From: Sinorhizobium sp. 8-89
GTDB taxonomy: Bacteria; Pseudomonadota; Alphaproteobacteria; Rhizobiales; Rhizobiaceae
Assembly (NCBI RefSeq): GCF_030124325.1
Contig: NZ_JASKLR010000004.1
Span: forward strand, 149,483 to 213,482
Direction of reading: 5' to 3'
DNA: 64,000 nt
Shown: piece after piece, positions 1-64,000 of the stretch
How positions within the stretch are numbered: position 1 is the first letter of the stretch
How the letters are laid out: every line of letters starts with the position of its first letter
Program-made: the position numbers and the translations under genes
The notes under the pieces: generated by a model
Databases searched by the model: none
What the model was told of the DNA's origin: nothing
The model's input: only the letters and a program-made list of their open reading frames with translations

Positions 1-34
1 TGATACTTCGTCGGCAGCGACGTCATGCTGAAAC

Positions 35-70
35 AAAAGACCCGCGTTCCACTCGGAGCGCGGGTCTTTT
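35..70 (-). terminator. Rho-independent terminator after yebC
   Basis: Arms of 12 nt (AAAAGACCCGCG and CGCGGGTCTTTT) flank a 12-nt loop. T-rich runs lie on both sides, so it can work in either direction. It sits 19 nt past the yebC stop codon and may also end a plus-strand gene left of the window. Confidence 0.85.
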
Positions 71-88
71 TCGTCAGATCAAGGAAAC

Positions 89-835
89 CTAGGCCGAAAG
101 CCTGGCAAGAACCTCATCGGAAACGTCGAAGTTCGAATAGACGTTCTGAACGTCGTCATCGTCTTCGAGATTGTCGATCAGCTTCATCAGCGACTGTGCC
201 TTTTCCTCGTCCACCGGCACAGCGTTCTGCGCCTTCCAGATCGCCTTGACGGTTTCCGCTTCGCCAAGAACCTCCTCGAGGGCCTTCGAGACCTCGCCGA
301 TGTCCTCGAAGCCACAGATGATCGTGTGGCCGTCTTCGTCCGTCGTCACGTCATCGGCACCTGCTTCGATGGCCGCTTCCATGACCTTGTCGGCATCGCC
401 GACGGAAAGCTTGTAGGTGATTTCGCCGACGCGATCGAAGGAGAAGGAAACCGAGCCGGTTTCGCCAAGCGCGCCGCCAGCCTTGGTGAAGGTCGAGCGA
501 ACATTCGAGGCGGTGCGGTTGCGGTTGTCGGTCAGCGCCTCGACGATGACGGCGACGCCGCCCGGGCCGTAGCCCTCGTAACGGACTTCCTCGTAGTTCT
601 CCGCATCGCCGCCCGATGCCTTCTTGATTGCCCGCTCGATATTGTCCTTCGGCATCGACTGCGCCTTGGCGTTCTGGATTGCGAGCCTGAGGCGCGGGTT
701 CATCGCAGGGTCGGGCATGCCGGATTTTGCCGCGACGGTAATTTCGCGCGCGAGCTTGGAAAACATTTTCGAGCGCACCGCATCCTGACGGCCCTTGCGG
801 TGCATGATGTTCTTGAACTGTGAATGGCCAGCCAT
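89..835 (-). CDS. yebC: YebC/PmpR family regulatory protein
   Basis: 248 aa, the usual YebC length. The N-terminus [18 protein letters not shown] is diagnostic of the family. The acidic end ([14 protein letters not shown], then a short tail) matches the C-terminal domain. YebC proteins are cytoplasmic and have been described both as DNA-binding regulators and, more recently, as translation factors helping ribosomes on proline-rich stretches; the sequence cannot say which applies. I chose the ATG at 835 over one six codons upstream because MAGHSQ is the family start and an AGAGGG ribosome site lies just before it. In many proteobacteria it neighbours ruvC, which would lie outside this window. 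Confidence 0.95.
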
Positions 836-966
836 GGCACCCTCTGCATGCATGAAAATTTAATGAGATGGGGCGCCTTATAGTTTTATTGCCGCGCCCC
901 GTCCAGCAGGGGGCCGCGTCTTTTCAGTTGCGGCAAATGGCGACCGTGATCGAAACGGCGCCTCAC

Positions 967-1800
967 TCACATGCCCTTCAGCACATAAATCAACGGCTTG
1001 CTCGGCAAGGACCGGAGCGAGACCTTGACGGTCGCCCCCGTGGCAAAGCTTTTGTCAAAGCCGTCGCCGAACATTGCCAGAAAATCGTCGATCAACGGCG
1101 GCCGGTGCATCGGCAGGATCAGCGCCGCACGCAGGCGGGAAACGACGCGGCTCATGCTTTCGGCCCCCATGGTCAGGCCGCCGTCGACCGGCACCATCAG
1201 CACGTCTAGCCGGCCGATCTGGCGGTAATGGCTGTCGTCGAGCTCGTAGTGCAGGTGACCGAGATGGCCGATGCAGAGCCCCGCGACCTCGAAGATGAAG
1301 ATCGAATTGCCGTTGAGTTCCATGCCTCCGTAACCGGAGCGTATGTCCGTCGTCACATTGCGGATATAGGCGTCGCCGACGACCAGATCATGGTCGGCCG
1401 CCTCGCCATCCTCGCCCCAGCCGTGCAGGATGTGGCGAATGGCAGTATCCGGCGTCAGCGTGTAATGGCTGGAATGGGCCTTGTTCATCGTCACCACGGT
1501 GGGCGGCGCGGGAGGCCGGAACCAGCCGTTGTAGTCCGTGGCGATCGAAACACCGCCCGGCGTTTCGATCAGGAATGTCGAGTGGCCGAGATAGGTTATG
1601 TCGACCTCGCTGTCGGCTGCGGCCGCAAGCGTTGCTCCCGGAGGCGTGACGCTGACGAACGTCGCCTTCGGCGTTGCTTCCGCGATCGCCTGGCATTGGC
1701 TCACCGGGGGCGGAGACTGCTGCGCATGGGCATGTTCCGGCCAGAATGTATGGATCAGCCAGATGGTGGCCAGAGTGTAGGCAAGGTATCGGAGCAGCAT
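967..1800 (-). CDS. Secreted metallo-beta-lactamase-fold protein (UlaG-like)
   Basis: 277 aa. A hydrophobic N-terminus (about residues 1-26, ending near PEHAHA) looks like a signal peptide or anchor, so it probably acts in the periplasm. The fold is announced by ITYLGHSTFLIET (residues 68-80), typical of the UlaG-like branch (Lactamase_B_2). The usual HxHxDH metal motif is replaced by AHSSHYT near residue 108, lacking the Asp, while later His residues (GHLGHLHYEL, LPMHRP) are kept. Metal binding may therefore be altered. The substrate is unknown. It stands alone, with a gap containing repeats separating it from the efflux operon. Confidence 0.75.
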   Translation of the reverse strand: MLLRYLAYTLATIWLIHTFWPEHAHAQQSPPPVSQCQAIAEATPKATFVSVTPPGATLAAAADSEVDITYLGHSTFLIETPGGVSIATDYNGWFRPPAPPTVVTMNKAHSSHYTLTPDTAIRHILHGWGEDGEAADHDLVVGDAYIRNVTTDIRSGYGGMELNGNSIFIFEVAGLCIGHLGHLHYELDDSHYRQIGRLDVLMVPVDGGLTMGAESMSRVVSRLRAALILPMHRPPLIDDFLAMFGDGFDKSFATGATVKVSLRSLPSKPLIYVLKGM

Positions 1801-1824
1801 CCTTCACCCCTCACACGCGTTTTT

Positions 1825-1875
1825 AGAGCGGGATGAGGAAAAGTGTGCGCGGTTTTCCGCCGCATCCCGCTCTAA
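1825..1875. repeat. Palindromic intergenic repeat, family B
   Basis: An imperfect palindrome begins AGAGCGGGATG and ends CATCCCGCTCT, with a GGAAAAGTGT / GGTTTTCC core. Related copies occur near 7602-7668 and 11032-11080. This is the style of short mosaic palindromes found between rhizobial genes. Confidence 0.8.
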
Positions 1876-1885
1876 CTCATTAGAA

Positions 1886-1934
1886 TAGATCACGATGACT
1901 TTAGGTCGATAAGACCTAAAGTCATCGTGATCTA
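1886..1934. repeat. Perfect 22-bp inverted repeat
   Basis: Left arm 1886-1907 (starts TAGATCACGATGACTTTAGG) and right arm 1913-1934 are exact complements around the 5-nt loop GATAA. As RNA it would form a very stable hairpin between the metallo-beta-lactamase gene and the end of the RND operon. No T-run follows, so it is not a standard terminator. It could be a young mosaic repeat copy or a transcript 3' stabiliser. Confidence 0.85.
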
Positions 1935-2072
1935 GCGCGTGGCAGGATCATTCAAGGTCGCCGCTCCGTCCAGCGCCAAACAACCGCCAGCGCTCACAAT
2001 CGCGTCATTGTCCGCATTTCTCGAACGCCCCGGCTCGAAGCGTTTCCTTCAGGCCGACCCAAGGGGACATGG

Positions 2073-5000
2073 TCATTCCGCCGGCGCCCCTGCCGCTTCT
2101 CCCTTGATGACCTTGGCGCGTTTCCTGCCCAGAGAGCGCAGCGTCACATAGAAGACGGGCGTCAGGAACAGGCCGAGAAACGTCACGCCCAGCATGCCGG
2201 AAAAGACGGCAGTGCCTAGCGACTGGCGCATTTCGGCCCCCGGACCTGTTGCGATCACCAGCGGCACGACGCCGAGGATGAAGGCAAAGGCGGTCATCAG
2301 GATCGGCCGAAGCCTCACCCGGCTTGCGTCGATCGCCGCTTCGACCGGCGTCTTGCCTTCTTCCTCTCCTTGCCTCGCGAATTCGACGATCAGGATCGCG
2401 TTCTTCGCGGCGAGGCCGATCAGCACGATGAGGCCGATCTGCGTGAGCACGTTGTTGTCGAACCCTCGGATGGAGACGCCGAGAAGCGCGGCGAGAACGG
2501 CAAGCGGCACAATCAGGATGATCGCCAGCGGCAGCACCCAGCTTTCATATTGTGCGGCCAGCGCGAGGAAGACGAAAATCACCGAAAGCGCAAAGATGAA
2601 GGCGGCCGTGTTGCCTGTCTGGCGTTCCTGGAAGGCAAGCTCCGTCCATTCGAAGGTGGTGCCTTGCGGCAGGACCTGCGCGGCGAGATCCTCCATCTTG
2701 TCGAGTGCCGTGCCGGTGGAGACGCCAGGCGCCGGATTGCCCTGGAGCGGCACTGAAACATACATGTTGTAGCGCTGGACGAGCGAAGGTCCGCTGGTAT
2801 CGCGGATCTCGACGAGCGTTCCGAGCGGTACCAGCGCACCCGACGCGGAACGCACCTTCAGAGCGAGAATATCCTCCCTCTCGACGCGATATTCCTGGTC
2901 GGCTTGGGCGCGAACCTGGTAGACACGGCCGAATGCATTGAAATCGTTGACATAGGACGTTCCCAGATTGATCGAGAGCGTCTCGAAGATATTCGGAATC
3001 GGCACGTTCAATGCTCGCGCCTTGTCGCGGTCGATCGCCAGGAAGAATTGCGGGCTCGATGCCGAGAAGGTGGTGAAGACCCCGGTCAGCCCTTCGGTCT
3101 GGTTGGCCATGCCCATCATCTGGCGGGCAAGCCCGAGTGCACGGCGCATGTCGGCGCTCTGGCGGTCCATGATCTGCATCTTGAAGCCACCGGCATTGCC
3201 GATGCCGCGCACGGACGGCGGCGGAATGGCAATGATGAAGGCCTCCTGGATGCTCTGCATCGTGCCGAAGATCTGACCGATGATCTGGGTGGCGCTCTGC
3301 CCGTTGGCGAGCCGTTCCTCGAAACTGTCGAAGGGCGTGAAGATGACACCGGAGTTGGACGCATTGGTGAAGGTCGCGCCACTGAAACCGGCAAAGGCGA
3401 CGGCGTCCCTGACGCCGGGCACTTCCCTGATCATCGCCGATGCCCGCTGCACGACCGCGTCGGTCCGTTCGAGCGAGGCGCCGTCCGGAAGCTGGATAAC
3501 GACGATGGCATAGCCTTGGTCCATCGTCGGAATGAAACCGCGCGGCACCACCTGCGCCATGTACCAGGTGGCACCAAGGAGGCCGACGAAAACGATGAGC
3601 GCGGCCGCGAGCGCCGTTCGTGTCTCGACGAGGTTGCGCACCACCCATCCGTAGCCATCGGCCATGCGATCGAAGCCACGGTTGAACCCATTGGCGAGCG
3701 CCCGACCGAAGCGTGTGATCGGATTGCGGCTTTCATGCTCGTGATTTTCATGCGGCCGCAACAGAATGGCTGCAAGCGCCGGCGAAAGCGTTAGAGAATT
3801 GAGCGCAGAGATGACTGTCGCCACCGCAATGGTCACCGCAAACTGCAGATAGAACTGGCCGGCTATGCCGGGAATGAAGGCGGTCGGGACGAACACCGCG
3901 GTCAAGACGAGCGAAATTGCGATGACCGCCGCACCAACCTCGTCCATCGTCACATGCGCCGCCTCCCTCGGGGTCATGCCTTGCGCCAGATTGCGCTCGA
4001 CGTTCTCGACGACGACGATCGCGTCATCGACGACGATGCCGATCGCAAGCACCAGCCCGAAGAGCGTCAGCATGTTCAGCGAGAAGCCGAAGGCAAAAAG
4101 CAGCGCGAAGGTACCGATCAGCGAGACGGGGATCGCCACGATGGGAATGATCGCAGTGCGCCAGGATTGCAGGAAAACGATGACGACGAGGGCTACGAGG
4201 AGCGCGGCCTCGCCGATCGTCTTGTAGACCTCATTGATCGACTCCGCGATGAATTCCGTCGGATTGTAGATGATCCTGTATTCCAGCCCCTCCGGAAAAT
4301 CCTTCGAAAGCTCCGCCATGGTGGCCTGGATCGCTTCCGCCGCGGCGAGCGCGTTGGTGCCAGGGCGCGAGAAGATGCCGAGCGCGACGGCGGGGCTGCC
4401 GTTCAGATAGCTGTTGGTGACGTATTCGCGGGCGCCGAGCTCGACGCGGGCGACATCCTGCAACTGCACAAGCCTGCCGTCTTCCGTGGCCTTGACGATC
4501 ACGTAGCGGAACTGCCGGGCGTCGCTGAAACGCCCGTCCGTCGTAACCGTGTACTGGAAGGCGCTGTCGCCGGACATCGGAGGGCCGCCGATGGCACCGC
4601 CAGAAACCTGGACGTTCTGCTCGCGCAGCGCCTCGACCACATCACCCGAGGTCATGCCGTAGGCGGAGAGCTTCTGCGGATCGAGCCACACGCGCAGCGC
4701 ATATTCGCGCTCGCCGAACAGGGTAACATCACCGACGCCGTCCAGCCGAACGAGCAGATCGCGGATGCGCGTACGGGCGTAGTTCGAGACATAGAGTTGG
4801 TCGTAGCGATCGTTCGGGGACAGCAGATGAACGACCATCATCAGGTCCGGCGAGCTCTTGGTCGTGGTGACACCGATGCGCCGGACCTCCTCCGGCAGTC
4901 GCGGTTCGGCGACGGAAACGCGGTTCTGCACCAGCACCTGCGCCTGGTCGAGGTCCGCGCCGAGCTTGAACGTGATCGTCAATGCCATCGAGCCGTCGGC

Positions 5001-5255
5001 AGTGGAATAGGAGGACATGTAGAGCATGTTCTCGACGCCGTTGATTTCCTGTTCGAGCGGCGTGGCGACCGTATTGGCGATGGTCTCGGCATCCGCCCCC
5101 GGATAGGAGGCGCGCACGACGATGGTGGGCGGGGCGATTTCCGGATATTGCGCCACCGGCAACTGAAAATAGGCGATGCCGCCGACGATCAGGAGAACGA
5201 TCGACAGCACCGAAGCGAAGATCGGCCGATCGACGAAGAAGTGCGCAAATCTCAT
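2073..5255 (-). CDS. RND efflux permease (AcrB/MexB type, HAE1 family)
   Basis: 1060 aa, the normal size for an inner-membrane RND pump subunit. The N-terminus MRFAHFFVDRPIFASVLSI is the canonical first helix. TM4 carries the proton-relay pair in IGIVVDDAIVVVENVERN, and TM10 the matching lysine in GLAAKNAILIVEFA, so the proton pathway is intact. Two large periplasmic loops and about 12 TM segments fit the family. It should form a trimer that exports hydrophobic drugs, plant phenolics or detergents. It starts inside the stop of the adaptor gene (ATGA overlap at 5252-5255), so the two are translationally coupled. No outer-membrane channel gene is adjacent; a TolC homologue elsewhere is presumably used. 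Confidence 0.95.
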   Translation of the reverse strand: MRFAHFFVDRPIFASVLSIVLLIVGGIAYFQLPVAQYPEIAPPTIVVRASYPGADAETIANTVATPLEQEINGVENMLYMSSYSTADGSMALTITFKLGADLDQAQVLVQNRVSVAEPRLPEEVRRIGVTTTKSSPDLMMVVHLLSPNDRYDQLYVSNYARTRIRDLLVRLDGVGDVTLFGEREYALRVWLDPQKLSAYGMTSGDVVEALREQNVQVSGGAIGGPPMSGDSAFQYTVTTDGRFSDARQFRYVIVKATEDGRLVQLQDVARVELGAREYVTNSYLNGSPAVALGIFSRPGTNALAAAEAIQATMAELSKDFPEGLEYRIIYNPTEFIAESINEVYKTIGEAALLVALVVIVFLQSWRTAIIPIVAIPVSLIGTFALLFAFGFSLNMLTLFGLVLAIGIVVDDAIVVVENVERNLAQGMTPREAAHVTMDEVGAAVIAISLVLTAVFVPTAFIPGIAGQFYLQFAVTIAVATVISALNSLTLSPALAAILLRPHENHEHESRNPITRFGRALANGFNRGFDRMADGYGWVVRNLVETRTALAAALIVFVGLLGATWYMAQVVPRGFIPTMDQGYAIVVIQLPDGASLERTDAVVQRASAMIREVPGVRDAVAFAGFSGATFTNASNSGVIFTPFDSFEERLANGQSATQIIGQIFGTMQSIQEAFIIAIPPPSVRGIGNAGGFKMQIMDRQSADMRRALGLARQMMGMANQTEGLTGVFTTFSASSPQFFLAIDRDKARALNVPIPNIFETLSINLGTSYVNDFNAFGRVYQVRAQADQEYRVEREDILALKVRSASGALVPLGTLVEIRDTSGPSLVQRYNMYVSVPLQGNPAPGVSTGTALDKMEDLAAQVLPQGTTFEWTELAFQERQTGNTAAFIFALSVIFVFLALAAQYESWVLPLAIILIVPLAVLAALLGVSIRGFDNNVLTQIGLIVLIGLAAKNAILIVEFARQGEEEGKTPVEAAIDASRVRLRPILMTAFAFILGVVPLVIATGPGAEMRQSLGTAVFSGMLGVTFLGLFLTPVFYVTLRSLGRKRAKVIKGEAAGAPAE

Positions 5256-6412
5256 TGGGCATTCTCCGCCGCCTGCGCTGCTTCCTGCGGCAGCACGACG
5301 AGTTCGGGCTTCACCTTCGCGCCCGGTCGAGCGCGGATAAGACCGTTGACGATGATCGTCTCTTCGCCCGTCATGCCGCTGCGAATGACCCGGTAGCCAT
5401 GCAGTCGCGGACCGAGACGCACGGGCTTGGTCATGACGCTTCCATCCTCGCTGACTTCGTAGACGACGCGTTCGCTCTGGTCAGCGGCGATCGCCTCATC
5501 AGGAACGAGGATCGCCTTGTAGGTATTAGAGCCTTCAACCTCCACGCGCCCGAAGAGGCCCGGCTGCAGGATGAAGTTCGGGTTCGCGAACCGGGCGCGC
5601 AGGCGCATCGTGCCTGTCTGGTTGTCGACCCTGTTTTCCGAGAAATCGAGCTTGCCTTCGAATGGTCGTTCGGTCGCGTCGGCGATCGTCACCAATACGC
5701 TGAGCGCTCCACCGCCCTCCTGAAGCACGCTGCCCCGCTCCCGCGCCGTGCGGGCGTAGGAAAGCACCCGCCGCTCGTCGACGTCGAAATAGAAATCGAT
5801 CGGATCGAGCGAAACGATCGTCGTCAACACGGTCTGATCCGCCTGGACGAGGTTGCCCGGCGACAACAGGCGCCGGTCGACGCGGCCGCTCAGCGGTGCA
5901 GTGATCGTCGTATATTCGAGATCGAGCCTGGCCCGCTCGACGGCTGCCTCGGAGCCGCGCACATTGGCCTGCGCCGCAAGCAGCGCACGACGATCGTCAT
6001 CGAGCGCGGACACTGAGAGCGTGCCTGTACCGGCAAGCGATTCCGTGCGTTTGAACTGTGATTCCGCGAACTGAAGCGTCGACCGCGCCGCTTCAAGCGA
6101 GGCTTCGGCCTGGGAGAGAGCGGTGCGGAACGGCCGCTGGTCGATGACGAAAAGCTTGTCGCCTTTTTTCACCAGTGCACCGTCGGTAAAGAGGACCTGG
6201 TCAAGATAGCCACCGACCCGGGAGCGGACGGCGACCTCGTCGACGGCTTCGAAGCGGCCGATGAATTCGTCAGCGTCGATCACATCGCGCACCACCGGCT
6301 TGGCGACGGTCACAGTCGGCGGCGGCGGTGCGTTCTGGGCAGCCGCGGGCAATGCGGCAAGAAGAAAGAACGGAACGCTGAAGATTGTCGGCAAATGCCA
6401 CTTTAGCAACAT
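5252..6412 (-). CDS. RND efflux periplasmic adaptor (membrane fusion protein)
   Basis: 386 aa. A signal peptide (about residues 1-24) ends near ALPAAAQ with no lipobox cysteine, so the mature protein is probably soluble or membrane-associated rather than lipidated like AcrA. The lipoyl/barrel-sandwich half (VRSRVGGYLDQVLFTDG) is followed by an alpha-hairpin (QAEASLEAARSTLQFAESQF) and the return strand (TITAPLSGRVDRRLLSPG). It links the permease to an outer-membrane channel. I chose ATG 6412 rather than the longer frame to 6595 because GGAGGA lies 6 nt upstream and a signal peptide follows at once. Confidence 0.92.
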   Translation of the reverse strand: MLLKWHLPTIFSVPFFLLAALPAAAQNAPPPPTVTVAKPVVRDVIDADEFIGRFEAVDEVAVRSRVGGYLDQVLFTDGALVKKGDKLFVIDQRPFRTALSQAEASLEAARSTLQFAESQFKRTESLAGTGTLSVSALDDDRRALLAAQANVRGSEAAVERARLDLEYTTITAPLSGRVDRRLLSPGNLVQADQTVLTTIVSLDPIDFYFDVDERRVLSYARTARERGSVLQEGGGALSVLVTIADATERPFEGKLDFSENRVDNQTGTMRLRARFANPNFILQPGLFGRVEVEGSNTYKAILVPDEAIAADQSERVVYEVSEDGSVMTKPVRLGPRLHGYRVIRSGMTGEETIIVNGLIRARPGAKVKPELVVLPQEAAQAAENAQ

Positions 6413-6700
6413 GCACGTCCTCCGAAAGCACCTGAAACCACCAATCGACCGGCACGAACCCGGGACATCCGGCGACACTGAAAACCCGAAGCAGAGCCTC
6501 CGGGCGGCATTAAATGGAAAACTTGCAAACGGCGGCCGCGTCCGGTGCGGCTCTGGATTTGACGCTAACCTGCCACCATTTGGTGGGGCTGTCACTTGAA
6601 AAAAGGCAACTCGGGAAAGACGATATGCAGCGCCGGATTGCCGGCGGCAAGCGCCAGAAATCGAGCGAAAAATCGCCAGATCGCGCGGGCTATCCTGGGA

Positions 6701-7525
6701 TTACGACCAAAACTGCGGAATCGTCTCGCTGAGCCTCGGCCCAAGTCGGAGCGGCGCGATCTTCTCCGCAAGGCCCGTGCGATCGGAAATCTCGACGCCG
6801 ACACCACAGATCGTTGCCGGGCCGGAAGCCGCCTCGAAGCGGCCCTTTGGCATCTTGGAGATGAACCGATTGAGCGGCTCTTCCTTGTCGATGCCGAGCG
6901 ACGAGTCATAGTCCCCGCACATGCCGGCATCGCTCATATAGGCGGTGCCGCCGTTGAGGATCTGATGGTCGGCAGTCGGAACATGGGTGTGCGTTCCGAC
7001 CACGAAGCTCGCGCGGCCGTCGACGAAATGGCCGAAGCATTGCTTTTCGCTGGTGGCCTCCGCATGGAAGTCGAAGACGATGGCGTCAGCCTGCTCCCCG
7101 AGCGGACAGGCATCGAGTATCGTCTCGGCGGCCTTGAAAGGGTCGTCGAGCTCGGGATGCATAAAGACCCGCCCCATGATGTTGGCCACCAGCACGCGGG
7201 CGCCGTTGCGGGCAAAGAAGAGATTGGATCCGCGCCCGGGCGTCCCGGCGGGATAGTTGGCGGGGCGCAGGAACTGGTCGTGCCTCTCGCAGAAGACCAC
7301 CGCTTCCTTCTGGTCCCACACATGATTGCCGGTCGTCACCACGTCGGCGCCGGCATTGATCGTTTCCAGGAAGATGTCTTCGGTAATGCCGAAGCCGCCG
7401 GCGGCGTTCTCGCCGTTGACGATGACGAAGTCGAGCTTCAGGTCGCCGACCAATCCCGGGAGACGCTCCCAGACGGCCGTGCGGCCCGTCTTGCCAACCA
7501 TGTCCCCCAGAAAAAGAAGTCGCAT
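6701..7525 (-). CDS. YmdB-family metallophosphoesterase
   Basis: 274 aa. It matches the YmdB/TIGR00282 family: MRLLFLGDMVGKTGR at the start, VNGENAAGGFGI (residues 37-48), TGNHVWDQKE (about 65-74) and THTHVPTADHQIL with the late metal His residues. Bacterial YmdB proteins form dinuclear iron or manganese centres and hydrolyse cyclic nucleotides such as 2',3'-cNMPs, and in Bacillus affect RNA levels and biofilm choice. The protein is cytoplasmic. It lies 130 nt downstream of the 5-formyl-THF cyclo-ligase gene on the same strand, with a repeat between them, so co-transcription is possible but not certain. Confidence 0.88.
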   Translation of the reverse strand: MRLLFLGDMVGKTGRTAVWERLPGLVGDLKLDFVIVNGENAAGGFGITEDIFLETINAGADVVTTGNHVWDQKEAVVFCERHDQFLRPANYPAGTPGRGSNLFFARNGARVLVANIMGRVFMHPELDDPFKAAETILDACPLGEQADAIVFDFHAEATSEKQCFGHFVDGRASFVVGTHTHVPTADHQILNGGTAYMSDAGMCGDYDSSLGIDKEEPLNRFISKMPKGRFEAASGPATICGVGVEISDRTGLAEKIAPLRLGPRLSETIPQFWS

Positions 7526-7601
7526 GCCCGTTCAATCCCGCTTGGATCACCATGGTTTGGTTCAAATCGACCCGAAGCCACAACGTGATCGGTTCTAAAA
7601 C

Positions 7602-7668
7602 TAGAGCGGGGTGCGGCGGAAACCGCGCACTTTCCTCGTTCCGCTCTAACTTTCCTCATTCCGCTCTA
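7602..7668. repeat. Family B palindrome with a duplicated half
   Basis: It opens with TAGAGCGGGGTGCGG and continues to CTTTCCTCGTTCCGCTCTAA, after which that last 20-nt half is repeated nearly exactly (7650-7669, one mismatch). It overlaps the 3' end of the cyclo-ligase gene and provides its final codons and stop. Confidence 0.75.
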
Positions 7669-8237
7669 AAATGCCGAAAACCGCTCTCCGTCAGCACAGC
7701 GTCAAGCGCGACGTCGTGCGGTTCAGCCGGCACTGATGCCACTTCCTGGCAGTCGAATGCAATGCCGATCAATCGCGGCATGTGACCTTTGCGGCGCAAT
7801 CGGTCGATTGCCCGGTCATAATAGCCGGCACCATAGCCGATCCGGTGGCCCACCGAATCGAAGGCCGAAAGCGGCACGAGCATGATGTCGGGATCGATCT
7901 CAGGGGCGTCCGCCCCCGGCCCCGTCGTGCCGAAGCCGGTCTGGACCACCGCCACGCCGTCGACGAGTTCGCGAAAAAGGATGGTGTTCTTGTCGATGAT
8001 CACCGGCAGGCAGAGCCGCGCGCCGCGATCCTTGAGCCGTACCATCAGCGGCCGAATGTCCGCTTCCGAGCGAATCGGCCAGAAGCCGGAAACGACATGA
8101 CCGGGATCGAGTGCGATGACATCGCCGGCGTGGTCGGCCATGGAAAGGCTCGCCTCGATACGCACTTCCAACGGCATCGCATCCCGCAAGGCCAGGCGTT
8201 CCTTTCGCAGCGCTGCCTTCAAATCCTTCGGTGACAT
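7656..8237 (-). CDS. ygfA: 5-formyltetrahydrofolate cyclo-ligase
   Basis: 193 aa. It should convert 5-formyl-THF and ATP to 5,10-methenyl-THF, a folate salvage step. The signature GYGAGYYDRAIDRL (phosphate/folate site) is present near residue 135, and the N-terminal KAALRKERLALRD helix fits. In many bacteria this gene lies downstream of zapA and the 6S RNA; here the same partners are found on the same strand at 10.1-10.7 kb, but a LysR block separates them. The last residues (RAE and stop) are encoded by the family B repeat, so the C-terminus was probably altered by repeat insertion. Confidence 0.92.
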   Translation of the reverse strand: MSPKDLKAALRKERLALRDAMPLEVRIEASLSMADHAGDVIALDPGHVVSGFWPIRSEADIRPLMVRLKDRGARLCLPVIIDKNTILFRELVDGVAVVQTGFGTTGPGADAPEIDPDIMLVPLSAFDSVGHRIGYGAGYYDRAIDRLRRKGHMPRLIGIAFDCQEVASVPAEPHDVALDAVLTESGFRHFRAE

Positions 8238-8294
8238 CCGAGACCTCTCCCTGCGGGCTCCTCGCCCTTCATGCCGGTTTAGCGCAAAAGCCTA

Positions 8295-8398
8295 CCGCAT
8301 GTTTCCTTAAATCGGAGAGGATTAAGGATAAAAACATGCAGTAATTCAAGGTGCTACAGCGACCTCTGTGCGCCTGATAAAAACGCACGGCTCTGTAG
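8295..8398. repeat. RIME-like mosaic repeat, family A
   Basis: Two palindromic modules joined by AATTCAAGGTGCTACAGC. Module 1 runs from CCGCATGTTTCCTTAAATCG to AACATGC. Module 2 is built on CTACAGCG ... CTCTGTAG. This is the same architecture as the copies at 11.1, 24.3, 36.3, 42.1, 45.2, 51.7 and 58.5 kb. Confidence 0.8.
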
Positions 8399-8668
8399 TT
8401 GCTGAAAACATGCTGCCGCCGCTTTTGCAACACTGCGCAACAATCCTCCGCGTCTTTCCCATTTCGGGGCAGCGTTGGCGCATCATTCATCACTAGGGTC
8501 AAAACTCAATTAGGATATTGAACGCACGGCGCTCTAGGCACGGTTCCGTTTTCGAAAGCCGCCTGCCGTGTGCAGATACGCTCGCGATTTCAAATAATTA
8601 GCTCAGGCTAATCCCGCGTGCATTGCGGCAGCGCGGCCTTGCGAGCGAGAGTGGGCGGGCGAAAGTCC
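8399..8668. other. Non-coding gap before the LuxR-type gene
   Basis: No convincing ORF. It holds a short inverted repeat TTAGC-TCAG-GCTAA at 8598-8611, about 60 nt before the next start codon, and a looser CACGG/CCGTG pair near 8537-8573. It probably carries the promoter of the small HTH gene, but I cannot place -35 and -10 boxes. Confidence 0.4.
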
Positions 8669-8875
8669 ATGGCGGAAGAGATGAATCAGCTCGACGCCCT
8701 CGAATTGCGCTGCCTCGCCCTTGCGGCCTGCGGCAGGAGCCGGCAGGACGTGTGTGAGACGGACATTCCGATGGAACGCATCGACAAGGCGCTCGACGGC
8801 GCGATGCGGAAACTGCAGCCAGGAAATCTCGCCGAAGCGATCTTTCGCGCAGCGAGGCTCGAGCTGATTTCATAA
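8669..8875 (+). CDS. Small LuxR-type helix-turn-helix protein
   Basis: 68 aa. The C-terminal half (MRKLQPGNLAEAIFRAARLELI) closely resembles the last helix of a GerE/LuxR DNA-binding domain, where a KLGA-N-RTEA-A-ALRLGLI pattern is usual. The front half (LDALELRCLALAACGRS) fits the first helices. No receiver or ligand domain is present. It may be a stand-alone DNA-binding protein or a remnant. ATG 8669 is the most plausible start, though its ribosome site is weak. Its stop overlaps the convergent DUF1127 gene by 6 nt. Confidence 0.5.
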   Translation: MAEEMNQLDALELRCLALAACGRSRQDVCETDIPMERIDKALDGAMRKLQPGNLAEAIFRAARLELIS

Positions 8876-9100
8876 CATCCAGTGGGAACGATAGACGGCT
8901 TCGAGGCGCGCGCCGTCCAGACCCGCTGGCGAGCGACGCCCACTCAGGCCAACGTCCTTGAGCAATCGCGGATTGTCCCACGGTGCCTCGCGGGGCTGCG
9001 CGAGCTGCGACGCCTGCCAGGCACGCCAGTGCTCAAGCAGCGAACGGAGTTGCACGATCGAGGAAGCGCTGGCGGAACGGGCAGTGAAGGGCATGCTCAT
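8870..9100 (-). CDS. DUF1127-like small basic protein
   Basis: 76 aa from the ATG at 9100, which has GGAG 8 nt upstream; an upstream ATG at 9157 has no clear ribosome site. The segment LRSLLEHWRAWQASQL followed by NPRLLKDVGLSG resembles the DUF1127 (YjiS-like) pattern, in which an Arg-rich helix precedes L-DIGL. Such proteins are small and often stress- or virulence-regulated in Rhizobiales; some act in RNA turnover or phosphate and carbon metabolism. It is divergent from the LysR gene, a classic target arrangement, so LysR control is a reasonable inference. Confidence 0.55.
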   Translation of the reverse strand: MSMPFTARSASASSIVQLRSLLEHWRAWQASQLAQPREAPWDNPRLLKDVGLSGRRSPAGLDGARLEAVYRSHWML

Positions 9101-9150
9101 GAGCGGATCTCCGAAAGGACGCTCGAAAGAGTTGTATTTTCCGCTATTCG

Positions 9151-9201
9151 TTGACATCTGGCAAACGAATTGCGAACATACCTATCATCAGATTTTCTGA
9201 T
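9151..9201 (+). promoter_or_regulatory. Candidate promoter and LysR box for the LysR gene
   Basis: TTGACA at 9151-9156, a 17-nt spacer and GAACAT at 9174-9179 form a plausible sigma-70 promoter. ATCAGATTTTCTGAT at 9187-9201 is a perfect inverted repeat of the LysR-type ATC-N9-GAT form, placed at the expected transcription start. This suggests autoregulation and possibly control of the divergent DUF1127 gene. Confidence 0.5.
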
Positions 9202-9211
9202 GGATAGTTAC

Positions 9212-10090
9212 ATGTCCCTTCCACTCGACAGCGATCTCCTGAGGACCTTCCTTGCGGTTGCCGACGCCGGCAATCTGACCAAGGCGGCCGACAACGTCGG
9301 CCGCACCCAGTCGGCCGTGAGCATGCAGATCAAGAAGCTTGAGGACATGCTGGGCGATGCGCTGTTCGACCGGCATTCGCGCGGGGTCGTGCTGACGACG
9401 CAAGGCCGCCGCCTTATCGATAATGCGCGGCGTATCGTCGCCCTCCTCGATGACACGGCGGCGTCCATGCGCCAGCCGGCCTTGGACGGCTCGGTCAGGA
9501 TCGGCATCCCCGAGGAATACATCAACTCCACCCTGCCAAAAGCCTTGGGTGCGTTCGCCGCCATCCATCCTGGCGTGGAGGTCACGGTGCAACAGGGTAC
9601 GTCGATGTCCAACCTGGCAGCGCTGGAGGCGGGCGAGATCGATATCGCCATCGTTTTCGAGCCGGGCGGACGCAGCAAGAACGAGGTCCTCATGGTGGAT
9701 CCAACCGTCTGGGTGACCTCGGATCAACACGGCATACACGAGCGGCAGCCCCTGCCGATCGCCGCCTATACCTATGCAGCGGGCGGATGGTGCGACGACC
9801 TGGCGATGCAGAATCTGAAGAAGCGTGGGAGACGGAGCCGCGTCGCCTATGTCAGCCGCACGAGCGGGGGTCTGATTGCCGCCGTCGTTTCGGGTCTTGC
9901 GATCGCGCCGCTGTCGCGCAGCGCCATACCGGCCGGTTGCCGCGAACTGACAGAGGACGACGGCTTCGGCGTCATCGACATGTCGAACGTGGTGCTGCGC
10001 ACGAGATCGGAGAACCGATCACCGACGACCGATGCAATGGCCGATGCCATTCGCAGCGCTTTCCTGGGCACTGCAGTGCCGCGCGTCTGA
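9212..10090 (+). CDS. LysR family transcriptional regulator
   Basis: 292 aa from ATG 9212. The winged HTH is clear: LLRTFLAVADAGNLTKAADNVGRTQSAVSMQIKKLE, followed by a linker helix and a type 2 periplasmic-binding-fold effector domain (VRIGIPEEYINSTLPKAL, later EAGEIDIAIVFEP). The effector is unknown. ATG 9200 is also in frame but overlaps the putative operator, so I prefer 9212; neither has a strong ribosome site. The final codons (AVPRV and stop) run into a truncated family A repeat. The gene lies between the probable 6S RNA and ygfA and looks like an insertion into an older gene order. Confidence 0.88.
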   Translation: MSLPLDSDLLRTFLAVADAGNLTKAADNVGRTQSAVSMQIKKLEDMLGDALFDRHSRGVVLTTQGRRLIDNARRIVALLDDTAASMRQPALDGSVRIGIPEEYINSTLPKALGAFAAIHPGVEVTVQQGTSMSNLAALEAGEIDIAIVFEPGGRSKNEVLMVDPTVWVTSDQHGIHERQPLPIAAYTYAAGGWCDDLAMQNLKKRGRRSRVAYVSRTSGGLIAAVVSGLAIAPLSRSAIPAGCRELTEDDGFGVIDMSNVVLRTRSENRSPTTDAMADAIRSAFLGTAVPRV

Positions 10091-10116
10091 CAAGACGCGC
10101 AAAGGATGCTGTAGCA
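10076..10116. repeat. Truncated family A repeat (module 2 only)
   Basis: GTGCCGCGCGTCTGACAAG...CGCGCAAAGGATGCTGTAG is the inverted form of module 2 seen in the full copies at 42.1 and 51.7 kb, without module 1. It overlaps the LysR stop codon. Confidence 0.65.
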
Positions 10117-10140
10117 GTAGGATCCGCCACAAAAAGGAAA

Positions 10141-10300
10141 GTGCGATCCACGACGACCGGTGGATTGTTTACGATCCCGGGTGCCTACAAAGTAGGTGGG
10201 CGCCGTGTGTCCGAACCCACGAGTTCGGCCAGGGACAGCTCCCTTGAGATCGTGTATGGCCCCGGGGATTGTGGTTCCTGTCGGGAAGCGCAGACCGCGC
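10141..10300 (-). ncRNA. ssrS: Probable 6S RNA
   Basis: About 160 nt directly downstream of zapA on the same strand, the usual 6S locus (zapA-6S-ygfA). On the minus strand it can form an apical region with GGGA-GCTG-TCCC and CCGAAC-TCGTGG-GTTCGG hairpins, an ATCCCCGGG / CCCGGGAT stem, and the small CCTAC-TTT-GTAGG hairpin expected on the 3' side of the 6S central bubble. It ends near an ATCCAC/GTGGAT hairpin followed by a pyrimidine run ending in TTTTT. 6S RNA binds sigma-70 RNA polymerase in stationary phase. Exact ends are inferred. Confidence 0.65.
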
Positions 10301-10306
10301 GCTCAG

Positions 10307-10336
10307 ATATAGAGGCTCTTGGCCGTTTTCGCCAGA
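10307..10336 (-). promoter_or_regulatory. Candidate promoter of the 6S RNA
   Basis: On the minus strand CTATAT (10307-10312) matches the rhizobial -10 consensus, with TCTGGC 18 nt upstream as a partial -35. It places transcription start near 10300. Confidence 0.45.
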
Positions 10337-10356
10337 GGCGTTTTTAAAGAAGACGA

Positions 10357-10734
10357 TCAGTTCGCCGGAGCGCCGGCGCGGCCGTTGAGCTTGGCGGCGA
10401 TGCTGTGGATCTGGGCGGTCACTTCGCTCAGCGCCGAGGCGAGCGCCTCCTCGCTGCGCGCCTGCTCTGAAAGCTGAACATCGCGTCCGCTCTTCAGGTT
10501 GCCCAGTTCCGTCTCGAGGTTCTTGAGCCGGCGATTGACCTCGCTGAGTTCATCCATGACCATGATGCCGGCCATCACGGTCAGCCGCAGGTCGCCGATT
10601 TCTCCGAACTGTCCCTTGAGGTGGCCCACATATTGATCGAATCTCGCCGCGAGGTCGCTCAGGTGATCTTCCTGCCCTTCCTCGCAGGCCATCCGGTAGG
10701 CCTTGCCGTCGATCGTCACCGTTACCTGCGCCAT
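10357..10734 (-). CDS. zapA: Cell division protein ZapA
   Basis: 125 aa. The start AQVTVTIDGKAYRMACEEGQEDHL matches the ZapA beta-sheet and first helix; the rest (LAARFDQYVGHLKGQFGEIGDLRL, then MAGIMVMDEL) is the core, followed by a coiled coil (VNRRLKNLETELGNL). ZapA bundles FtsZ filaments at the division site. It lies 10 nt after a small coiled-coil gene on the same strand and immediately before the probable 6S RNA, the conserved neighbourhood. The C-terminal 30 residues are low-complexity and probably disordered. Confidence 0.93.
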   Translation of the reverse strand: MAQVTVTIDGKAYRMACEEGQEDHLSDLAARFDQYVGHLKGQFGEIGDLRLTVMAGIMVMDELSEVNRRLKNLETELGNLKSGRDVQLSEQARSEEALASALSEVTAQIHSIAAKLNGRAGAPAN

Positions 10735-10744
10735 AGCGTAAACC

Positions 10745-11014
10745 TCAACGATCCAGCACCGCTCGAATGGTTTCCATCGCCGTCACCAGGCGACGGGAGA
10801 CTTCGCGGTTGACCTCTTCCAGCCGATTGGCCCGGAACTGGGACTGATCGAGTTCCTGCGCCAGCCGCGAGCGATCGATATTGACCCGCCGCACCTCGCC
10901 CTCGAACTCGCTCAAATCCCTTTCCTTGTCGAAACGACCGTCTATCGCGCCCTCAAGCGACTGCACCGCGTTCCGTAGCTCCTCGATCGCCGCTTTGACC
11001 GTCTTTGCCGGCAT
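10745..11014 (-). CDS. Small coiled-coil protein (DUF4164-like)
   Basis: 89 aa, almost entirely predicted coiled coil with heptad-like spacing (AAIEELRNAVQSLEGAIDGRF, then LAQELDQSQFRANRLEEVNRE). It has no signal peptide or membrane segment. It resembles DUF4164 proteins found next to zapA in Rhizobiales. Its position 10 nt upstream of zapA makes a two-gene operon likely and suggests a role in the division apparatus, perhaps as a ZapA partner; that role is inferred from context only. Confidence 0.7.
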   Translation of the reverse strand: MPAKTVKAAIEELRNAVQSLEGAIDGRFDKERDLSEFEGEVRRVNIDRSRLAQELDQSQFRANRLEEVNREVSRRLVTAMETIRAVLDR

Positions 11015-11031
11015 GCTCCCGATACCTCTCT

Positions 11032-11194
11032 AGAGCGGGATGAGGAAAAGTGTGAAGCGGATTTCCGCCCCGCCCTAAATCAATCTGCCACTGCATGATT
11101 CCTCAAATCGAAATCGATCTAAGGACAAAATCATGTAGCATCTCAAACCGCTACAGCGACCCTAGCGCGTCCGATTGGACGCGCGGCGCCGTAG
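11032..11194. repeat. Composite repeat: partial family B plus full family A
   Basis: 11032-11080 carries AGAGCGGGATGAGGAAAAGT and a degenerate right arm. 11091-11194 is a full family A element (CTGCATGATTCC ... GGCGCCGTAG). Two families abutting shows the mosaic nature of these repeats. Confidence 0.8.
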
Positions 11195-11534
11195 AGTCGT
11201 CTACACGTTCCCCGAACGCGGCGCTCCGGAAGAGCCGAATCGCCAGACGCAGTCCGCTGCTTCGCCTCGGTTCTTTTTAAACCCATTATATAAGTCTCAA
11301 CAATGCCCCGTGCGGCAAAACGCCGTCGGAAGCTGTGGATCATTGCTCCCGAGCAATCGCACTCATACTGTATGCTGCCCGCACAAGAACGGTATCGAAA
11401 AGCACGTCGCCATTTGGCCGCGGAAGGCCCGTATTTATTGACTCGCGTGGAGCACCTGCTATGTGTCTGCCGCTTCTCACACGGTCTTGGAGGATAGAGA
11501 CCGTCCCTGGCCACCGAACTCAAACGGAACAGTC
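11195..11534 (+). promoter_or_regulatory. Upstream region of tkt with a candidate promoter
   Basis: No credible ORF. TTGACT at 11438-11443 and TATGTG at 11460-11465, 16 nt apart, are the best promoter-like pair, about 70 nt before the tkt ATG. The first part (11270-11300) is AT-richer, with TTTTTAAACCCATTATATAA. The boxes are a guess by eye. Confidence 0.35.
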
Positions 11535-13517
11535 ATGATCTCTCGCGAAAAACACGATCGGATGGCAAATGCGATCCGCTTCCTCTCCATGGACGCCGTC
11601 GAGAAGGCAAATTCCGGCCACCCGGGTCTCCCTATGGGCGCTGCCGATATCGCAACGGTCCTCTTCACGCGATACCTCAGCTTCGACCCCAAGAATCCCG
11701 CCTGGCCCAACCGCGACCGCTTCGTGCTTTCGGCCGGCCACGGCTCGATGCTGCTCTACTCGCTGCTCTATCTCACGGGCTACGAGGACATCACCATCGA
11801 CGAGATCAAGAACTTCCGTCAGCTTGGCTCGCGCACGGCCGGTCATCCGGAATACGGCCATGCGGCCGGCATCGAGACCACCACCGGCCCGCTCGGCCAG
11901 GGCCTCGCGAATTCGGTTGGCATGGCGATCGCCGAGCGCAAGCTGCGTGACGAGTTCGGCAGCGACCTGATGGAGCACTATACCTACGTGCTCGCCGGCG
12001 ACGGCTGCCTGATGGAAGGCATCAGCCAGGAAGCGATCGCGCTTGCCGGCCACCTCAAGCTCAACAAGCTGATCGTCTTCTGGGACGACAACAACATCTC
12101 GATCGACGGCCCGATCTCGATCGCCGATTCGACCGACCAGCATGCCCGCTTCCGCGCCTGCAACTGGAACACCATCGCGATCGACGGCCACGATCCGGAC
12201 GCGATTGCCGCCGCGATCGAACAGGCCCAGAAATCCGACAAGCCGACGATGATCGCCTGCAAGACCGTCATCGGTTTCGGCGCCCCGAACAAGGCCGGTA
12301 CGCACAAGGTCCATGGTTCGCCGCTCGGCGCCGACGAAATCGCGGCCACCCGCAAGGCGCTTGGCTGGGAGGCCGAAGCCTTTAGCGTTCCTTCGGACGT
12401 GCTCGACGCCTGGCGTCTCGCCGGCCTTCGCTCGACCAAGGTGCGCAAAGACTGGGAAGAGCGCCTCGAAAAGACCGAGACTGAGAAGAAGGCACAGTTC
12501 ATCCGCCGCTTCTCCGGCGAACTCGAAGGCAGCCTTGCCTCCGCAATCAGCGCCTACAAGCAGAAACTCGCTGACACCAAGCCGTCGCCCGCGACCCGCA
12601 AGGCTTCCGAGGACGCGCTCGAAGTCATCAACGGTGTTCTCGCCGAGACGATCGGAGGCTCCGCCGACCTCACCGGCTCGAACAACACCAAGACGAGCCA
12701 GACCCATTCGATCACCCCGGACAACTTCTCCGGCCGCTACATTCACTATGGCGTGCGCGAGCACGGCATGGCGGCGGCGATGAACGGCATGGCGCTGCAT
12801 GGCGGCCTCATCCCCTATTCCGGCGGCTTCCTGATCTTCTCGGACTATTGCCGTCCGTCGATCCGCCTTGCCGCGCTGATGGGCATCCGCGTCATCCATG
12901 TGCTGACCCATGATTCCATTGGTCTCGGCGAAGACGGCCCGACCCACCAGCCGGTCGAGCACATGGCCTCTCTGCGCGCCATTCCGAACCTGTTGATGTT
13001 CCGTCCCGCCGACGCGACGGAAACGGCCGAATGCTGGCAGCTCGCGCTCGAAAGCCATAACCGTCCGTCCGGCATCGCGCTTACGCGCCAGAACCTGATG
13101 GCCGTGCGCACGGAGTATGAGGAAGAAAATCTCTGCGCCCGCGGCGCCTACGACCTGATTTCCGCAAGCGACGCCCAGGTGACGATCTTCGCCACCGGCT
13201 CGGAAGTCGAGATCGCCGTCAAGGCCTGCCAGACGCTTACCGCCAAGGGTGTTTCGACGCGCGTCGTGTCGGTTCCCTGCTTCGAGCTCTTTGCCGAACA
13301 GAGCGAAGAATACCAGCAGGCGATCATTGGCGATTCACCGGTCAAGATTGCCGTCGAAGCCGGCGTCCGGCAGGGCTGGGATCACTTCATCGGCACCGGT
13401 GGCACGTTCATCGGCATGTCGAGCTTCGGCGCCTCCGGCCCCTACAAGGACCTCTACAGGCATTTCGGCATCACGCCGGAAGCCGTCGTAGCGGCCGCGG
13501 AAGCCAAACTGTCCTGA
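11535..13517 (+). CDS. tkt: Transketolase
   Basis: 660 aa. Thiamine-diphosphate enzyme of the pentose phosphate pathway, moving two-carbon units between sugar phosphates; needed here because rhizobia rely on Entner-Doudoroff and pentose phosphate routes. The ThDP motif is seen as AGDGCLMEG...[10 protein letters not shown] (residues 153-186), and the N-terminal [15 protein letters not shown] and C-terminal pyrimidine domain ([15 protein letters not shown], catalytic Glu) are intact. ATG 11535 gives the family start [18 protein letters not shown]; the 24 codons upstream are non-conserved. It heads a carbon-metabolism block with gap, pgk and fbaB; a terminator separates it from gap. Confidence 0.96.
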
Positions 13518-13525
13518 TCAAGCCG

Positions 13526-13553
13526 GAGGGCGCTCCCCAAGGGCGCCCTCTTT
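13526..13553 (+). terminator. Terminator between tkt and gap
   Basis: GAGGGCGC (13526-13533) pairs with GCGCCCTC (13543-13550), followed by TTT. It lies 9 nt after the tkt stop. The short T-run suggests partial termination, with read-through into gap possible. Confidence 0.7.
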
Positions 13554-13588
13554 CCGTACAATGCCATTCTGACAGGGAGAGACCCGAC

Positions 13589-14599
13589 ATGACAGTGAAA
13601 GTCGCCATCAACGGTTTTGGCCGCATCGGCCGCAACGTGCTCCGCGCGATCGTCGAATCCGGCCGCACCGACATCGAAGTCGTCGCCATCAACGACCTCG
13701 GCCCGGTCGAGACGAATGCGCATCTGCTGCGTTTCGATTCCATCCACGGCCGCTTCCCGGCAGACGTGAAGGTCGAGGGCGACTCCATCGTCATCAACAA
13801 CGGCAAGCCGATCAAGGTAACCGCCATCCGCAACCCGGCTGAACTGCCGCACAAGGAACTCGGCGTCGATATCGCGATGGAGTGCACCGGCATCTTCACC
13901 GCCCGCGACAAGGCGGCCGCCCATCTCGAAGCCGGCGCCAAGCGCGTCATCGTTTCGGCCCCCGCGGACGGCGCCGATCTGACGGTCGTCTACGGCGTCA
14001 ACCACGACAAGCTGACGAAGGACCACCTCGTCATCTCCAACGCATCCTGCACGACCAACTGCCTGGTGCCGGTCGCCAAGGTGCTGCATGACGCCATCGG
14101 CATCGACCACGGCATGATGACGACGATCCACTCCTACACCAACGACCAGCCGTCGCTCGACCAGATGCACAAGGATCTCTACCGTGCACGGGCGGCCGCC
14201 CTGTCGATGATCCCGACCTCCACCGGTGCTGCCAAGGCCGTCGGCCTCGTGCTGCCGGAACTGAAGGGCAAGCTCGACGGTGTCTCCGTGCGCGTGCCGA
14301 CCCCGAATGTCTCGGTCGTCGATCTCAAGTTCGTTGCCAAGCGCGAGACGACCAAGGAAGAGGTCAACGCGGCCATCAAGGCGGCCGCCGATGGTCCGCT
14401 CAAGGGCATTCTCGGCTATACGCTTCAGCCGAACGTCTCCGTCGACTTCAACCATGACCCGCATTCCTCGATCTTCCATATGGACCAGACCAAGGTGATG
14501 GAAGGCAAGTTCGTGTCGATCCTGTCCTGGTACGACAACGAGTGGGGCTTCTCGAACCGCATGGCGGACACAGCGGTCGCCCTCGGCAAACTCCTCTAA
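13589..14599 (+). CDS. gap: Glyceraldehyde-3-phosphate dehydrogenase
   Basis: 336 aa. NAD-binding start [18 protein letters not shown], active-site Cys in [15 protein letters not shown] (about residue 154), and the C-terminal [13 protein letters not shown] are all canonical. It catalyses the reversible oxidation of glyceraldehyde-3-P to 1,3-bisphosphoglycerate in the cytoplasm. GGAGAG lies 9 nt before the ATG. The next gene starts 5 nt after its stop and pgk follows that, so gap, the glycolipid-fold gene and pgk are probably co-transcribed. Confidence 0.97.
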
Positions 14600-14604
14600 G
14601 ACCG

Positions 14605-15180
14605 ATGTTTCGGGCCCTTTCCTCAACGACGGTGCGGTGGCGCCCGCTCGAAGGGGAAGGGCTCGAACATCTGAGCCTCAGGGCTCTCGAAGCAACGGCC
14701 GGCGCGGCCATCCGCGCCGAAAGCGTCGTTGTCGGCGAGCGCGGCGGCCGTCCTTATGGCCTGCGTTACCGGATCGACTGCGACGCGCACTGGCAAGTGA
14801 TGTCGTTGCTGATCGAAACGACGGAAGGCAGGATGCTGCACCTGCTCTCAGACCGCCAGGGACATTGGCGCGACCTTAACGGCGTCGCGCTTCCTGAATT
14901 CGATGGCTGCGTTGACATCGACCTTGCCGGCACACCCTTTACCAACACGCTCCCGATCCGCAGGCTCAACCTGAGCCGGACGGCCGGCACCGCAAAGCTC
15001 AAGATGCTTTACGTGCCGTTCGACACCTTCGAACCCGTGATCGATGGCCAGCATTACACCTGCCTCGAAGACGGCAGGCTTTATCGCTACGAGGCCGAGG
15101 ACCGAAGCTTTGCCGCCGACCTTCCCGTCGACGAGGACGGGCTCGTCACCGACTATCCCACCCTCTTCCGCAGACTTTGA
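14605..15180 (+). CDS. Glycolipid-binding-fold protein (PF06475-like)
   Basis: 191 aa, no signal peptide. It resembles the putative glycolipid-binding family (PF06475), whose structure is a beta-barrel related to lipoprotein carriers: [16 protein letters not shown] at the start, [32 protein letters not shown], and [11 protein letters not shown] followed by a C-terminal FDTFEP. The true ligand and function are unknown. It starts 5 nt after gap and ends 13 nt before pgk, so it is embedded in a glycolytic operon. That placement hints at a metabolic or housekeeping link but gives no reaction. Confidence 0.7.
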
Positions 15181-15193
15181 CCGGAGACACCTG

Positions 15194-16393
15194 ATGACTT
15201 TCAAGACCCTCGATGACCTGACCGACATTGCCGGCAAGCGCGTGCTCGTGCGCGTCGATCTCAACGTGCCGGTCAAGGATGGCCAGGTCACCGACACGAC
15301 CCGCATCGAGCGCGTTGCCCCGACCATTCGCGAGCTTTCCGAAAAGGGCGCCAAGGTCATCCTGCTTGCCCACTTCGGTCGTCCGAAGGGGGAGCCGGTT
15401 GCCGACATGTCGCTGAAGATGATCGCGCCCGCGGTCGAGGAAATTCTCGACCAGCGCGTTCATTTCGCCGCCGACTGCATCGGCGACAAGGCCGCCAATG
15501 CCATTGCCGAGATGAACGACGGCGATGTGCTGCTGCTCGAAAACACCCGCTTCCACAAGGGCGAGGAAAAGAACGATACGGCCTTCGTCACGGCGCTGGC
15601 CGCCAATGGCGACATCTACGTCAATGACGCCTTCTCCGCCGCCCATCGCGCCCATGCCTCGACCGAGGGGCTCGCGCACCACCTTCCGGCCTATGCGGGC
15701 CGCACGATGCAGGCCGAGCTCGAAGCCCTCGAAAAGGGCCTTGGCAACCCGAAGCGCCCGGTCGTCGCCATCGTCGGCGGCGCCAAGGTCTCGACCAAGA
15801 TCGACCTGCTCCAGAACCTGGTGAAGAAAGTCGATGCCCTGGTGATCGGCGGCGGCATGGCCAATACCTTCCTCGCCGCACAGGGCATCGATGTCGGCAA
15901 GTCCCTCTGCGAGCATGACCTTGCGGACACGGCAAAGTCGATCATTGCCGCCGCGTCCGCGGCCGGCTGCGCCATCGTGCTGCCGGAAGACGGCGTCGTG
16001 GCCCGTGAGTTCAAGGCCGGCGCAGACAACGAAGTAGTCGACGTCAAGGCGATCCCGACTGACGCCATGATGCTGGATGTCGGCCCGAAATCGGTCACCG
16101 CGATCAACGACTGGATCTCCCGCGCCGAAACGCTCGTGTGGAACGGTCCGCTCGGTGCTTTCGAAATCACACCCTTCGACAAGGCGACCGTCGCTGCCGC
16201 CAAGCATGCGGCAGCCCGCACGAGGGCCGGTTCGCTCGTCTCGGTTGCCGGCGGCGGCGATACGGTCGCAGCCCTTAACCATGCCGAAGTCGCCGACGAT
16301 TTCACCTATGTTTCGACGGCCGGCGGCGCCTTCCTCGAATGGATGGAAGGTAAGCCGCTACCGGGTGTCGACATCCTCCACCAGCAGAAGTGA
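15194..16393 (+). CDS. pgk: Phosphoglycerate kinase
   Basis: 399 aa, full length. Substrate-binding N-domain signature [19 protein letters not shown] (residues 16-34), [10 protein letters not shown] and the hinge and nucleotide region [14 protein letters not shown], ending with [12 protein letters not shown] near the phosphate-transfer site. It makes 3-phosphoglycerate and ATP from 1,3-bisphosphoglycerate, or the reverse during gluconeogenesis on dicarboxylates. ATG 15194 is preceded by GGAG; the longer open frame to 15044 overlaps the previous gene and is not conserved. A strong terminator follows. Confidence 0.97.
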
Positions 16394-16400
16394 TGCAGGC

Positions 16401-16439
16401 CTTCCGACCCGGGCACACTCATGGGCCCGGGGTCGGAAG
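16401..16439 (+). terminator. Terminator after pgk
   Basis: CTTCCGACCC (from 16401) pairs with GGGTCGGAAG (16430-16439), with further GGGC/GCCC pairing inside. It lies just after the pgk stop and an A/T-rich stretch follows. Confidence 0.75.
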
Positions 16440-16461
16440 ATAAAAATAATTATGATATTTC

Positions 16462-16488
16462 AAACGATTAAAATAATTTAAATCGTTT
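16462..16488. promoter_or_regulatory. AT-rich palindrome upstream of fbaB (possible operator)
   Basis: AAACGATT (16462-16469) and AATCGTTT (16481-16488) are exact inverted repeats around an 11-nt A/T core. The surrounding 16440-16500 is strikingly A/T-rich for this genome. It lies 150 nt before the aldolase start, consistent with a regulator-binding site. The regulator is unknown. Confidence 0.45.
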
Positions 16489-16637
16489 TAGTCGATTTTC
16501 CCGCCATTTTCCCGGACAATTTCTTCTGTTATCGCGCCTTATTCGGAACGCGGCGGACGCATCTGCGCCTCAGACCGAACTTGTTTTCATTCGTCGCCCG
16601 CTCCGTTCGTGATCGGCGCTGTCTAAGGAGAAAAAAC

Positions 16638-17663
16638 ATGAGCGAAAGACTGGAAGATATTGCGGTTGCGATGGTCGCCAATGGCCGGGGCCTGCTCGCC
16701 GCTGACGAGTCGACCGCAACAATAAAGAAGCGCTTCGACAGCATTGCACTGGAATCCACCGAGAACTCGCGCCGCGACTATCGCGAGATGCTGCTACGGT
16801 CGGAGGAAGCGATGCGCAACTACATCTCCGGCGTCATTCTTTATGAGGAAACGCTGTTCCAGAAGGCAGCCGACGGCACGCCGCTCGTCGAGATCATCCG
16901 GCAGGCAGGCTCGATTCCGGGCATCAAGGTCGACACCGGCGCAAAGCCCTTGCCCTATTTCGCCAAAGAGACGATCACCGAAGGCCTCGACGGCCTCGCG
17001 GCACGGCTCGCCAGGTATCATGAGGCCGGCGCCCGCTTTGCCAAATGGCGCGGCGTCATAGCCGTCTCCGATACCCTTCCGACCTGGGGTGCAGTGAAGG
17101 CCAACGCCCATGCGCTGGCCCGCTACGCGGCGCTCTGCCAGGAAGCGAAGATCGTGCCGATCGTCGAGCCGGAAGTGCTGATGGACGGCGCCCCCGGCGA
17201 CCACTCGATCGAGCGTTCCGAAGAGGTTACGGAGTGGGTGCTGCGCACCGTGTTCGAAGAACTCGGCGACGTGCGCGTCAAGCTCGAAGGCATGATCCTG
17301 AAGCCGAGCATGGTGATCGACGGCAAGAAGGCGCGCAAGGCGTCCGTCGGCGAGGTTGCCGAGCGCACGGTCAAGGTGCTGAAGCGCACCGTTCCTTCCG
17401 CCGTTCCGGGCATCGCCTTCCTCTCCGGCGGCCAGTCGACGGAGGAAGCAACCGCGCACCTTTCCGCCATCAACACGGCGCACGACCTGCCCTGGAAGCT
17501 TACCTTCTCCTATGGCCGCGCCCTCCAGCAGGAGGCGCTCAATGCCTGGAACGGCAAGGCGGAAAACGTCGCCGCCGGCCAGCGCGCCTTCATCCATCGC
17601 GCGAAGATGTGCAGCCTCGCGGCCAAGGGCAGCTGGAAGAAGGACCTCGAAAAGGCCGCTTGA
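16638..17663 (+). CDS. fbaB: Fructose-bisphosphate aldolase, class I
   Basis: 341 aa. It belongs to the animal/plant-type class I family (PF00274): ANGRGLLAADESTATIKKRF (residues 13-32) and the Schiff-base region LEGMILKPSMV, whose Lys corresponds to the catalytic lysine, plus FLSGGQSTEEATAHL. No metal is needed. It cleaves fructose-1,6-bisphosphate to triose phosphates and works mainly gluconeogenically in rhizobia. ATG 16638 has a perfect AAGGAG site 10 nt upstream. It stands alone between two terminators with its own AT-rich control region. Confidence 0.94.
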   Translation: MSERLEDIAVAMVANGRGLLAADESTATIKKRFDSIALESTENSRRDYREMLLRSEEAMRNYISGVILYEETLFQKAADGTPLVEIIRQAGSIPGIKVDTGAKPLPYFAKETITEGLDGLAARLARYHEAGARFAKWRGVIAVSDTLPTWGAVKANAHALARYAALCQEAKIVPIVEPEVLMDGAPGDHSIERSEEVTEWVLRTVFEELGDVRVKLEGMILKPSMVIDGKKARKASVGEVAERTVKVLKRTVPSAVPGIAFLSGGQSTEEATAHLSAINTAHDLPWKLTFSYGRALQQEALNAWNGKAENVAAGQRAFIHRAKMCSLAAKGSWKKDLEKAA

Positions 17664-17688
17664 GCGGCGCAAGTTAAGGGGAGCGAGG

Positions 17689-17722
17689 AAAGGCCCGGCG
17701 GCAGCGATGTCGTCGGGCCTTT
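17689..17722 (+). terminator. Terminator after fbaB
   Basis: AAAGGCCCG (17689-17697) and CGGGCCTTT (17714-17722) are exact arms around a 16-nt loop, 25 nt after the aldolase stop. Confidence 0.75.
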
Positions 17723-17839
17723 GCATGGGACGCATGACGACGCTCTCTCCGCGCGGCAATTGTCAGGGAGACAAGTTCGCTGTTTCAGACGGCTGGTCAA
17801 AGGCTCTAAATCCGTAATCCGATCGAGCAGGAGCCTTCA

Positions 17840-18757
17840 ATGACGACCGTTTCCTTCGTCACCGTCGATGTTTTCACTTCCGAGCGCTTTGCCGGGAATC
17901 AGCTTGCCGTGATCCCGGACGCACGCGGATTGACCGATCGCCAGATGCAGGCGATCGCCACCGAGTTCGGCTATTCCGAAGCCACCTTCGTTCTTCCGCC
18001 GGACGATCCCGAAAACACCGCACGCGTGCGCATCTTCACGCCCACGACCGAAGTGCCCTTCGCCGGCCATCCGAATGTCGGCACCGCCTTCGTGCTCGGT
18101 CGACAATCGGAAATCTTCGACAAGTTGCCGGGCGACCACCTGCGTTTCGAGGAAAAGGCGGGATTGGTCGAGGTGGCCCTCTTGCGCCAAGACAGCGTTG
18201 TTACAGGCGCAAGCATCGTCGCGCCGCAGCAGCTTGCCGTCGGCCCCATCATTGACACAGCGACCATCGCCGCCTGCGCCTCACTCCGCCCGGAAAGCGT
18301 GAGCGATCGCTGCCACGCGCCGGTGCGGATTTCCGTCGGCCTCCCCTTCGCGGTCGCCGAAATCCTGGATGTGGAAACGCTCGCGGCGGCGCGTCCGAAC
18401 GTCAGCGCCTTCGACGAGGCGAATGCCCGCTACCCACTTGCCGAAGACAGCTTCAGCCTGTTCCTCTACACCCGCACGCAGCAGCAGCCGTGGCAGATAA
18501 GAGCCCGCATGTTCGCGCCGCTCGACAATGTCATCGAGGACCCCGCAACCGGCAGCGCTTGCGCCGCGCTCGGCGCCTATCTCGTCTCGCTCCTTCCGGA
18601 TGCCGACGCGGAAATCGAACTCACGATCGAGCAGGGAGTCGAGATGGGTCGGCGCAGCCTCATAGCCGTTGCCGTCAGCAAACAGGGCGGCTCGATCCGC
18701 AAGGTCGGCGTCTCAGGCGATTGCGTGGCCGTCATGCGCGGATCGATCGAGGTATGA
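17840..18757 (+). CDS. PhzF family epimerase/isomerase
   Basis: 305 aa, two-domain PhzF fold. Family landmarks: FVTVDVFTSERFAGNQLAVI at the start, EFGYSEATFVLPP with the catalytic Glu (about residue 46), PFAGHPNVGTAFVL (74-87) and DNVIEDPATGSACAALGAYL in the second domain. PhzF relatives catalyse proton-transfer isomerisations of small metabolites; most members, including this one, have no known substrate. There are no phenazine genes around it, so a phenazine role is not implied. CAGGAG precedes the ATG. It is convergent with the cyclase gene, 22 nt apart. Confidence 0.88.
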   Translation: MTTVSFVTVDVFTSERFAGNQLAVIPDARGLTDRQMQAIATEFGYSEATFVLPPDDPENTARVRIFTPTTEVPFAGHPNVGTAFVLGRQSEIFDKLPGDHLRFEEKAGLVEVALLRQDSVVTGASIVAPQQLAVGPIIDTATIAACASLRPESVSDRCHAPVRISVGLPFAVAEILDVETLAAARPNVSAFDEANARYPLAEDSFSLFLYTRTQQQPWQIRARMFAPLDNVIEDPATGSACAALGAYLVSLLPDADAEIELTIEQGVEMGRRSLIAVAVSKQGGSIRKVGVSGDCVAVMRGSIEV

Positions 18758-18779
18758 TTCTGCCGCGACAGCCCGGGGT

Positions 18780-20675
18780 TCAGCGCGTCGCGGCCTCCTG
18801 GTCCCCGAACGCGTCGAGGAGCGCGCGGAAGCGTGGGTGGTCGCGAATGGCGTCCAGATCGGAGTCCTGCTGGAACCAAAGGAGGTGATAGCAGGAACTC
18901 TGCGGCACGACGGTCTCAAGGAGATCCAGCGCGCGCTCGCCGTCGCCGAGAAGCGAGTAGACGCAAGCTGCATTGTATTGCGCGACCACGTCGTCCGGAT
19001 CGATCGCCAGCGCACGAGTCACCCATTCCTTCGCTCGCTCGGGTTCGCCCATGTGCGCGAGCGCCAGCGCGCCGCGATGCGCCGGACTGGCATTTTCCGG
19101 ATGCCGCTCGAGCGCGCGTTCGGCCCGCTCGATGCCGATCCGCGCCCAGCCCTGGCGCTCGGCTTCCATCCCGAGCGAGAAGTAGCAACCCATCAAGTGA
19201 ATTGGCGAAAAATAGTCGTCCGGCCTGATCTCGGCCGCGCGTTGGAAGAATCCGACCGCTTCCTGAAACCGACCCAGCGCAAACAGGAAGCGACCATAAT
19301 ATAAATTCGCTTCATAAAGCGAAGGATCAAGCGCCAGGGCCTGGCGGAACTCGCGGCCGGCCTCCTCCGTTTGCCCTTGGTGATTCAATGCGAGCCCGCG
19401 TGAGGCATGCGCTTCCGCCAGATTTGAATCGAGGGCGAGCGCCCTTGCGCTCATCTCGAGAATGCTGTCGAGCGAAAACTCCTTTTCGTGCCAATCCCTG
19501 ATCGCACATTCGCATTCGGCTATGCCCGCATAGGCGCGAGCATATTTAGGATCGAGTTCGACAGCCTTCAGGAACATCCGGCGTGCAAGCAGCAGGTAGG
19601 GCCGGGTCCAGGTACGGGAGAACTGCCGACCCCGAAGATAGTAGGTATAGGCTTCCACCGAGGTGGTCGGATCGCTCTCGATCGCTTTCTTCTCCTCCGG
19701 CAATAGCTTGATCCTGAGCTGGTCGACGATGGCATGCGTGATCTCGTCCTGGATCGTGAAGATATCCGTGAGTTCGCGATCGTAGCGGTCTGCCCACAGA
19801 TGTCCGCCAGTCTGCGCGTCGATGAGTTGGCCCGTGATGCGCACACGTTCACCCACCTTGCGGACACTGCCTTCGAGAATGAAGCGGACACCGAGTTCCT
19901 GGGCGATCTGCTTCACCTTCACCGGCTTGCCCTTGTAGGTGAATACGGTGTTTCGGGCGACGACATGCAGGCGTGAAATCTTGGACAGATCGGTGATGAT
20001 GTCCTCGGTGATGCCGTCGGAGAAATATTCCTGCTCCGGATCCTGGCTCATATTGGTGAAAGGAAGAACGGCGACCGAAAGCTCATAGCCGGGCTCTACC
20101 GTGACGGCGGTCGGCTCCGCTGGCTTCTGTACTGCTACGCCGCCGCCGAAGGAGATGGTGTAGACGCGGACGCTCGCGGCAATGTTCTTCAACGCATGCT
20201 CCCCCTTGTCCACGAAGCCAAGGTCGAGCCGCGAGCCGACATGATCGCGCACTGAGGCGGAGACTGCGATGCCGGAAGGCTCGGCCAGGCCCTCGAGCCG
20301 AGCCGCTACGTTTACGCCGTCACCGAAAATGTCGCCGTCTTCGACGATGACGTCGCCGAGGTGAACACCGATCCGGAGCTCGATGCGCCGGCTCCTTGGC
20401 AGGCCCTCGTTCCTGGCGAGCATGCCGCGCTGAATCTCGGCTGCACAGGCGACGGCATTCACCACGCTCGAAAACTCGACCAGCATGCCGTCGCCCGCAA
20501 GCTTGACGACGCGCCCCTTGTGGTTTGCGATCTTGGGCTCCAGGAACTCGCGGCGGTGCCGCTTCATCGCTGCAACCGTGCCGGCCTCGTCGGTTCCCAT
20601 GAGGCGGCTGTAACCCACGACATCGGCAGCGAGGATGGCGGTCAGACGACGTTCCAAGAGACCCTCGATTTTCAT
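18780..20675 (-). CDS. Class III adenylate/guanylate cyclase with TolB-like and TPR domains
   Basis: 631 aa. Residues about 8-170 form a CHD cyclase domain: AILAADVVGYSRLM with the first metal Asp, VVKLAGDGMLVEF with the second, and FGDGVNVAARLEGLA with the Asn/Arg pair, so it looks catalytically competent. A TolB/FlgO-like segment follows (SVAVLPFTNMSQDPEQEYFSD, then GGHLWADRYDRELTDIF), then at least six TPR-like repeats to the C-terminus. No membrane segment. Sinorhizobium genomes carry many such cyclases; some answer plant signals, but the input here is unknown. I use ATG 20675 instead of a TTG five codons upstream; neither has a good ribosome site. Confidence 0.88.
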   Translation of the reverse strand: MKIEGLLERRLTAILAADVVGYSRLMGTDEAGTVAAMKRHRREFLEPKIANHKGRVVKLAGDGMLVEFSSVVNAVACAAEIQRGMLARNEGLPRSRRIELRIGVHLGDVIVEDGDIFGDGVNVAARLEGLAEPSGIAVSASVRDHVGSRLDLGFVDKGEHALKNIAASVRVYTISFGGGVAVQKPAEPTAVTVEPGYELSVAVLPFTNMSQDPEQEYFSDGITEDIITDLSKISRLHVVARNTVFTYKGKPVKVKQIAQELGVRFILEGSVRKVGERVRITGQLIDAQTGGHLWADRYDRELTDIFTIQDEITHAIVDQLRIKLLPEEKKAIESDPTTSVEAYTYYLRGRQFSRTWTRPYLLLARRMFLKAVELDPKYARAYAGIAECECAIRDWHEKEFSLDSILEMSARALALDSNLAEAHASRGLALNHQGQTEEAGREFRQALALDPSLYEANLYYGRFLFALGRFQEAVGFFQRAAEIRPDDYFSPIHLMGCYFSLGMEAERQGWARIGIERAERALERHPENASPAHRGALALAHMGEPERAKEWVTRALAIDPDDVVAQYNAACVYSLLGDGERALDLLETVVPQSSCYHLLWFQQDSDLDAIRDHPRFRALLDAFGDQEAATR

Positions 20676-20950
20676 CTTGTGTCCGAACAAGCTAACTTAT
20701 CCTTTTATGGTCTGGATGTCGTGCGGATACTTCCGCACCTCCGCCATCAGAATAGCCCGGCGCGTACAGCGGATCTGTTTCAAAAGGAACCGGCCCTACG
20801 GGACCCCAACTATTCCGGGTCGTGCCGCCTGAAAGCACGTCGGGGGCCGTGAATTGATTTCCAGCAAAGTGTGTAACGGTTTTCCGTCCGGAATTGCGCG
20901 GTTTCAAAGAGTTCGATCAGTTTACTTTTTCAATGAAACGATGAAATGAT

Positions 20951-21106
20951 CTACGGCCGCACAAGCACGGTGACCATCATCACCGCTATCGCGAAGACCG
21001 CGATCTTCCAGAAGTCACGACGTTGGCGCAGCCCCGGCAAGCCGAGTGGCTTGATGAGTTGAACACACATTGCCAGTAGTAGGAGAGCCGCCAGGATCTT
21101 CGACAT
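20951..21106 (-). CDS. Small two-helix membrane protein
   Basis: 51 aa. It starts MSKILAALLLLAMCVQLIKP and ends IAVFAIAVMMVTVLVRP: two hydrophobic segments (about residues 4-18 and 35-49) joined by a basic loop (GLRQRRDFWK). Composition and codon phase look coding, and GGGG lies 8 nt before the ATG. I do not recognise a named family. Rhizobial genomes contain many such short inner-membrane proteins. It is on the opposite strand to the MFS gene and isolated from other minus-strand genes by 275 nt. Confidence 0.55.
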   Translation of the reverse strand: MSKILAALLLLAMCVQLIKPLGLPGLRQRRDFWKIAVFAIAVMMVTVLVRP

Positions 21107-21346
21107 TCGTTCAATCCCCGAAAGCTCTGTTCGCCGCGACGGACCGAGATGCCGAAGCGGGATGGGCCGGAAAACCTTTGTGCACTTTTCCTGTCTCTTT
21201 CCTCGGCGTCATATCGTCGTCACTTTTCGTCGCATAGAGGGCTATTGTTTCCGCCGCCGATTTGCAATGACAGGTGGCACAAAATCCGGCTGGCAATTGC
21301 GGGAGCTCGGCCCTAGCTTGCTGACGGCAGAACGATTTTCGGATTG

Positions 21347-22651
21347 ATGATGAGAAAGAACCTGCTTCCCGTCACCGCGCTCCTGCTTGGTACGCTGTTT
21401 CTCTTCCTTGGAAACGGTCTGCAGAGTCTGCTGCTGCCGGTCCGCGGCACGGCGGAAGGGTATCCGACGACCATTCTCGGCCTCCTTGGCACCTCCTGGG
21501 CCTCCGGCTTCGTTCTCGGCTGCTTCCTGGGGCCGAATGTCGTCAAGCGCATCGGCCATGTGCGCGCCTTCAGTGTCTTCACCGCCCTGATCGCCATCAT
21601 CTCCTTGCTAACCGGCATCCTGGTCGATCCGATCTGGTGGGTTGCGTTGCGCGCTGTCACGGGCTTCTCGACCGCCGGCACATCGATGATCATAGAAAGC
21701 TGGTTGAACGAGCGCGCCACCAATGAAAGCCGCGGCGTAATCTTCTCGCTCTATATCGCGATCACCCTGTTCGGCGTCGTCGGTGGCCAGATGATGATCC
21801 CTTTCGGCGAGACGTCCACGACCTTCTTCTTCATGATCTGCGGCATTCTCTATTGCGTCGCGATGCTGCCGACGCTGCTCTCCAAGGCCGCCTCGCCGCA
21901 GCCGCTGAAACAGGTCCGGCTCGATTTGCGCGGCCTCTACCGCAATTCGCCGGTCTCGTTCTTGGGGATTCTGCTGGTCGGTATCGCAAACGGAGCCTTC
22001 GGAACGCTGGGCGCGGTCTTCGGCCGCCAGGCCGGTCTTTCCGACAGCACCGTCGCAACGATGATGAGCGTGGCAATCTTTTCGGGAGCCGTCATGCAGT
22101 TGCCTGCGGGCCGTATTTCCGACAGCATCGACCGGCGCTACGTGCTGGCGGTGCTGGCAGGCGTCGGCGCGCTTGCGGGTCTCCTGCTCTTCCTCGTCGA
22201 ACCAGGCCAGGTCTGGATCGTGTTGACGCTCATCGCCATCTACGGTGCGGCCGCCAATGCGCTCTATCCGATCGCCGTTTCCCACGCCAACGACTTCGCG
22301 ACGCCCGAAGAATTCGTCAAGGTTTCGGGCGGCCTCTTGCTGCTCTACGGCATTGGCACGATCATCGGCCCGACGATCGGCGGACCGGTGATGACCGCGA
22401 CGGGGCCTTACGGCCTGTTCATGATCACTGCCTGCGCGCATATGTTGATCACGGCCTACGCAATCGTCCGCAGCCGCCGCCGCGCACCAGTTCCGGTCGC
22501 CGAGCGCGACGCCTTCTCGCCGGTCAACGCCGGTACGCCGACGACGCCGGAAAGCCTGCAGCTTTCCCCGCGCGCCGCACCGCTCGATGAACCGCGAGAC
22601 GATATCAGCGACAACCCCGAGGAAGAGGAGAGATCGAATGAGCCTGTTTGA
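21347..22651 (+). CDS. MFS transporter
   Basis: 434 aa with about 12 hydrophobic segments. The N-terminus (NLLPVTALLLGTLFLFLGNG) is the first helix; the segment ASGFVLGCFLGPNVVKRIGHVRAF covers the TM2-3 loop with its conserved basic residues, and ALRAVTGFSTAGTSMIIESW is TM4-like. A charged, proline-rich tail of about 45 residues follows the last helix. The substrate is unknown; the sequence resembles the YcaD-like drug/metabolite branch. Tandem ATGs occur at 21347 and 21350. The DUF1192 gene overlaps its 3' end by 14 nt, so they are co-transcribed. Confidence 0.85.
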   Translation: MMRKNLLPVTALLLGTLFLFLGNGLQSLLLPVRGTAEGYPTTILGLLGTSWASGFVLGCFLGPNVVKRIGHVRAFSVFTALIAIISLLTGILVDPIWWVALRAVTGFSTAGTSMIIESWLNERATNESRGVIFSLYIAITLFGVVGGQMMIPFGETSTTFFFMICGILYCVAMLPTLLSKAASPQPLKQVRLDLRGLYRNSPVSFLGILLVGIANGAFGTLGAVFGRQAGLSDSTVATMMSVAIFSGAVMQLPAGRISDSIDRRYVLAVLAGVGALAGLLLFLVEPGQVWIVLTLIAIYGAAANALYPIAVSHANDFATPEEFVKVSGGLLLLYGIGTIIGPTIGGPVMTATGPYGLFMITACAHMLITAYAIVRSRRRAPVPVAERDAFSPVNAGTPTTPESLQLSPRAAPLDEPRDDISDNPEEEERSNEPV

Positions 22652-22826
22652 CGACGACCTTCCCAAGAAGAAGACGGTCCACGAGATCGGCAGCGACCTG
22701 TCGCTGCTTTCGGTCGATGAACTTTCAGCACGCATCGCGCTTTTGACGGAGGAGATTGCAAGATTGGAGGCCGAACGGGCGCGTAAGTCGGCGAGCCGGT
22801 CCGCAGCGGAGAAGCTCTTTCGGTAG
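22638..22826 (+). CDS. DUF1192 family small protein
   Basis: 62 aa. The pattern SLFDDDLPKKKTVHEIGSDL, then SVDELSARIALLTEEIARLE, is the DUF1192 hallmark: an acidic/basic head, then an SxxEL-ARI helix and a short coiled coil. It is common in alphaproteobacteria and of unknown function. It is cytoplasmic. GAGGAGAG lies before the ATG inside the MFS coding sequence. Being directly upstream of the CtrA-box/rcdA region is notable but may be chance. Confidence 0.8.
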   Translation: MSLFDDDLPKKKTVHEIGSDLSLLSVDELSARIALLTEEIARLEAERARKSASRSAAEKLFR

Positions 22827-22890
22827 GTGACGACGCGGAAAGTTTTCTTGCGCCCGCGCCTCCTTCTTCGCGACCCGAAACGAACGCTGC

Positions 22891-22905
22891 TTAACGGCAA
22901 ATTAA
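22891..22905 (+). promoter_or_regulatory. CtrA box 1 (TTAA-N7-TTAA)
   Basis: TTAACGGCAAATTAA matches the full CtrA consensus TTAA-N7-TTAA exactly and sits in a larger inverted repeat (TGCTTAA / TTAAGCA, 22888-22908). It is about 30 nt upstream of a candidate sRNA, roughly where a CtrA-activated promoter would need it. Confidence 0.6.
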
Positions 22906-22924
22906 GCATTTTCGGCGATTGTCG

Positions 22925-23030
22925 AGTCATCCGGTTTCTCCCGGACTCAGACATTTTCTCCGACTGGCGAATGGGTCTGATTTTTCTCCCTGTTTTACCT
23001 TGAGAGCCGCTTTCCGCGGCTCTTTTTTTG
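22925..23030 (+). ncRNA. Candidate CU-rich trans-acting sRNA
   Basis: Hairpin 1: CCGG-TTTCTC-CCGG (22931-22944). Hairpin 2: TCAGAC (22947-22952) with GTCTGA (22975-22980), its loop holding TTTTCTCC. Then single-stranded TTTTTCTCCC, and a strong terminator AGAGCCGC-TTTCC-GCGGCTCT plus seven T (23003-23030). Three CU-rich anti-Shine-Dalgarno-like motifs in unpaired positions are typical of rhizobial regulatory sRNAs. No ORF fits. Ends are inferred; it could instead be an attenuated leader of rcdA. Confidence 0.6.
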
Positions 23031-23065
23031 TCTTGCGATTGGTGTATTTCAAAGAATTGTGGAGA

Positions 23066-23080
23066 TTAACCCTTTCTTAA
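23066..23080 (+). promoter_or_regulatory. CtrA box 2 upstream of rcdA
   Basis: TTAACCCTTTCTTAA, again an exact TTAA-N7-TTAA, located 124 nt before the rcdA start and after the terminator of the candidate sRNA. It would suit a CtrA-controlled rcdA promoter with start near 23105. Confidence 0.6.
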
Positions 23081-23203
23081 GAATACCCTTGCGCGGAATG
23101 CGGTATGGGGTCATTCTTCAACCATAGAGGGGGCCAGGGACGTTTTTCCCGGAGCCGCCCGTCACCTGACCGTTATGCGTTTGAACCAGGGAAAAAACAG
23201 GCC

Positions 23204-23722
23204 ATGTCCGAGAGAGGATTGAATACCGTCAGCTTCGCGGGACACGCTGCGTCCTCGGCGCAGTTCAAATCGCTCTATGCGGAAGGCATGGGCCTGGTCG
23301 AAGAAACGGCGAGCTATCTCGATGGGCCGGGCCGCCTGGCCTCCAAGGCGCTGCCGCGGATGGCGTCGGTGCTCTATGCGGCCGAGTCGATGCGGCTCAC
23401 CACGCGGCTGATGCAGATGGCCTCTTGGCTTCTCCTCCAGCGCGCCGTCAACAACGGCGAGATGAGCCGTGATCAGGTTCTGTCAGAAAAAAGCAAGGTT
23501 CGCCTCGACAGCTTCAATGTCGATCGCAGCGCGCCCGGCTGGAACGACCTTCCGGAGACCTTCCGCGATCTGATCGAACGGTCGCTCCGCCTGCAGAACC
23601 GCGTCGCCATGCTCGATCGAGAGATTTACCGGCCGCACGAGGCGACGAGCTTCGTTCCGGACAACCAGAACGGCGTCAAGGCGCAGATCAAGCTGCTGCA
23701 GACCGCCTTCGGCACCAACTGA
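23204..23722 (+). CDS. rcdA: RcdA, regulator of CtrA degradation (DUF1465)
   Basis: 172 aa. It matches the DUF1465/RcdA family: QFKSLYAEGMGLVEETASYL, then MASVLYAAESMRLTTRLMQM, VNNGEMSRD and NRVAMLDREIYRP form the helical core. In Caulobacter RcdA is an adaptor that, with CpdR and PopA, brings the master cell-cycle regulator CtrA to the ClpXP protease. An RcdA homologue is also reported as important in S. meliloti, where CtrA control is linked to bacteroid development. ATG 23204 gives the family start; the 33-codon extension upstream overlaps the promoter region. Two CtrA boxes lie upstream, suggesting feedback. Confidence 0.88.
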   Translation: MSERGLNTVSFAGHAASSAQFKSLYAEGMGLVEETASYLDGPGRLASKALPRMASVLYAAESMRLTTRLMQMASWLLLQRAVNNGEMSRDQVLSEKSKVRLDSFNVDRSAPGWNDLPETFRDLIERSLRLQNRVAMLDREIYRPHEATSFVPDNQNGVKAQIKLLQTAFGTN

Positions 23723-23755
23723 CGCCCGAACGGCTCACCTTCCCTGACAATCCAG

Positions 23756-23779
23756 AACCCGGCCGCGCGCCGGGTTTTT
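23756..23779 (+). terminator. Terminator after rcdA
   Basis: AACCCGGC (23756-23763) pairs with GCCGGGTT (23769-23776), followed by T residues. 33 nt past the rcdA stop. Confidence 0.85.
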
Positions 23780-23838
23780 CGTGCCGGAGCATGGCTCCGC
23801 TAACCTGCAGCAATTCAAAAGTTTACAGGTGCGAGGCA

Positions 23839-23865
23839 ACAAAAAAGCCCGGCAGAGCCGGGCTT
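23839..23865 (-). terminator. Terminator after rpmE
   Basis: On the minus strand AAGCCCGGC-TCT-GCCGGGCTT is followed by TTTTGTT. It lies 25 nt past the rpmE stop. Confidence 0.85.
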
Positions 23866-23890
23866 CGAACACGCCGAAAACAGCCAGCGA

Positions 23891-24112
23891 TCAGAGGCCG
23901 AGGCCTTCGAAGCGCTTCTTGAACTTGGAGACGCGGCCGCCGCGGTCGACGAGCTGCTGGTTGCCGCCGGTCCAGGCCGGATGCGACTTCGGATCGATTT
24001 CCAGGTTCATGGTGGCGCCTTCCGAACCCCAGGTCGAGCGGGTTTCGTATTCGGTGCCGTCGGTCATGACCACCTTGATCGTGTGGTAGTCGGGATGGAT
24101 GTCTGCCTTCAT
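23891..24112 (-). CDS. rpmE: 50S ribosomal protein L31
   Basis: 73 aa. The start [20 protein letters not shown], the middle [15 protein letters not shown] and the end KFKKRFEGL are typical of bacterial L31. No CXXC zinc motif is present, so it is the C-minus type that does not need zinc. The ATG at 24112 is fixed by an AGGAAG site; the longer open frame upstream is not conserved. A strong hairpin (24134-24170) lies in the leader just before the ribosome site, suggesting autoregulation. Confidence 0.96.
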
Positions 24113-24133
24113 AACAATCTTCCTAGAGTTCCA

Positions 24134-24170
24134 GGGTCCAATTGTCGCAAGGCATTGCGACTTTGGGACC
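24134..24170 (-). promoter_or_regulatory. Leader hairpin of rpmE
   Basis: GTCGCAA-GGCA-TTGCGAC (24144-24161) is a perfect inner stem, extended by GGGTCC / GGGACC outside. It ends 10 nt upstream of the AGGAAG ribosome site. Ribosomal-protein leaders of this kind bind the protein product, and L31 leaders are known in other bacterial groups. Confidence 0.5.
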
Positions 24171-24300
24171 GAACACGTAAATGAAGCCGCAGACCGCCAC
24201 TGGGCTACGGCTCCCCAATTCGATGCCGTGCCTATACATGAAGGTCTGCGGGATAACAAGTGCCGCGCGGAAGACTTATCAGGAAAGCCCTTCCGCGCTA

Positions 24301-24400
24301 CTGCATGATTCCTTAAATCGGAATCGATTTGAGGAATCATGCAGCATTTCAAAGTGCTACAGCGACCTTAGCGCGTCCGATCGGACGCGCGGCGCTGTAG
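24301..24400. repeat. RIME-like mosaic repeat, family A (best copy)
   Basis: Module 1: CTGCATGATTCCTTAAATCG with its near-exact complement ending GAATCATGCAG (one T/G variation). Linker CATTTCAAAGTGCTACAGCG. Module 2: CTACAGCG...GCGCGTCCGATCGGACGCGC...CGCTGTAG. It lies between rpmE and the ABC exporter and ends 16 nt before the exporter start. Confidence 0.85.
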
Positions 24401-24415
24401 GCGATCGGGGGTCAT

Positions 24416-26218
24416 GTGTCCACACGAGAGAACCAACCGCCAGCACGCAGGTCCATTCGCCCGCTTGCCGCCGTGCTGCCCTACCTGGCGCGATACCGCC
24501 CGCTTGTGGTTGGAGCCGCAATCTCGCTGACGCTCGCGGCGGTCACCACGCTGACATTGCCGCTGGCCGTCCGCCGGATGATCGACAACGGCTTCTCCAA
24601 TTCCGATTCCGGCTTCATCAACACCTATTTCTCGATGCTGATGGTGTTGGCCATCGTCCTCGCCCTTGCCAGTGCCGCGCGCTACTACTTCGTCATTTCG
24701 CTCGGCGAGCGCATCGTCGCCGATCTCCGCCGCGATGTCTTCGCCAAGGTCACCCGGCTTTCCGCCTCCTTCTTCGATGTCAACCAGTCAGGGGAAATCG
24801 TGTCCCGCCTGACCGCCGACACGACGCAGATCAAATCGGCCGTCGGCGCCACGGCCTCGGTGGCGCTGCGCAATCTGATCCTCTGTCTCGGCGCCATCGG
24901 CATGATGATCTATACCAGTCCGAAGCTTTCGAGCCTCGTGCTTGCAGCGATCCCGGTCATCGTCTTTCCTCTCGTCGGTTTCGGCCGGTCTGTCCGCCGG
25001 CGCTCGCGCGAGGCGCAGGACACACTTGCCACAGCCTCCGCCTATGCCGGGGAGGCGATCGCGGCAGCCCGCACGGTCCAGGCCTTTAACGGTGAAGAAA
25101 GCGCCAACCGGCATTTCGGCAGCGCGGTAGAAGACGCCTATGGCGCGGCGCGGGCGGCGATCAAGGCGCGATCGATCCTCACCGGATTTGCCATCACCAT
25201 GGTCTTCGGCAGCGTCGTCGCCGTGCTCTGGTTCGGCGCGCGCGACGTGCTCGCGGGCACGCTCTCGGCAGGCACGCTCAGCCAGTTCCTGCTCTATTCG
25301 GTTTTCGCGGCCGGCAGCCTCGGCGCGCTCTCGGAGGTTTGGGGTGAACTCTCGCAAGCGGCGGGTGCCGCCGAGCGCCTGAACGAACTGCTGACGGAAG
25401 TGCCGCAGATCCAGGCGCCCGAGCATCCCGTCGCCATGCCAGTGCCGGCACAGGGGGCGATCGAGTTTGCCGACGTCCACTTCGCCTATCCCGCGCGCCC
25501 GGATTACAAGAGCCTGAACGGCCTGAGCTTCGCGGTCAAGCCGGGCGAAACCGTGGCCATCGTCGGCCCCTCCGGCGCGGGCAAGAGCACCGTCTTCTCA
25601 CTGCTCCTGCGCTACTATGATCCGGTCAAAGGAACTGTCACCGTCGACGGCATCGACGCCCGCACCGTCGACCCCAAGGAGTTGCGCGGCCGCATTGCCA
25701 TCGTGCCGCAGGACACGACGATCTTCGCCGCCTCCGTGCACGACAACATTGCGTTTGGCGCGTCGGATGCGAGCCGGGAAGCCGTCCGCGCAGCCGCTGT
25801 CGCCGCGCAGGCGGACGAATTCATCGCAAAGCTTGATCGGGGCTACGACACCGAAGTCGGCGAGCGCGGGATCACGCTTTCCGGGGGCCAGCGACAGCGC
25901 ATCGCCATCGCAAGGGCGATCCTCAGGAACGCGCCGATTCTTCTCCTGGACGAGGCGACCTCGGCGCTCGACGCCGAGAGCGAGACATTGGTGCAGACGG
26001 CGCTCGACGGCCTGATGCGGCAGCGCACTACCGTTGTCATCGCACATCGATTGGCGACCGTGCTCAAGGCCGACCGTATCCTGGTCATGGACCACGGCCG
26101 CGTCGTTGAGGAAGGCACACATACGTCGCTGATCCGCCAAGGCGGCCTTTACGCAAAGCTCGCCCGGCTGCAGTTCGACCACGGCGCGGAAGCGCTCTTC
26201 GTCGCGGCTCGAACTTAG
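24416..26218 (+). CDS. ABC exporter, fused permease-ATPase (MsbA-related)
   Basis: 600 aa half-transporter. The N-terminal half holds six TM segments (first about residues 30-50, VVGAAISLTLAAVTTLTLPL). The C-terminal ATPase is complete: Walker A GPSGAGKST, signature LSGGQRQRIAIARA, Walker B ILLLDEATSALD and H-loop IAHRLAT. It should work as a homodimer in the inner membrane, exporting lipids or hydrophobic compounds; it resembles the alphaproteobacterial MsbA-related subfamily rather than MsbA itself. The start is a GTG at 24416 with GGGGG just upstream, 16 nt after a mosaic repeat. Confidence 0.92.
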   Translation: MSTRENQPPARRSIRPLAAVLPYLARYRPLVVGAAISLTLAAVTTLTLPLAVRRMIDNGFSNSDSGFINTYFSMLMVLAIVLALASAARYYFVISLGERIVADLRRDVFAKVTRLSASFFDVNQSGEIVSRLTADTTQIKSAVGATASVALRNLILCLGAIGMMIYTSPKLSSLVLAAIPVIVFPLVGFGRSVRRRSREAQDTLATASAYAGEAIAAARTVQAFNGEESANRHFGSAVEDAYGAARAAIKARSILTGFAITMVFGSVVAVLWFGARDVLAGTLSAGTLSQFLLYSVFAAGSLGALSEVWGELSQAAGAAERLNELLTEVPQIQAPEHPVAMPVPAQGAIEFADVHFAYPARPDYKSLNGLSFAVKPGETVAIVGPSGAGKSTVFSLLLRYYDPVKGTVTVDGIDARTVDPKELRGRIAIVPQDTTIFAASVHDNIAFGASDASREAVRAAAVAAQADEFIAKLDRGYDTEVGERGITLSGGQRQRIAIARAILRNAPILLLDEATSALDAESETLVQTALDGLMRQRTTVVIAHRLATVLKADRILVMDHGRVVEEGTHTSLIRQGGLYAKLARLQFDHGAEALFVAART

Positions 26219-26344
26219 ACTTTCGTCGTCCGACCGCCGCTGATACACCTTCCACCATTGCACCGCCGGAGCCGGGCCCTATTCTTTAAGGACCCGGCCT
26301 TTCGCAACCGGCATCGTCATCGACGACATTGGGAGGATTTCCGC

Positions 26345-27337
26345 ATGGCATTCACGAGACTGACCCGCCGCGCCGCTATGGCCTTCGGGCTGACCGCGCT
26401 TTCCGCGCTGGCCATCGGGCCAACGGTGCAAGCGCAAGATTTTCCGGATCGGCCAGTAACCCTGGTTGTCCCCTTTGCTGCCGGCGGCTCCACCGACGTG
26501 GTCGCGAGAATCATTGCCCAGAAGATGTCGGAGGATCTCGGCCAACAGGTGGTCGTGCAGAACGTCGCGGGTGCCGGCGGCAATCTCGGGGCGGCCAATG
26601 TCGCGCGTGCCGATCCCGACGGCTATACGATCCTGATGGCCACGGTGGCGACGCACGCGCTCAATCCGTTGATCCTGAAGACCAAGCCCTATGACCCGGA
26701 AAAGGATTTCGCGCCGATCTCGCTACTGGTCATCGTGCCCAACGTGCTGGTCGTCAACCCGGAACTGCCGGCCAAGAGCGTCGAAGAATTGCTCGCATTG
26801 CTCAAGGCAGCGCCGGACCAGTACAGCTACGCCTCGTCCGGCAACGGGACACCGCTTCATCTCTCGGGTGAGCTCTTCAAGAAGATGGCCGGCGTCAGCA
26901 TGCAGCATATCCCTTACAAGGGCTCCGGGCCGGCGCTGAACGACGTTATCGGCAACCAGGTCCCGATCATGTTCGATAATCTCCCCTCGTCGTCAGGGCA
27001 CATCAAGGCCGGCACGCTGCGGGCGCTTGCTGTCACGACCGCCGAACGCGCACCGTCGTTCCCCGATATTCCGACAATCGCCGAATCCGGCATTCCCGGC
27101 TATGAGACCTATACCTGGAACGCGCTCTTCGCACCCGCCAACACGCCCCAGCCGGTGATCGCCCGCTTGAACGAGTCGGCAAAGAAGGCGCTTGCCGACC
27201 CGGCGGTCCAGAAGCGCATGGAGGAGTTCAGCGCAAAAATCGTCGGCTCGACGCCCGAGGAGCTCGGCGCCCACGTCAAGGCAGAGCTTGCGAAGTGGAC
27301 GCCGGTGGTACGCGACGCCAACATCCAGATGGATTGA
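26345..27337 (+). CDS. Tripartite tricarboxylate transporter solute receptor (Bug/TctC family)
   Basis: 330 aa. A signal peptide (RRAAMAFGLTALSALAIGP ... VQAQD, cleavage near residue 31) precedes the Bug fold: FPDRPVTLVVPFAAGGSTDV, IAQKMSEDLGQQVVVQNVAGAGG and HIPYKGSGPALNDVIG. These periplasmic proteins bind carboxylates such as citrate, glutarate or nicotinate. No TctA or TctB membrane genes are adjacent, so it is an orphan receptor that may serve a remote transporter or act in sensing. GGGAGGA lies before the ATG. It converges with the FAD dehydrogenase gene. Confidence 0.9.
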   Translation: MAFTRLTRRAAMAFGLTALSALAIGPTVQAQDFPDRPVTLVVPFAAGGSTDVVARIIAQKMSEDLGQQVVVQNVAGAGGNLGAANVARADPDGYTILMATVATHALNPLILKTKPYDPEKDFAPISLLVIVPNVLVVNPELPAKSVEELLALLKAAPDQYSYASSGNGTPLHLSGELFKKMAGVSMQHIPYKGSGPALNDVIGNQVPIMFDNLPSSSGHIKAGTLRALAVTTAERAPSFPDIPTIAESGIPGYETYTWNALFAPANTPQPVIARLNESAKKALADPAVQKRMEEFSAKIVGSTPEELGAHVKAELAKWTPVVRDANIQMD

Positions 27338-27350
27338 CGCTTTCGGTCAA

Positions 27351-27377
27351 GCGCCGGGCCTGAGGCGGACCCGGCGC
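27351..27377. terminator. Hairpin between convergent genes
   Basis: GCGCCGGG (27351-27358) and CCCGGCGC (27370-27377) pair around an 11-nt loop. There is no T-run, so it is a weak bidirectional terminator candidate for the Bug gene and the FAD dehydrogenase. Confidence 0.4.
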
Positions 27378-27418
27378 ATTCCCGCCGTTTGCACCAACCA
27401 ATCCCGCCAGTCCGACGT

Positions 27419-29068
27419 CTACGTCGCGGCTCGGGCGTTGCGCCCCGCCGCGCGTCCGGAAAAGATGCAGCCGCCGAGGAAGGTTCCCTCGAGCGCGTTG
27501 TAGCCATGCATGCCGCCACCGCCGAAACCGGCCACTTCGCCCGCCGCATAGAGACCCGGAACCGGTTCGCCGGATATCTCCAGCACCTGCCCAGCGAGAT
27601 TGGTCTGCAGGCCGCCGAGCGTCTTGCGCGTCAGGATGTGCAGCCGAACGGCGATCAGCGGTCCGGCCTTCGGATCAAGAAGGCGATGCGGTTTTGCGGT
27701 TCGCAGCAGCCGGTCGCCGCGGTAGGTCCGAGCACCGCGGATCGCAATCACCTGGGCGTCCTTGGAGAAGGGATTGGTGATCTCACGATCACGCGCTTCG
27801 ATCTGCGCTCTCAGATGGGAGGCCGAAAGCCGGTCCTCGCCGGAAAGCCGGTTCATCGCCTCGACAAGGTCCTCGAGCCGGTCGCGGACGATGAAGTCCT
27901 CGCCTTTGTCCATGAAAGCCTGGACGGGACCCGGCGGATTTTTGCCGAGCCGCTTCAGGAGAAGCGCCAGGTTCTTGCCGGTCAGATCGGGATTCTGCTC
28001 CGATCCGGAAAGGGCGAATTCCTTCTTGATGATCGCTCTTGTCAGAATGAACCAGCTGTAGTCGTGACCACTGCGGCGGATCGCCTCCAAAGTGCCGAGC
28101 GTGTCGAAACCCGGCATCGCAGGCGCCGCGAACCGATTGCCGTCGGCATCGCACCAGAACGAGGACGGTCCCGGTAAAATACGAATGCCATGATCCGGCC
28201 AGATGGGGTTGAAATTCCTGAGGCCCTCGGTGTAGTGCCACATGCGATCGGCGTTGATGACGGAACCTCGCGCTTGGCCGGCGATTTCGAGCATGCGGCC
28301 GTCGACATGATGCGGCGCGCCGCTGACCATCGTCGCCGGAGGTTGCCCGAGCCGCTTGCGCGGCCAGTTTCGGCGCACGAGCTCATGATTGCCGCCGATG
28401 CCGCCGGAACTCACGATGACCGCCCCGGCCGAGATTTCGAAGTCTCCGACGACGTCACGCGAGCTGCGCTGGCCGCGCGCCACCGGATCCGCCTTGAGGA
28501 TCGCGCCGCGGGCGCCCGTCACCGCCCCATTGGTCGTCACCAGTTCATCCACCCGATGGCGGAAGCGGAATCGCACGAGGCCGCGGCTTTCCGCTTCCCG
28601 CGCCAGTCGGACAAAGGGACTGAGGACAGCCGGGCCGGTACCCCAGGTCACGTGAAAACGCGGGACCGAATTGCCGTGACCGTGGGCGAGCCCACCACCA
28701 CGTTCGGCCCAGCCGACCACCGGAAACCAGCGAAGCCCAAGCGAATGGAGCCAGGAGCGCTTCTCGCCGGCGGCGAAGTCGAGATAGGCATCGGCCCAGA
28801 GCCGCGGCCAGTGATCTTCCGGCCGGTCGAATTGCGATGAGCCCAGCCAGTCCTGGCGCGCGAGATCGCGGCTGTCGCGAATTCCCATGCGCCGCTGCTC
28901 AGGGCTATCGATGAAGAACAGGCCTCCAAGCGACCAGAAGGCCTGACCGCCGAGATTCTGCTCCCCCTCCTGATCGAGAACGATCACCTTGCGGCCACGG
29001 GCCGCAGCCTCGGACGCCGCCACGAGCCCGGCGAGACCCGCGCCGATGACCAGCACATCACAATCCAT
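27419..29068 (-). CDS. FAD-binding dehydrogenase (3-ketosteroid dehydrogenase-like)
   Basis: 549 aa, no signal peptide. It has the dinucleotide-binding start DVLVIGAGLAGLVAASEAA with VIVLDQE for the ribose, and the FAD_binding_2 C-terminal GLYAAGEVAGFGGGGMHGYN then LEGTFLGGCIFSGRAAG. The subfamily is the flavoprotein annotated as FAD-binding dehydrogenase, close to fumarate reductase and 3-ketosteroid-1-dehydrogenase proteins. The substrate is unknown. ATG 29068, with GGAGGG 10 nt upstream, starts the Rossmann strand directly. A family A repeat fragment lies just upstream, in its promoter region. Confidence 0.87.
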   Translation of the reverse strand: MDCDVLVIGAGLAGLVAASEAAARGRKVIVLDQEGEQNLGGQAFWSLGGLFFIDSPEQRRMGIRDSRDLARQDWLGSSQFDRPEDHWPRLWADAYLDFAAGEKRSWLHSLGLRWFPVVGWAERGGGLAHGHGNSVPRFHVTWGTGPAVLSPFVRLAREAESRGLVRFRFRHRVDELVTTNGAVTGARGAILKADPVARGQRSSRDVVGDFEISAGAVIVSSGGIGGNHELVRRNWPRKRLGQPPATMVSGAPHHVDGRMLEIAGQARGSVINADRMWHYTEGLRNFNPIWPDHGIRILPGPSSFWCDADGNRFAAPAMPGFDTLGTLEAIRRSGHDYSWFILTRAIIKKEFALSGSEQNPDLTGKNLALLLKRLGKNPPGPVQAFMDKGEDFIVRDRLEDLVEAMNRLSGEDRLSASHLRAQIEARDREITNPFSKDAQVIAIRGARTYRGDRLLRTAKPHRLLDPKAGPLIAVRLHILTRKTLGGLQTNLAGQVLEISGEPVPGLYAAGEVAGFGGGGMHGYNALEGTFLGGCIFSGRAAGRNARAAT

Positions 29069-29082
29069 GCAAGGCGCCCTCC

Positions 29083-29141
29083 CTACAGCGCCGTGCGTCC
29101 CTCCAGACGCACAAAGACGCTGTAACACTTTGAATTGCTGC
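29083..29141. repeat. Truncated family A repeat (inverted)
   Basis: CTACAGCGCCGTGCGTCCCTC...GACGCTGTAACACTTTGAATTGCTGC is module 2 plus the linker, without a recognisable module 1. A small GACGTAAC/GTTACG palindrome follows directly. Confidence 0.65.
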
Positions 29142-29193
29142 GACGTAACTGTTACGCAGACGTCAAGGTCAATTCAACGGCCCGGAGCCGCCG

Positions 29194-30225
29194 TTATTTC
29201 TCGGTCAGCTTCAGCTCAATGCGCCGGTTCTGTGCCCGAGCTCCAGGGTCCTCACCCTCGGCGATAGGCTGAAATTCGCCGAAGCCTGCGGCCACCAGCC
29301 GGTCCGCTGGCACACCCCTGGACATCAGAAACTTCACGACCGATGTCGCGCGGGCGGACGACAGTTCCCAATTGTCGGCAAAACGGCCGGATCCCGACAG
29401 CTGCACATTGTCGGTATGGCCGTCGACGCGCAGGACCCAGTTGATCTCGGCGGGAATTTCCTTAGCGAGATCGAGAAGCGCGGCGGCAAGTTTCGCCATT
29501 TCGGCCTGGCCTTCGGGGTTCAGGTCGCTGCTGCCCGATGGGAAGAGCACTTCCGACTGGAAGACGAAGCGGTCACCGACGATACGGATGTTTTCACGAT
29601 CGGAGAGGATTTCCCGCAATCGGCCGAAAAAATCGGACCGGTAGCGATTGAGCTCCTGCACGCGCTGGGCCAGCGCTACGTTCAGCCGACGGCCGAGATC
29701 GGCGATCTTGGCCTGCGATGCCTGATCCTTCGCCTCCGACGCCTGAAGGGCGCCCTCGATGGCCGCGATCTGGCTGCGCAATGCGGCAATCTGCTGGTTC
29801 AGAAGCTCGATCTGGCTCATCGCACGAGCGCTGACCTGCTGCTCGGCCTCGAGTTCCGATCCCAGCCGGCCGATCTTCTGGTTGGCCGCTTCGGTGCTGC
29901 CGGCGCCCTGATCGAGCAGCGCCTGCAGGCGCGAGCGCTCGCCTTCGGACTGGGCAAGCGAAGCCTGGAGGTTCGCAAGCGAATCCTCAAGATCCTGCTT
30001 GCCGCTCTTTTCCAGTGCAAGAAGCTGCGTCAGTTCATTGATCTGGCTGTTCAGCCGGTTCAGCACCTCGTCCTTGCCGGTGATTTCCCGTCCAAGCAGG
30101 AACTGCGCCAGCACGAAGACGCTCAGCAGAAACATGATCGACATCAGCAACGTCGAGAGCGCGTCGACGAAGCCTGGCCAATAGTCGATGGTTCGGTGAC
30201 TGCGACCTTTACGGGCAAGGGCCAT
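29194..30225 (-). CDS. MotB/OmpA-like stator protein with long coiled coil
   Basis: 343 aa. One TM helix (about residues 22-45) carries FVDALSTLLM, whose Asp21 corresponds to the ion-carrying Asp of MotB/TolR/ExbD. A coiled coil of roughly 130 residues follows (QINELTQLLALEKSGKQDLE onward), then an OmpA peptidoglycan-binding domain with VDGHTDNVQLSG and NWELSSARATSVVKFL, ending in NRRIELKL. It should anchor a proton-driven complex to the cell wall. It starts 5 nt after its MotA-like partner, forming an operon. Flagellar genes are absent, so it is probably not the flagellar stator. Confidence 0.87.
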   Translation of the reverse strand: MALARKGRSHRTIDYWPGFVDALSTLLMSIMFLLSVFVLAQFLLGREITGKDEVLNRLNSQINELTQLLALEKSGKQDLEDSLANLQASLAQSEGERSRLQALLDQGAGSTEAANQKIGRLGSELEAEQQVSARAMSQIELLNQQIAALRSQIAAIEGALQASEAKDQASQAKIADLGRRLNVALAQRVQELNRYRSDFFGRLREILSDRENIRIVGDRFVFQSEVLFPSGSSDLNPEGQAEMAKLAAALLDLAKEIPAEINWVLRVDGHTDNVQLSGSGRFADNWELSSARATSVVKFLMSRGVPADRLVAAGFGEFQPIAEGEDPGARAQNRRIELKLTEK

Positions 30226-30229
30226 GGAC

Positions 30230-31330
30230 TCAGTCGCCTCCGCTCTCGTCTACGCGGCTGAGCTTGGCCATCGACTTCTCCCCATGCACGGAGATCCTCT
30301 CGGCCTGGCCGATGCGCGACGTCAGCTTGTCGAGGGTCTTGCGCATCGACTTCGCTTCCTCCTGCTGCGCCTCAATCCAGTCCCTGAGCATCTGTTGCTC
30401 GCCGCGCATGTTCTTGACGAGGCCCTGGATGCCCTCCGCCAACGACGCCATGGCGGCTGTCGTGCGCTGATTTGCGCCACCCTCCTGGTTGAGCCGGGTG
30501 AGCTGATCGGTCAGCCGGCGCAGCTCTTCAATGGGCGGCTCTCCGGCAATGCTGACCGGCGAGGAAAACCCCGAACCGACATCGGTTACCGACGAAAGCC
30601 AGTTTTCGAGTTCCGTATAGAAGCGGTTCTGTGCGCGTCCGGCCTGGAGGTCCAGGAACCCGACAATCAGTGATCCGGAAAGCCCGAACAGGGACGCGGA
30701 AAAAGCGGTTCCCATGCCGGTCAGTGGCGCGGACAAGCCGGTTTTCAAAGTGCCCAGCAAGTCTTCCGTTGTGCCGCTACCGGCGTCCAGGGACTGGATG
30801 ACGGTATTGATCGAACCGATCGTGCCGAGCAAACCCCAAAAGGTGCCGAGCAGGCCGAGGAAGACGAGAAGGCCCGCGATATAGCGGGTTATGTCGCGCG
30901 ACTCATCGAGACGCGTGGCAATGGAATCAAGGATCGAGCGCAACGCGATCGCTGAAATGCCGGTTGTCTGGCGGCCGCCGATCAGCGCCCGCATTGGTGC
31001 GAGCAGGACCGGATCACGTCCGACCTTGTCCGCACTTCCCGCGGCACGAAACGAGTTGAACCAGCGGACCTCGGGCCTCAGGCCGAGGACGTGGTTGAAC
31101 GCGAGGAGAATGCCGATCAGCAGAACACCGATGATGAGCCCATTGAGGCCCGGATTGCCGGCAAAGGCTTCACGAGCCTGCCGAAAGAGGATCGCGGCGA
31201 CGAAGCCGACGATGATCAGGAAGATGACCATCGTCCAGAAATAGGGCATGGGACTCGAAAGCTTGTGCGGATTGTAGTTCTCCTCCACGCTCTCCCGACC
31301 GCTCCATCCGGACAGATTCAGTTTCGTCAT
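30230..31330 (-). CDS. MotA/TolQ/ExbB-like proton channel protein
   Basis: 366 aa. Two N-terminal TM segments (about residues 31-48 and 64-80) and two later ones around IAGLLVFLGLLGTFWGLLGTIGS and GMGTAFSASLFGLSGSLIVG, the MotA/TolQ/ExbB core, where Thr and Gly residues line the ion path. A C-terminal helical part (residues about 270-366) is predicted coiled coil. With the adjacent MotB-like protein it should make a 5:2-type stator driven by proton flow. What it moves is unknown. Related pairs are widespread in alphaproteobacteria. Confidence 0.85.
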   Translation of the reverse strand: MTKLNLSGWSGRESVEENYNPHKLSSPMPYFWTMVIFLIIVGFVAAILFRQAREAFAGNPGLNGLIIGVLLIGILLAFNHVLGLRPEVRWFNSFRAAGSADKVGRDPVLLAPMRALIGGRQTTGISAIALRSILDSIATRLDESRDITRYIAGLLVFLGLLGTFWGLLGTIGSINTVIQSLDAGSGTTEDLLGTLKTGLSAPLTGMGTAFSASLFGLSGSLIVGFLDLQAGRAQNRFYTELENWLSSVTDVGSGFSSPVSIAGEPPIEELRRLTDQLTRLNQEGGANQRTTAAMASLAEGIQGLVKNMRGEQQMLRDWIEAQQEEAKSMRKTLDKLTSRIGQAERISVHGEKSMAKLSRVDESGGD

Positions 31331-31346
31331 AGGTTAGCCAAACTCC

Positions 31347-31449
31347 CGGGTTCTCCACCACCGCGCGCTTCCTCAGACACGCAAGGGTTGCCGCAACGCT
31401 TTGAATTGCCGTGGCATTTTCTCGAATCGACGTCAATTCGAGAAAATGC
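31347..31449. repeat. Diverged family A repeat with a perfect hairpin
   Basis: The left part (CCACCGCGCGCTTCCTCAGA...CGCAACGCTTTGAATTGC) is a decayed module 2 and linker. Module 1 is replaced by a perfect 14-bp inverted repeat, GCATTTTCTCGAAT / ATTCGAGAAAATGC (31414-31449). It lies upstream of the MotA-like gene. Confidence 0.6.
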
Positions 31450-31733
31450 GTAGTCGGCGGCGGGACGGCACCGCTCCGGCCCGGAGACTAGTGGAACTTT
31501 GCGCCAAATTGAAGGGAAAACGGAAGGGGTAGAGCGTTAATGGCGCAGCGGTTACTTTGAGCATTCGGCCCTCGGTATTCTCGTAGTGAACTGGTGGGGT
31601 GACCGAGACAGCCGCACTCTCACATTCAGGTGCCGCGTGACACCCAACTGCCACGCAACACTGGCCTTTCCATTCAACCGGCATGGGCATAGGCTCCGGG
31701 TCCTGAGTTTTCCCGAGCCTCCCGGAGTTCCCC
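31450..31733. other. Non-coding region upstream of the gamma-glutamyltransferase
   Basis: I see no credible ORF, and no clear promoter or operator beyond a CGGAG ribosome site 7 nt before the ATG at 31734. It separates the divergent MotA-like and gamma-glutamyltransferase genes. Confidence 0.4.
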
Positions 31734-33350
31734 ATGCGTGACCTGCACCTGCCCGGCCGTTCCGTCGTCATGGGCCGGCATGGCGCCGCCGCCACCTCGC
31801 ACTTTCTTTCCACGCTCGCCGCCATCGAGATCCTGCGCCGCGGCGGCAACGCCGCCGACGCCGCTATCGCCGCCTGCGCCGTGCAATGCGTGGTCGAGCC
31901 GGGCTCGACCGGCATCGGCGGCGACAATTTCGTCCTCTTCGCCCCGGCAAGTCTCAATCTGGCGGATGCCGACAGGAAGAACGGAAAGGTCTATGGCCTT
32001 AACGGCTCGGGCCGCGCGCCCAAGGGCCTCACCGCCGAGCATCTGCTGAAGCAGGGATTGACAGAGATCGGGCTGACCTCCGTGCATGCCGTCACCATTC
32101 CCGGTGCGGTCGACTCCTGGAGCAAGCTGAACCAGCGTTTCGGCTCCATGCCGCTGGCCGAGCTGCTGCAGCCCGCTATCCGCCATGCCGAGGAAGGCTT
32201 CGTGGTGACCGAGCGGGTCGCCACCGATTGGAGCCGCAATGAAGGCAAGCTGAAGGCGGACGCCAATTCCGCGCGCATGTGGTTGACAAACGGCCGGGCG
32301 CCGAAGGCCGGTGAGGTCTTCCACCAGCCCGAGCATGCGAAAGTCTTGCGCGAGATCGCCGTCAAGGGCCGCGACGGCTTTTATACCGGCTGGGTCGCCG
32401 AGGACATGACGGCCTACCTACGCAGCCTGGGCGGCATGCATGCGCTGGAGGATTTCGCGATGCAAGAGGCCTTCTGGGTCGAGCCGATTTCGACGACCTA
32501 TCGCGGCATCGAGCTTATGGAGATCCCGCCGAACGGCGTCGGCATCACGACATTGCTGATGCTCAACATCCTGAGCGGCTTCGACCTGAGCAAATACGAT
32601 CCCGTCGGTATCGAGCGTTTCCATATCGAAGCGGAGGTCACGAGGCTCGCCTTCCAGGCGCGCGACATGTATGTCGCCGATCCCGCCTTTGCCGATGTGC
32701 CTGTTGAGAAGCTGCTGTCGGCCGGCTTCGCCGACGAGTTGCGCGGCCACATCGACCTGAAGAAAGCCATGCCGGCGCTGGGCCCGGCCGGCGGCACCAC
32801 TTATCGCGATACGGTTTATATCAGCGTGGTTGACGAAGCGGGCAATGCCTGCTCCTTCATCAACTCACTGTTCTGGCCCTATGGCACCGGTCTGACCAGT
32901 CCGAAGACCGGCGTGCTGCTGCAGAACCGCGGCACCGGCTTCCGCGTCGATCCTGCGCATCCCAATTGCGTGGCGCCTTGGAAGCGCCCGCTGCACACCA
33001 TCATCCCGGCGATGGCCATGAAGAACGGGAAGCCTTGGCTCTGCTTCGGCGTGATGGGCGGCGGCTTCCAACCGGTCGGCCAAAGCCATGTGCTGACGAA
33101 TATCCTCGACTTTGGCATGAACGTGCAGGAGGCCATCGACTGCGCCCGCGGCTTTCACCAGATGGGCCGTTTCGAGGCCGAGCGCGGCATCCGCGAGGAT
33201 GTGCTGAACGGCCTCGCGGCGTTAGGCCACGAGATCAAGATGGCCGAGATGCCCCATGGCGGCGGCCAGGCAATCATGATCGACACTGCCAGCGGCGTGC
33301 TGCGGGCTGGCTCGGATCCGCGCAAGGACGGCTGCGCGCTGGCTTACTGA
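31734..33350 (+). CDS. Gamma-glutamyltransferase family protein
   Basis: 538 aa. The N-terminal GGNAADAAIAACAVQCVVEPGSTGIGGDNF matches the Ntn-hydrolase GGT fold. The autocleavage region reads RDTVYISVVDEAGNACSF: the nucleophile Thr lines up with the T of the usual TTH-SVVD motif, but the following Thr-His is Val-Tyr. The small-subunit motif GVMGGGFQPVGQSHVLTN is present. Cleavage into two subunits is likely. No signal peptide is evident, so it may be cytoplasmic, acting on gamma-glutamyl amides rather than periplasmic glutathione. It lies alone between the stator pair and suhB. Confidence 0.85.
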   Translation: MRDLHLPGRSVVMGRHGAAATSHFLSTLAAIEILRRGGNAADAAIAACAVQCVVEPGSTGIGGDNFVLFAPASLNLADADRKNGKVYGLNGSGRAPKGLTAEHLLKQGLTEIGLTSVHAVTIPGAVDSWSKLNQRFGSMPLAELLQPAIRHAEEGFVVTERVATDWSRNEGKLKADANSARMWLTNGRAPKAGEVFHQPEHAKVLREIAVKGRDGFYTGWVAEDMTAYLRSLGGMHALEDFAMQEAFWVEPISTTYRGIELMEIPPNGVGITTLLMLNILSGFDLSKYDPVGIERFHIEAEVTRLAFQARDMYVADPAFADVPVEKLLSAGFADELRGHIDLKKAMPALGPAGGTTYRDTVYISVVDEAGNACSFINSLFWPYGTGLTSPKTGVLLQNRGTGFRVDPAHPNCVAPWKRPLHTIIPAMAMKNGKPWLCFGVMGGGFQPVGQSHVLTNILDFGMNVQEAIDCARGFHQMGRFEAERGIREDVLNGLAALGHEIKMAEMPHGGGQAIMIDTASGVLRAGSDPRKDGCALAY

Positions 33351-33399
33351 AGCCCGCCTTGCCACCGGAGGCTTCGAAGTCCAGGAAGAAGGCTGCCGT

Positions 33400-34200
33400 T
33401 TACTTCGCCGGGACGGGGCGATGGATCACATCGCGCAACGCCTTGGCGATGTATTCATTGCCGCAAACGACCGAACCGTCGTCGAGCGGCTTGCTGCCGC
33501 CGCCGACGTCGGTCACCCAGCCGCCGGCCTCGCGGATGAGCAGGATGCCGCCCGCAATATCCCATGCAGCGAGATCGCGTTCCCAGTAACCGTCATAGCG
33601 GCCTGCGGCCACATAGGCGAGGTCGAGGGAGGCGGAGCCGAAACGACGGATGCCGGCGACTTCGCCCATGACATGGCGAAGTTCGATCAGATATTTGCCA
33701 TGATTGCCGCGGCCGAGATGCGGCGTGCCAGTGGCGATGACGGCATCCGACAGGTTCTTGCGGGCGCCGACGCGCAGGCGGCGGTCGTTGAGGAAAGCAC
33801 CACCGCCCTTCTCGGCGGTGTAGAGCTCGTCCGTTGCCGGATTGAAGACGACGGCACCGACGATTTCGCCTTGACGTTCCAGCGCAATCGAAACGGCAAA
33901 ATGCGGGATGCCGTGCAGGAAGTTGGTGGTGCCGTCGAGCGGGTCGACGATCCAGCGGTGCGCTCCATCGGTTCCCTTGATCTCCTCGCCCTCTTCGCCG
34001 AGGAAGCCATAGGTCGGCCGGGCTTTGAGCAGTTCTTCGCGGATAATCCGCTCGGCTTTGCGGTCGGCCTGGGAAACATAGTCGCTCGGCCCCTTCAGCG
34101 ACACCTGGAGGTTCTGCACTTCGCCAAAATCGCGCGCCAGCGACTTGCCGGCCTTGAAGGCGGCCTGGACCATGACATTGAGAAGGGCAGAACGAGCCAT
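33400..34200 (-). CDS. suhB: Inositol monophosphatase family protein
   Basis: 266 aa. All metal and catalytic motifs are visible: GFLGEEGEEI, WIVDPLDGTTNFLHGIPHFA (D-P-L-D-G-T-T) and the C-terminal ERDLAAWDIAGGILLIREAGG. It dephosphorylates inositol-1-phosphate, and SuhB proteins also help rRNA antitermination. ATG 34200 with AAAGGA upstream gives the family start MARSALLNVMVQAA; the open frame continuing to 34443 has no conserved sequence. It converges with the gamma-glutamyltransferase gene (49 nt between stops). Confidence 0.93.
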   Translation of the reverse strand: MARSALLNVMVQAAFKAGKSLARDFGEVQNLQVSLKGPSDYVSQADRKAERIIREELLKARPTYGFLGEEGEEIKGTDGAHRWIVDPLDGTTNFLHGIPHFAVSIALERQGEIVGAVVFNPATDELYTAEKGGGAFLNDRRLRVGARKNLSDAVIATGTPHLGRGNHGKYLIELRHVMGEVAGIRRFGSASLDLAYVAAGRYDGYWERDLAAWDIAGGILLIREAGGWVTDVGGGSKPLDDGSVVCGNEYIAKALRDVIHRPVPAK

Positions 34201-34376
34201 GTGGCGAATCCTTTGATAGCGAAGGCCGGCCGAGCCATCTCGAACCGGACATTGAACCTGTCTGACGTATCCTGCCCGAAGGCGCGCAGGGCGCGACCGA
34301 AGCTCGTCCGTCGTCAAAAAACCGAGTGAATTCACTCCGTCCGCAGGGCGAGTATCGAGAATGGGGAAGCCGCGGA

Positions 34377-34411
34377 CAAAAACCGCGGCCTCAAGACCAC
34401 AAAAGCCGCGG
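34377..34411 (-). terminator. Terminator after the Sel1 gene
   Basis: On the minus strand CCGCGGC and GCCGCGG pair around a 15-nt loop and are followed by TTTTTG. It lies about 70 nt past the Sel1 stop codon. Confidence 0.6.
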
Positions 34412-34479
34412 AAGTTCAAGCGAAATAGCGTTGCCGCCGTCAAACAGACCAGCGATCACTACTTGGCGCGCAGCCTATG

Positions 34480-35631
34480 TCAGGAGGAGCGGAACTTGTT
34501 CGCCGCGGCAAGCGCGGATTTCTGCTGTCGTTCGTTGAGGCCCAGATAGAAGTCCTCGAGCGCATCGTCCTTGAGGCCGGCGCGGCGCGACAGCACATAC
34601 CACTTCGCCGCCTCGACCGGATCGGGACGTGTACCGATCGCGTTGACATAGAGGTGCGACAGCCGGTTCTGCGCCACGACATTGCCGCTTTCCGCCGCAC
34701 GCTTCATCCAGGCGAAGCCTTCTTCGAGGTTGCGGTCGCCGGCGATGCCTTCCACGAGCCAGATCGCCATGTCGAGTTGGGCCGTGTCGTAGCCGGCGCG
34801 GGCAGCGCGCTGCAGCCATTCCCGGGCACGCGCGCGCTTGTTCTCGTCTATGCCGTCGACGTTGAGATAGATCTGCGAGAGAGCATATTGTGCGTCGGCG
34901 ATGCCCTGCTCGGCGGATTTCTCGTAATAGGGCATCGCCGCCTTCAGGCCCTTCTCGCCCGGCATATCGGCAACGAGCGTTTGTCCGTAATTGAACTGGG
35001 CCGAGGCATTGCCGAGGTCGGCAGCCTTCTTCATCAGTTCCTCGGATTTCTTCCTGTCGCGCTTGACGTGACGCCCCTCCATCAGGATCAGGGCGTATTT
35101 GAACATGGCCGCCGGATCGCCGTTATCGGCAGCCTGGCCGTACCAGAAGGCTGCCTCCTTGGCGTTGCGCGCGACGCCAAGACCTTGCTCCAAGATCGAT
35201 GCAACCAGCGTCTGCGCTGCCGGGTCGCCGAGCTGCGCCCGCGGCAGCGCCAAGTCCATCGCCGTCAGATAGTATCCGCGCTGGAAGGCGCCATAGGCAT
35301 CGTCCACTTTTCCGGTGAACGGTTTTTCCGCCGGAAGCGCCGGCAACTGCGCGCCCATGCGATCGATGACATTGACGCCTTCCGACGGCGTGCTGCCATC
35401 ACCGGCCTTCGCCTTTTTTGCCGCGTCGGTGCTGGGCTTCTGCTGCGGAGCCGCGCCTTCCGGCGGGGCCGCACCGTTGAAGGGAGTAATCCGCCCGCGC
35501 TTTGGCGCGTTTCCTTCCTCGGCAGGCGCACCGCTGGCCGGTTGCTGGGCGCGAACCGGCATCGCCACGAGAGCGACGGCCATAAGGAGGGCTGCAGCCC
35601 GGCTGGACTTCGACGACAAGCGGCTCAACAT
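34480..35631 (-). CDS. Secreted Sel1-repeat (TPR-like) protein
   Basis: 383 aa. Signal peptide about residues 1-28 (AALLMAVALVAMPVRAQ), then a Pro/Ala/Lys-rich linker to about residue 105, then at least five Sel1 repeats (for instance GDPAAQTLVASILEQGLGVA, GDPAAMFKYALILMEGR and GNASAQFNYGQTLVAD). Such alpha-solenoids mediate protein contacts in the periplasm; rhizobial ExoR is a shorter relative, but this is a different protein. It starts 9 nt after the ThiE-like gene, so they form an operon. Confidence 0.83.
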   Translation of the reverse strand: MLSRLSSKSSRAAALLMAVALVAMPVRAQQPASGAPAEEGNAPKRGRITPFNGAAPPEGAAPQQKPSTDAAKKAKAGDGSTPSEGVNVIDRMGAQLPALPAEKPFTGKVDDAYGAFQRGYYLTAMDLALPRAQLGDPAAQTLVASILEQGLGVARNAKEAAFWYGQAADNGDPAAMFKYALILMEGRHVKRDRKKSEELMKKAADLGNASAQFNYGQTLVADMPGEKGLKAAMPYYEKSAEQGIADAQYALSQIYLNVDGIDENKRARAREWLQRAARAGYDTAQLDMAIWLVEGIAGDRNLEEGFAWMKRAAESGNVVAQNRLSHLYVNAIGTRPDPVEAAKWYVLSRRAGLKDDALEDFYLGLNERQQKSALAAANKFRSS

Positions 35632-35640
35632 CGGATCGTC

Positions 35641-36294
35641 TTAATCTTCAAACCGTGGCGCTTTTTCGTCAAGCAATGCGTTGACGGCAGCAACAACCGC
35701 CGGCGCCTGCTCGGGCTCGCCGAAGACCGCCAGGCGAAGAGCCACGAACTCGGCTCCCGTTTCGGCGACCGCAAGCACCGATTGCGGATCGGTACCGCCC
35801 ATGACGACACAGGGAATTTCGATCATCGATGCCCACCATTCGGCGAGTGCGAGGTTTTTCGGATGCGCTTCCGGCTTGATGTCGCCGTCGGTACGGCCGA
35901 AGAAGACATAGTCCGGCCTGAGCTCACCTATTTCGAGCGCGTGATGGCGATCAGAGGCGTTGCCTCCTCCGACGATCAGCTTCGGCGTGTGCTTCTCGAT
36001 CGCGTCGCCGAGCGCATCGGCGCCGCCGGCGATGTGCAGACCATCCGCCTTGGCGCGTCCCGCGACCCGCGTGTCACCCTCGATCAGCGCCGCCGCACCC
36101 GCCTGCTGGATCACCGGCACCAGCAGTTCGGCATGCTTCTGGAACTCGGCGTCGCTGAGGCCGTACTGCGGCAGGATGACGGACGCCACGTCGCCTCCCC
36201 TCAACGCATCGGCAAGCTGCTTCGAACGTTGCGCGGCGTCCGCCATGTCCGGCACGATCAGCACAAGGCGGCAGCGGTTTTCTACATTGCTCAT
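35641..36294 (-). CDS. thiE: Thiamine phosphate synthase-like protein
   Basis: 217 aa TIM-barrel. It resembles ThiE2-type proteins: CRLVLIVPD, then VIQQAGAAALIEGDTRVAGRA-ADGLH, LIVGGGNASDRHHALE, DYVFFGRTDGD and VVMGGTDPQSV. The canonical ThiE phosphate loop and several substrate residues are altered, so it may be a salvage enzyme or a relative with another job. I see no TPP riboswitch upstream, which weakens the case for a main thiamine role. ATG 36294 begins the conserved part; upstream codons run into a repeat. It forms an operon with the Sel1 gene. Confidence 0.65.
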   Translation of the reverse strand: MSNVENRCRLVLIVPDMADAAQRSKQLADALRGGDVASVILPQYGLSDAEFQKHAELLVPVIQQAGAAALIEGDTRVAGRAKADGLHIAGGADALGDAIEKHTPKLIVGGGNASDRHHALEIGELRPDYVFFGRTDGDIKPEAHPKNLALAEWWASMIEIPCVVMGGTDPQSVLAVAETGAEFVALRLAVFGEPEQAPAVVAAVNALLDEKAPRFED

Positions 36295-36323
36295 GACATC
36301 CGTTCCTGGCGACACCTGCTTCA

Positions 36324-36417
36324 CTGCAGGATTCCTTACATCGGAGGGACAAAATCATGCGGCACTTCAAGGTGCTACAGCGCTTTAGCGCGTCCGATCG
36401 GACGCGCGGCGCTGTAG
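36324..36417. repeat. RIME-like mosaic repeat, family A
   Basis: CTGCAGGATTCCTTACATCG...AAAATCATGCGGCACTTCAAGGTGCTACAGCG then CGTCCGATCGGACG...CGCTGTAG. Module 1 is diverged; module 2 is nearly perfect. It sits between the divergent thiE-like and TauE genes. Confidence 0.8.
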
Positions 36418-36490
36418 GAGCGAAAGCCGCCACTCGATTTCGTTCGGGAAAACCGATAGACGGAGATGACAAAAGGATCAACCGCCACCC

Positions 36491-37270
36491 ATGCTTCCCG
36501 ATTTCGACTTCTATCTCATCGCCGTCCCCGCAGTCCTGCTCGTTGGCCTCAGCAAGGGCGGCATGGGAGAAGCGCTTTCGTTGATGGGCGTTCCGATTCT
36601 GTCGATGGCGGTGTCGCCCGTGCAGGCGGCAGCGCTGCTGCTGCCGATTCTCATTGCCATGGACATCGTCTCCTTATGGATCTGGCGCAAACATGGCGAT
36701 CGGAAGACGCTCACAATGCTGCTCCCCGGCGCGATCACCGGCATCGCCATCGGCTGGGCAACATCGGCCTATGTGTCGCGCGACGCGCTGAGATTGATCA
36801 TCGGCCTTATAACGGTGCTGTTCGTATTGCGCTACGCCTACAATGTCTGGCGTTCACGCAACGGCGTAGCGATCGCCCCGAAGCAGCACCGAGCCGGCCC
36901 GGCCGCCCTCTGGGGCTCGTTTGCCGGGTACGGCAGCTTCGTCGCCCATGCCGGCGGTCCGCCTTTTCAGATCTATGCACTGCCGCTGAAGCTCGATCCG
37001 CGTGAATATACCGGAACCATCGTGCGCTTCTTCGCCGTCCTCAATGCGGTGAAACTCATTCCCTATTTTGCCCTTGGCCAACTCGACATCAGCAACCTGA
37101 AGACATCCGCCACGCTTTTCCCGCTGGCGATGGTGGCGACCGCCTGCGGCGCCTGGATCGTCCGGCGGATGAAGCCGCAGATCTTCTATCCGTTCATGTA
37201 CACGATGGCCTTTATCGCCGGATCGAGGCTCGTGTGGGATGGTCTTACAAGCCTCATGTCGGGCGGCTGA
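36491..37270 (+). CDS. TauE/SafE family membrane permease
   Basis: 259 aa with about eight hydrophobic segments. The start (FYLIAVPAVLLVGLSKGGMGEAL) and the internal VAHAGGPPFQIYALPLKLD region are the two halves' signature loops of the sulfite exporter TauE/SafE family. Members export sulfite, sulfoacetate or other anions; the substrate here is unknown. An ArsR regulator gene lies 86 nt downstream on the same strand and could be part of the same unit. Confidence 0.85.
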   Translation: MLPDFDFYLIAVPAVLLVGLSKGGMGEALSLMGVPILSMAVSPVQAAALLLPILIAMDIVSLWIWRKHGDRKTLTMLLPGAITGIAIGWATSAYVSRDALRLIIGLITVLFVLRYAYNVWRSRNGVAIAPKQHRAGPAALWGSFAGYGSFVAHAGGPPFQIYALPLKLDPREYTGTIVRFFAVLNAVKLIPYFALGQLDISNLKTSATLFPLAMVATACGAWIVRRMKPQIFYPFMYTMAFIAGSRLVWDGLTSLMSGG

Positions 37271-37356
37271 GGCGTCCCGAAATTGCTGCGAAGCAAACGC
37301 ATGCCGCAGCGCACAATTTTCTTGCCGCTTGCGTAGAATTCGCTTAACGTTCGGCC

Positions 37357-37617
37357 ATGACCATCGCGGACCCCTTCGATGCCATCGCGGATCCGAACCG
37401 GCGCCACCTGCTGGAGGAACTGCGGCGCGCGCCGAAGACGGTGAACGAATTGGCCGAAGGCTTGCCAATCAGCCGTCCGGCGGTATCGCAGCATCTCAAG
37501 GCGCTGCTCGACTGCAATCTGGTGTCGGTTTCATCCAGCGGAACGCGGCGGATCTATGCGATCCACAAGCCGGGCTTCGACAAGCTCAATCTATGGCTTG
37601 ACCAGTTCTGGTCGTAG
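37357..37617 (+). CDS. ArsR-family winged-helix regulator
   Basis: 86 aa, a minimal HTH: PFDAIADPNRRHLLEELRRA, NELAEGLPISRPAVSQHLKALLDCNLVS and a wing (SSGTRRIYAIHKPG). No Cys metal site (ELCVCDL type) is present, so it is not an arsenite sensor; it resembles the ArsR group controlling START-domain or detoxification genes. Its targets are unknown; the TauE gene just upstream is the obvious candidate. A terminator follows at 37671. Confidence 0.87.
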   Translation: MTIADPFDAIADPNRRHLLEELRRAPKTVNELAEGLPISRPAVSQHLKALLDCNLVSVSSSGTRRIYAIHKPGFDKLNLWLDQFWS

Positions 37618-37670
37618 CGATTTCCGGGAAAACTGTAACGATTTTCCGTCGGCAAACAGATCCCGGCAGA

Positions 37671-37699
37671 AATAGACCGGGCGCCAAGCCCGGTCTATT
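37671..37699 (+). terminator. Terminator after the ArsR gene
   Basis: AATAGACCGGGC (37671-37682) and GCCCGGTCTATT (37688-37699) are exact 12-nt arms around a 5-nt loop. It also works in reverse for the minus-strand DUF465 gene. Confidence 0.8.
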
Positions 37700-37786
37700 G
37701 TTCATGCATTCCGTGATGGGATTGGTTCTTGACCTTGTTGCGTCGTCACCAAAGCAGACAACGCCTCACGAAAATACCGTTCAGAA

Positions 37787-37960
37787 TCAGTGAGTCGAGG
37801 AACGGAGTCTTTCGATTTCGTCCTTGATGCGCAGCTTCCTCCGCTTGAGGTCGCTGATCAACTCGTCCTCGCAGGACGGTGAGTTGAGAGCTGCGTGGAG
37901 CTCCTGTTCCAGGGCGCCATGTTTTTTCTCAAGCGTTGCAAGATGAGCCTCAATGGTCAT
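37787..37960 (-). CDS. YdcH-like DUF465 protein
   Basis: 57 aa helical hairpin. The pattern HLATLEKKHGALEQELHAAL then ELISDLKRRKLRIKDEIERL is the DUF465 consensus (LKxxKLxLKDEI). Its function is unknown; such proteins are cytoplasmic and abundant in alphaproteobacteria. ATG 37960 is used, since upstream residues are not conserved. A second DUF465 gene lies divergently 212 nt away. Confidence 0.8.
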   Translation of the reverse strand: MTIEAHLATLEKKHGALEQELHAALNSPSCEDELISDLKRRKLRIKDEIERLRSSTH

Positions 37961-38172
37961 TTGGCAGTCCCTTCCTTTTGCTTGCATCCGGCAGGTAAAT
38001 GCCGGATGTTTCATGGTTGAAACCTTATTACTCTGCCACGCCATTTTTCATTTGTCGAAGGCGAAATGATGACGTCGGATAACTTCCCGTTACCGCCCAA
38101 GATGTGGTAGAGCGGCGCATGAAAATTCCGGATCGCAGATCACGGCGGCCGGGCTGATGGGGATCATTTTGC

Positions 38173-38376
38173 ATGCCGGACCAGGACCAGGCCGAACTCA
38201 GACTGACCATTGCGCGCCTGAGGCAGGAACATGAAGATTACGATGCGGCCATCAATGCGATGATCCAAACCGGTTGCGATGCACTGCGCATCCAGCGCAT
38301 GAAAAAGAAGAAACTGGCCATCAAGGACAAGATCACCAAGATCGAAGACCAGATCATCCCTGATATCATCGCCTGA
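38173..38376 (+). CDS. Second YdcH-like DUF465 protein
   Basis: 67 aa. LRLTIARLRQEHEDYDAAINAM then RIQRMKKKKLAIKDKITKIE again gives the DUF465 helical hairpin, with a short IIPDIIA tail. It lies 33 nt before purE on the same strand, and in many Rhizobiales a DUF465 gene precedes purE, so co-transcription is likely. It is about one third identical to the divergent copy, so it is an old paralogue. Its function is unknown. Confidence 0.8.
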   Translation: MPDQDQAELRLTIARLRQEHEDYDAAINAMIQTGCDALRIQRMKKKKLAIKDKITKIEDQIIPDIIA

Positions 38377-38409
38377 AGACATCATCGCCTGAAACGGATC
38401 CAGACAGAA

Positions 38410-38910
38410 GTGACCGACACCACCACCCCGCCCGTCGCCATCATCATGGGAAGCCAGTCGGACTGGGAGACGATGAAGAACGCCGCCGATACGCTCGAGG
38501 CGCTCGACATCGCCTACGAGGCCCGCATCGTTTCTGCACACCGCACGCCGGATCGGCTCGTGAGTTTCGCCAAGGGCGCACGCGACGAAGGCTTCAAGGT
38601 GATTATCGCCGGCGCCGGCGGCGCGGCGCACCTGCCGGGCATGTGCGCATCGATGACGCCGCTGCCGGTCTTCGGCGTTCCGGTGCAGTCGAAAGCGCTT
38701 TCCGGCCAGGACAGCCTGCTTTCGATCGTGCAGATGCCAGCCGGCATTCCCGTTGGCACTCTGGCGATCGGAAGAGCGGGAGCGATCAATGCGGCGCTGC
38801 TTGCCGCCGCCGTCCTCGCACTTGGCGACGACGACCTCGCCGACCGCCTCGACGACTGGCGCGAACAGCAGACCGTCTCGGTCGCCGAGTACCCGGTGGA
38901 CGAGGCATGA
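38410..38910 (+). CDS. purE: N5-carboxyaminoimidazole ribonucleotide mutase
   Basis: 166 aa. Class I Pur[13 protein letters not shown] (residues 12-23) binds phosphate, and SAHRTPDRL and [11 protein letters not shown] hold the catalytic His and Gly loop. It converts N5-CAIR to CAIR in purine synthesis. The start is a GTG at 38410, with no in-frame ATG nearby. Its stop overlaps the purK ATG (ATGA, 38907-38910), so PurE and PurK are translationally coupled. Confidence 0.95.
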
Positions 38911-39956
38911 AGACCATCGGCATCATTGGCGGCGGCCAGCTCGGCCGCATGCTGGCGATGGCGGCTGCCCGCCTGAACTTCCGCACCGTCATCCTCGAGC
39001 CGCAGCCGGATTGTCCCGCCGCCCAGGTCGCGAACGCGCAGATCGTCGCGCCTTACGACGACGTGCACGCACTCTACGAGCTCGCCGCGGTCTCGGACCT
39101 CATCACCTACGAGTTCGAAAACGTACCCGTCTCCGCAGCCATCAGGTTGGCAGCCTCGCGCCCGGTCTTTCCGCCGCCGAAGGCGCTGGAAGTGGCGCAG
39201 GACCGGCTCGTCGAGAAGCGCTTCATCAATGACTGCGGCATCGCCACGGCGCGCTTTCACTCCGTCGACAGTCAAGTCGACCTGGAAATGGCACTCGCCG
39301 ATTTCGGTGGCGCTGGGGTCCTGAAAACCCGTCGGCTCGGCTATGACGGCAAGGGCCAGCGCGTGTTCCGCTCGACTAAGGACGATCCAGCCGGCGCCTT
39401 CATGGCTCTGGGACAGGTCCCCCTCATCCTGGAAAGCTTCGTATCGTTCGAGCGGGAGATCTCGATCATCGCCGCGCGCGGCCCCGACGGCAAGAGCGTC
39501 TGTTTCGATCCGGCGGAAAACGTTCATCGGAACGGTATTCTCCACACCTCCACCGTGCCGGCGTCTGTGGGCTCTGCGACAGCAGACGCCGCGCGGGCCG
39601 CGGCCACGGTCATACTCGACGCGCTCGGCTATGTCGGCGTGATCGGAGTCGAGTTCTTCGTGCTGGCCGATGGCAGCGTCGTCGTCAACGAGATCGCCCC
39701 GCGCGTTCACAATTCCGGCCATTGGACGGAAGCGGCCTGCGTCGTCTCGCAGTTCGAGCAGCATATCCGCGCGATCGCCGGCCTGCCGCTAGGCGACCCT
39801 TCGCGTCATTCGGACTGCGTAATGCAGAATCTCATCGGCGACGAAATTGCCGAGGTCCCGGGCTTGCTCGCCGAACGCAACGTGCTCGTTCACCTCTACG
39901 GCAAGGCCGAGGCACGCGCCGGCCGCAAGATGGGCCACTTCACCCGGCTGAGCTGA
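38907..39956 (+). CDS. purK: N5-carboxyaminoimidazole ribonucleotide synthase
   Basis: 349 aa ATP-grasp enzyme. [20 protein letters not shown] opens the preATP-grasp domain; [13 protein letters not shown] is the ATP loop; [28 protein letters not shown] carries the metal-binding Glu and Asn. It makes N5-CAIR from AIR, bicarbonate and ATP and hands it to PurE. The ATG overlaps the purE stop; the long open frame upstream from 38643 is purE in another frame. Confidence 0.95.
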
Positions 39957-40008
39957 GGCGAAGCCCACAGATTTGCGCTGCGCGGCGGTAAAATCCCCTG
40001 TCTTGCGG

Positions 40009-40037
40009 TTGACACAATAGGGGCGACACGGTATTTG
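40009..40037 (+). promoter_or_regulatory. Promoter of rpmJ
   Basis: TTGACA (40009-40014), a 17-nt spacer and TATTTG (40032-40037): a near-consensus sigma-70 promoter. Expected transcript start near 40044, giving an 86-nt leader before rpmJ. Confidence 0.65.
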
Positions 40038-40050
40038 GCTGCCTACTTAG

Positions 40051-40073
40051 AGCGCGCTGAATGGCGCGCTTTT
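40051..40073 (+). promoter_or_regulatory. Leader hairpin upstream of rpmJ
   Basis: AGCGCGC-TGAATG-GCGCGCT followed by TTT lies within the first 30 nt of the predicted rpmJ leader. It looks like a compact intrinsic terminator or attenuator, or a 5' stabiliser. Confidence 0.5.
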
Positions 40074-40129
40074 GATTGTTAGAGATTACCGGGCGAATTT
40101 TCGTTCCCCGAAACCTGCGGATCAGGAAA

Positions 40130-40255
40130 ATGAAGATCAAGAATTCGCTCAAGTCGCTGAAGACCCGTCACCGCGAAAACCGTCTGGTTCGTCGCAAGGG
40201 CCGCGTCTACATCATCAACAAGTCGAACCCTCGCTTCAAGGCTCGTCAGGGCTGA
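40130..40255 (+). CDS. rpmJ: 50S ribosomal protein L36
   Basis: 41 aa: [19 protein letters not shown] then [20 protein letters not shown]. This is the longer L36 form lacking the C-C-H zinc residues. AGGAAA precedes the ATG. It is a typical isolated alphaproteobacterial rpmJ, outside the main ribosomal operon, with its own strong promoter and a leader hairpin. The gene is very short and easily missed. Confidence 0.95.
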
Positions 40256-40351
40256 GGCTCCTGGGCAGCGGCCGAATTGCCCTGCCTGATTGGCGGTTCG
40301 CCTTTGGTGATCCCCCATATTTGATTTGATCTTGTTCCATGGCGGGCTACG

Positions 40352-40966
40352 ATGTCCGCCATGCGTATTTTTGTGACCACGATTCTGGCATGTCTTGCCA
40401 CGCTCACCGTCTCCCCAGGAGCCGACAATTCACTCCGGGCGGCGGAACCCTCGCCGCAAGCGGAAACGGCAAACCTCACCACACCGAAACAACGTCTTGA
40501 TTCTCTGTTCGCCGACCTGAAGAAGGAACGCGACGAAGCCAGGGCGCGGCAGGTGGCCGAACGCATCCGTCTCGAATGGCAGGAATCCGGTAGCGCCACG
40601 GTGAACCTCCTGATGCAATGGGCTGACAAGGCGATCACCGACGACAAGCAGCCCGTCGCGCTCGACATCCTCGACCAAGTGATCGTTCTTGCCCCGAATT
40701 ACGTTGAAGGCTGGAACCGCCGCGCCACCTTGCACTATCAAATGGGCAACTACCGCAAGTCGATGTCCGACATAAATCGCGTGCTCGCGATCGAGCCGCG
40801 GCATTTCGGCGCTCTTGCGGGCATGGCCACCATGCTCGCTGCCGCCGGCAAGGACGAGTTGGCGATGCGGGCCTGGCAACAGTTCCTCGACATCTACCCT
40901 TCGGATCGAAAGGCGCAGGAACAGCTTGGCGAATTGGCGGAGAAGCTCGCGGGCAGCCGGACCTGA
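40352..40966 (+). CDS. Secreted TPR protein
   Basis: 204 aa. The N-terminus (MRIFVTTILACLATLTVSPGA from the second Met) is a signal peptide. The body contains TPR units: AVALDILDQVIVLAPNYVEGW, RRATLHYQMGNYRKSMSDIN-VLAIEPRHFGAL and ELAMRAWQQFLDIYP. It is probably a periplasmic scaffold; no partner is evident. It may start at ATG 40361 instead of 40352. It follows rpmJ by 96 nt and is probably transcribed separately. Confidence 0.78.
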   Translation: MSAMRIFVTTILACLATLTVSPGADNSLRAAEPSPQAETANLTTPKQRLDSLFADLKKERDEARARQVAERIRLEWQESGSATVNLLMQWADKAITDDKQPVALDILDQVIVLAPNYVEGWNRRATLHYQMGNYRKSMSDINRVLAIEPRHFGALAGMATMLAAAGKDELAMRAWQQFLDIYPSDRKAQEQLGELAEKLAGSRT

Positions 40967-41133
40967 GCTGGAACGGATTTTATTGTGTCATCGCTTCGCT
41001 ACGCAAGCTGCGTGCAGCACGGCCCCGCGTCGCGGCGGCGGCGCGCAAACGGTCGTCCCGGGATTGCTTCCGAAGGCACATGCGGTAGAAACTGGACTTT
41101 CTCAAGCGCAATTTGGGGAAGACCGATCCGATC

Positions 41134-42165
41134 ATGCTCGCCGCGCTACTGCTTCTCGCCATCCCGATAATCGCCAGCGTCGGCTATAGTATCTGGCAGG
41201 CGCGCCGCTTATCCGCACGCTTTCCGAACCAAGGCGAACTCGTCGATGTCGGCGGCTTCCGCATGAACTGCGTTCACGTGGCCGCGCCGAGCAGTGCCGA
41301 TCTGCCGCCTGTCGTCTTCATCCACGGTGCCGGCGGCAATCTGCTCGACCAGATGCATGCCTTCAGGCCGGCGCTGGAAGGGCGGGCGGAGCTGCTTTTC
41401 GTCGACCGGCCGGGACACGGTTATTCAGAGCGGGGCGGAGCCGTCAATGGCTGGCCCGACGGTCAGGCGGATGCGATCGCGAAACTGATGGAGCGTCGTG
41501 GCATCGATCGTGCCATCATCGTCGGCCATTCCTTCGGTGGTGCGATTGCCGCAAGTTTCGCGCTTCATCACCCCGAGCGAACCGCAGGCGTCGTTCTTCT
41601 CGCACCGGCGACGCATCCCTGGCCTGGCGGAATCGACTGGTACGTCACGTTGACGAAGCTTCCTTGCCTTGGCTGGGTCTTCGCCCACACCGTCGCGACG
41701 CCGCTTGGCCTGCGCCTCATCGACAGCAGCACGCTCTCGATCTTCTCACCCAACACGCGACCCGTGGATTACATAAACAAGACCGCTCCCCATCTGGTGC
41801 TCCGGCCGATGACCTTTCGCCACAACGCAATCGACATTGCCAACCTGCACGCCTACGTGACGCGTATCTCTCCGCGCTATGGCGAGATCACGGCACCGAC
41901 CGTCATCATCACCGGCGACAGCGACACCATCGTTCTCGCCGATATCCATGCGCGCGGCCTTGCGCGCGACATCGCCGGCTCGGAACTGTTGTGGATCGGC
42001 AATCTCGGGCACAAGCCAGACTACGTGGTGACCGACGTCGTCGTTGCTGCGATCGAGAAGCTGGCGGGCAAGCCGCTCGACCTGCAGGAGGTAGCGCGGC
42101 AGGCCGAAGCCCGCCTCGCCGCCACAGCGCCGCGCGTCTTGTCAGACGCGCAAAGAACGCTGTAG
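41134..42165 (+). CDS. Membrane-anchored alpha/beta hydrolase
   Basis: 343 aa from ATG 41134. A hydrophobic N-terminus (LAALLLLAIPIIASVGYSIW) is an anchor. The fold shows an oxyanion HGAGGN loop, the nucleophile elbow VGHSFGGAIAAS, the acid in ITGDSDTIV and a His in NLGHKPD, so it should be active on esters or related bonds. A TTG seven codons earlier is also possible. The last residues (ATAPRVLSDAQRTL) are encoded by a family A repeat, which also gives the stop codon. Confidence 0.82.
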   Translation: MLAALLLLAIPIIASVGYSIWQARRLSARFPNQGELVDVGGFRMNCVHVAAPSSADLPPVVFIHGAGGNLLDQMHAFRPALEGRAELLFVDRPGHGYSERGGAVNGWPDGQADAIAKLMERRGIDRAIIVGHSFGGAIAASFALHHPERTAGVVLLAPATHPWPGGIDWYVTLTKLPCLGWVFAHTVATPLGLRLIDSSTLSIFSPNTRPVDYINKTAPHLVLRPMTFRHNAIDIANLHAYVTRISPRYGEITAPTVIITGDSDTIVLADIHARGLARDIAGSELLWIGNLGHKPDYVVTDVVVAAIEKLAGKPLDLQEVARQAEARLAATAPRVLSDAQRTL

Positions 42166-42225
42166 CGCTTTGAATTGCTGCATGTTTCTCCTTAAATCGG
42201 TTACGATTTAACGAAACGTGCAGTA
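42123..42225. repeat. RIME-like mosaic repeat, family A (inverted)
   Basis: Module 2 first (CACAGCGCCGCGCGTCTTGT...CGCTGTAG), linker CGCTTTGAATTGCTG, then module 1 (CATGTTTCTCCTTAAATCGG...CGTGCAG). It overlaps the last 43 nt of the hydrolase gene and lies before the pykA stop. Confidence 0.8.
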
Positions 42226-42249
42226 GCAATACTCCAATGCAGGAAAGTC

Positions 42250-43689
42250 TTATACGCCGGTGAGCCCGTCCGAGCCGATATAGGCGATGCGCAGCATGTT
42301 GGTCGCGCCCGGCGTTCCGAGCGGCACGCCGGCGGAGATGATGATACGGTCGCCCGGCCTTCCGAAGCCCTCTGACGCGACGATCCGGCAGGCCCGGTTG
42401 ACCATATCGTCGAGATCGGTCGCATCTTCGGTCACGACGCAGTGCAGGCCCCAGACGACCGAAAGGCGCCTTGCGGTCTCGACGATCGGCGAAAGCGCGA
42501 TAACCGGCACCTGCGGCCGCTCGCGTGCTGCGCGCAGGCCCGTTGCGCCTGACGACGTATAGGTGACGATCGCCGCCAGCTTCAGCGTCTCCGCGATCTG
42601 GTGAGCGGCGAGAGAAATGGCGTCGGCGCCGGTCGCCTCCGGCGGCGTGCGCTGTGCATAGATGATGCCGGGATAATGCGGATCGCGTTCGACGTTGCTC
42701 GCGATTGAGGCCATGGTCGCAACCGCCTCGATCGGATACTCACCGGAGGCGGACTCGGCCGAAAGCATGACCGCATCGGCGCCCTCGAACACGGCCGTGG
42801 CCACGTCGGACACTTCAGCGCGGGTCGGAACCGGCGACGAAATCATCGACTCCAGCATCTGGGTCGCGACGACGACAGGCTTGCCGGCACGCCGACAGGC
42901 GCGCGTCAGCTGCTTCTGCAGGCCGGGAACGGATTCGAGCGGCATCTCCACGCCGAGGTCGCCGCGCGCCACCATCAGCGCGTCCGAAAGCTCGATGATC
43001 TCGTCGATACGTTCGATCGCCTGCGGCTTTTCGATCTTCGACATCAGGCCGACGCGGCCCCTGGCAATCTTTCGAACCTCGGCGAGGTCCTCGGGCCGCT
43101 GGATGAAGGAGAGTGCCACCCAATCGATCTGCCCCGTCGCCAGCACGGCGTCGAGATCAACGCGGTCCTTCTCGGTCAGCGCGCCGACGCCGAGCAGCGT
43201 GTCGGGCAGGCTCACGCCCTTGCGATCCGATATCCTCGTCCCGGAAACAACGGTCGTGACAATGCTCTTGCCGTTCGTCTTCTCGGCCCTGAGGTGCAGC
43301 TTGCCGTCGTCGATCAGCAGGCGGTCGCCAGGTTTCACCGCCTCGAGAATTTCCGGATGAGGAAGATAGACGCGGGTGTTGTCGCCGGGGATCTCCTTGT
43401 TGTCGAGGGTGAACGTCTGGCCGATCTTGAGCTCGACCTTGCCCTCGGCAAATTTGCCGACGCGCAGCTTCGGCCCCTGCAAATCGGCGAGAATACCGAT
43501 CGGCCGGCCGCAACGGGCTTCGACGCTGCGGATCTTCTCGATCATCGAGCGCATGACGTCATGGCTCGCATGGCTCATGTTGATACGGAACAGATCGGCC
43601 CCCGCCTCATGCAGCTTCTGGATCATCTGCTCGTCGGATGACGCCGGTCCGAGTGTGGCGAGAATTTTGACTTTTCTGTTCCGCTTCAT
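42250..43689 (-). CDS. pykA: Pyruvate kinase
   Basis: 479 aa, full length. KILATLGPASSDEQMI opens the barrel; NMSHASHD, DLQGPKLR, MSKIEKPQAIERIDEI (catalytic Lys/Glu region) and VARGDLGVEMPLE are all present, with MLSAESASGEYP near the allosteric domain. It makes pyruvate and ATP from PEP. The ATG at 43689 overlaps the stop of the DUF1036 gene (TGATG), so it is translationally coupled to a secreted protein, a curious arrangement. No N-terminal extra domain. Confidence 0.96.
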   Translation of the reverse strand: MKRNRKVKILATLGPASSDEQMIQKLHEAGADLFRINMSHASHDVMRSMIEKIRSVEARCGRPIGILADLQGPKLRVGKFAEGKVELKIGQTFTLDNKEIPGDNTRVYLPHPEILEAVKPGDRLLIDDGKLHLRAEKTNGKSIVTTVVSGTRISDRKGVSLPDTLLGVGALTEKDRVDLDAVLATGQIDWVALSFIQRPEDLAEVRKIARGRVGLMSKIEKPQAIERIDEIIELSDALMVARGDLGVEMPLESVPGLQKQLTRACRRAGKPVVVATQMLESMISSPVPTRAEVSDVATAVFEGADAVMLSAESASGEYPIEAVATMASIASNVERDPHYPGIIYAQRTPPEATGADAISLAAHQIAETLKLAAIVTYTSSGATGLRAARERPQVPVIALSPIVETARRLSVVWGLHCVVTEDATDLDDMVNRACRIVASEGFGRPGDRIIISAGVPLGTPGATNMLRIAYIGSDGLTGV

Positions 43690-44174
43690 CAATTCTGGCT
43701 TTCCTGCGTGCCGGGTGTATCGGAAAGCTGAACCATCCAGCTGCCCTGCCGCCCCGTGTCATATTCCTTGAATCCCATCCGCTGGAAGCCGCGTGCGAAG
43801 CAGTCCTGCACGCCGGTGATCTTGAACTCGTTCTCGGCGACGCACATGTTGACGTCGCCGGTCCAGCGGCCGCCGCGCACCGCATCTTCCGCGTAGAGGT
43901 AGTAGTATCTGGATTGCAGCTCACCCTCGATCAGGGTCGCGCAGGTCGTCGCCGGCACCTGCCACCAGCCTTCCGTCACCCAGCCTTCCTTGGCGCGGTA
44001 ACCGATCGCCACGCCAACCAAGGTTTGCGTGCCGTTGCAGACACGAAAATCGGCACGAGCCTCGTCGGCGAAGATAAACGAACCAGAGACTGCCAATAAA
44101 AACAGGAAGGTGGCCCAGAACGTTCCCAGGGCCGGTTTCGCTTCGGAAAAAGGATGTCTAGACACGGCTTCCAA
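43689..44174 (-). CDS. DUF1036 secreted protein
   Basis: 161 aa. A hydrophobic N-terminus (about residues 16-36, GTFWATFLFLLAVSGSFIF) precedes the DUF1036 domain: FRVCNGTQTLVGVAIGYRAKEGWVTEGWWQVP, CATLIEG and LYAEDAVRGGRW, with several conserved Cys that may form disulfides in the periplasm. Its function is unknown. The start is a TTG at 44174 with GGAG 6 nt upstream. Its TGA overlaps the pykA ATG. Confidence 0.8.
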   Translation of the reverse strand: MEAVSRHPFSEAKPALGTFWATFLFLLAVSGSFIFADEARADFRVCNGTQTLVGVAIGYRAKEGWVTEGWWQVPATTCATLIEGELQSRYYYLYAEDAVRGGRWTGDVNMCVAENEFKITGVQDCFARGFQRMGFKEYDTGRQGSWMVQLSDTPGTQESQN

Positions 44175-44357
44175 CGGAACTCCGTTTTGATTTGCGTGGC
44201 ACTTTCTTGCGACGACCAGCCCCGAAAGTCAACGCAACCCTAATCGATTATAATTGGCATTCTGGTGACAGAAGGTGGAAGAGTTTCGCCTTTTTCTTGC
44301 GAATAGCGGTTGCGCATGCGATCACGAGCCGGCGTTGGCAGATCGAGCAGGAGCGGC

Positions 44358-45152
44358 ATGCAGCACTATTCCCCTTACGAGATCATTGAAGGCAATCCGG
44401 CGAATGGTCTCGTTCTTCTGGCCGACCACGCCATGAATCGCCTTCCACCGGAATACGGAAGGCTAGGACTTCCGGAAAGCGCCTTCGCCCGTCACATCGC
44501 CTATGACATCGGCGTCGACCCGCTTATCAGGGAATTGGCCGCCGCACTCGATGCGCCGGCCGTGCTCGGTTGCTTCTCGCGGCTGCTGATCGATCCGAAC
44601 CGCGGCGAGGACGACCCGACGCTGATCATGAAGATCTCCGACGGCGCGATCATCCCCGGCAATCATCCGATCACCGACGAGGAATGGGAGAACAGGCTAA
44701 ACCGCTTCCATCGCCCTTACCACCGCGCCGTGTCGCAGACCATCGCGCGCGCCGCCGCGGCGGGGGGACGGGCGCCGCTGGTGATCTCGCTTCATTCCTT
44801 CACGCCGACCTGGAAGGGTATCGCCCGCCCGTGGCATGCCGCGGTGCTCTGGGACAACGACCCGCGCGCGGTGTTTCCGCTGATAGAGCGGCTTGAAGCA
44901 ACGGGCGATATCGTCGTCGGCAACAATGATCCCTATGATGGGGCATTGCGCGGCGATACCATGTACCGGCATTGCATGACGCCGGGCATCGCCCACGCTC
45001 TGATCGAGATCCGCCAGGACCTGATCGCCGACGCGACCGGCGTCGCCGCCTGGGCTCGGCGCCTCGTCCCCGTCCTGGCGGAACTCAACGGCTTGCCGAT
45101 GCTGCATGACTATCAGCGGCACCCCTCGCGCACGGGTGCCTATGACGGCTGA
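44358..45152 (+). CDS. N-formylglutamate amidohydrolase family protein
   Basis: 264 aa. It matches the FGase family (HutG-like/PF05013): ENP-like EGNPANGLVLLADHAMNRLP, GVDPLIRELAAALDAPAVLG, SRLLIDPNRGEDDPTLI, LISLHSFTPTW-type metal region (VISLHSFTPTWKG) and VGNNDPYDG. It should be a zinc hydrolase cleaving N-formyl or related amides. There are no hut genes nearby, so histidine degradation is not implied; the true substrate is unknown. AGGAG precedes the ATG at 44358; the 16 codons upstream are not conserved. Confidence 0.82.
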   Translation: MQHYSPYEIIEGNPANGLVLLADHAMNRLPPEYGRLGLPESAFARHIAYDIGVDPLIRELAAALDAPAVLGCFSRLLIDPNRGEDDPTLIMKISDGAIIPGNHPITDEEWENRLNRFHRPYHRAVSQTIARAAAAGGRAPLVISLHSFTPTWKGIARPWHAAVLWDNDPRAVFPLIERLEATGDIVVGNNDPYDGALRGDTMYRHCMTPGIAHALIEIRQDLIADATGVAAWARRLVPVLAELNGLPMLHDYQRHPSRTGAYDG

Positions 45153-45170
45153 CCACTAGATCGCAGCCGA

Positions 45171-45248
45171 GTTAAGGATAAAACATGCACCAATTCAAAG
45201 TGCTACAGCGTCCTTTACGCGTCTGAAAAGACGCACGGGCACTGTCAG
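45171..45248. repeat. Partial RIME-like repeat, family A
   Basis: GTTAAGGATAAAACATGCAC (right half of module 1), CAATTCAAAGTGCTACAGCG linker, and a module 2 with short arms (ACGCGTCTGAAAAGACGC). It ends 10 nt before the DUF1244 gene. Confidence 0.75.
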
Positions 45249-45257
45249 AGGAGACCC

Positions 45258-45566
45258 ATGATGACGGAACTCAGCCAGGATCAGCAAACCGCATTCGAAG
45301 CCGCGGCCTTCCGGCGGCTGGTGGCGCATCTGCGCGAACGCAGCGACGTTCAGAACATTGATCTCATGAATCTCGCCGGCTTCTGCCGCAACTGCCTGTC
45401 CAACTGGTACCGGGAAGCGGCTGAAGCCTCCGGCATAGAGATGAGCAAGGAGGAATCGCGCGAGGTCATCTACGGCATGCCTTATGAAGAGTGGCGCGCG
45501 CAGCATCAAACGGACGCATCCGCTGAGCAAAAGCTCGCCTTCGAGCGCAACCGCCCAAAGGAATAA
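45258..45566 (+). CDS. DUF1244 family protein
   Basis: 102 aa. [27 protein letters not shown] and [13 protein letters not shown] are the DUF1244 signature, with a conserved FCRNC Cys pair that could bind metal. Its function is unknown; it is cytoplasmic and widespread in alphaproteobacteria. GAGGAGA lies before the tandem ATGs. Confidence 0.85.
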
Positions 45567-45742
45567 GCTTCACCATAGTTCCACTTGGGCTGGCGACGCG
45601 GTGGAGGCGGAAAACGCGTCGTATTTTCCGGGATCGTGCTCTGGGAAATCGCGCCGCTGTTGCGCAATCGCCCTTGACCTCGGCTGCGGTTCGCGGCAGG
45701 TCACAGCACCCAGGAAATCATTCCCCACATAAGGAGAAGATC

Positions 45743-46009
45743 ATGTCGGATGCTCACGGCGTCGCACGCGACCAGCTTCGCGCTTTCATCGAACGGATCG
45801 AACGGCTGGAAGAGGAAAAGAAGACCATCGCCGACGACATCAAGGATGTCTATGGCGAGGCAAAGTCGATGGGCTTCGACACCAAGATCCTGCGCAAGGT
45901 CATTTCCATCCGTAAGCAGGACCATGACGAGCGCATGGAACAGGAAGCGATCCTCGACACTTATCTGCAGGCGCTGGGCATGGTTCCCGCAGCCGAAGAC
46001 GCAGCATAA
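45743..46009 (+). CDS. gapR: DUF2312 (GapR-like) protein
   Basis: 88 aa. [51 protein letters not shown] is the core of DUF2312, the family of Caulobacter GapR, a nucleoid-associated protein that binds overtwisted DNA ahead of polymerases and helps chromosome replication. AAGGAG lies just before the ATG at 45743. The symbol gapR rests on family resemblance; Sinorhizobium may have more than one member. A strong terminator follows. Confidence 0.75.
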
Positions 46010-46030
46010 GTACGCCGCCGCATTCCAACA

Positions 46031-46063
46031 AAATGCCCGCCGGTGCGTCCGGCGGGCATTTTT
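46031..46063 (+). terminator. Terminator after the GapR-like gene
   Basis: AAATGCCCGCCGG and CCGGCGGGCATTT arms around a short loop, followed by T. It can also serve the minus-strand DUF882 gene, whose stop is at 46083. Confidence 0.85.
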
Positions 46064-46082
46064 GTTCCGGGAAGGGTAGCGA

Positions 46083-47927
46083 TCAGTTGGTGCTGAACTT
46101 TTTCACTTCCATGAAATTCACTGCACTGCCGCTGAAGCGCGCCGTATCGACCGCGCGGACGCCACTCGTAAAGCCCGCAGCATAGACTGTCGTCGGGGCC
46201 GCCCGAAGCGACTTGCTGACGAAACGCGGTGCCTTGACGGGTTTCGACAGGTTAGCGACGCGACCGGTCGAAAGCGCCCATTCCGAAATGATCTTCTGCG
46301 TCAGCTTGGGCTCGGTGCGGACGGACGAACGGGTCGCAGCTTCCGCATCCCGCTTCTTCGGCCGATTGCCCTTCGCCGGTGCCTCCGCCTGCGTGCCGAA
46401 GGCGCTGTCAAAAACCGACGCCTTCGAGCTCGCGCTGGACTGCGGCGCATAGGCGGCCAGTTCAATCGGTTGTGCGATTTGTTCGGGTTCTGCTGTCGGC
46501 GCTGCGAGTGCCACCCGCGTTGCCGCCTCAGCAGCGACGTCGCTCGGCGCCTCGGCGGACGCTACAACGGCATGATCGGCGACAGCCGGGACGGCAACCT
46601 CGACTCCGGCAACGGCCGCAAGCGCAGCTTCTCCGGCCGGACGCATCGCGGGCACCGGCACGAAAGCGAGCGCCTGAGCTTCGGTGTCGCCGATCGCCGC
46701 GTCGGCAGACGCCACAAGCGTTTCGTTGGCAACCAGCGAATTCATATCGCGACGATCAAGCATCTGAGGAACCGGCACCTTCAGCGTGCTGAGATCCGCA
46801 TATTCCGGCGGCACGGCCGGCGTCTGCTGCATGGCCGCAGCCATCGCCTCCTGGGCAGTGTTCTTCTCGGGGGCGACAAGCGCAACCGCGACGCCGCCGT
46901 TGGCCGGCGTATCCTTGAACGCCGGGCGCACGGCCGGAACCGGCGCATTGATGTTCTGCTGTTCTTCCGTTGTCGAGCCGGCGACCGATCCCGCGACGCC
47001 CGGAAGCGCTTCCTGCGCAGCCGGCGCGGATGCGGCCGGTGCCTCGCCGTCGTCCGCAGCGCCGGCGGCGATTGCCGCTGGTTCTTCATCCTCGTCGCCG
47101 CCACCGCCGAAGAGCATGGCGAAGAGATTGCCGCTGCGCTTGCCGCTGACGTCACCCGGTCCCTTGGCGCCGCCGCCGGCAACTTCGATGGCCGAGGCCC
47201 CGACGCGCCGCTTGTAATCGGCAACGGCCTGCTGGTAGCCCGGCAGCGGCTTGCCGTCGGAAGGCACGTGCATGGTCTTGCCGTCCGGGAAGAGGCGCGC
47301 GAGCTCGTTGCGGGTCATGCGCGGCCAGGCGCGTACGCCGCCGACGTCCATGTGGACGAAAGGAGAGCCGGACGTTGGATAATAGCCGACGCCGCCGACC
47401 TGGAACTTCATGCCGATCTCGCGCAGCGTCTTGAGCCGAACGTCTGGGATGTAGAAATCCATTGCCTTGCCGAGCATGTGCTGGCTTTTCTTCGCGACCC
47501 CCTTGGAGCGGGACCGCAGCATGCCGTTGGTGGCCGGGGAGCGATAGGCGGAAACGACGTGGATATAATCGCGTGAACCGCTCTTCTGGTAGACTTCCCA
47601 GATGAGGTCGAGAAGCCTCGGGTCCATCTTGGTCGGTTCATTGCGCCGCCAGTCGCGCAGGAAACGGTTAACCTGCTGCAACCCCTTGGAATCGTAGCGG
47701 CCGTTGCGCTTGAAGGTGATCTGCGCCTTTTCCTTCGTATGGATGAAATAGAGCTTCAAAGTTCGGGTCTGGCCGGCGGCCTCGACCGGAGGTGCCATGC
47801 CCGGCGTGACGAGGGACGCCGCCAAAGCGATTGAGGCAAGAACCTGCGGCGCCTTGCGGGCGATCGCCGAGCAGACTCTGCGCGCTAAGAAGCCGACTGG
47901 CTTCTTCAAACCGAACAAATTTGGCAT
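46083..47927 (-). CDS. DUF882/YcbK-type M15 peptidase-like protein
   Basis: 614 aa. A long basic N-terminus and hydrophobic stretch (residues about 26-50, VLASIALAASLVTPGMAPPVEA) act as a signal. The DUF882 domain spans about 55-235: YIHVVSAYRSPATNG, KSQHMLGKAMDFYIPDV and SPFVHMDVGG contain the SxHxxGxAxD and HxD metal ligands of M15 peptidoglycan hydrolases. The remaining about 350 residues are low-complexity, Ala/Pro/Glu-rich. It probably cleaves or remodels cell-wall peptides. A perfect 17-bp palindrome lies in its promoter region. Confidence 0.8.
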   Translation of the reverse strand: MPNLFGLKKPVGFLARRVCSAIARKAPQVLASIALAASLVTPGMAPPVEAAGQTRTLKLYFIHTKEKAQITFKRNGRYDSKGLQQVNRFLRDWRRNEPTKMDPRLLDLIWEVYQKSGSRDYIHVVSAYRSPATNGMLRSRSKGVAKKSQHMLGKAMDFYIPDVRLKTLREIGMKFQVGGVGYYPTSGSPFVHMDVGGVRAWPRMTRNELARLFPDGKTMHVPSDGKPLPGYQQAVADYKRRVGASAIEVAGGGAKGPGDVSGKRSGNLFAMLFGGGGDEDEEPAAIAAGAADDGEAPAASAPAAQEALPGVAGSVAGSTTEEQQNINAPVPAVRPAFKDTPANGGVAVALVAPEKNTAQEAMAAAMQQTPAVPPEYADLSTLKVPVPQMLDRRDMNSLVANETLVASADAAIGDTEAQALAFVPVPAMRPAGEAALAAVAGVEVAVPAVADHAVVASAEAPSDVAAEAATRVALAAPTAEPEQIAQPIELAAYAPQSSASSKASVFDSAFGTQAEAPAKGNRPKKRDAEAATRSSVRTEPKLTQKIISEWALSTGRVANLSKPVKAPRFVSKSLRAAPTTVYAAGFTSGVRAVDTARFSGSAVNFMEVKKFSTN

Positions 47928-48031
47928 TCAATCCCCGTCCGACGGACAACCGTGCTTTGTTGTCTCAGATGACTGTCAAATAAGGTGACAGCATGGCAAA
48001 TATGCCACAGTCGTCACCGCCCCTTATAATA

Positions 48032-48048
48032 TAGTGAACAGTTCACTA
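48032..48048 (-). promoter_or_regulatory. Perfect 17-bp palindromic operator in a promoter
   Basis: TAGTGAACAGTTCACTA is a perfect inverted repeat around one central base. On the minus strand it lies between a possible -35 (TTGTTA) and -10 (TTATAA), 17 nt apart, about 100 nt upstream of the DUF882 start. A repressor there would block transcription. The form fits TetR-type operators, but no TetR gene is in this window. Confidence 0.6.
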
Positions 48049-48107
48049 ACAAGGTCTAAACGGCGGTGCCCCAATTGCACGGCTAATGAGTTGTGAATGC
48101 GTCGAAT

Positions 48108-49652
48108 TTATGCGGCTTCGCGCAGCGGATTATCGGGATCTATGCCGTAATCCTTGAGCTTTCGGTAGAGCGTCGAGCGCCCTATTCCGAGTTTTCGCGC
48201 CACTTGACTCATTTGCCCGCGGTAGAACTTCAACGCAAAACGAATCAGTTCTTCCTCGACTTCGGCGAGTTTCCGCACGTCCCCACCTTCATCGATGCTG
48301 GCAATGGCGTTCTCCAGGCGGTTGTCCGGCGCATGCTCTCGGGACGTTGATTGTTCCGCGACCTTCAAATCGGCATGAGCGTTAGGAGCATATCCGGCAA
48401 GCGTCGGAGCGCGCTCCGGCCCGGCCTCGCCCCAGGAGAAACCCGAACGATCGGCGACGACATAGCCGGGAATCTGGGTCGCGATCTGCGGAAAGTCCTT
48501 CACCGTGAGTTCGTTGCCGTCTGCGAGCACCACCGCGCGGAAAATCGCGTTCTCCAGTTGGCGGATATTGCCCGGCCAGTCGTAGGCTGTCAGCAGCGCC
48601 ATCGCGCCGCTCGACACCGTCAGCGGTGCATTGAGCCGCTGCTCGGCGGCAAAGCGCTCGACGAAGGCGCGCACCAGCACCGGAATATCTTCCTTGCGCC
48701 GGCGCAGCGCCGGAATGGTGATCGGGAAGACGTTGAGCCGATAATAGAGATCTTCCCGGAACCGGCCTTCGCGTACCTCGTTGATGAGGTCCTTGTTGGT
48801 TGCAGAGATCAGCCGCACGTTTACCTTCTGCGGATGACGCGCGCCAACGGTCTCGATCTCGCCCTGCTGGACGGCCCGAAGCAGCTTGACCTGAACGTCG
48901 AGCGGCAGATCACCGATTTCGTCGAGGAAGAGCGTTCCGCCATGCGCATCGACGAATTTGCCGGTGTGTTTTTCGGTTGCACCGGTGAAGGCGCCCTTCT
49001 CGTGACCGAAGAGGATGCTTTCGACCAAGTTGTGCGGGATCGCACCGCAATTGACGGTGACGAACGGCTTGCCGGCCCGGTCGCTTGCCGACTGGATCGC
49101 GCGCGCCACCATCTCCTTGCCGACACCGGATTCGCCTTCAAGCACGATCGGGATATTGGACTGCGCGGCGCGACGGGCGAGATCGATGACCCGGATCATC
49201 GCCGGGCTCGCCGAGACGATGTCGTCGAAGCCGACCGAGCCACCGCGCGACCGACGCGACGTTTTCACCTTGCCATCGCGATGCGCCATCTTCAGCGCGT
49301 TGCCGATCGCGACCGCGAGCCGCTCCGGCGATACTGGCTTGACCAGGAAGTCGAAAGCCCCGGCCTGCATGGCCTGGACAACCGTTTCGATGCCGCCCTG
49401 TCCGGTCTGGACGATCACCGGTATATCGACGCCGCGATCGGCAAGCGCTTCGAGAAAACCGTGGCCGTTCATCTCGGGCATCAGGAGGTCGAGCAGGATG
49501 ACGTTGATGATGCCGCCCTTGCGCACCAGCAGTTCGAGGCCGCTGCGGCCGTTGTCGGCGAGATGCGCGACGTGCCCCAACCGTTCGATCATGTTCGTCA
49601 GCAACCGGCGCTGGACCGGATCGTCATCGATGACAAGAATATGTGATGTCAC
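48108..49652 (-). CDS. Orphan sigma-54-dependent response regulator
   Basis: 514 aa. Receiver domain (ILVIDDDPVQRRLL, phospho-Asp in VILLDLLMPEMNG, about residue 56), AAA+ domain with Walker A GESGVGKE, the sigma-54 contact loop GAFTGA, and Walker B GGTLFLDEIGDLP, then a Fis-type HTH at the C-terminus (MSQVARKLGIGRSTLYRKLKDYG). All features of an active NtrC-family activator are present. No histidine kinase gene is next to it. The target promoters are unknown. It lies 180 nt upstream of the DUF882 gene on the same strand. Confidence 0.93.
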   Translation of the reverse strand: MTSHILVIDDDPVQRRLLTNMIERLGHVAHLADNGRSGLELLVRKGGIINVILLDLLMPEMNGHGFLEALADRGVDIPVIVQTGQGGIETVVQAMQAGAFDFLVKPVSPERLAVAIGNALKMAHRDGKVKTSRRSRGGSVGFDDIVSASPAMIRVIDLARRAAQSNIPIVLEGESGVGKEMVARAIQSASDRAGKPFVTVNCGAIPHNLVESILFGHEKGAFTGATEKHTGKFVDAHGGTLFLDEIGDLPLDVQVKLLRAVQQGEIETVGARHPQKVNVRLISATNKDLINEVREGRFREDLYYRLNVFPITIPALRRRKEDIPVLVRAFVERFAAEQRLNAPLTVSSGAMALLTAYDWPGNIRQLENAIFRAVVLADGNELTVKDFPQIATQIPGYVVADRSGFSWGEAGPERAPTLAGYAPNAHADLKVAEQSTSREHAPDNRLENAIASIDEGGDVRKLAEVEEELIRFALKFYRGQMSQVARKLGIGRSTLYRKLKDYGIDPDNPLREAA

Positions 49653-49838
49653 GAAAGCCTCCTGCTTAGGACACGCGGTACTCTTTGGCCAACCTCATGT
49701 GCCAAATCATGCCAGCCATTCGTGCCATAAAGGGCTGAACATCATGTTTTGAGAAAAGCTTGCATTTTATCCATTGGCGGCGATAGCAATGAGGCCCATA
49801 TGGCTTGTTGCCCCAGCCACAACGCGAGAAATCCGAAG

Positions 49839-51710
49839 ATGTCGCTATCCGCTCGAAACCTTGCCGCTTCCGCCACTCAATCCGCGCTTCGCGCGACGGC
49901 CGGACAGGCGCATGGCGTTGCCGCCGACCTCGGCGATCTGCCGTCCTGGCGCCTTGAAGATCTTTACGTGTCTTCCACGGCGGAAGAGTTCCGCTCCGAC
50001 TTGGCGAAGGCGGACGCCGACGCGATCGCGTTCGAGAAGAAATGGAAGGGCAAGCTTACCGAGGCGGCCGGCAAGACCGGTGACGAGGGTATCGGCGCGG
50101 CCGTGAAGGAGTTCGAAGCGCTTGAGGACCTGATGGGGCGGATCGCCTCCTTTGCCGGACTGACCTACTTCTCCGACACGTCAAAGCCTGCCAACGGCAA
50201 GCTTTACGGTGACGTCCAGTCGAAGCTTACCGACATGTCGGCTCATCTCCTGTTCTTCTCGCTGGAACTCAATCGCATCGAGGACGAGATCATCGATGCG
50301 GCTCTCGCGAAGGACAGCCTCGCAGCACACTACAAGCCGTGGATTCTCGACCTGCGCAAGGACAAGCCCTATCAGCTCGACGACAAGTTGGAGCAGCTTT
50401 TCCTCGAGAAATCGATGACCGGTGCGACCGCCTTCAACCGCCTGTTCGACGAGACGGTCGCGGCGCTCACCTTCAACGTCGACGGCGAGGCGTTGCCACT
50501 CGAGGTTGCGCTGAACCTTCTGCAGGACCCCTCGCCCGAGACCCGCAAGAAGGCGGCGATGGCGCTCGCCGAAACCTTCAAGGCGAACATCCGCACCTTC
50601 ACGCTGATCACCAACACGCTCGCCAAGGACAAGGAGATCTCCGACCGCTGGCGCGGCTTCGAGGATATCGCCGACAGCCGCCACCTCGCCAACCGCGTCG
50701 AACGGGAGGTCGTGGACGCGCTGGCCGCCGCGGTGAAGGCAGCTTATCCGCGCCTTTCGCACCGCTACTACGCCATGAAGGCGAAGTGGCTCGGCATGGA
50801 GCAGATGGAATTCTGGGACCGGAACGCGCCGCTGCCGGAAACGCCGAACGCGCTGATCTCGTGGAACGACGCCAAGGACACGGTGCTTTCCGCCTATCAC
50901 GCCTTCGCTCCGGAAATGGCCACGATCGCCCGGCGTTTCTTCGATGACCGCTGGATCGACGCGCCGGTGCGGCCCGGCAAGACGCCCGGCGCCTTCGCCC
51001 ATCCGACGGTTCCGTCCGTCCACCCTTATGTGCTCGTCAATTACATGGGCAAGCCGCGCGACGTGATGACGCTCGCCCATGAACTCGGGCACGGCGTGCA
51101 TCAGGTACTCGCCGGCGGACAGGGCGCGCTGATGGCTTCGACACCGCTGACGCTTGCCGAAACCGCCTCCGTCTTCGGCGAGATGCTGACCTTCCGGGCG
51201 CTCCTCGACCAGACCAAGGACAAGCGTGAGCGCAAGGCGATGCTCGCCCAGAAGGTGGAGGACATGATCAACACGGTCGTGCGCCAGATCGCCTTCTACG
51301 AATTCGAGCGTAAGGTCCACACCGCCCGCAAGGACGGCGAGCTTACTGCGGACGACCTCGGCGAAATGTGGCTTTCGATCCAGACGGAAAGCCTTGGGTC
51401 TGCGATCCGGATATCCGAGGGCTATGAAACCTACTGGGCCTATATCCCCCACTTCATCCATTCGCCCTTCTACGTCTATGCCTATGCCTTCGGCGATTGC
51501 CTCGTGAATTCCCTCTACGCCGTTTATCGAAAGGCCGAGAAAGGCTTCCAGGAGAAGTATTTCGAGCTCTTGAAAGCGGGCGGAACCAAGCATCACTCCG
51601 AACTGCTGGCGCCCTTCGGGCTCGACGCGACAGATCCGTCGTTCTGGGCGCAGGGATTGTCGATGATTGAGGGGCTGATCGACGAGTTGGAGGCGCTTGA
51701 TAAGGCCTGA
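49839..51710 (+). CDS. pepF: Oligoendopeptidase F, M3 family
   Basis: 623 aa. The zinc motif is in MTLAHELGHGVHQ (HELGH), with a downstream Glu in TLAETASVFGEML. The N-terminal part (LPSWRLEDLYVSSTAEEF) is the PepF lead-in. It is a cytoplasmic peptidase for 6-20 residue peptides. I use ATG 49839 (MSLSARNLAASATQ); another ATG at 49800 with GAGG nearby is possible and would add 13 residues. Its stop is followed at once by a family A repeat. Confidence 0.93.
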   Translation: MSLSARNLAASATQSALRATAGQAHGVAADLGDLPSWRLEDLYVSSTAEEFRSDLAKADADAIAFEKKWKGKLTEAAGKTGDEGIGAAVKEFEALEDLMGRIASFAGLTYFSDTSKPANGKLYGDVQSKLTDMSAHLLFFSLELNRIEDEIIDAALAKDSLAAHYKPWILDLRKDKPYQLDDKLEQLFLEKSMTGATAFNRLFDETVAALTFNVDGEALPLEVALNLLQDPSPETRKKAAMALAETFKANIRTFTLITNTLAKDKEISDRWRGFEDIADSRHLANRVEREVVDALAAAVKAAYPRLSHRYYAMKAKWLGMEQMEFWDRNAPLPETPNALISWNDAKDTVLSAYHAFAPEMATIARRFFDDRWIDAPVRPGKTPGAFAHPTVPSVHPYVLVNYMGKPRDVMTLAHELGHGVHQVLAGGQGALMASTPLTLAETASVFGEMLTFRALLDQTKDKRERKAMLAQKVEDMINTVVRQIAFYEFERKVHTARKDGELTADDLGEMWLSIQTESLGSAIRISEGYETYWAYIPHFIHSPFYVYAYAFGDCLVNSLYAVYRKAEKGFQEKYFELLKAGGTKHHSELLAPFGLDATDPSFWAQGLSMIEGLIDELEALDKA

Positions 51711-51715
51711 GCCGT

Positions 51716-51819
51716 TACAGCGCCGTGCGTCTTTTCAGACGCACAAAGGTCGCTGTAGCACTTTGAATCGCTGCATGTTTTATCCTTAAATCGAATAGGA
51801 TTTCAGGAAACATGCAGTA
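51716..51819. repeat. RIME-like mosaic repeat, family A (inverted)
   Basis: Module 2 (TTACAGCGCCGTGCGTCTTT...CGCTGTAG), linker CACTTTGAATCGCTG, module 1 (CATGTTTTATCCTTAAATCG...AAACATGCAG). It fills the gap between pepF and pabB. Confidence 0.8.
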
Positions 51820-51839
51820 GGCCTTGCTCCAACGGCCGG

Positions 51840-53024
51840 ATGTTGAACGGACGACGACCAGCTTCGATGATCGAAAATGCGCCCCATGTCCTTTTCCGGG
51901 ACGACAGCGAGAACCGGACCACGGTTTTCGCCGAACCCTCGCGCGTGGTCACGGCGCGGACGCGAAGTGAATTCTGGCGCGGCCTTGCGGAAATCGAAAG
52001 CGCCCACCGCGCCGGAAAGTGGCTCGCCGGCTATATGGCCTATGAGGCCGGCCACCTCTTCGAAGAAAAGCTCGAGCCCTTTGCCGAGGAGAACCGGGAA
52101 ACACCGCTGATGTCCTTCGGCGTCTTCGACGCGCCCGCGGAAGGTCACCCTCTTGCCGAACCGCAGCGACGGACGGAAAACGAACCCTTTCTTTCCGAGC
52201 CTCGCGCCGGCTGGAACTTTCCCGATTACCGCGCGCGGTTCGAACGCCTGCATCGGCACCTTCGCCAAGGGGACTGCTATCAGGCGAACCTGACGATGCC
52301 GATACGTGCGAGATGGTCGGGCGACCCGCGCGCGGCCTTCTGGTCGCTGATCGAGCGCCAGCCGGTGAAATACGGAGCGCTGGTGGTGCTCGACGGCCCG
52401 GTTCTCCTTTCGCGCTCACCGGAATTGTTCTTCCGCGTCGACGCCGACGGTTGGATCGAAACGCATCCGATGAAGGGCACGGCCCCGCGCGGCGCGACGG
52501 CCGAGGAGGACGCTGCGATCATTGCCGGGATGCGGGCGGACGAAAAGACCCAGGCCGAAAACCGGATGATCGTCGACCTTCTGCGCAACGACATCTCCCG
52601 CGTCACCACGGTCGGAACATTGGATGTCCCGAAACTCTTCGACATCGAGACCTATCCGACCGTTCATCAGATGGTGAGCCACGTCAGGGCCAAACTTCGG
52701 CCCGATACCGGTATCGCCGATATTTTTGCGGCTCTCTTTCCCTGCGGCTCCATCACCGGCGCACCGAAGATCCGGGCGATGGAAATCCTCCATGAATTGG
52801 AATCCGGGCCGCGCGACGCCTATTGTGGCGCTATCGGTTTCATCGCGCCGAACGGCGTCATGCGATTCAATGTGGCAATCCGAACGATTTCGCTGTTTCC
52901 CGACGGCCGGGCAGTCTTCAATGTCGGGGGTGGCATCGTCTTCGATTCGAAGGCCGAGGCGGAATATGACGAATGCCTCCTGAAGGCGCGCTTCGCCATC
53001 GGCGACGCCGAGATCGCGCGATGA
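51840..53024 (+). CDS. pabB: Aminodeoxychorismate synthase component I
   Basis: 394 aa, shorter than the full PabB/TrpE type, but the chorismate-binding core is complete: DCYQANLTMPI, LLSRSPELFF, ETHPMKGTAPRG, ENRMIVDLLRNDISRV, FPCGSITGAPKIRAMEIL and CGAIGF, with the metal Glu residues near the end. It makes 4-amino-4-deoxychorismate for folate. The PabA glutaminase must come from elsewhere. It starts about 20 nt after a mosaic repeat. ATG 51867 is a possible alternative. pabC overlaps its stop (ATGA). Confidence 0.92.
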   Translation: MLNGRRPASMIENAPHVLFRDDSENRTTVFAEPSRVVTARTRSEFWRGLAEIESAHRAGKWLAGYMAYEAGHLFEEKLEPFAEENRETPLMSFGVFDAPAEGHPLAEPQRRTENEPFLSEPRAGWNFPDYRARFERLHRHLRQGDCYQANLTMPIRARWSGDPRAAFWSLIERQPVKYGALVVLDGPVLLSRSPELFFRVDADGWIETHPMKGTAPRGATAEEDAAIIAGMRADEKTQAENRMIVDLLRNDISRVTTVGTLDVPKLFDIETYPTVHQMVSHVRAKLRPDTGIADIFAALFPCGSITGAPKIRAMEILHELESGPRDAYCGAIGFIAPNGVMRFNVAIRTISLFPDGRAVFNVGGGIVFDSKAEAEYDECLLKARFAIGDAEIAR

Positions 53025-53647
53025 CGGATTTTTCCCTGATCGAAACGCTGCGCTTCGAGCCGGAGAGCGGCTTCGTCCGGCTTCGCTTGCATCTCGCCCG
53101 GTTGACGCGCTCGGCGAGGCGGCTTGGCTTTGCGGGCGCGGGCGCTGCGGAAGGGCACCTGAAGGAAGCGGTATGCGGCGCCGAAGGTCCGCTGCGGGTC
53201 CGCTTGACGCTTGATCGCCACGGCGCCATCGCCGTCGCCACCGCTCCCTTTACCCCTCTTCCCGACGATACCGTCTGGCGCGCGCGGATTGCTGCCACAA
53301 GGCTCGATTCCAGCAACCGGCTGCTTCGGGTCAAGACGACACGACGTGAGCTCTTCGAGGCGGCGCGCAGCGAGTTCTCCGTGGCGGAGGCCGACGAGGT
53401 CATTCTGCTCAATGAAAAGGGCGAGGTCTGCGAAGGCACGATAACCTCCGTCTTTCTCGATGACGGAAGCGGCATTCTGAAGACCCCGCCGATCGCCTGT
53501 GGCCTGTTGGCCGGCGTGCTGCGCACCGAGCTCGTCTGCCAGCGCCGCGCGCGCGCTTCCCGGCTCTCCCCTGCCGATCTTGAAAGCGGACGCCTCTACC
53601 TCGGCAATTCCCTACGAGGTTTGATCCGGGCGAAACTCGTGGTCTGA
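53021..53647 (+). CDS. pabC: Aminodeoxychorismate lyase-like class IV aminotransferase
   Basis: 208 aa, short for the fold-type IV PLP family. RLRLHLARLTRSARRLGF and VKTTRRELFEAAR contain the PLP Lys, and NEKGEVCEGTITSVFLDDG the phosphate-binding and active-site loops. It should release 4-aminobenzoate from aminodeoxychorismate. It is translationally coupled to pabB (ATGA) and overlaps the convergent GGDEF gene by 36 nt at its 3' end. The C-terminal portion is trimmed compared with typical BCAT-size members. Confidence 0.87.
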   Translation: MTDFSLIETLRFEPESGFVRLRLHLARLTRSARRLGFAGAGAAEGHLKEAVCGAEGPLRVRLTLDRHGAIAVATAPFTPLPDDTVWRARIAATRLDSSNRLLRVKTTRRELFEAARSEFSVAEADEVILLNEKGEVCEGTITSVFLDDGSGILKTPPIACGLLAGVLRTELVCQRRARASRLSPADLESGRLYLGNSLRGLIRAKLVV

Positions 53648-54568
53648 ACCCGCCAGAGTATAGCGTTTCACCCGGTCGCGCCCTTCGCGCTTGGCAAGGT
53701 AAAGAGCCTCGTCCGCTCGGGCATAAATGTCGTTGACGGTGTCGCCCTCGCGGTATTCCGCAAGCCCCACCGAGCAGGTGTAATAGAACTCCGGGATGTT
53801 GGAAAGCGGGCGGGCGCTCCGCACCTTGTCCAGCAACCGATCGAGAATGAGATGGCTTTCGCTGACCGTCGTGTCCGGCAGGATCAGCATGAACTCCTCA
53901 CCGCCGATTCGGCCGAAGCAGTCTGAGCGGCGGACGAAGCCTTGCATCTGGCGGGCGAAATCGAGCAGCACTTCATCGCCGCGCTGGTGGCCATAGCGAT
54001 CGTTGATTGCCTTGAAATAGTCGATGTCGATGATCGCCACGCAACCCCACATGTCCGGGTTGCCGGTGCAGTTCGTGATGAACTCGTTAAGCCTGTTCAT
54101 CGTATAGCGCCGGTTCGGTACGCTGGTCAGTTCGTCCACTTGCGACGCGCGTACCGCGAAATCGCGGTCCTGCCGCAGTTCGCGTTCCTCCGCGTGTATA
54201 GTGGTAATATCGACAGCGATGCAGAGCATGAAGCCATTGGCGTCGACCGTCTCGGTCATCCACAGCCAGCGGCCGTCATGAAGGTCGGTTTCAAGCGCAC
54301 GAAACGGGACCTTGCCGCGCCGATGGACCGTGGCCGCGATCCAGGCTTCGATGTCGTCCGTCTTCACCACCGTGCCCTTGCCGCAGGCATAGTTGCGCCG
54401 CATCAGATCGGCCCAGGTCGGAAAGTCATCCGGAGCGAGATTATAGGCGGCGCGAAATGCGTCATTGGCAAAACACAAACGGTCCTGATGATCATAAAGT
54501 GCGATCAATACGGGCGATCGGGCCTCCAGTTCCATCAAGGTCTGGAGATGGTCGCCAAGCACGGTCAA
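53612..54568 (-). CDS. Diguanylate cyclase with PAS sensor domain
   Basis: 318 aa. A PAS-like N-terminus (ARSPVLIALYDHQDRLCFAN-AFRAAYNL) is followed by a GGDEF domain: DELTSVPNRRYTMNRL, IIDIDYFKAINDRYGHQRGDEVL and the active-site RIGGEEFMLILP (GGEEF), consistent with an active cyclase making c-di-GMP. No RxxD inhibitory site is obvious just before it. No membrane segment; it probably senses a cytoplasmic ligand. Its last 36 nt overlap the pabC end on the other strand. Confidence 0.9.
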   Translation of the reverse strand: MTVLGDHLQTLMELEARSPVLIALYDHQDRLCFANDAFRAAYNLAPDDFPTWADLMRRNYACGKGTVVKTDDIEAWIAATVHRRGKVPFRALETDLHDGRWLWMTETVDANGFMLCIAVDITTIHAEERELRQDRDFAVRASQVDELTSVPNRRYTMNRLNEFITNCTGNPDMWGCVAIIDIDYFKAINDRYGHQRGDEVLLDFARQMQGFVRRSDCFGRIGGEEFMLILPDTTVSESHLILDRLLDKVRSARPLSNIPEFYYTCSVGLAEYREGDTVNDIYARADEALYLAKREGRDRVKRYTLAGSDHEFRPDQTS

Positions 54569-54722
54569 ATCTCAATCCCTCCGGGTAAACGCATTAGGGA
54601 AATGCAATTACAGCAAGAATATACACGCGCAAGAGCTATAACACGAATCGCTTGTGGCCGAATGCCCGCCATGCCAATGGAAGGGAATATGGTTAAGTGG
54701 CGAAGTCTTTCGGTTCTCCAGC

Positions 54723-55601
54723 ATGAAGCACACCCCCTATGACGGTTCGTCGAAACCCTTCACGATCGGGCTCACCCAGCTCGATCCCGACCGGTGGATC
54801 GAGCTGGACGACGCGCTTGAGTTCTATCTCGATGAAAAGGCGCGGCTGCTCACCTCCATGCGCGAGACCATCTTCGTTGCCGAGACCGGAACGGAACCTG
54901 CGCAGGGTGAACTCCTGAATGTCCTGACAGAATACCTACCGAGACAATATCCGGCGCTTTACCGGCGAGAGGGCGACGCGATGATCGTTGGCAAACGCCG
55001 GGTGGCGCTCGTCGGCGACGCCCCTCTCGTCACCGCGGGTTCGCTGATCCAGGACGATCTTGCGATCATGGAGCGAAGGAATGGCGATTGGCGGCTTGCT
55101 GCTGCCTATGTCGCCTTTCCGTCCTCCTGGTCGCTGGCGGAAAAATTCGGTCGGGCAATGCACGAGATTCATGCGCCCGTTCCGGGCTTCGGTCAGGGCA
55201 CGCGCAATGCCGAACTCATCAGCCGCATGTTCGACAATCTTTCGCCCGGCCGCTTCGTCGAACGCCTCAACTGGGCGATCAATGTCGACGGCGCACTGCA
55301 CTTGCCGAAGTCGAAGTCCGAAGGGGTCGATGCAGAAGCGATCTCGCTTTCCGAAGATGGGACCTTCATACGCGTTGAACGCCAGACGCTTCGCAAACTG
55401 CCCGAGACCGGCGCGATCGTTTTCACGATCCGCATTTATTCTGACCCGCTTGCCGCACTCAGAAGCCGGCCCGACGCGGCGGCGCTTGCACAATCCTTCG
55501 TTGCCCAACTGCGCGAATTGACGCTGCCTGAAGCTGCTTACAAAGGCCTTGTAAGCAAGCGGGAGGCGCTGATCACGGCATTGCTGGCGATTGCCGGTTA
55601 A
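54723..55601 (+). CDS. DUF3445 (heme-dependent N-demethylase-like) protein
   Basis: 292 aa. FTIGLTQLDPDRWIELDD and AYVAFPSSWSLAEKFGRAMHEIHAPVPGF match DUF3445, whose characterised members are heme-dependent oxidative N-demethylases. FVERLNWAIN and SLSEDGTFIRVERQTLRKLP are also typical. The substrate is unknown. ATG 54723 starts the conserved region. It lies divergent to the GGDEF gene, so the 54569-54722 gap holds both promoters. Confidence 0.8.
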   Translation: MKHTPYDGSSKPFTIGLTQLDPDRWIELDDALEFYLDEKARLLTSMRETIFVAETGTEPAQGELLNVLTEYLPRQYPALYRREGDAMIVGKRRVALVGDAPLVTAGSLIQDDLAIMERRNGDWRLAAAYVAFPSSWSLAEKFGRAMHEIHAPVPGFGQGTRNAELISRMFDNLSPGRFVERLNWAINVDGALHLPKSKSEGVDAEAISLSEDGTFIRVERQTLRKLPETGAIVFTIRIYSDPLAALRSRPDAAALAQSFVAQLRELTLPEAAYKGLVSKREALITALLAIAG

Positions 55602-55662
55602 GCAAAGTCTAAAGTCGCGGTTGACGCGCCGGCTCTTTATTGTGACAGGAAACTATGCTCTT

Positions 55663-55712
55663 AGAGCATCCGCTTTCAGCGATTTCACCTGGAAGCGGGC
55701 AAGATACTCTAG
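55663..55712. repeat. Imperfect palindrome upstream of the homospermidine synthase gene
   Basis: AGAGCATCCGCTTTCAGCG and CTGGAAGCGGGCAAGATACT form an imperfect inverted repeat ending in CTCTAGATC. It looks like a third mosaic repeat family. It lies about 130 nt upstream of the start codon, in the promoter or leader. Confidence 0.5.
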
Positions 55713-55844
55713 ATCGCAGTGCTTTGGCGCCTTCGGCGCGTTCATCGAACGCCCGGCGCTGCTGGCTTGAACAGAGACCCGAACGCCCGCTTTCCCGCGC
55801 GTTTCAACCAACCTCACAGGGATGTTTTCTCAGGAGAAAACCAA

Positions 55845-57296
55845 ATGGCAGATACCACTTACCCGGTTTATGGCGAGATCACCGGACCGATCGTCATGAT
55901 CGGTTTCGGCTCGATCGGCCACGGCACGTTGCCGCTGATCGAACGCCACTTCAAATACGACAAGAACCGGTTGATTGTGGTCGAACCGCGTGAAGACGCC
56001 AAGGACACGGAGATTTTCGAGCGCCATGGCGTGCGTCACGTCAAGGCATACGTCACCAAGGACAACTACAAGGAGCTGCTGAAGCCGCTCCTGACCGAGG
56101 GCGGCGGTCAAGGCTTCTGCGTCAATCTCTCCGTCGACACCTCCTCGCTCGACCTCATGAAGCTCTGCCGCAAGCTCGACGTGCTCTACATCGACACGGT
56201 CGTCGAACCCTGGCTCGGTTTCTACTTCAACACCGAAATGGACAACGCGGCCCGCACAAACTATGCGTTGCGTGAAACGGTGCGCAAGGAAAAGCAGAAG
56301 AACCCGGGCGGAACCACCGCGGTGTCGACCTGCGGCGCCAACCCCGGCATGGTCTCCTGGTTCGTAAAGAAGGCGCTCCTCAACCTCGCCGACGATCTCG
56401 GCCTGAAATATGAGGAACCGCATCAGGACGACCGCGAAGGCTGGGCGAAGCTGATGAAGAAAGCGGGCGTCAAGGGCATCCACATCGCCGAGCGCGACAC
56501 ACAGCGCAGCAAGGAGCCGAAGCCGCTCGACGTGTTCTGGAACACCTGGTCGGTCGAAGGCTTCATTTCGGAGGGCCTGCAGCCGGCCGAACTCGGCTGG
56601 GGCACGCACGAGAACTGGATGCCGAAGAACGCCAAGAAGCACAAGAAGGGCTGCAAGGCGGCGATCTATCTGGAACAGCCGGGCGCAAACACGCGCGTGC
56701 GCACCTGGTGCCCGACGCCCGGCCCGCAGTACGGCTTCCTCGTCACCCATAACGAATCGATCTCGATTGCCGACTTCTTCACCGTTCGTGACAAGGATGG
56801 CGAGGTCACTTACCGCCCGACCTGCCACTATGCCTATCATCCCAACAACGACGCGGTGCTCTCGCTTCACGAGATGTTCGGCAACGGCGGCAATGCGCAG
56901 CCGGTGCACCACGTTCTCGACGAGAACGAGCTCGTCGACGGCGTCGATGAACTCGGCGTGCTGCTCTACGGCCATGACAAGAACGCCTACTGGTATGGTT
57001 CGCGCCTGTCGCTGGAAGAGACCCGGCGTATCGCGCCCTATCAGAATGCTACCGGTCTGCAGGTGACGAGTGCCGTTCTGGCCGGCATGGTCTGGGCGCT
57101 CGAGAACCCGAAGGCAGGCATCGTCGAAGCTGACGAGATGGACTACAAGCGCTGCCTGGAAGTGCAACTTCCCTATCTCGGCCCGGTTGAAGGCCACTAC
57201 ACCGACTGGACGCCACTCGAGGGCCGTCCGGGCCTATTCCCGGAAGACCTCGACACCAAGGATCCGTGGCAGTTCCGGAACATCCTCTTCCGCTGA
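55845..57296 (+). CDS. hss: Homospermidine synthase
   Basis: 483 aa. NAD-binding start IVMIGFGSIGHGTLPLIERH, then DTVVEPWLGFYFN, STCGANPGMVSWFVKKAL, NTWSVEGFISEGLQPAELGWGTHE and TGLQVTSAVLAGMVWALENP match bacterial homospermidine synthase. It makes sym-homospermidine from two putrescines (or putrescine and spermidine) with NAD; homospermidine is the main triamine of rhizobia. ATG 55845, with AGGAG 6-10 nt upstream, is the family start; the open frame to 55719 is leader. A terminator follows. Confidence 0.95.
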   Translation: MADTTYPVYGEITGPIVMIGFGSIGHGTLPLIERHFKYDKNRLIVVEPREDAKDTEIFERHGVRHVKAYVTKDNYKELLKPLLTEGGGQGFCVNLSVDTSSLDLMKLCRKLDVLYIDTVVEPWLGFYFNTEMDNAARTNYALRETVRKEKQKNPGGTTAVSTCGANPGMVSWFVKKALLNLADDLGLKYEEPHQDDREGWAKLMKKAGVKGIHIAERDTQRSKEPKPLDVFWNTWSVEGFISEGLQPAELGWGTHENWMPKNAKKHKKGCKAAIYLEQPGANTRVRTWCPTPGPQYGFLVTHNESISIADFFTVRDKDGEVTYRPTCHYAYHPNNDAVLSLHEMFGNGGNAQPVHHVLDENELVDGVDELGVLLYGHDKNAYWYGSRLSLEETRRIAPYQNATGLQVTSAVLAGMVWALENPKAGIVEADEMDYKRCLEVQLPYLGPVEGHYTDWTPLEGRPGLFPEDLDTKDPWQFRNILFR

Positions 57297-57323
57297 CATC
57301 ACAGCAGATGAGTTGCAGATCCG

Positions 57324-57352
57324 GCCCGGAGCATAGCTGCTCCGGGCTTTCT
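57324..57352 (+). terminator. Terminator after homospermidine synthase
   Basis: GCCCGGAGCA (57324-57333) and TGCTCCGGGC (57338-57347) pair around TAGC, followed by TTTCTT. Confidence 0.9.
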
Positions 57353-57571
57353 TATCGGCGCCGATAAGGGTTGCGCGGCAGCGCAATGCCCGCCCGTTCC
57401 GAGTGACGGAATCGCGGTCTAACGTCTTAGAATTGATCACGTTTACGACGTGGAGCGATTCAATCCAAAATCGGCGAGATTTTAGTGACGGTCTTGCTTT
57501 CAACTCATGATCGCGGCATGGTTTCGCGCACAGAACGAAACCGCCTTGGCAAGACGCGGGAGAAAACGCCA

Positions 57572-57937
57572 ATGAAGCCTTTCGCCATTCCGACCCTTCT
57601 GGCCGCCGCGGCAGCGCTGGCTTCATGCCAGTCGTCGCCACGGGAAATCGGCGGACCGCCGCCTCGCCAGGCTGCCGGCGTCGAAGGCGCCTGGGTCGAT
57701 CCGAACGGCATCGTTTCCACCTTCGCCGGCGGAACTTTCTCGACACGCACCACCGACACCAACCAGCTCCTCGCGTCCGGCAACTATGTCAATGTCAGCC
57801 CGACGCTTGTCGAGATCAGCATGACGTCGCTGGTGCGCAACACCCAGTCGAAGGTCAACTGCGCGCTCGTAACCCAGAGCCAGTTGAATTGCACCACAGA
57901 TTCCGGCGCACAATTCTCGCTCGCGCGCCGCGGCTGA
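57572..57937 (+). CDS. omp10: Outer-membrane lipoprotein Omp10
   Basis: 121 aa. The lipobox LASC (Cys19) shows it is a lipoprotein. The mature part closely follows Brucella Omp10: [58 protein letters not shown] and [14 protein letters not shown]. Omp10 family lipoproteins sit in the outer membrane; in Brucella the protein is an immunogenic surface antigen. GGGAG lies 11 nt before the ATG at 57572. A terminator follows. Confidence 0.88.
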
Positions 57938-57989
57938 ACCGGATGGACAAGGTGACGAACGGTCCCGTTCAACACCTTTCTGAATGAAG

Positions 57990-58014
57990 AAGGCCTGCCT
58001 AAGCGCGGGCCTTT
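57990..58014 (+). terminator. Terminator after omp10
   Basis: AAGGCCTGC and GCGGGCCTT form an imperfect stem, followed by TTCTTTG. Confidence 0.75.
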
Positions 58015-58060
58015 TCTTTGATCGACCAGCGGGAGCCCACGTCCAATCTACGGGGAGACG

Positions 58061-58468
58061 ATGCTGAGGACCTATGTGGGGAGCTGCCATTGCGGCGCAG
58101 TCCGTTTCGAGGCCAATCTCGACATCAGTGCCGGCACCGGAAAGTGCAATTGTTCCATTTGCACGAAGATGCGCCTGTGGTCGGTTCGCGCGAGGCGCGA
58201 GGCTTTTCGTCTCATCGAAGGCGAGCGCGAACTGACGGACTATCAGGGAAAGAACAAGGTCGCCCATCACCTTTTCTGTAAGCACTGCGGCGTGCACCCT
58301 TTCCAGCGCATCGATGTCCCGAATATGACGGGCAGTCCCTATCTCAATATCAATATCGCATGTCTCGATGGCGTCGACACCGACGAGTTGATGGCAGCAC
58401 CTCTAAGCTATTACGACGGCCGCAATGACAATTGGGCGGAAACGCCCACCGAAGTGCGGCATCTTTAG
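58061..58468 (+). CDS. GFA/CENP-V family zinc protein
   Basis: 135 aa. SCHCGAVRFEANLD and KCNCSICTKM then FCKHCGVHPF give the zinc-binding CxC, CxxC and CxxC-type motifs of the glutathione-dependent formaldehyde-activating (GFA) fold. Family members are often called GFA enzymes without biochemical proof. It should be cytoplasmic. It stands alone between a terminator and a mosaic repeat. Confidence 0.85.
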   Translation: MLRTYVGSCHCGAVRFEANLDISAGTGKCNCSICTKMRLWSVRARREAFRLIEGERELTDYQGKNKVAHHLFCKHCGVHPFQRIDVPNMTGSPYLNINIACLDGVDTDELMAAPLSYYDGRNDNWAETPTEVRHL

Positions 58469-58538
58469 CCCGAACGGCATCAGCTATCGCGGCCCTTCGA
58501 AGGCCGCGTCGCATGGTTCGGCAGCCGGCTTAACCCTA

Positions 58539-58643
58539 CTGCATGATTCCTTAAATCGGGATCGATTTAAGGACAAAATCATGCGGCAATTCAAAGTGCT
58601 ACAGCGACCTTTTGCGCGTCCGATTGGACGCGCGGCGCTGTAG
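58539..58643. repeat. RIME-like mosaic repeat, family A
   Basis: CTGCATGATTCCTTAAATCG...TTTAAGGACAAAATCATGC, linker GGCAATTCAAAGTGCTACAG, then CGCGTCCGATTGGACGCG...CGCTGTAG. This copy is close to the one at 24.3 kb. Confidence 0.85.
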
Positions 58644-58791
58644 TTGGAATCCGGCAAAGAAAGGGCGGCTTTAGCGCTTGAAGTCGGCCGCAACTGGTGA
58701 AAACATCCGCCACGCCACCTCGGTCGGGGGATCGAGCATTCCTGGCGATTCGTGATCGATCGGAAGTCCACAGGCAGAACGGGAGAACATC

Positions 58792-60669
58792 ATGATCAGA
58801 CACATACGGACCGGCCTCATGACCGCGTCTATTCTCGCCCTTTCTTCGGGCGCCGCCTTCGCCGATTATGAATTGAACATCCTGCACATCAACGACCTCC
58901 ACTCCCGTATCGAATCGATCAACAAGTTTGATTCGACGTGCTCGGCGGAAGATGAAGGCAAGAACGAGTGCTTTGGAGGCGTCGCCCGCCTGAAGACGCT
59001 GATCGACCAGAAACGCCAGGAGTTGGCCGGCAAGAATATGCTTCTGCTCAACGCGGGCGACAATTTCCAGGGCTCGCTCTTCTTCACCACCTACAAGGGC
59101 GCGGCGGAAGCGGAATTCCTGAACCTGATGAAATTCGATGCGATGACCGTCGGCAACCACGAGTTCGACGAGAGCGAAGACGGCCTCGCCAGCTTCCTCG
59201 ACAAGGTCACCTTCCCGGTCGTAACGGCAAACGTACTGCCAAGCCACAAGTCGAAGATCGGCGACCGGATCAAACCGTCGATCGTTCTCGACGTCGGCGG
59301 TCAGAAGATCGGCATCGTCGGCGCGGTCGCCAACGACACGCCCGAACTCTCCTCTCCCGGACCGGACATCCTGATCGGCGAGGACGTCGCGACGATCACG
59401 AGCGCCATCGAGGAAGTCAAGAAACAGGGCGTCAACAAGATCATTGCGCTGACCCATGTCGGCTACCCGCGCGACCTTGCGGCAATCGCGAAAATCCCGG
59501 ACGTCGACGTCGTCGTCGGCGGTCACTCCCACAGCCTGTTGTCCAACACCGACGAGAAGGCGGAGGGCCCCTATCCCACGATGGTCGACAATCCGGGTGG
59601 CTACAAGGTGCCGGTTGTGCAGGCTGGCTCCTATAGCAAATATCTTGGCGACCTCGTCGTCACATTCGATGATAGCGGCGTCGTCAAGGCCGCCAAGGGC
59701 GATCCGATCCTCATAGACTCCTCGGTAAAGCCCGACGAAGCTGTGCTCGCCCGGATCAAGGAACTCGCCAAGCCGATCGAAGAATTGCGAACCAAGGTCA
59801 TCGCCAAGACGGAAACGCCGATCGATGGTTCGCGCGAGAATTGCCGCGCCAAGGAGTGCGAAATGGGCACACTGGTGGCCAACGCCATGCTCGACCGCGT
59901 CAAGGGTCAGGGTGTGACGATCGCCATCACCAATGGCGGCGGCCTGCGCGCTTCGATCGACGCCGGCGACGTGACCATGGGTGAAGCGATTACCGTGCTC
60001 CCCTTCCAGAACACCCTCTCGACCTTCGAGTTGAAAGGTGCCGACATTCGCGCCGCGCTGGAAAACGGTCTGAGCCAGATCGAAGAGGGTGGCGGACGCT
60101 TCCCGCAGGTGGCCGGCCTCAAATATTCCTTCGACCGCACAAAGCCGGCAGGCAGCCGGTTGGTGTCTGTCGAGGTGAAGGAGGGCGAGGCCTTCACTGC
60201 GCTTGATCCGGAAAAGACCTATTCGCTGGTCAGCAACAATTTCATGCGCGGCGGCGGCGACGGCTATGACGTCTTCAAGACCAAGGGCGAGAACGCCTAT
60301 GACTACGGTCCGGGGCTGGAGACGGTGCTCGCCGACTACCTTGCCGCGCACCAGCCGTTCAAGCCCTATACTGATGGCCGCATCACGGAAGTCGCTGCGG
60401 CGTCTGGCTCGACTGCGAGCGACACGGCTGCTCCGGCAGAGGAGGCGAAGCCGGCCGAGAGCACCGCTGCCGCACCCGCTCAGCCGGCAACCGAGACGGC
60501 GGCTGCAGGACCGCAGAAGCACGTCATCGCCCGGGGTGACACGCTTTGGGACCTCGCCGAGTCCTTCTATGGCGACGGGGCGCTCTGGCAGAAGATCTCC
60601 GCAGCCAACGGCGAGCCCGCTCCTCGCAGGCTCGAAATCGGCCGCGAGCTGGCAATTCCGGCCAAGTAA
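58792..60669 (+). CDS. Secreted 5'-nucleotidase (UshA-like) with C-terminal LysM
   Basis: 625 aa. Signal peptide to about residue 24 (ALSSGAAFA). Metallophosphatase domain with NILHINDLHSRI, NAGDNFQGS, TVGNHEFDE and VVGGHSHSL; then the 5'-nucleotidase C-terminal domain (TNGGGLRASIDAGD, LPFQNTLSTFELKG and FMRGGGDGYDVF). A Pro/Ala/Glu linker leads to a LysM motif (VIARGDTLWDLAESFYG) that would hold the enzyme at peptidoglycan. It probably hydrolyses extracellular nucleotides to nucleosides and phosphate. The LysM addition is unusual compared with E. coli UshA. Confidence 0.9.
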   Translation: MIRHIRTGLMTASILALSSGAAFADYELNILHINDLHSRIESINKFDSTCSAEDEGKNECFGGVARLKTLIDQKRQELAGKNMLLLNAGDNFQGSLFFTTYKGAAEAEFLNLMKFDAMTVGNHEFDESEDGLASFLDKVTFPVVTANVLPSHKSKIGDRIKPSIVLDVGGQKIGIVGAVANDTPELSSPGPDILIGEDVATITSAIEEVKKQGVNKIIALTHVGYPRDLAAIAKIPDVDVVVGGHSHSLLSNTDEKAEGPYPTMVDNPGGYKVPVVQAGSYSKYLGDLVVTFDDSGVVKAAKGDPILIDSSVKPDEAVLARIKELAKPIEELRTKVIAKTETPIDGSRENCRAKECEMGTLVANAMLDRVKGQGVTIAITNGGGLRASIDAGDVTMGEAITVLPFQNTLSTFELKGADIRAALENGLSQIEEGGGRFPQVAGLKYSFDRTKPAGSRLVSVEVKEGEAFTALDPEKTYSLVSNNFMRGGGDGYDVFKTKGENAYDYGPGLETVLADYLAAHQPFKPYTDGRITEVAAASGSTASDTAAPAEEAKPAESTAAAPAQPATETAAAGPQKHVIARGDTLWDLAESFYGDGALWQKISAANGEPAPRRLEIGRELAIPAK

Positions 60670-60693
60670 GACAATTTGCCTCTGGCAGATCGG

Positions 60694-60728
60694 CCGGCGC
60701 GGGCTTCCCCGCGCCGGTTTTTCTTTTT
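60694..60728 (+). terminator. Terminator after the 5'-nucleotidase gene
   Basis: CCGGCGCGGG (60694-60703) and CCCGCGCCGG pair around CTTC, followed by TTTTTCTTTTT. Very strong. Confidence 0.92.
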
Positions 60729-60782
60729 AGAAGAGCTTGAGACCGACGGCGCTGGCAAGCAGAAGCGCCCATGAGGACCGAG

Positions 60783-61817
60783 ATGACGACCGCACGCGCC
60801 GAACCGACCATCGACCACCCTGCCGTGAAATCCGGGAAGATCGGCGTGCTGCTCGTGAATCTCGGGACGCCGGACGGCACCGACTACGCCTCCATGCGCC
60901 GCTACCTCAAGGAGTTCCTGAGCGACAGGCGCGTCATCGAATGGTCGCGTCTCTACTGGTATCCGATCCTCTACGGCATCGTGCTCAACACGCGTCCCGG
61001 CAAGGTCGGCAAGGCCTACGAGCTGATCTGGAACAAAGAACTGAATGAGAGTTGGCTACGCACCTACACCCGCAACCAGGCCGAACTGATGGCGAAGACC
61101 TTTGCCGATCGGCCGGCGGTCGTCGTCGACTGGGCGATGCGCTACGGCCAACCATCCATCGCTTCGCGCATGGAAGCGTTGCAGAAGGAAGGTTGCGATC
61201 GCATACTCGTCTTTCCGCTCTATCCGCAATATGCCGCGGCCACGACCGCAACGGTCAACGACAAGGCGTTCGAGGCGCTGTTGAAAATCCGCTGGCAGCC
61301 GGCGCTGCGCACCGTTCCGCCCTATCCCGGCGACCCGGTCTATATCGATGCGCTCGCCGCCTCGATCAGCAAGCATCTTGCAGCGCTCGACTGGGAGCCG
61401 GAAGTCGTGCTCGCCTCCTTTCACGGCATTCCGAAGAGCTATTCCGACAAAGGCGACCCCTATTATTTCCAGTGCCAGCAGACCGCGCAGCTATTGCGCG
61501 AGAAGCTCGGCTGGTCGGAGGAAAAGCTGCAGGTCACCTTCCAGTCCCGCTTCGGCCCGGAGGAATGGCTGCAGCCCTATACCGACAAGACGGTCGAGAA
61601 GCTGGCGAAGGACGGCGTCAAGCGCCTCGCCATCGTCAATCCCGGCTTCGTCTCCGACTGTCTGGAGACGCTGGAGGAAATCGCCGGCCAGGCAGCCGAA
61701 AGCTTCCACCACAACGGCGGCGAGAAATTTGCGCACATTCCCTGTCTGAACGACAGTGCCGATGGCATGGCCGTGCTCAATCACGTCGTGCGCCGCGAGC
61801 TTGAGGGCTGGCTCTAA
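60783..61817 (+). CDS. hemH: Ferrochelatase
   Basis: 344 aa. GVLLVNLGTPDGTDYASMRRYL opens the fold; the metal-site His is in LASFHGIPKSY and the catalytic Glu in CLETLEEI. It inserts ferrous iron into protoporphyrin IX at the inner membrane, the last step of heme synthesis. There is no C-terminal TM or [2Fe-2S] motif. I use ATG 60783 with GAGG about 7 nt upstream; ATG 60771 is an alternative four codons earlier. Confidence 0.95.
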   Translation: MTTARAEPTIDHPAVKSGKIGVLLVNLGTPDGTDYASMRRYLKEFLSDRRVIEWSRLYWYPILYGIVLNTRPGKVGKAYELIWNKELNESWLRTYTRNQAELMAKTFADRPAVVVDWAMRYGQPSIASRMEALQKEGCDRILVFPLYPQYAAATTATVNDKAFEALLKIRWQPALRTVPPYPGDPVYIDALAASISKHLAALDWEPEVVLASFHGIPKSYSDKGDPYYFQCQQTAQLLREKLGWSEEKLQVTFQSRFGPEEWLQPYTDKTVEKLAKDGVKRLAIVNPGFVSDCLETLEEIAGQAAESFHHNGGEKFAHIPCLNDSADGMAVLNHVVRRELEGWL

Positions 61818-61911
61818 GCGGCCTTCTCTACACACCGCTTGAATTATCTCGCCGAATCGCCACGTCATACTCTCGGGGCACTCCAAACGCTGGAGTTGCG
61901 AAGAGGGAGAT

Positions 61912-62913
61912 ATGTCGGTGGGCGGCATGGATATCGCAGTCATTGCATTCGTCGTTCTCGTCGTCCTGGTGCTTTTCGCCGGGATCAAGACGGTGCCGCA
62001 GGGCTATCGCTACACGGTCGAGCGCTTCGGCCGTTACACGAAGACCATGGAGCCGGGACTGAACCTCATTATTCCTTTCATCGATCGCATCGGGGCGAAG
62101 ATGAATGTGATGGAGCAGGTTCTCGATGTGCCAACGCAGGAGGTCATCACCAAGGACAATGCCAGCGTCGCGGCGGATGCGGTGGCCTTCTATCAGGTGC
62201 TAAATGCTGCGCAGGCCGCCTATCAGGTCTCCAATCTCGAGAACGCCCTTCTCAATCTGACGATGACAAACATCCGCTCGGTGATGGGGTCGATGGATCT
62301 CGACGAACTGCTTTCGAACCGCGACACGATCAACGATCGGCTTCTTCACGTCGTCGACGAGGCTGCCAATCCCTGGGGCATCAAGATCACCCGCGTAGAG
62401 ATCAAGGACATCGCGCCGCCGAAGGATCTGGTCGACGCCATGGCGCGGCAGATGAAGGCGGAGCGCGAAAAGCGTGCCCAGGTGCTCGAAGCCGAAGGTG
62501 CCAGGAACGCGCAGATCTTGCGCGCCGAGGGCTCGAAACAGTCTGCCATCCTTCAGGCGGAGGGCCAGCGCGAGGCCGCGTTCCGCGACGCGGAAGCGCG
62601 CGAGCGGCTTGCCGAGGCCGAAGCCAAGGCGACGAAGATGGTTTCCGAGGCGATTGCCGCCGGCGACGTGCAGGCGATCAACTATTTCGTCGCGCAAAAG
62701 TACACCGAGGCGCTCGCTTCGATCGGCACGGCGAACAACCAGAAGATCGTGCTGATGCCGATGGAGGCCTCCTCGCTGATCGGCTCGCTCGGCGGCATCG
62801 GCGCCATCGCCAGGGAAGTCTTCGGCGAGGGCCAGCCTCCTAGCTCGCCTCGCCCGCGCCAGTCGACGCCGCGCACCGGTCCGGCCGGCAATTCCTCCGA
62901 AACGACCTCTTGA
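61912..62913 (+). CDS. SPFH/stomatin-like membrane protein (QmcA type)
   Basis: 333 aa. One N-terminal TM segment (about residues 7-24, [15 protein letters not shown]), then the SPFH/band 7 domain with [25 protein letters not shown] and [17 protein letters not shown], and a long coiled coil ([21 protein letters not shown]). Such proteins make membrane microdomains and scaffold proteases. GAGGGAG lies before the ATG. NfeD follows after 10 nt, the usual partner, so both form an operon. Confidence 0.93.
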
Positions 62914-62923
62914 GGGCGTCCCC

Positions 62924-63379
62924 ATGATCGCACGCATCCTCCTCGAACTCGGCCCCTGGAGCTGGTGGGTGCTCGGCCTCGTCCTGCTGGCGGCGGAATT
63001 GGTGCTGCCAGGCGTGTTCCTGGTCTGGATCGGGTTCGCAGCGCTCGCTACCGGCAGCCTGTCCCTCCTCCTCTGGGACACGGCATTCTGGGTCTGGGAG
63101 ATCCAGGTCGTCGCCTTCGCGCTGCATTCGGTGTTTGCGGTGCTCATCGGGCGGCGCTTCGTCTCCTCCTCGGTCGCGAGCGATGAGCCGCTGCTCAACA
63201 AGCGTGGCGAAAGCCTCGTCGGCCGCACGGCGGTTTTGGAGCAACCGATCGCCGAGGGTCGGGGGCGCGTGCGCCTGGACGACACGACCTGGTCGGTCGA
63301 AGGGCCTGATCTGCCCGTCGGCACGCGCGTACGGATCGTGGCAAGCAGCGGCCGCCACCTCACCGTCGAGCGCGCCTGA
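62924..63379 (+). CDS. NfeD-family membrane protein
   Basis: 151 aa. Several hydrophobic segments (about residues 12-60, VLGLVLLAAELVLPGVFLVW and beyond) then a C-terminal OB-fold (GRTAVLEQPIAEGRGRVRLD, then GTRVRIVASSGRHLTVE). It is the short NfeD form lacking the ClpP-like protease domain. Next to a stomatin homologue it probably regulates SPFH microdomains or membrane protein quality. GAGGGCG precedes the ATG. Confidence 0.9.
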   Translation: MIARILLELGPWSWWVLGLVLLAAELVLPGVFLVWIGFAALATGSLSLLLWDTAFWVWEIQVVAFALHSVFAVLIGRRFVSSSVASDEPLLNKRGESLVGRTAVLEQPIAEGRGRVRLDDTTWSVEGPDLPVGTRVRIVASSGRHLTVERA

Positions 63380-63493
63380 TCGCATCGCCGAAACGATCTT
63401 GAAGCCGGATTTTTCGTTTGGAAACGATTGGTTAACCACGCGCCTTTACGGTTGCGAAACGATTGCAATCACGTTTTCGCGGACAGACGGCGC

Positions 63494-64000
63494 ATGGTGC
63501 CCAATATTTCACGCACGACCACAGCGGGCGCCTTGCGTCCGAGGATGCGGGCGTGGCTCGTGGCGGGCTGCGCCCTCTTCGCCGGCACACCCGCCGGCGC
63601 GGAGAGCCCTCCTCCAGACGCTCCGGTCGCGAATTTGGCTCCTGGTGCCCTCGGGCAAGCGGCAAATGTCGCAGCGCTCACCGACCCGCAAACGACCGGT
63701 GCCGTTGCCGGCAGCGATCTTCCCCCGGCACTCGACGAGGACTTCAACCGCCTGAACCGGCGCGAGGAGACGATCGATGGTCTGCGCGTGCGCATCGATC
63801 CCTACGAGGGACAGGCACCGGGCATCCGCATCGGCACGTTCGTCCTGAAACCCGCCCTCAGCGAAACCTTCAATCACGAGCGGCAAAGGACAGGGGGCCG
63901 CAGCGAGAGCCGAAGCTTCATCGAAACCGGTCTCAAGGGATCGCTCACCTCGGACTGGTCGCGCCACCAGCTGAGCATCACCGGCGAAGGCGTTTTGCAG
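63494..64000 (+). CDS. Start of an outer-membrane beta-barrel-like protein (runs off the window)
   Basis: 169 codons are visible to the right edge with no stop. A basic N-terminus and hydrophobic stretch (MRAWLVAGCALFAGTPAGAE, to about residue 37) act as a signal peptide. A Pro/Ala-rich and charged stretch follows, then beta-strand-like GIRIGTFVLKPALSETFNHE, GGRSESRSFIETGLKGSLTSDW and SRHQLSITGEGVLQ, typical of outer-membrane barrels with an alternating pattern. The product name cannot be fixed without the rest. Direct repeats GAAACGATTG (63421 and 63457) lie just upstream. Confidence 0.7.
   Translation, partial: MVPNISRTTTAGALRPRMRAWLVAGCALFAGTPAGAESPPPDAPVANLAPGALGQAANVAALTDPQTTGAVAGSDLPPALDEDFNRLNRREETIDGLRVRIDPYEGQAPGIRIGTFVLKPALSETFNHERQRTGGRSESRSFIETGLKGSLTSDWSRHQLSITGEGVLQ

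Follow-up and report, generated by a model that had tools for sequence, protein, structure and literature searches.

The intergenic region upstream of rcdA in the 64-kb stretch of DNA analysed here (the window) quite probably holds two transcription units, one for a CtrA-driven, trans-acting small RNA (sRNA) with a distal CtrA box and one for rcdA with a proximal box. Across the order, the CtrA box follows the RNA rather than rcdA, and the distal box most likely serves the sRNA as its own CtrA promoter element, in the -35 region. In the proposed arrangement, phosphorylated CtrA at the distal box (about -38 to -24) would act with the -10 element at 22917-22922 to produce an sRNA of ~100 nt, a member of the sm84/SmelC671 family that would end at its own terminator, and rcdA would be transcribed from its own promoter with the proximal box. 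The sRNA would most likely act in trans, its unpaired CU-rich linker pairing with the purine-rich Shine-Dalgarno regions of mRNAs, and would give the CtrA regulon a post-transcriptional arm when CtrA is active. Control of the sRNA by CtrA, as activation rather than repression, and the pairing of the linker with mRNAs are all steps that we infer.

CtrA boxes and gene neighbourhood in the window

Direct reading found both exact CtrA boxes and both GANTC sites where a sequence-only reading of the same DNA had placed them (Table 1). The two boxes are the only exact matches to TTAA-N7-TTAA in the window (shuffle mean 0.03), none of 100 shuffles reached two, and two exact boxes within 190 bp are unusual. 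A single exact box is weak evidence alone, because the whole 7.06-Mb genome contains 34 exact boxes against 41 for a reversed control pattern, and thus shows no genome-wide enrichment; the weight rests on the position and conservation of the boxes and not on one exact match. Elsewhere in the genome, three exact boxes lie within 96 bp (C27:283027-283122; L084 2028-2123), upstream of a 259-aa reading frame on the minus strand.

The product of the gene that follows is RcdA (23204-23719; NCBIfam NF051867 equivalog, 210.9 bits against a cut-off of 170), with a best match of 99% in S. psoraleae. An MFS transporter gene and a DUF1192 gene are its neighbours, and rpmE lies on the other strand. The -10-like element upstream of the RNA reads TATTAC or TATACA in many relatives in the alignments.

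Table 1. Features of the region upstream of rcdA, and related features elsewhere in the window, with the basis of each assignment
Feature	Position	Strand	Basis and remarks
Distal CtrA box TTAACGGCAAATTAA	22891..22905	+	direct reading; exact TTAA-N7-TTAA
-10-like element GATTGT	22917..22922	+	alignments; putative, assigned by position
GAGTC (GANTC)	22924-22928		direct reading
sRNA, almost certainly ortholog of S. meliloti sm84/SmelC671/SMc06875	22929..23029	+	~100 nt; predicted 5' end; published sRNA, structure, covariation
Stem-loop 1	22930..22945	+	alignment structure and covariation
GACTC (GANTC), spanning the junction of stem-loops 1 and 2	22944..22948	+	direct reading and RNA structure
Stem-loop 2	22947..22980	+	alignment structure, folding, covariation
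Unpaired CU-rich linker UUUUUCUCCCUGUUUUACCUU, nearly invariant	22981..23001	+	alignment; possible mRNA-pairing region
Intrinsic terminator (stem-loop 3 and T-run)	23002..23029	+	hairpin 23002-23024, T-run to 23029
Proximal CtrA box TTAACCCTTTCTTAA of the rcdA promoter	23066..23080	+	direct reading; exact TTAA-N7-TTAA
Conserved CTTGCG, putative -35-like element of the rcdA promoter	23088..23093	+	alignment
rcdA (protease adaptor for CtrA degradation)	23204..23722	+	NF051867, PF07323
6S RNA	10141-10299	-	77.4 bits against a gathering score of 46.4
Interspersed repeat copies	24296-24397, 58536-58640, 51744-51820, 11084-11141, 42144-42183

The three-hairpin RNA and its published counterpart

The three-hairpin RNA between the boxes is real, which bears out the structured RNA with its own terminator that the sequence-only reading had described. 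The segment 22931-23029 folds at -34.5 kcal/mol (z = -4.29), and none of 200 shuffles was as stable. The same RNA lies upstream of rcdA in the window and in all 80 fetched rcdA loci, which are the best 80 of 554 rcdA loci from named genomes, mostly of Rhizobiaceae genera. Three helices emerged when 70 of the 75 distinct rows from these near relatives were aligned, and a near-invariant stretch starts where stem-loop 2 ends, takes in the CU-rich linker and reaches the terminator stem. The linker reads UUUGACGCCUCCCUGUUAAC in many members from other families.

We searched 297 genomes of the order with a model of the RNA (R1) that did not contain the box, and obtained 113 matches including the window's own genome. 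A second model (R2), again without the box, was built from 77 of the R1 order sequences together with near relatives, and matched 225 of the 297 genomes, leaving 72 without a match at that threshold. Across 77 aligned sequences of the order, standard pairs occupied 94.9% of cells against 29-48% for slid versions of the structure, a margin that is large even though the alignment was fitted to the RNA model and thus favours the structure. Changes on both sides were seen in 19 of 20 pairs, and on none of five measures did any of 500 shuffles match the observed value. A second RNA, which has a CCUCCCU linker but no CtrA box, was seen at two loci of family f42 (L183 and L194), and in one genome (G083) a CCUCCCU-linker RNA coexists with the rcdA-linked RNA (L215). 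Only 6S RNA scored above the gathering threshold among Rfam families in the window, the sRNA itself being without a match.

The window RNA and S. meliloti sm84/SmelC671 are almost certainly orthologs. This identity is based on the fit of strand, order, size and neighbourhood rather than on a comparison with the published sequence, and SMc03989 is presumably rcdA. Valverde et al. (2008, PMC2573895) described sm84 from the intergenic region SMc03988>-SMc03989> on the plus strand, with a Northern band of ~80 nt, a microarray signal under six stresses, a level raised by phosphate starvation and a predicted sigma-70 promoter. SmelC671 is annotated as 100 nt at 2986421-2986520, and the S. meliloti 6S RNA at 2972090-2972252 on the minus strand (Schlueter et al., 2010, PMC2873474). 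These published coordinates, from strain 1021, place 14,169 nt between 6S RNA and SmelC671, which is 1.7 kb off the 12,433 nt between 6S RNA and the RNA in S. meliloti 4H41, where 6S RNA is also upstream. The two genes flanking the RNA share a strand, and 6S RNA is encoded ~12-14 kb upstream on the other one; the RNA is ~100 nt long with a typical terminator, and is widespread in Rhizobiales, as the R2 matches show. In its intergenic setting, ~100-nt size, terminator and Rhizobiales spread it is like sm84/SmelC671/SMc06875 as published (family RFMSmelC671; R. etli ReC71; PMC2573895, PMC2873474, PMC3927594, PMC7143759). Since the S. meliloti counterpart is a published transcript, the earlier expectation of a short transcript ending near 23030 is very likely right.

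The family RFMSmelC671 occurs in several Rhizobiales families (Reinkensmeier et al., 2011, PMC3927594), and the term CtrA is absent from the accessible text of that paper. The table of a 2020 review (PMC7143759), in its flattened form, gives SmelC671 without a predicted promoter motif, without an Hfq mark and with expression in nodule zone II. Unlike the reading proposed here, the sm84/SmelC671 publications, in the passages available, give no CtrA link for this sRNA, and no passage linking the two appeared in the portions of the open-access literature that were searched.

Other named sRNAs were considered. SmelC778/Sm5 lies between dapF and ffh and was dropped as the published counterpart. The sequence-only reading had raised GspR as a possible identity, but GspR is encoded at a different locus, between SMc03844 and SMc03845 (PMC5928217), whereas the window RNA has DUF1192 and rcdA as neighbours and sm84 occupies the interval SMc03988-SMc03989. 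GspR (SmelC775) is a Sinorhizobium trans-sRNA tied to CtrA, as is proposed for the window RNA, but it targets the ctrA mRNA and, in the account of that paper, has no known promoter signature ahead of it (PMC5928217). EcpR1 (SmelC291) is likewise a conserved cell-cycle sRNA of Rhizobiales; it differs in its GC-rich loop motif and in its position downstream of pleD-divK (PMC4414408), and was rejected as the window RNA, which lies between DUF1192 and rcdA. Like the window RNA by description, CcnA of Caulobacter crescentus starts a short way past a CtrA box and has a C-rich pairing loop, but it is 182 nt long and lies in the replication origin (PMC8959179), whereas the locus of the window RNA is linked to rcdA.

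The distal box across the order and beyond

We looked for a CtrA box from 60 nt upstream of the RNA model to 5 nt into it, in 112 genomes from the R1 search and in a second set of 47 further genomes that were new with R2 among the matches listed; these 159 genomes are a subset of the 225 R2 matches. A box with at most one mismatch was present just upstream of the RNA in 106/112 and 46/47 genomes (152/159) and was missing in six and one, respectively, the 112 including three weak matches (L183, L194 and L201) that resemble other RNAs or chance. The box was exact in 70/112 and 10/47 (80/159), and with at most one mismatch it was found at least once in each of the 40 families. Windows shifted by 100 to 1000 nt contained no exact box in either set, and a box with at most one mismatch in 0-5 cases for the R1 set (110 to 112 usable) and 0-2 for the set of 47. 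Dinucleotide shuffles of the 112 windows gave 1.9% exact boxes and 15.7% with at most one mismatch. The spacing is near-constant, the distance from the end of the box to the model start being 12-15 nt in 86 of 106 R1 and 41 of 46 R2 cases.

Relative to the predicted start site, a TTAA-N7-TTAA box thus stands at a conserved position near -35. When the 100 nt of SmelC671 were laid on the terminator end of locus L020, the 5' end fell 24 nt past the box, with a -10-like element between them. This arrangement of box, -10-like element and start resembles CtrA-activated promoters. The CtrA box of Caulobacter ccnA at -23 (PMC8959179) is close to the 24-nt box-to-start spacing deduced in L020.

Conservation in related species, which the sequence-only reading had put forward as a check, was found for boxes and hairpins alike. 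In the window and its 80 nearest loci, the distal box was exact in 53 of 81, had one mismatch in 20 and two in 8, compared with none of 81 control windows with at most one mismatch. Within these near relatives the proximal box is the better kept, since it was exact in 81/81 while eight distal boxes carried two mismatches, a point that counts against a CtrA-driven sRNA. Across the order, an exact box within 450 nt after the RNA, between it and rcdA, was found in 17 of 106 genomes, comprising all 11 of the window's family but only 6 of the 95 others. If one mismatch is tolerated, 35/106 order genomes have another box after the RNA, against 10/104 in an upstream control stretch, so the contrast between distal and proximal boxes is a matter of degree, and a weaker second box may exist in some of the other families. 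Of the CtrA-linked elements at the locus, the sRNA is probably the older. Of the earlier statement that both boxes precede rcdA, the position of both upstream stands, but conservation across the order makes the distal box most likely that of the sRNA and not of rcdA. In five near relatives (L002-L006), the stretch separating the sRNA terminator from the rcdA box contains a sequence that resembles an interspersed repeat of the window, with both units intact.

In S. meliloti, ChIP-seq placed a CtrA site in the rcdA promoter, given for the promoter as a whole in the passages available, and depletion of CtrA did not significantly change rcdA expression (PMC4433202). A motif survey also gave a CtrA motif upstream of an rcdA transcription start site (PMC3616915). 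The depletion result speaks against the suggestion in the sequence-only reading that CtrA activates its own destroyer. The occupancy without a response of rcdA would be explained if a CtrA-driven sRNA promoter were present there.

A search of the class with R2 gave matches in 32 of 385 genomes, 29 of them outside the order, so class-wide spread is not supported. Twenty-nine class-search loci were fetched; two belong to the order (f42) and three short ones were left out. A box with at most one mismatch was present in 16 of the 24 examined loci from outside the order, among which the weak matches are probably chance. In three families outside the order (f61, f172 and f174), most examined members keep the RNA, rcdA and a box with one or two mismatches. 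Five loci outside the order (L210, L211, L217, L218 and L222) combine the RNA with an exact box and lack an rcdA within 1.5 kb; the box of L217 is 32 nt away, farther than the usual spacing. In L210 and L217 (families f93 and f53), the RNA lies between frames that, by sequence reading, are quinone oxidoreductase-like and O-acetylhomoserine sulfhydrylase-like.

Competing readings, targets and meaning

A role for the RNA as cis-acting leader or attenuator of rcdA, with transcription from the distal box toward rcdA being stopped or let through at the hairpin, is unlikely. Such a leader would suit the presence of rcdA downstream on the same strand in 106/112 and 46/47 genomes (the contig of L302, the sole exception among the 47, ends 351 nt past the RNA) and the more than one transcription start site of agrobacterial rcdA orthologs (PMC10469942). 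However, the near relatives have a separate rcdA box and promoter-like elements, the gap between terminator and proximal box varies from ~36 nt (the window, L001, L007 and L020) to ~140 nt (L002-L006 and L025), and S. meliloti yields the ~80-nt band (PMC2573895). The RNA and box also occur without a nearby rcdA, within 1.5 kb at L210, L211, L218 and L222, and within ~4 kb at L103 of the order, where the box is exact (L202, a longer fetch of this locus, was counted once with it).

An ordinary sigma-70 promoter for the sRNA, with CtrA at the distal box either repressing the sRNA or acting only on rcdA, is similarly improbable. Valverde et al. give a sigma-70 promoter for sm84 (PMC2573895) and CtrA does repress some genes in S. 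meliloti (PMC4433202), yet the box occupies the place of the -35 element at a near-fixed spacing in many families. A consensus scan of 21500-24500 found no sigma-70-like site, which is weakly informative as 0.8 would be expected. The induction of sm84 by phosphate starvation (PMC2573895), which is not obviously explained by CtrA, and the predicted sigma-70 promoter also weigh against the CtrA-driven sRNA.

The sequence-only reading had suggested that the locus might be under methylation control through its two GANTC sites. Regulation mainly by CcrM/GcrA methylation at these sites is very unlikely, although 65 of 81 near loci have a GANTC near the 5' end of the RNA, compared with 8% of random windows. 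Outside the family this falls to 14/101 against 6.8%, and a GANTC corresponding to GAGTC 22924 is present in only 3 of 80 near relatives. In the conserved GACTC 22944, G and A pair at the end of stem-loop 1, T and C pair at the beginning of stem-loop 2 and the N alone is unpaired, so RNA structure can explain its conservation, although a U-G pair would tolerate G in place of A. In the window as a whole (1-64000), GANTC occurs 107 times against a dinucleotide-shuffle mean of 369, and is thus much rarer than in shuffles.

That the RNA is a processed 3' end of the MFS-DUF1192 transcript is hardly credible: the RNA does follow DUF1192 in the same orientation and has a terminator at its end, but a conserved box and -10 geometry directly precede it, and the upstream neighbour differs in other contexts, lying on the opposite strand in L210.

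In a search for targets of the CU-rich linker, we scanned six genomes for AACAGGGAG-N3-11-ATG and found 44 places against 5 for a reversed control, with no gene common between genomes among 30 translated loci; several of these 30 resemble periplasmic binding proteins by sequence reading. The scan yielded no conserved target, which counts against the CtrA-driven sRNA. The linker paired with the window rcdA leader at -20.4 kcal/mol (duplex energy only, without accessibility), compared with a mean of -12.2 (sd 4.1) for 143 leaders that were crudely called, the right rcdA start being missed in most sources. Pairing with the rcdA leader at -16.3 kcal/mol or better was seen in 27 of 30 Sinorhizobium/Ensifer loci and in 11 of 51 other near relatives. 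Because starts were miscalled and purine-rich leaders as a class suit a CU-rich query, the rcdA leader may be regarded as a weak lead to a target, in Sinorhizobium only. Against ctrA leaders of 60 nt in six genomes, the linker gave ordinary values of -12.9 to -14.8; with 300-nt leaders, one genome (L309) reached -21.3.

The sRNA probably gives the CtrA circuit an RNA arm. Its status as a Northern-detected sRNA, as sm84/SmelC671, was already published; what is new is the assignment to it, as its most likely element, of the distal CtrA box. This would supply a promoter logic for a widely conserved sRNA family for which the publications, in the parts covered, name no regulator, and would add a candidate CtrA-controlled sRNA outside Caulobacter. 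It would also offer a direct explanation for the puzzle in S. meliloti of CtrA at the rcdA promoter with an unresponsive rcdA. A wider and rather doubtful possibility is that the RNA is a core CtrA-regulon sRNA of the order, scattered elsewhere in Alphaproteobacteria, that pairs with Shine-Dalgarno regions and whose targets in Sinorhizobium include the neighbouring rcdA mRNA. If so, active CtrA would, through the sRNA, restrain rcdA translation, a positive feedback that would delay the destruction of CtrA and would be the opposite of the loop in the sequence-only reading.
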